This document shows positions 1 through 6,600 of a DNA stretch of 6,600 nucleotides, in pieces; within the stretch, counting starts at the first letter, position 1, and every line of letters starts with the position of its first letter. The stretch lies in the NCBI GenBank assembly GCA_947470205.1, contig CANISK010000084.1, positions 1 to 6,600 on the forward strand. Reading direction: 5' to 3'. Under the pieces are notes generated by a model. It searched no databases. It saw only the letters and a program-made list of their open reading frames with translations, and was not told the DNA's origin. This DNA is from Neisseriaceae bacterium. GTDB taxonomy: Bacteria; Pseudomonadota; Gammaproteobacteria; Burkholderiales; UBA11063. Both the position numbers and the translations under genes were made by a program.

Positions 1-222
1 AAATAATGTATGTGTATTAATATTACTTTAATTTAAGTATAAACATAGTAACATCTAATTTAAAATTTAAAATATACCCTAAAATGAAAAATATATATTT
101 TATGTGATACTGTTTTATACAAAAATGAATTATTTAGTAGTTTAAATCTAAAAATGCAATTATAGATAAAAAGGTTTAATTTTTATCATGATACCTAAAA
201 AAATATTATAACTCTTGATAAA
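1..222. other. AT-rich noncoding left edge
   Basis: No credible gene is visible. The stretch is low-complexity A/T sequence with short near-repeats of TAATTTAA and a 14-bp palindrome, AAAATATATATTTT, at 88-101. A weak -10-like TATTAT at 204-209 lies just before the first gene and would give only a very short leader. The palindrome may simply reflect base composition. Confidence 0.5.
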
Positions 223-450
223 ATGCAAAATATGAAACTAATTAATTCTGAAAAAGATAGATATTATCAAATTGCAATAATTCAAAATTTGTTTGATGAA
301 TACGAATTAAAAATTACACGTGGCTCAAAAAATAGACGAATATATAAACACGTTTGGTGTAACACTTTGGAGGAAGCAAATATTAAATACAAAAAATTAG
401 TAATGCTCCGTATTAGCCATGGTTATGTTGAATATTGCCCAATTAATTAA
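223..450 (+). CDS. Small WGR-like domain protein (degenerate motif)
   Basis: A 75-residue protein I read as a single divergent WGR-type domain, a small beta-rich fold that binds nucleic acid in PARPs and in many small bacterial proteins. What I see is the order of family landmarks: YYQIAIIQNLF (14-24) like the usual Y-x-L...DLF start, then YELKITRGSKNRR (27-39) where the W-G-R strand would fall, then TLEEANIKYKKL (48-59) and HGYVEY (66-71) like the closing helix and RGY. The defining W-G-R is replaced by R-G-S, so DNA binding through the canonical residues is uncertain. No good ribosome binding site precedes 223 or the alternative ATG at 232. A -10-like TATTAT sits 13 bases upstream, so a nearly leaderless message is possible. 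The next gene starts 16 bases after the stop, which suggests an operon. The assignment rests on pattern memory, not a profile search. Confidence 0.55.
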   Translation: MQNMKLINSEKDRYYQIAIIQNLFDEYELKITRGSKNRRIYKHVWCNTLEEANIKYKKLVMLRISHGYVEYCPIN

Positions 451-466
451 ATTTTTGGAGAAACGT

Positions 467-685
467 ATGACACAAGAAATTATAACAGCATCGGTTGAAA
501 ATCAAGAATCTACAACTATAACTCGAAAAATTGTGTTTGACATGGTTGCATGGAAAGAGCTATTAACAATGGCAACACATGAATATTACGATGCCAGTAA
601 AAAAACCGATGAGATAGCATCAAAAATGTTAAACCGCGTAATTAAAGAATATTTCAAAGATTATTTTGCAAAAATCATTAAATAA
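467..685 (+). CDS. Hypothetical protein, 72 residues
   Basis: I do not recognise a family. I chose the ATG at 467 rather than the upstream in-frame ATG at 419 because TTGGAG at 455-460 is a good Shine-Dalgarno sequence six bases before it, and because 419 would overlap the preceding gene by 32 bases without a ribosome binding site. The first 20 or so residues are polar and rich in T and E. The rest (about 21-72) looks helical and ends in a lysine- and aromatic-rich tail. There is no signal peptide or membrane segment. It lies between the WGR-like gene and the leader/SIR2 pair on the same strand (40-base gap to the leader), so co-transcription is likely. A partner or regulator of the SIR2-like protein is possible but purely positional. 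Confidence 0.6.
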   Translation: MTQEIITASVENQESTTITRKIVFDMVAWKELLTMATHEYYDASKKTDEIASKMLNRVIKEYFKDYFAKIIK

Positions 686-725
686 AGTCTATTATCGAAA
701 TTTTCGGTTTTTTGAGGTGCTAAAT

Positions 726-767
726 ATGCTAAATCAAACATTATTTTTATTGAGAATGCTTGTATGA
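726..767 (+). CDS. 13-codon leader ORF coupled to the SIR2-like gene
   Basis: The ORF encodes MLNQTLFLLRMLV and stops at TGA 765-767, which overlaps the ATG of the SIR2-like gene (764-766) as ATGA. It has the best ribosome binding site in this part of the window: GAGGTG at 714-719, six bases before its ATG. The SIR2-like gene itself has only a weak TGAGAA seven bases before its start. This arrangement fits translational coupling, where ribosomes finish the leader and re-initiate on the effector gene. The peptide is hydrophobic but too short for a confident membrane role. It could be coincidence in AT-rich DNA, but a strong Shine-Dalgarno plus the exact ATGA overlap argue against that. Confidence 0.5.
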   Translation: MLNQTLFLLRMLV

Positions 768-1960
768 AGGCTTTACTATTAGGTGCTGGGGCATCTTATG
801 ATTGCGGATTTCCTCTTGTTACAGAGTTAACTCCACTATTTAAATCAAAAGCTATGAAGCTTTTAGATAAGTACCCACATCATTGTAATAATCAGAAAAT
901 CTGTCTAATAATTCAAAATTTGTTTAATACCAGCATGCATTACGAGGCAATTGTTGGCTATTTGGAAGTATTATTTAATCAAACAACCGATTCATCCTAT
1001 AAAAAAGACTTGTATTATACTATTGGCTTTTTTTATCAAATAATTCACTATACTTTACTAGAAAATTATCAAATTCCTCAGTCCGAATATTGTTTAAAAA
1101 CATTAGAAGCATTTAGAGGAATTAAACATTTACTCTCGGATAATCATCCATTGTGGATATTCTCATTAAATCATGATATAATAGTTGAAATGTTATCTAA
1201 TTTATTAAATATTAATTTAAAATCTGGGTTTTTTGATGCCAAGCCAATCTCATTTAATTCATATCAAAATAAATATACTTTATTATTTGAAGAACTAACA
1301 AGGTGTAACATCAATCATAATCAATTTAATTTTTTTAGACATAATGAATCAGGAATTAATTTATTAAAAATGCATGGATCCTTAGATATTTTTGCATATG
1401 GTGATGACACTAATTATAGAAAAATAAAATTTGAAAAAAATGATCCTGAGTCTGGCACAAAAATATTAAAATTAATTGCTGAAGTAAATTTCGAAATCGT
1501 TAATAAAGATAAAATAAATTGTGTAAATGAGTCTGTATTTTTTGATGAATATGGTGAAATTCAATTTTTAAGGCATAGTATACTGTCTGGTGCCCATAAA
1601 TTTTCACCAAAAATGCAACAAATAGCTCCACCAGAATTCCTAGCACAGTTTAAGTCAAATTTAAATTACATAGATGAATTAGTTTGTATTGGTTATGGAT
1701 TTGGAGATCAACACATTAATGAAATTATTGAAGAATGGTTATCATTCAATGATGATAATAAATTAATAATTGTGAATCCCTATGGAGAAGTACCATCTTT
1801 TTTAATATATTTAATACCCAAAATATCTATAATAAAAAAACGCACAACTGATTATTTTATGAGCATTAGCGAAATGTACGATGATTCATCCATAAAATCA
1901 GTAAGACCTATTATTGATGTTATGAATAAAAGTCGGGATAGTGCCAAGAGATCATATTAA
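764..1960 (+). CDS. SIR2-like NAD-binding protein, candidate defence NADase
   Basis: A 398-residue protein with the motif set of the bacterial SIR2-like (SIR2_2-type) domain. Visible motifs are LLLGAGASYDCGFP (4-17), the Rossmann loop that contacts NAD; SLNHD (134-138), equivalent to the T-x-N-x-D motif with the catalytic-type Asn136 and Asp138; KMHGS (202-206) with the conserved His204; IGYGFGDQHINEII (309-322); and IIVNP (335-339) closing the fold. The helical segment between the first two motifs and the insertion at about 207-280 fit defence-type SIR2 domains better than protein deacetylases, and no zinc-binding Cys pairs are seen. In the family, such domains often cleave NAD+ during abortive infection (Thoeris ThsA, DSR and SIR2 paired with other partners). 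No second effector or sensor domain follows; the last 40 or so residues are polar. The start is coupled to a leader ORF. The small genes upstream may be partners. The fold is confident; the defence role is inferred. Confidence 0.88.
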   Translation: MKALLLGAGASYDCGFPLVTELTPLFKSKAMKLLDKYPHHCNNQKICLIIQNLFNTSMHYEAIVGYLEVLFNQTTDSSYKKDLYYTIGFFYQIIHYTLLENYQIPQSEYCLKTLEAFRGIKHLLSDNHPLWIFSLNHDIIVEMLSNLLNINLKSGFFDAKPISFNSYQNKYTLLFEELTRCNINHNQFNFFRHNESGINLLKMHGSLDIFAYGDDTNYRKIKFEKNDPESGTKILKLIAEVNFEIVNKDKINCVNESVFFDEYGEIQFLRHSILSGAHKFSPKMQQIAPPEFLAQFKSNLNYIDELVCIGYGFGDQHINEIIEEWLSFNDDNKLIIVNPYGEVPSFLIYLIPKISIIKKRTTDYFMSISEMYDDSSIKSVRPIIDVMNKSRDSAKRSY

Positions 1961-2070
1961 GTTGTGGCTTAACTGAATACCATTGTTACGCATGGCACAT
2001 CAACCACCCATTAATATTAATTTACTAATTATGTAAAAATACACTGTTTTAAATCTTTGTAAGTTTGGAT

Positions 2071-2092
2071 TTTACCGCATATCTGGGGTAAA
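2071..2092. repeat. Inverted repeat TTTACC / GGTAAA
   Basis: Six-base perfect arms are separated by 10 bases, in the gene-free region downstream of the SIR2-like gene. The 10-base spacer recurs in the dyads at 2159-2182 and 3153-3180. The function is unknown. Confidence 0.4.
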
Positions 2093-2158
2093 TCGGCAAT
2101 GAGATTTTGATTTTTCCGCTAGAATCATTTGATAATATCAGCTTTTTTGGTAAAATAA

Positions 2159-2184
2159 TTAGTACAAACCTGTTAGTACTAACA
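2159..2184. repeat. Nested dyads around TGTTAGTACTAACA
   Basis: TTAGTAC at 2159-2165 pairs with GTACTAA at 2176-2182 across a 10-base spacer. Overlapping its right arm is a perfect 14-bp palindrome, TGTTAGTACTAACA (2171-2184). It lies about 85 bases beyond the resolvase stop codon. Perfect palindromes of this size suit a dimeric DNA-binding protein such as a regulator or recombinase, but no protein can be assigned. Confidence 0.5.
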
Positions 2185-2206
2185 CTTAATTTTGTGAAAC
2201 ACCCGC

Positions 2207-2244
2207 CACTTAATGCCCAAGCATTTAAAGTGTAGGCTGCTTGG
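2207..2244. repeat. Overlapping hairpins downstream of the resolvase gene
   Basis: Two alternative stems share bases. CCAAGCA (2217-2223) pairs with TGCTTGG (2238-2244). AATGC (2212-2216) pairs with GCATT (2221-2225) around a CCAA loop, and can be extended by CACTT (2207-2211) with AAGTG (2228-2232) across a two-base bulge. On the minus strand these follow the resolvase stop, so they might stabilise or end its message. No T-run follows, so an intrinsic terminator is not supported. Confidence 0.4.
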
Positions 2245-2268
2245 AAGCTTTCAGCTATTTGCTCTATA

Positions 2269-2868
2269 TTATGATGTGTAACCGAGAACTGCAGAAATCT
2301 CTGATTTTTTGTGTTGCCTTAAGTAACGATATAACGTATCACGACTAATTCCAAACTTTTTTGCTATATCAGTTTTTTTATATCTATCTGCAACCAATTG
2401 ACGCATTTCTGCAAATTGCTCATCAGTTAGACATTTACTCCTTCCTAGATATTTACCTTCTTTTTTGGCTATGGCTATGCCTTCTAATTGACGCTCTTTA
2501 ATTAATGAGCGTTCAAATTCAGCAAATGCCCCCATAACTGATAGCATTAACTTGGATAAAGGATTTCTTTCATCCTTAGTGAAGATTAAATTTTCCTTAA
2601 CAAACACAAGCGTAATGTTTTTATTTGTTATTTTATCGACTAACTTACGTAAATCATCTAAATTTCTAGCCAATCTATCCATGGAGTGAACGTACATTAC
2701 ATCTCCATCTCGCATAAATTCAAGCATTAGTGACAATTGTGGACGATTTGTGTCTTTACCTGAGCACTTGTCTATAAATACCTTATCTAATTGTAATCCA
2801 TCTAGCTGACGCACTGTATTTTGTTCCACCGAACTAACGCGAACATATCCAATACGATGCCCTTTCAT
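2269..2868 (-). CDS. Serine site-specific recombinase, resolvase/invertase family
   Basis: A 199-residue protein of the small serine recombinase family, close in size to Tn3/gamma-delta resolvases (about 185). The N-terminal catalytic domain shows GYVRVSS (7-13) with the nucleophile Ser12 and Arg10, SGKDTNRPQL (36-45) with Arg42, and HSMDRLARNLDDL (61-73) with Asp64, Arg65 and Arg68. The long linking helix follows as FAEFERSLIKERQLEGI (115-131). The C-terminal helix-turn-helix is KTDIAKKFGISRDTLYRYL (165-183). All main catalytic residues are present, so it should be active. AAGG at 2877-2880 is eight bases before the ATG, and the gene begins one base after the stop of the truncated ORF6N gene, which implies co-transcription. 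Likely work: resolving plasmid multimers or cointegrates, or inverting a segment. Sequence alone cannot separate these. It is not IS607-type, because the helix-turn-helix is C-terminal and no tnpB is adjacent. Confidence 0.93.
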   Translation of the reverse strand: MKGHRIGYVRVSSVEQNTVRQLDGLQLDKVFIDKCSGKDTNRPQLSLMLEFMRDGDVMYVHSMDRLARNLDDLRKLVDKITNKNITLVFVKENLIFTKDERNPLSKLMLSVMGAFAEFERSLIKERQLEGIAIAKKEGKYLGRSKCLTDEQFAEMRQLVADRYKKTDIAKKFGISRDTLYRYLRQHKKSEISAVLGYTS

Positions 2869-2869
2869 A

Positions 2870-3073
2870 TTAAGAACCTTTTTTATTATTTTTGGGTTTG
2901 CGTGTAACTATGTAACCATCTGGAAATTTATCTATATTTCTTGAAACTGCTTGATTAATAACTCTAGTCTCAACTTCATATAACAACGCAACATCGCTGT
3001 CTAATAACACTTCTTGTTTTCTAATTGTAATGATTTTATTTTCTACCGCTTTATTAATAGTAACTATGTTCAT
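2870..3073 (-). CDS. Truncated ORF6N-domain protein
   Basis: A 67-residue protein whose first 54 or so residues match the start of ORF6N, a domain found in phage antirepressors and plasmid or phage DNA-binding proteins. Landmarks are ITIRKQEVLLDSDVALLYEV (15-34), then ETRVINQAVSRNIDKFPDGY (35-54). A normal ORF6N domain continues into an L-T-x-E-E-type strand and helix. Here it breaks off after KFPDGYI and ends with a basic tail, VTRKPKNNKKGS. The gene therefore looks cut short at its 3' end, probably where the resolvase gene was joined. It keeps a promoter (TGTTATAAT), a weak GGAA ribosome binding site and an intact frame, so it may still be translated and may mainly serve to lead translation into the resolvase. 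Whether the short protein still binds DNA is unknown. Confidence 0.75.
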   Translation of the reverse strand: MNIVTINKAVENKIITIRKQEVLLDSDVALLYEVETRVINQAVSRNIDKFPDGYIVTRKPKNNKKGS

Positions 3074-3106
3074 TTTGCTTTTCCGATATAAATTTATGTA
3101 TTAGCA

Positions 3107-3115
3107 ATTATAACA
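3107..3115 (-). promoter_or_regulatory. Extended -10 promoter for the ORF6N-resolvase operon
   Basis: On the minus strand the sequence reads TG-T-TATAAT, a perfect extended -10 with TATAAT at 3112-3107. Transcription would start near 3100, about 27 bases before the ORF6N ATG. No good -35 is present, as expected for extended -10 promoters. The dyad ACATAT/ATATGT (3113-3130) overlaps its upstream edge and could be an operator. Confidence 0.55.
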
Positions 3116-3130
3116 TATAATACAATATGT
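3113..3130. repeat. Dyad ACATAT-6-ATATGT at the resolvase operon promoter
   Basis: Six-base perfect arms with a six-base spacer abut the TATAAT of the ORF6N-resolvase promoter. A protein bound here would block that promoter. The 6-base spacer and the AACATA-type arm recall dif-like XerC/XerD sites, but the arms do not match that consensus well enough to call one. Confidence 0.4.
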
Positions 3131-3152
3131 AATATAATTTTATAAATAATCC

Positions 3153-3180
3153 TAAAAATACATATTTGATAGTATTTTTA
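3153..3180. repeat. 28-bp dyad upstream of resolvase operon, candidate recombination site
   Basis: TAAAAATAC (3153-3161) and GTATTTTTA (3172-3180) are perfect 9-base inverted arms with a 10-base spacer, 28 bp in total. Tn3/gamma-delta resolvases cross over at a 28-bp site I with inverted half-sites, usually just upstream of the resolvase gene. Together with the dyad at 3113-3130 (centres 45 bp apart) this could form a res-like region. The arms do not show the TGTC-type consensus clearly, so this rests on geometry and position. Confidence 0.4.
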
Positions 3181-3195
3181 TATGTCATATTAGGC

Positions 3196-3201
3196 TATAG
3201 T
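3196..3201 (+). promoter_or_regulatory. Possible -10 box (TATAGT) for the LRR gene
   Basis: TATAGT matches five of six -10 bases and faces the LRR gene, but no convincing -35 lies 16-18 bases upstream. It would give a leader of about 150 bases containing the upstream ORF and two hairpins. It diverges from the resolvase operon promoter. Confidence 0.25.
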
Positions 3202-3250
3202 CTATTGATACATGCGATTGTGATGGTGTGGGTTTGAGGTGGGAATTTTT

Positions 3251-3282
3251 GCACATGAGTGCGGTTGAAGAAATTTTCTTCA
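3251..3282 (+). repeat. Two adjacent hairpins in the LRR gene leader
   Basis: GCAC-ATGA-GTGC (3251-3262) is followed three bases later by a perfect odd palindrome, TGAAGAAA-T-TTTCTTCA (3266-3282). This patch is visibly richer in G than the DNA around it. It lies inside the short upstream ORF, so translation of that ORF would change how the hairpins form. No T-run follows, so it is not a simple terminator. Confidence 0.45.
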
Positions 3283-3341
3283 GAAAAATGAGGACTAATT
3301 CTATACAATTCATATTCATGAGTATTATTAAATTTATATAA
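3255..3341 (+). CDS. 28-codon upstream ORF touching the LRR start (uncertain)
   Basis: The ORF starts MSAVEEIFFRKM, has a hydrophobic, isoleucine-rich second half, and stops at TAA 3339-3341, which shares its last base with an ATG at 3341 (TAATG). GAGGTG at 3236-3241 is a strong Shine-Dalgarno but is 13 bases from this ATG. An in-frame TTG at 3249 would be at a good seven-base distance. Ribosomes ending here could re-initiate at 3341 or slide to the better-spaced ATG at 3359. The layout resembles the leader of the SIR2-like gene, but support is weaker. Confidence 0.3.
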   Translation: MSAVEEIFFRKMRTNSIQFIFMSIIKFI

Positions 3342-3358
3342 TGAAAGGCGTTAAATAT

Positions 3359-4864
3359 ATGATATCTTCATCTTTAAACTTACAAAAATCCAATAATAAC
3401 ACAGGAATACAAAATACAAACACCGCTCTTGAGATGTTTCAAATTAATGATAACAATCCATTGAATAATGAAATAGATAAATGGGTTGCTGAAAATAATA
3501 ACAAAAAAACATATCAAGAAGCCGCCAAAATAATAAAAGATACCATTCAATATAAGGCGTTAGAGATAAACTTAAGTGGATTAAAATTAAAATCACTGCC
3601 AAATCTTAATATATTCCTATTGATGCCACAATTGGAGATTTTAAATTTTTCAAATAATTTATTACAAGATTTTCCAAGCGATATTATCAATTGTTGCAAA
3701 AATTTAAAACATCTCAAGCTGGCAAACAATCAATTAAAGTCGTTACCAACAAATGCAGTATATAACTTAGAGCGATTGACCTCAATAGATGTGTCTAAGA
3801 ATAACATAAACAATATAGCATCAAATGCAATACATAATTTGCCAACACTTGAGGTTCTTGATGTTTCCAATAATAATATACAAACTTTATCAGAAGATGC
3901 ACTGAATAATTTAATAAAAGTATCAAAATTATATTTTTTTGATAATAATAAATTAGAAAATATACCTCAATTTACAAGTATAAACCCTAATTGCGATATA
4001 TACCCTAAAAATCTACCCATAAACAATCAATCTATTACACAGATATTATTACATCAATTGAATGATAAACAAAATGGTCGCATCAATTATGATCAAACTG
4101 AAGCTAAAGAGTTGATTGATAATTTTCTTAAGAGAGCCACAAAGAAAGACATATTTCTTAATGATTACACGGCCAATAATCAAGATGTCATTAATATAGA
4201 GACCCCTCCAAGTGCATTAACTCAACAGTTAAGCACATTTAAAATTACAGATGCAATTTTTTTTACAGATACAAACTTATTGCATTTAAAAGATTTATAT
4301 GCGATCAATCAAGAGTATGCAATATCGCAAAACATTCCTGATGATCTAAAAGAAGAGGTGGAGTTAGCTTTTAATTATGTTGAAAGATCATACCTGGATA
4401 TTCCTAATCCTATTTATAACACATCAATACCAACACAAGAAAACCATAATGAAATTATAAGACTTACAGAATTAATAAACAATAAAATCAGTGAGCTACC
4501 GCTTGTTAATGTTGATATTAATAATAAGCAAGAGAAAATGACTGGAAAGCGTTATGATAATATAAAACGCAGTCTTCATAGTGGTGTAACTTTGACCTTG
4601 GAAGATGGCAGATTGATGGCTCATGATAGATATTATGATAGAGAGCAATTTTTAAAATTGCTTGTATCTATTAAAACTTTTGACGAAGAGTTATTTATAT
4701 CAACAATGTCACTAATAGTGGCTGGGTTGCCAACAAATTTAATGGAACAAAGGAAGGCTTTTTTAGATACATTTGTACATCTATATATTACAGGTAAATT
4801 TCCTTCTGAAGGTTTAAAGTTAGCCTATCATCATTATCTTGGTAGATGTGGGTTTATTTATTAA
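3359..4864 (+). CDS. Leucine-rich-repeat protein, effector-like
   Basis: A 501-residue protein. I prefer the ATG at 3359, because AAGG (3345-3348) lies 10 bases before it; the ATG at 3341 (507 residues) has no ribosome binding site but could be reached by re-initiation. Counting from 3341, residues 1-45 are polar and Asn/Gln-rich with no signal peptide. Residues 46-88 carry a Trp-containing helix, then LEINLSGLKLKSLP, the entry pattern of YopM/IpaH-type LRR effectors. About six 24-residue LRR units fill 72-213, for example LKHLKLANNQLKSLP and LEVLDVSNNNIQTL. Residues 220-507 match no domain I know and are mostly helical and polar. No C-x-D catalytic motif of the NEL ubiquitin ligases is visible; the only late Cys is Cys503 in GRCGFIY. 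The role is probably protein-protein binding, perhaps inside a eukaryotic host, but no secretion signal is evident. Confidence 0.85.
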   Translation: MISSSLNLQKSNNNTGIQNTNTALEMFQINDNNPLNNEIDKWVAENNNKKTYQEAAKIIKDTIQYKALEINLSGLKLKSLPNLNIFLLMPQLEILNFSNNLLQDFPSDIINCCKNLKHLKLANNQLKSLPTNAVYNLERLTSIDVSKNNINNIASNAIHNLPTLEVLDVSNNNIQTLSEDALNNLIKVSKLYFFDNNKLENIPQFTSINPNCDIYPKNLPINNQSITQILLHQLNDKQNGRINYDQTEAKELIDNFLKRATKKDIFLNDYTANNQDVINIETPPSALTQQLSTFKITDAIFFTDTNLLHLKDLYAINQEYAISQNIPDDLKEEVELAFNYVERSYLDIPNPIYNTSIPTQENHNEIIRLTELINNKISELPLVNVDINNKQEKMTGKRYDNIKRSLHSGVTLTLEDGRLMAHDRYYDREQFLKLLVSIKTFDEELFISTMSLIVAGLPTNLMEQRKAFLDTFVHLYITGKFPSEGLKLAYHHYLGRCGFIY

Positions 4865-4948
4865 TAACATTACGCCCATTGCCCAAATTCAAGTGCGAAA
4901 CACACAAGTAATGATATTTATTTGCTTGGTGGGTATTAATTTCTGTTA
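4865..4948. other. Short gap between convergent LRR and SH3-like genes
   Basis: The gap holds the ends of two convergent genes. I see only a weak pairing of CAAG with CTTG about 30 bases apart, and no clear terminator for either strand. Confidence 0.35.
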
Positions 4949-5428
4949 CTACTCACCAACCCCTATATCAATAACATCTATATGGGGAGGATTAACAGCA
5001 TCTGTGATGTGATATAAATGCCCATAATACACATTCCATGTGTGCTTTTCGTTGGTTATGAATTTCACAGTCTTGGGATTAATTATAACCACATGACCAA
5101 CAATCTGCTTATCATGATGCTTAAATCCCAATAAGTCACCAATAGCTACATTGCCTTTGTTTAATTTGTCATGATTACTGCGTTCACAATGCAATAAGTT
5201 ATTATCATTGATATTGATGGCATAGTATCTAATTTCCCATCTACCATTATGATCTACATGCTCCACTAGAAGAGTGTCTTTGTATTTCTCAATTACAACC
5301 GCAGATATTACATTATTGAATTTAGAGTTGAAGTATTGAATAGTCTGCCCAATGGATATTGAGTGTTTGATTTTATCCAAACGTTTTTGATGCACCAACT
5401 TGTTAACATTTTTTTGTGCATAAAACAA
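4949..5428 (-). CDS. Protein with two tandem SH3-like barrel repeats
   Basis: About 159 residues. Two copies of the same unit are visible: residues 24-72 (SIGQTIQYF ... SAVVIEKYKDTLLVEH ... GRWEIRYYAI) and 95-142 (AIGDLLGFK ... GHVVIINPKTVKFITN ... HTWNVYYGHLYHI). The shared pattern is I-G-D/Q, an aromatic, a turn, V-V-I-x-x-x-K-T/D, then W-x-V/I-x-Y. This looks like a small SH3- or KOW-like beta barrel often found in bacterial nucleic-acid or protein binding modules. No catalytic residues are seen and the target is unknown. The start is uncertain: the frame opens with TTG at 5428 after an in-frame stop at 5444-5446, there is no ribosome binding site, and no in-frame ATG exists near the beginning. 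Either the TTG is used, perhaps on a leaderless message, or the 5' end was lost when the element at 5466-5593 arrived. Confidence 0.7.
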   Translation of the reverse strand: MFYAQKNVNKLVHQKRLDKIKHSISIGQTIQYFNSKFNNVISAVVIEKYKDTLLVEHVDHNGRWEIRYYAININDNNLLHCERSNHDKLNKGNVAIGDLLGFKHHDKQIVGHVVIINPKTVKFITNEKHTWNVYYGHLYHITDAVNPPHIDVIDIGVGE

Positions 5429-5434
5429 AACATA

Positions 5435-5463
5435 ACTACAATTTCAGTGTATATTCTTGTCAA
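5435..5463 (-). promoter_or_regulatory. Promoter for the SH3-like gene, perfect -35
   Basis: On the minus strand a perfect TTGACA (5463-5458) is followed 17 bases later by TGTAGT (5440-5435), which matches four of six -10 bases. The start point would be near 5428, the first base of the coding frame, so the message could be leaderless. The -35 lies three bases outside the boundary of the transposon-like element. Confidence 0.45.
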
Positions 5464-5620
5464 GTTGGACACCTATTAATATTTTTAATGGACACCTATT
5501 CATATTTTTACGAAAATCTGTCCAAATTAAATCGCATTTACTGTCCAAGTTAAATATTAATAACTGTCCATCAAAAATATGAATGGGTGTCCAAATTACG
5601 TATTATTACACAATTTCAGT
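5438..5620. repeat. 11-bp direct repeats flanking the transposon-like element
   Basis: ACAATTTCAGT occurs at 5438-5448 and again at 5610-5620, 17 bases outside the left end and 16 bases outside the right end of the 128-bp element. They do not touch the ends, so they are not an ordinary target duplication. They may be chance in AT-rich DNA or a trace of a recombination event. Confidence 0.35.
5466..5593. mobile_element. 128-bp IS21-like end remnant or MITE with phased TGGACA boxes
   Basis: The element starts TGGACACC and ends GGTGTCCA, perfect inverted ends of the TG...CA type used by IS21/Mu-like transposases. Inside are six copies of one box. TGGACA starts at 5466 and 5489; the reverse complement TGTCCA starts at 5519, 5542, 5565 and 5588. 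Spacing within each group is exactly 23 bp, and the groups are 30 bp apart. The outer copies also share longer flanks, TGGACACC-T/C-ATT-A/C-ATATTTTT. Multiple phased transposase sites at both ends are a feature of the IS21 family, so I read this as two fused ends (two boxes left, four right) with istA/istB deleted. It encodes nothing. No clear target duplication is seen (AAGT left, AATT right). An array of operators is the alternative. Confidence 0.6.
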
Positions 5621-5633
5621 AACTTATCATGAA

Positions 5634-5909
5634 TCATACTGCGAATACCTTCACGATACAATTCACTCCGCCACTCTCCACCACTCCAGTTATAACAAAA
5701 TCCATGTTATATACAGATTGGTTCTTGGTATCATACCCATTCAATATCTCTATTGAATATGATTCACCAAGTTTACCATCTACACCATCATGGTTTATCT
5801 TATTATTAACCAAGCTATTCCAAAATATCTTATCATTTAAAATATCATGTTTAGCTACACTGGATACTTTAGTTAAAAATTCATTATAGTTCTGGATTAT
5901 ATTTCTCAT
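5634..5909 (-). CDS. Hypothetical protein, 91 residues
   Basis: I do not recognise this protein. AAGG at 5917-5920 lies seven bases before its ATG, a good ribosome binding site; an overlapping plus-strand frame has none. The first 40 or so residues look helical (NYNEFLTKVSSVAKHDIL, then a Trp-containing segment). The second half is Gly- and Val-rich and probably beta (SYSIEILNGYDTK, then DFVITGVVESGG and CIVKVFAV at the very end). No signal peptide, membrane helix or metal motif is seen. It is in the same orientation as the small-protein pair upstream, 95 bases away, with a weak promoter-like TTGTAC (5961-5956) and TATTAA 18 bases on. Confidence 0.55.
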   Translation of the reverse strand: MRNIIQNYNEFLTKVSSVAKHDILNDKIFWNSLVNNKINHDGVDGKLGESYSIEILNGYDTKNQSVYNMDFVITGVVESGGVNCIVKVFAV

Positions 5910-6004
5910 AATACTGCCTTTATATTTAAATATTAATAGTTAATTCCTGTATGAACGTACAATCTAATTGTTTATATAAAACCCAACATAGCCACAACAA
6001 CAAC

Positions 6005-6208
6005 CTACTCATCATCTTTCATATGTATATACTGATGATAATTATTCACAATAAGGGCTATATATTCATTTGGTGTTAAATCATGCTTTAATGACATGCT
6101 CTTCACTGTATCATTGAGCTCTCTATATATTCTAAAGGTAATGTAATTCTCATGACCAGTTGTAGAGTTCCATTTCTTTGTTGCTTTTTTTTGTGCATCA
6201 GTTGTCAT
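6005..6208 (-). CDS. Small ribbon-helix-helix-like protein, second of a paralogous pair
   Basis: A 67-residue protein. The ATG at 6208 is chosen over an in-frame TTG at 6223 because GAGG (6221-6218) is nine bases before it and would be inside the gene otherwise. The layout is a basic N-terminus (TTDAQKKATKKW), one strand (NYITFRIYREL), then two helices (NDTVKSMSLKHDL and TPNEYIALIVNNYHQYI), the order of a ribbon-helix-helix DNA-binding protein. It resembles its upstream neighbour along its length: AQ-x-x-A-x-KK near the start, TT, then a strand, SL, and a final E-x-I helix. The two genes overlap by 11 bases (6198-6208), so translation is probably coupled. Such proteins serve as plasmid copy-control, partition, antitoxin or relaxosome proteins; no toxin partner is visible, and the exact role is open. 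Confidence 0.65.
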   Translation of the reverse strand: MTTDAQKKATKKWNSTTGHENYITFRIYRELNDTVKSMSLKHDLTPNEYIALIVNNYHQYIHMKDDE

Positions 6209-6395
6209 GGTTCTTACCCTCAAAAAGATTGATAGCTTTTAAGATAATCTCTTGCATATTCTCCTTGGTGTGTAGAGAGATATCTTTTAGTATAGTATGC
6301 GTACTACGCAATAATGTAATTTTGGTATATTTCAACTTTTGAGTAGTTTGTCTATGTTTTTTGTTTGCTCGTATCTGAGCCTCAGATTTTGCCAT
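6198..6395 (-). CDS. Small ribbon-helix-helix-like protein, first of a paralogous pair
   Basis: A 65-residue protein with a strong ribosome binding site, AAGGTG (6408-6403), seven bases before its ATG. It has a basic N-terminus (KSEAQIRANKKHRQTTQK), one strand (KYTKITLLR) and two helices (STHTILKDISLHTKE and NMQEIILKAINLFEG). This fits a ribbon-helix-helix protein, with the strand supplying base contacts in the dimer. It is a diverged duplicate of the next gene, so the pair could form a heterodimer. Its promoter region holds a dyad (6416-6440) that may be its own operator. No family name can be given from inspection. Confidence 0.65.
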   Translation of the reverse strand: MAKSEAQIRANKKHRQTTQKLKYTKITLLRSTHTILKDISLHTKENMQEIILKAINLFEGKNHDN

Positions 6396-6415
6396 TGTTT
6401 CACACCTTAAAACAC

Positions 6416-6440
6416 ATAACCCATCAAAGATAAGGGTTAT
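6416..6440 (-). promoter_or_regulatory. Dyad ATAACCC / GGGTTAT, possible operator
   Basis: Seven-base perfect inverted arms with an 11-base spacer lie between the -10 at 6468-6463 and the ribosome binding site of the small-protein operon. This position suits autoregulation by the encoded DNA-binding proteins, or an RNA hairpin in the leader. Confidence 0.45.
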
Positions 6441-6462
6441 CTAAAATATTTATTAAAACCCC

Positions 6463-6468
6463 ATTATA
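6463..6468 (-). promoter_or_regulatory. Consensus -10 (TATAAT) for the small-protein operon
   Basis: A perfect TATAAT on the minus strand, about 70 bases before the first ATG. Transcription would start near 6456. No good -35 is present at 16-18 bases upstream (TACTTT at 17), so an activator may be needed. Confidence 0.45.
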
Positions 6469-6499
6469 GAAATAATAACAATAAAAAAGTAACCACCAA

Positions 6500-6533
6500 T
6501 ACAACAATCTCCTATTTATCGGAGATTGTTGTA
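6500..6533. repeat. 13-bp perfect inverted repeat with 8-base loop
   Basis: TACAACAATCTCC (6500-6512) pairs perfectly with GGAGATTGTTGTA (6521-6533) around TATTTATC. It is the strongest hairpin in the window, but no T-run follows on either strand: the plus side continues AAAATAT and the minus side TTGGTGG. It is therefore more likely a protein-binding or origin/oriT structure than a terminator. A distant T-tract on the minus strand leaves an atypical terminator possible. Confidence 0.6.
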
Positions 6534-6542
6534 AAAATATCA

Positions 6543-6582
6543 GCACTTAACTATTCAAGTCTCGCATTTAGTTAATTTGTGC
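6543..6582. repeat. Bulged dyad GCAC-TTAACTA / TAGTTAA-GTGC
   Basis: TTAACTA (6547-6553) pairs with TAGTTAA (6569-6575). The stem extends through GCAC (6543-6546) and GTGC (6579-6582) across a three-base TTT bulge. It lies ten bases beyond the 13-bp hairpin, which makes a cluster of structured sites upstream of the small DNA-binding genes. Confidence 0.45.
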
Positions 6583-6600
6583 CATACTATTTGAATGTAC

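What the first reader, a model, noticed from the sequence alone, without database searches (positions are those of the whole stretch)
223..1960. Candidate SIR2-based defence operon with a WGR-like partner
The sequence shows a compact same-strand unit: a WGR-like protein, a 72-residue unknown, a leader and a SIR2-like protein with an intact Asn136/Asp138/His204 motif set. Defence-type SIR2 domains are known to deplete NAD+ on phage infection, usually with a separate sensor. WGR domains sense nucleic-acid ends in PARPs. Inference: the small proteins may sense or restrain the SIR2 effector, a pairing I do not recognise from named systems.
Basis: partly seen in the sequence, partly recalled or inferred. 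Interest (0 to 1): 0.75.

Follow-up and report, generated by a model that had tools for sequence, protein, structure and literature searches.

The report
Solo SIR2 defence gene, switchable repressor
A bacterial gene encodes a predicted SIR2-fold enzyme that likely destroys the cell's NAD+ to stop viruses and has no recurring partner gene in its relatives, while the two small genes in front of it look like a likely DNA-binding repressor and a likely mobile-DNA accessory rather than a virus sensor.

The parts
223..450 (+). WGR-like 75-aa protein; likely a mobile-element accessory, not a conserved SIR2 partner
   Evidence: ORF; Pfam WGR 13.7 bits, cut-off 22; genus WGR profile finds it at 5.8e-4, hhalign probability 83%; 5 database relatives at 75-91% identity; found in 1 of 200 related genomes, its own
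467..685 (+). 72-aa protein predicted to be ribbon-helix-helix; likely transcriptional repressor; 16 nt after the WGR-like gene, SD-like GGAG before it
726..767 (+). 13-codon leader ORF whose stop overlaps the SIR2 start codon (ATGA); possible translational coupling (inferred)
   Evidence: read from the sequence; not compared with relatives
764..1960 (+). 398-aa SIR2-like protein, likely NAD+-consuming defence effector
2067..2104 (+). 38-base terminal repeat of a Tn3-type transposon, inner side to the right; the SIR2 gene lies outside it
   Evidence: inverted copies enclose a Tn3 transposase (DDE_Tnp_Tn3 1e-107 and 2.1e-106) and a resolvase in L132 and L133
2269..2868 (-). serine resolvase; resolvases also lie beside genus WGR genes
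   Evidence: Pfam Resolvase 3.6e-35; genus loci

Best explanation
Bases 764-1960 encode a protein predicted to have the SIR2 fold that likely works alone as an NAD+-destroying anti-phage effector, its gene likely kept quiet by the predicted ribbon-helix-helix repressor encoded just upstream, with the WGR-like protein likely a mobile-element accessory. Shown: the genes, their order and strand, the Asn/Asp/His trio kept in all 120 listed homologues, the absence of a recurring partner in the loci read, defence-rich neighbourhoods of relatives, and relatives of the 72-aa gene next to Gabija and DUF1016 genes. Predicted: the SIR2 fold close to the Nezha SIR2 subunit, and the ribbon-helix-helix fold. 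Inferred: on infection the SIR2 protein senses a phage product directly, perhaps through its helical insert (about residues 19-126) or a change of oligomer, and hydrolyses NAD+; the 72-aa dimer binds an operator and limits expression before infection; the leader ORF couples SIR2 translation to its own start. None of the inferred steps was tested.
Confidence: 0.55

Rival explanations
1. One reading: the WGR-like protein senses nucleic-acid ends and, with the 72-aa protein, triggers or restrains the SIR2 effector as one dedicated three-gene system.
For: Three same-strand genes with gaps of 16 and 78 nt; no terminator-like site in 1-2300; WGR-like and 72-aa relatives show the same longest-contig lengths 1352 and 1285, so those two genes likely travel together.
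Against: 0 of 49 other SIR2 loci carry either small protein; SIR2 and the 72-aa family co-occur in 1 of 23 genus genomes; genus WGRs sit by resolvases in 6 of 8 loci.
Confidence: 0.12
2. Antitoxin model: the 72-aa protein binds and silences SIR2 as a type II-like antitoxin.
For: Ribbon-helix-helix proteins are often antitoxins (recalled); the best VIA rows include two antitoxins; gene order antitoxin-effector.
Against: Relatives of the 72-aa protein adjoin unrelated effectors (GajA/GajB, DUF1016), and the SIR2 loci read lack it, so a specific protein-protein pair is unlikely.
Confidence: 0.13
3. Chance neighbours: a solo SIR2 gene landed behind an unrelated plasmid or transposon regulator in a mosaic region full of mobile DNA, with no functional link.
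For: Transposon end 106 nt after the SIR2 stop, resolvase and inverted repeats on the same contig; the 72-aa family has mixed neighbours.
Against: Two of the four other 72-aa loci also touch defence-type genes on the same strand, within 101 nt.
Confidence: 0.2

Closest known systems
SIR2 subunit of SIR2-HerA (Nezha)
   Different: 16-19% identity over the aligned fold; no HerA on the contig; no HerA model recurs among the 106 neighbour genes scanned; own-genome DUF87 matches are weak and on other contigs.
DSR2 defence-associated sirtuin
   Same: SIR2 NADase that recognises a phage protein directly and depletes NAD+ (PMC10981675, start of abstract in the search listing).
   Different: DSR2 chains are 971-983 residues; this protein is 398 residues with the SIR2 fold aligned over residues 1-375.
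RptR, BrxR/CapW, CapR defence repressors
   Same: A DNA-binding repressor gene placed by defence genes (PMC12255303, passages).
   Different: The passages name WYL helix-turn-helix for BrxR/CapW and CapR and a Type I restriction link for RptR; this one is predicted ribbon-helix-helix, was found only in one genus among 200 genomes, and adjoins unrelated defence types.
WGR domain (PF05406)
   Same: Profile similarity to genus stand-alone WGR proteins, three of six over the Pfam cut-off.
   Different: Itself below the cut-off; by my reading the W-G-R triad reads T-R-G; no other domain.

Membership tests
SIR2-HerA (Nezha) | SIR2-fold subunit with catalytic Asn and His | tested here: met
   (fold is predicted; activity not tested)
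SIR2-HerA (Nezha) | HerA ATPase gene beside the SIR2 gene | tested here: not met
   None of the ten window proteins scanned matches HerA, with 4.6 kb read downstream but only 763 nt upstream of SIR2; no HerA model matched by 2 or more of 106 neighbour genes of relatives (25 of 125 families shown); DUF87 hits of the own genome lie on other contigs
DSR1/DSR2 | Long C-terminal sensor region (about 1000 aa in all) | tested here: not met
   398 aa; DSR2 chains 971-983 residues; DSR1 length recalled
Thoeris / SIR2-pAgo | TIR (ThsB) or Argonaute partner gene | tested here: inconclusive
   No TIR or Argonaute match among the ten window proteins scanned; the contig begins 222 nt before the unit; PADLOC Aga_SIR2 models do match the SIR2 protein (1e-15)
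Ribbon-helix-helix proteins | Strand-helix-helix fold | tested here: inconclusive
Ribbon-helix-helix proteins | Dimer that binds operator DNA | not testable with these tools
   needs a gel shift or a structure
WGR domain | Pfam PF05406 cut-off (22 bits) | tested here: not met
   13.7 bits
WGR domain | Profile relation to accepted WGR proteins | tested here: met
   three of the six profile rows are over the cut-off
Anti-phage SIR2 NADase | NAD+ hydrolysis and phage protection | not testable with these tools
   bench assay needed

The most novel reading that the evidence does not exclude
A genus-specific ribbon-helix-helix repressor works as a portable master switch that has been wired beside unrelated anti-phage weapons: a partner-free SIR2 NADase, Gabija, and a DUF1016 nuclease, so that one regulator family releases different defences.
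Probability: 0.2. Interest if true: 0.6.

Novelty: new variant of a known kind. Interest (0 to 1): 0.36.

Why it matters
It points to a widespread SIR2 family of about 400 residues (483 homologues at E <= 1e-3) that has the predicted Nezha fold without HerA beside it and scores far below the NCBIfam anti-phage SIR2 cut-off (35.9 against 500 bits), so defence catalogues likely under-call it. How a SIR2 effector of this fold is switched on without HerA is directly testable. If the repressor reading holds, it adds a small regulator shared by unrelated defence systems.

Tried and rejected
WGR sensor paired with SIR2: rejected as above. HerA partner: not found on the contig. Phage origin: no SIR2 match in phage records, 3 SIR2 loci in viral contigs, none for the 72-aa profile there, and one viral contig with a 24-residue match to the WGR-like protein (L050; not pursued). 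Plasmids: 1 SIR2 match at 35.7%, none for the small proteins. Rfam: no match at gathering scores. The genome-contig scan with the single SIR2 protein found no relative; the alignment scan found 46 loci. An AbiJ gene after the 72-aa gene in L060 first looked like another case; a transposon end lies between them (5457-5475), so I count only the DUF1016 gene there. Shared operator: intergenic regions were printed and no motif was established. PHROGs gave E 0.098 hits only for the two small proteins. The WGR literature search gave no lead that I followed. VIA and Foldseek do not list a significant fold for the 72-aa model beyond the low-Z rows told above.

Rows dropped before counts: L044-L049 (short SIR2 matches) from the neighbour count; three weak 72-aa hits (E 8.1e-4 to 2.1e-3); of the WGR hits, G004 (382-aa frame, not read) and the six hits from other genera (G054 twice, G026, G057, G042, G060; G057 and G042 were fetched and looked at). 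PADLOC neighbours: 106 of the 148 listed were scanned. Controls: 100 genes from 15 regions, one arbitrary stretch of contig 1 each, of 15 of the same genomes. PADLOC counts are models, not genes, and one neighbour matching Cas12f models may be a transposon nuclease. Of the 26 repeat matches, at least seven lack the rest of the repeat and are probably chance; the backwards control gave 4.

Full report
What is there. The window is a whole contig (C84, 6600 bases) of a 1.43-Mb, 88% complete genome in 197 contigs. The gaps are 16 nt and 78 nt. The leader has an SD-like GAGGTG and its stop overlaps the SIR2 start, which suggests translational coupling (inference). Promoter-like sites are no more frequent than in shuffles and no terminator-like site was found, so a single transcript is neither shown nor excluded.

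No recurring partner. An alignment scan of one genome per species gave 46 loci. In 40 of them (L004-L043) no neighbour family within 6 kb, at BLAST E 1e-6, recurs in more than 4 loci. Profiles of the 72-aa family and of the WGR-like family find nothing in 49 other SIR2 loci (46 genomic, 3 viral) at E <= 0.1, in stop-to-stop ORFs of 30 residues or more, while they find the window and the loci they were built from. Of these 49, 43 have long SIR2 matches and 39 of the 43 have at least 600 nt upstream, enough to hold both small genes. 0 of 24 genomes with this SIR2 family (24 of the 46 loci were given) hold the 72-aa family. In the genus (23 genomes held, several incomplete), SIR2 is in 2 (G000, G013) and the strong 72-aa family in 5 (G000, G001, G008, G009, G014); only G000 has both. 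A limit: the two closest SIR2 relatives (72% and 65%) are metagenome proteins whose DNA could not be read; their contig lengths (13,231 and 10,419) do not appear among the longest contigs of the small-protein clusters, which is only a hint.

Defence setting. Of 148 neighbour genes chosen by position, 106 were scanned against PADLOC: 125 models were matched at E <= 1e-8, 25 of them shown, among them AbiLi, AriA, PD-T7-1, PD-Lambda-4, an oligonucleotide cyclase and mads_3. Of 100 control genes from 15 arbitrary regions of the same genomes, 1 model was matched. Models, not genes, are counted, and several can match one gene. The SIR2 family thus sits in defence islands but with changing company, which fits a gene that works alone.

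The WGR-like protein. It is a divergent WGR: a profile of six stand-alone genus WGR proteins, three over the Pfam cut-off, finds it (E 5.8e-4 among 12,382 ORFs; hhalign probability 83%). The window type itself is in 1 of 200 related genomes. In the eight genus WGR loci read (G016, four of G002, G008, G022, G006), a gene that Pfam calls Resolvase adjoins the WGR gene in six (L085, L086, L087, L089, L090, L091; three of these near-copies) and not in two (L088, L092). The window carries a resolvase at 2269-2868, though not next to its WGR-like gene. I therefore read it as a mobile-element accessory; what it does there is unknown.

Mobile frame. A 38-base repeat at 2067-2104 recurs in the genus (26 pattern matches with up to 2 mismatches in 8 of 23 genomes, at least seven of them probably chance; backwards control 4). 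In L132 and L133 inverted copies enclose a Tn3 transposase (DDE_Tnp_Tn3 1e-107 and 2.1e-106) and a resolvase, so it is the end of a Tn3-type transposon. The SIR2 unit lies just outside it.

Judgement. The literature searches (listings seen) showed no title on a stand-alone SIR2 family of this size or on a ribbon-helix-helix repressor of Gabija or SIR2; they cover open-licence papers only.

Noticed in passing
window 2067-2104; L132 1199-6428; L133 76-8287; L087 605-834: Genus-wide 38-base terminal repeat of Tn3-type transposons; in G002 two inverted copies about 205 bases apart form a 230-base miniature element with the same 6 bases on both sides, like the published TIMEs (PMC4133298, search listing).
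   Followed up: partly
window 2870-3073: 67-aa ORF6N protein beside the resolvase, covering positions 1-46 of the 86-position profile and matching PADLOC PDC-S05; a longer ORF that looks alike lies in L060 1991-2533 (180 aa). Likely truncated.
   Followed up: no
window 3341-4864: 507-aa leucine-rich-repeat protein (LRR_8 1.2e-18) whose C-terminal half has no strong family match.
   Followed up: no
window 5462-5597: 46-base arms, 85% complementary, 44 bases apart, with internal TGGACACC repeats: miniature-element-like.
   Followed up: no
window 6005-6395: Two overlapping small minus-strand ORFs with weak matches to Arc-like or other phage repressors.
   Followed up: no
L061 238-3402: A 72-aa relative directly before a Gabija gajA-gajB pair in the same genus.
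   Followed up: partly
L004 236-3468: The SIR2 relative in another species of the genus (G013) is followed by an AbiLi-type ATPase gene (2.3e-89) and a 215-aa ORF.
   Followed up: no
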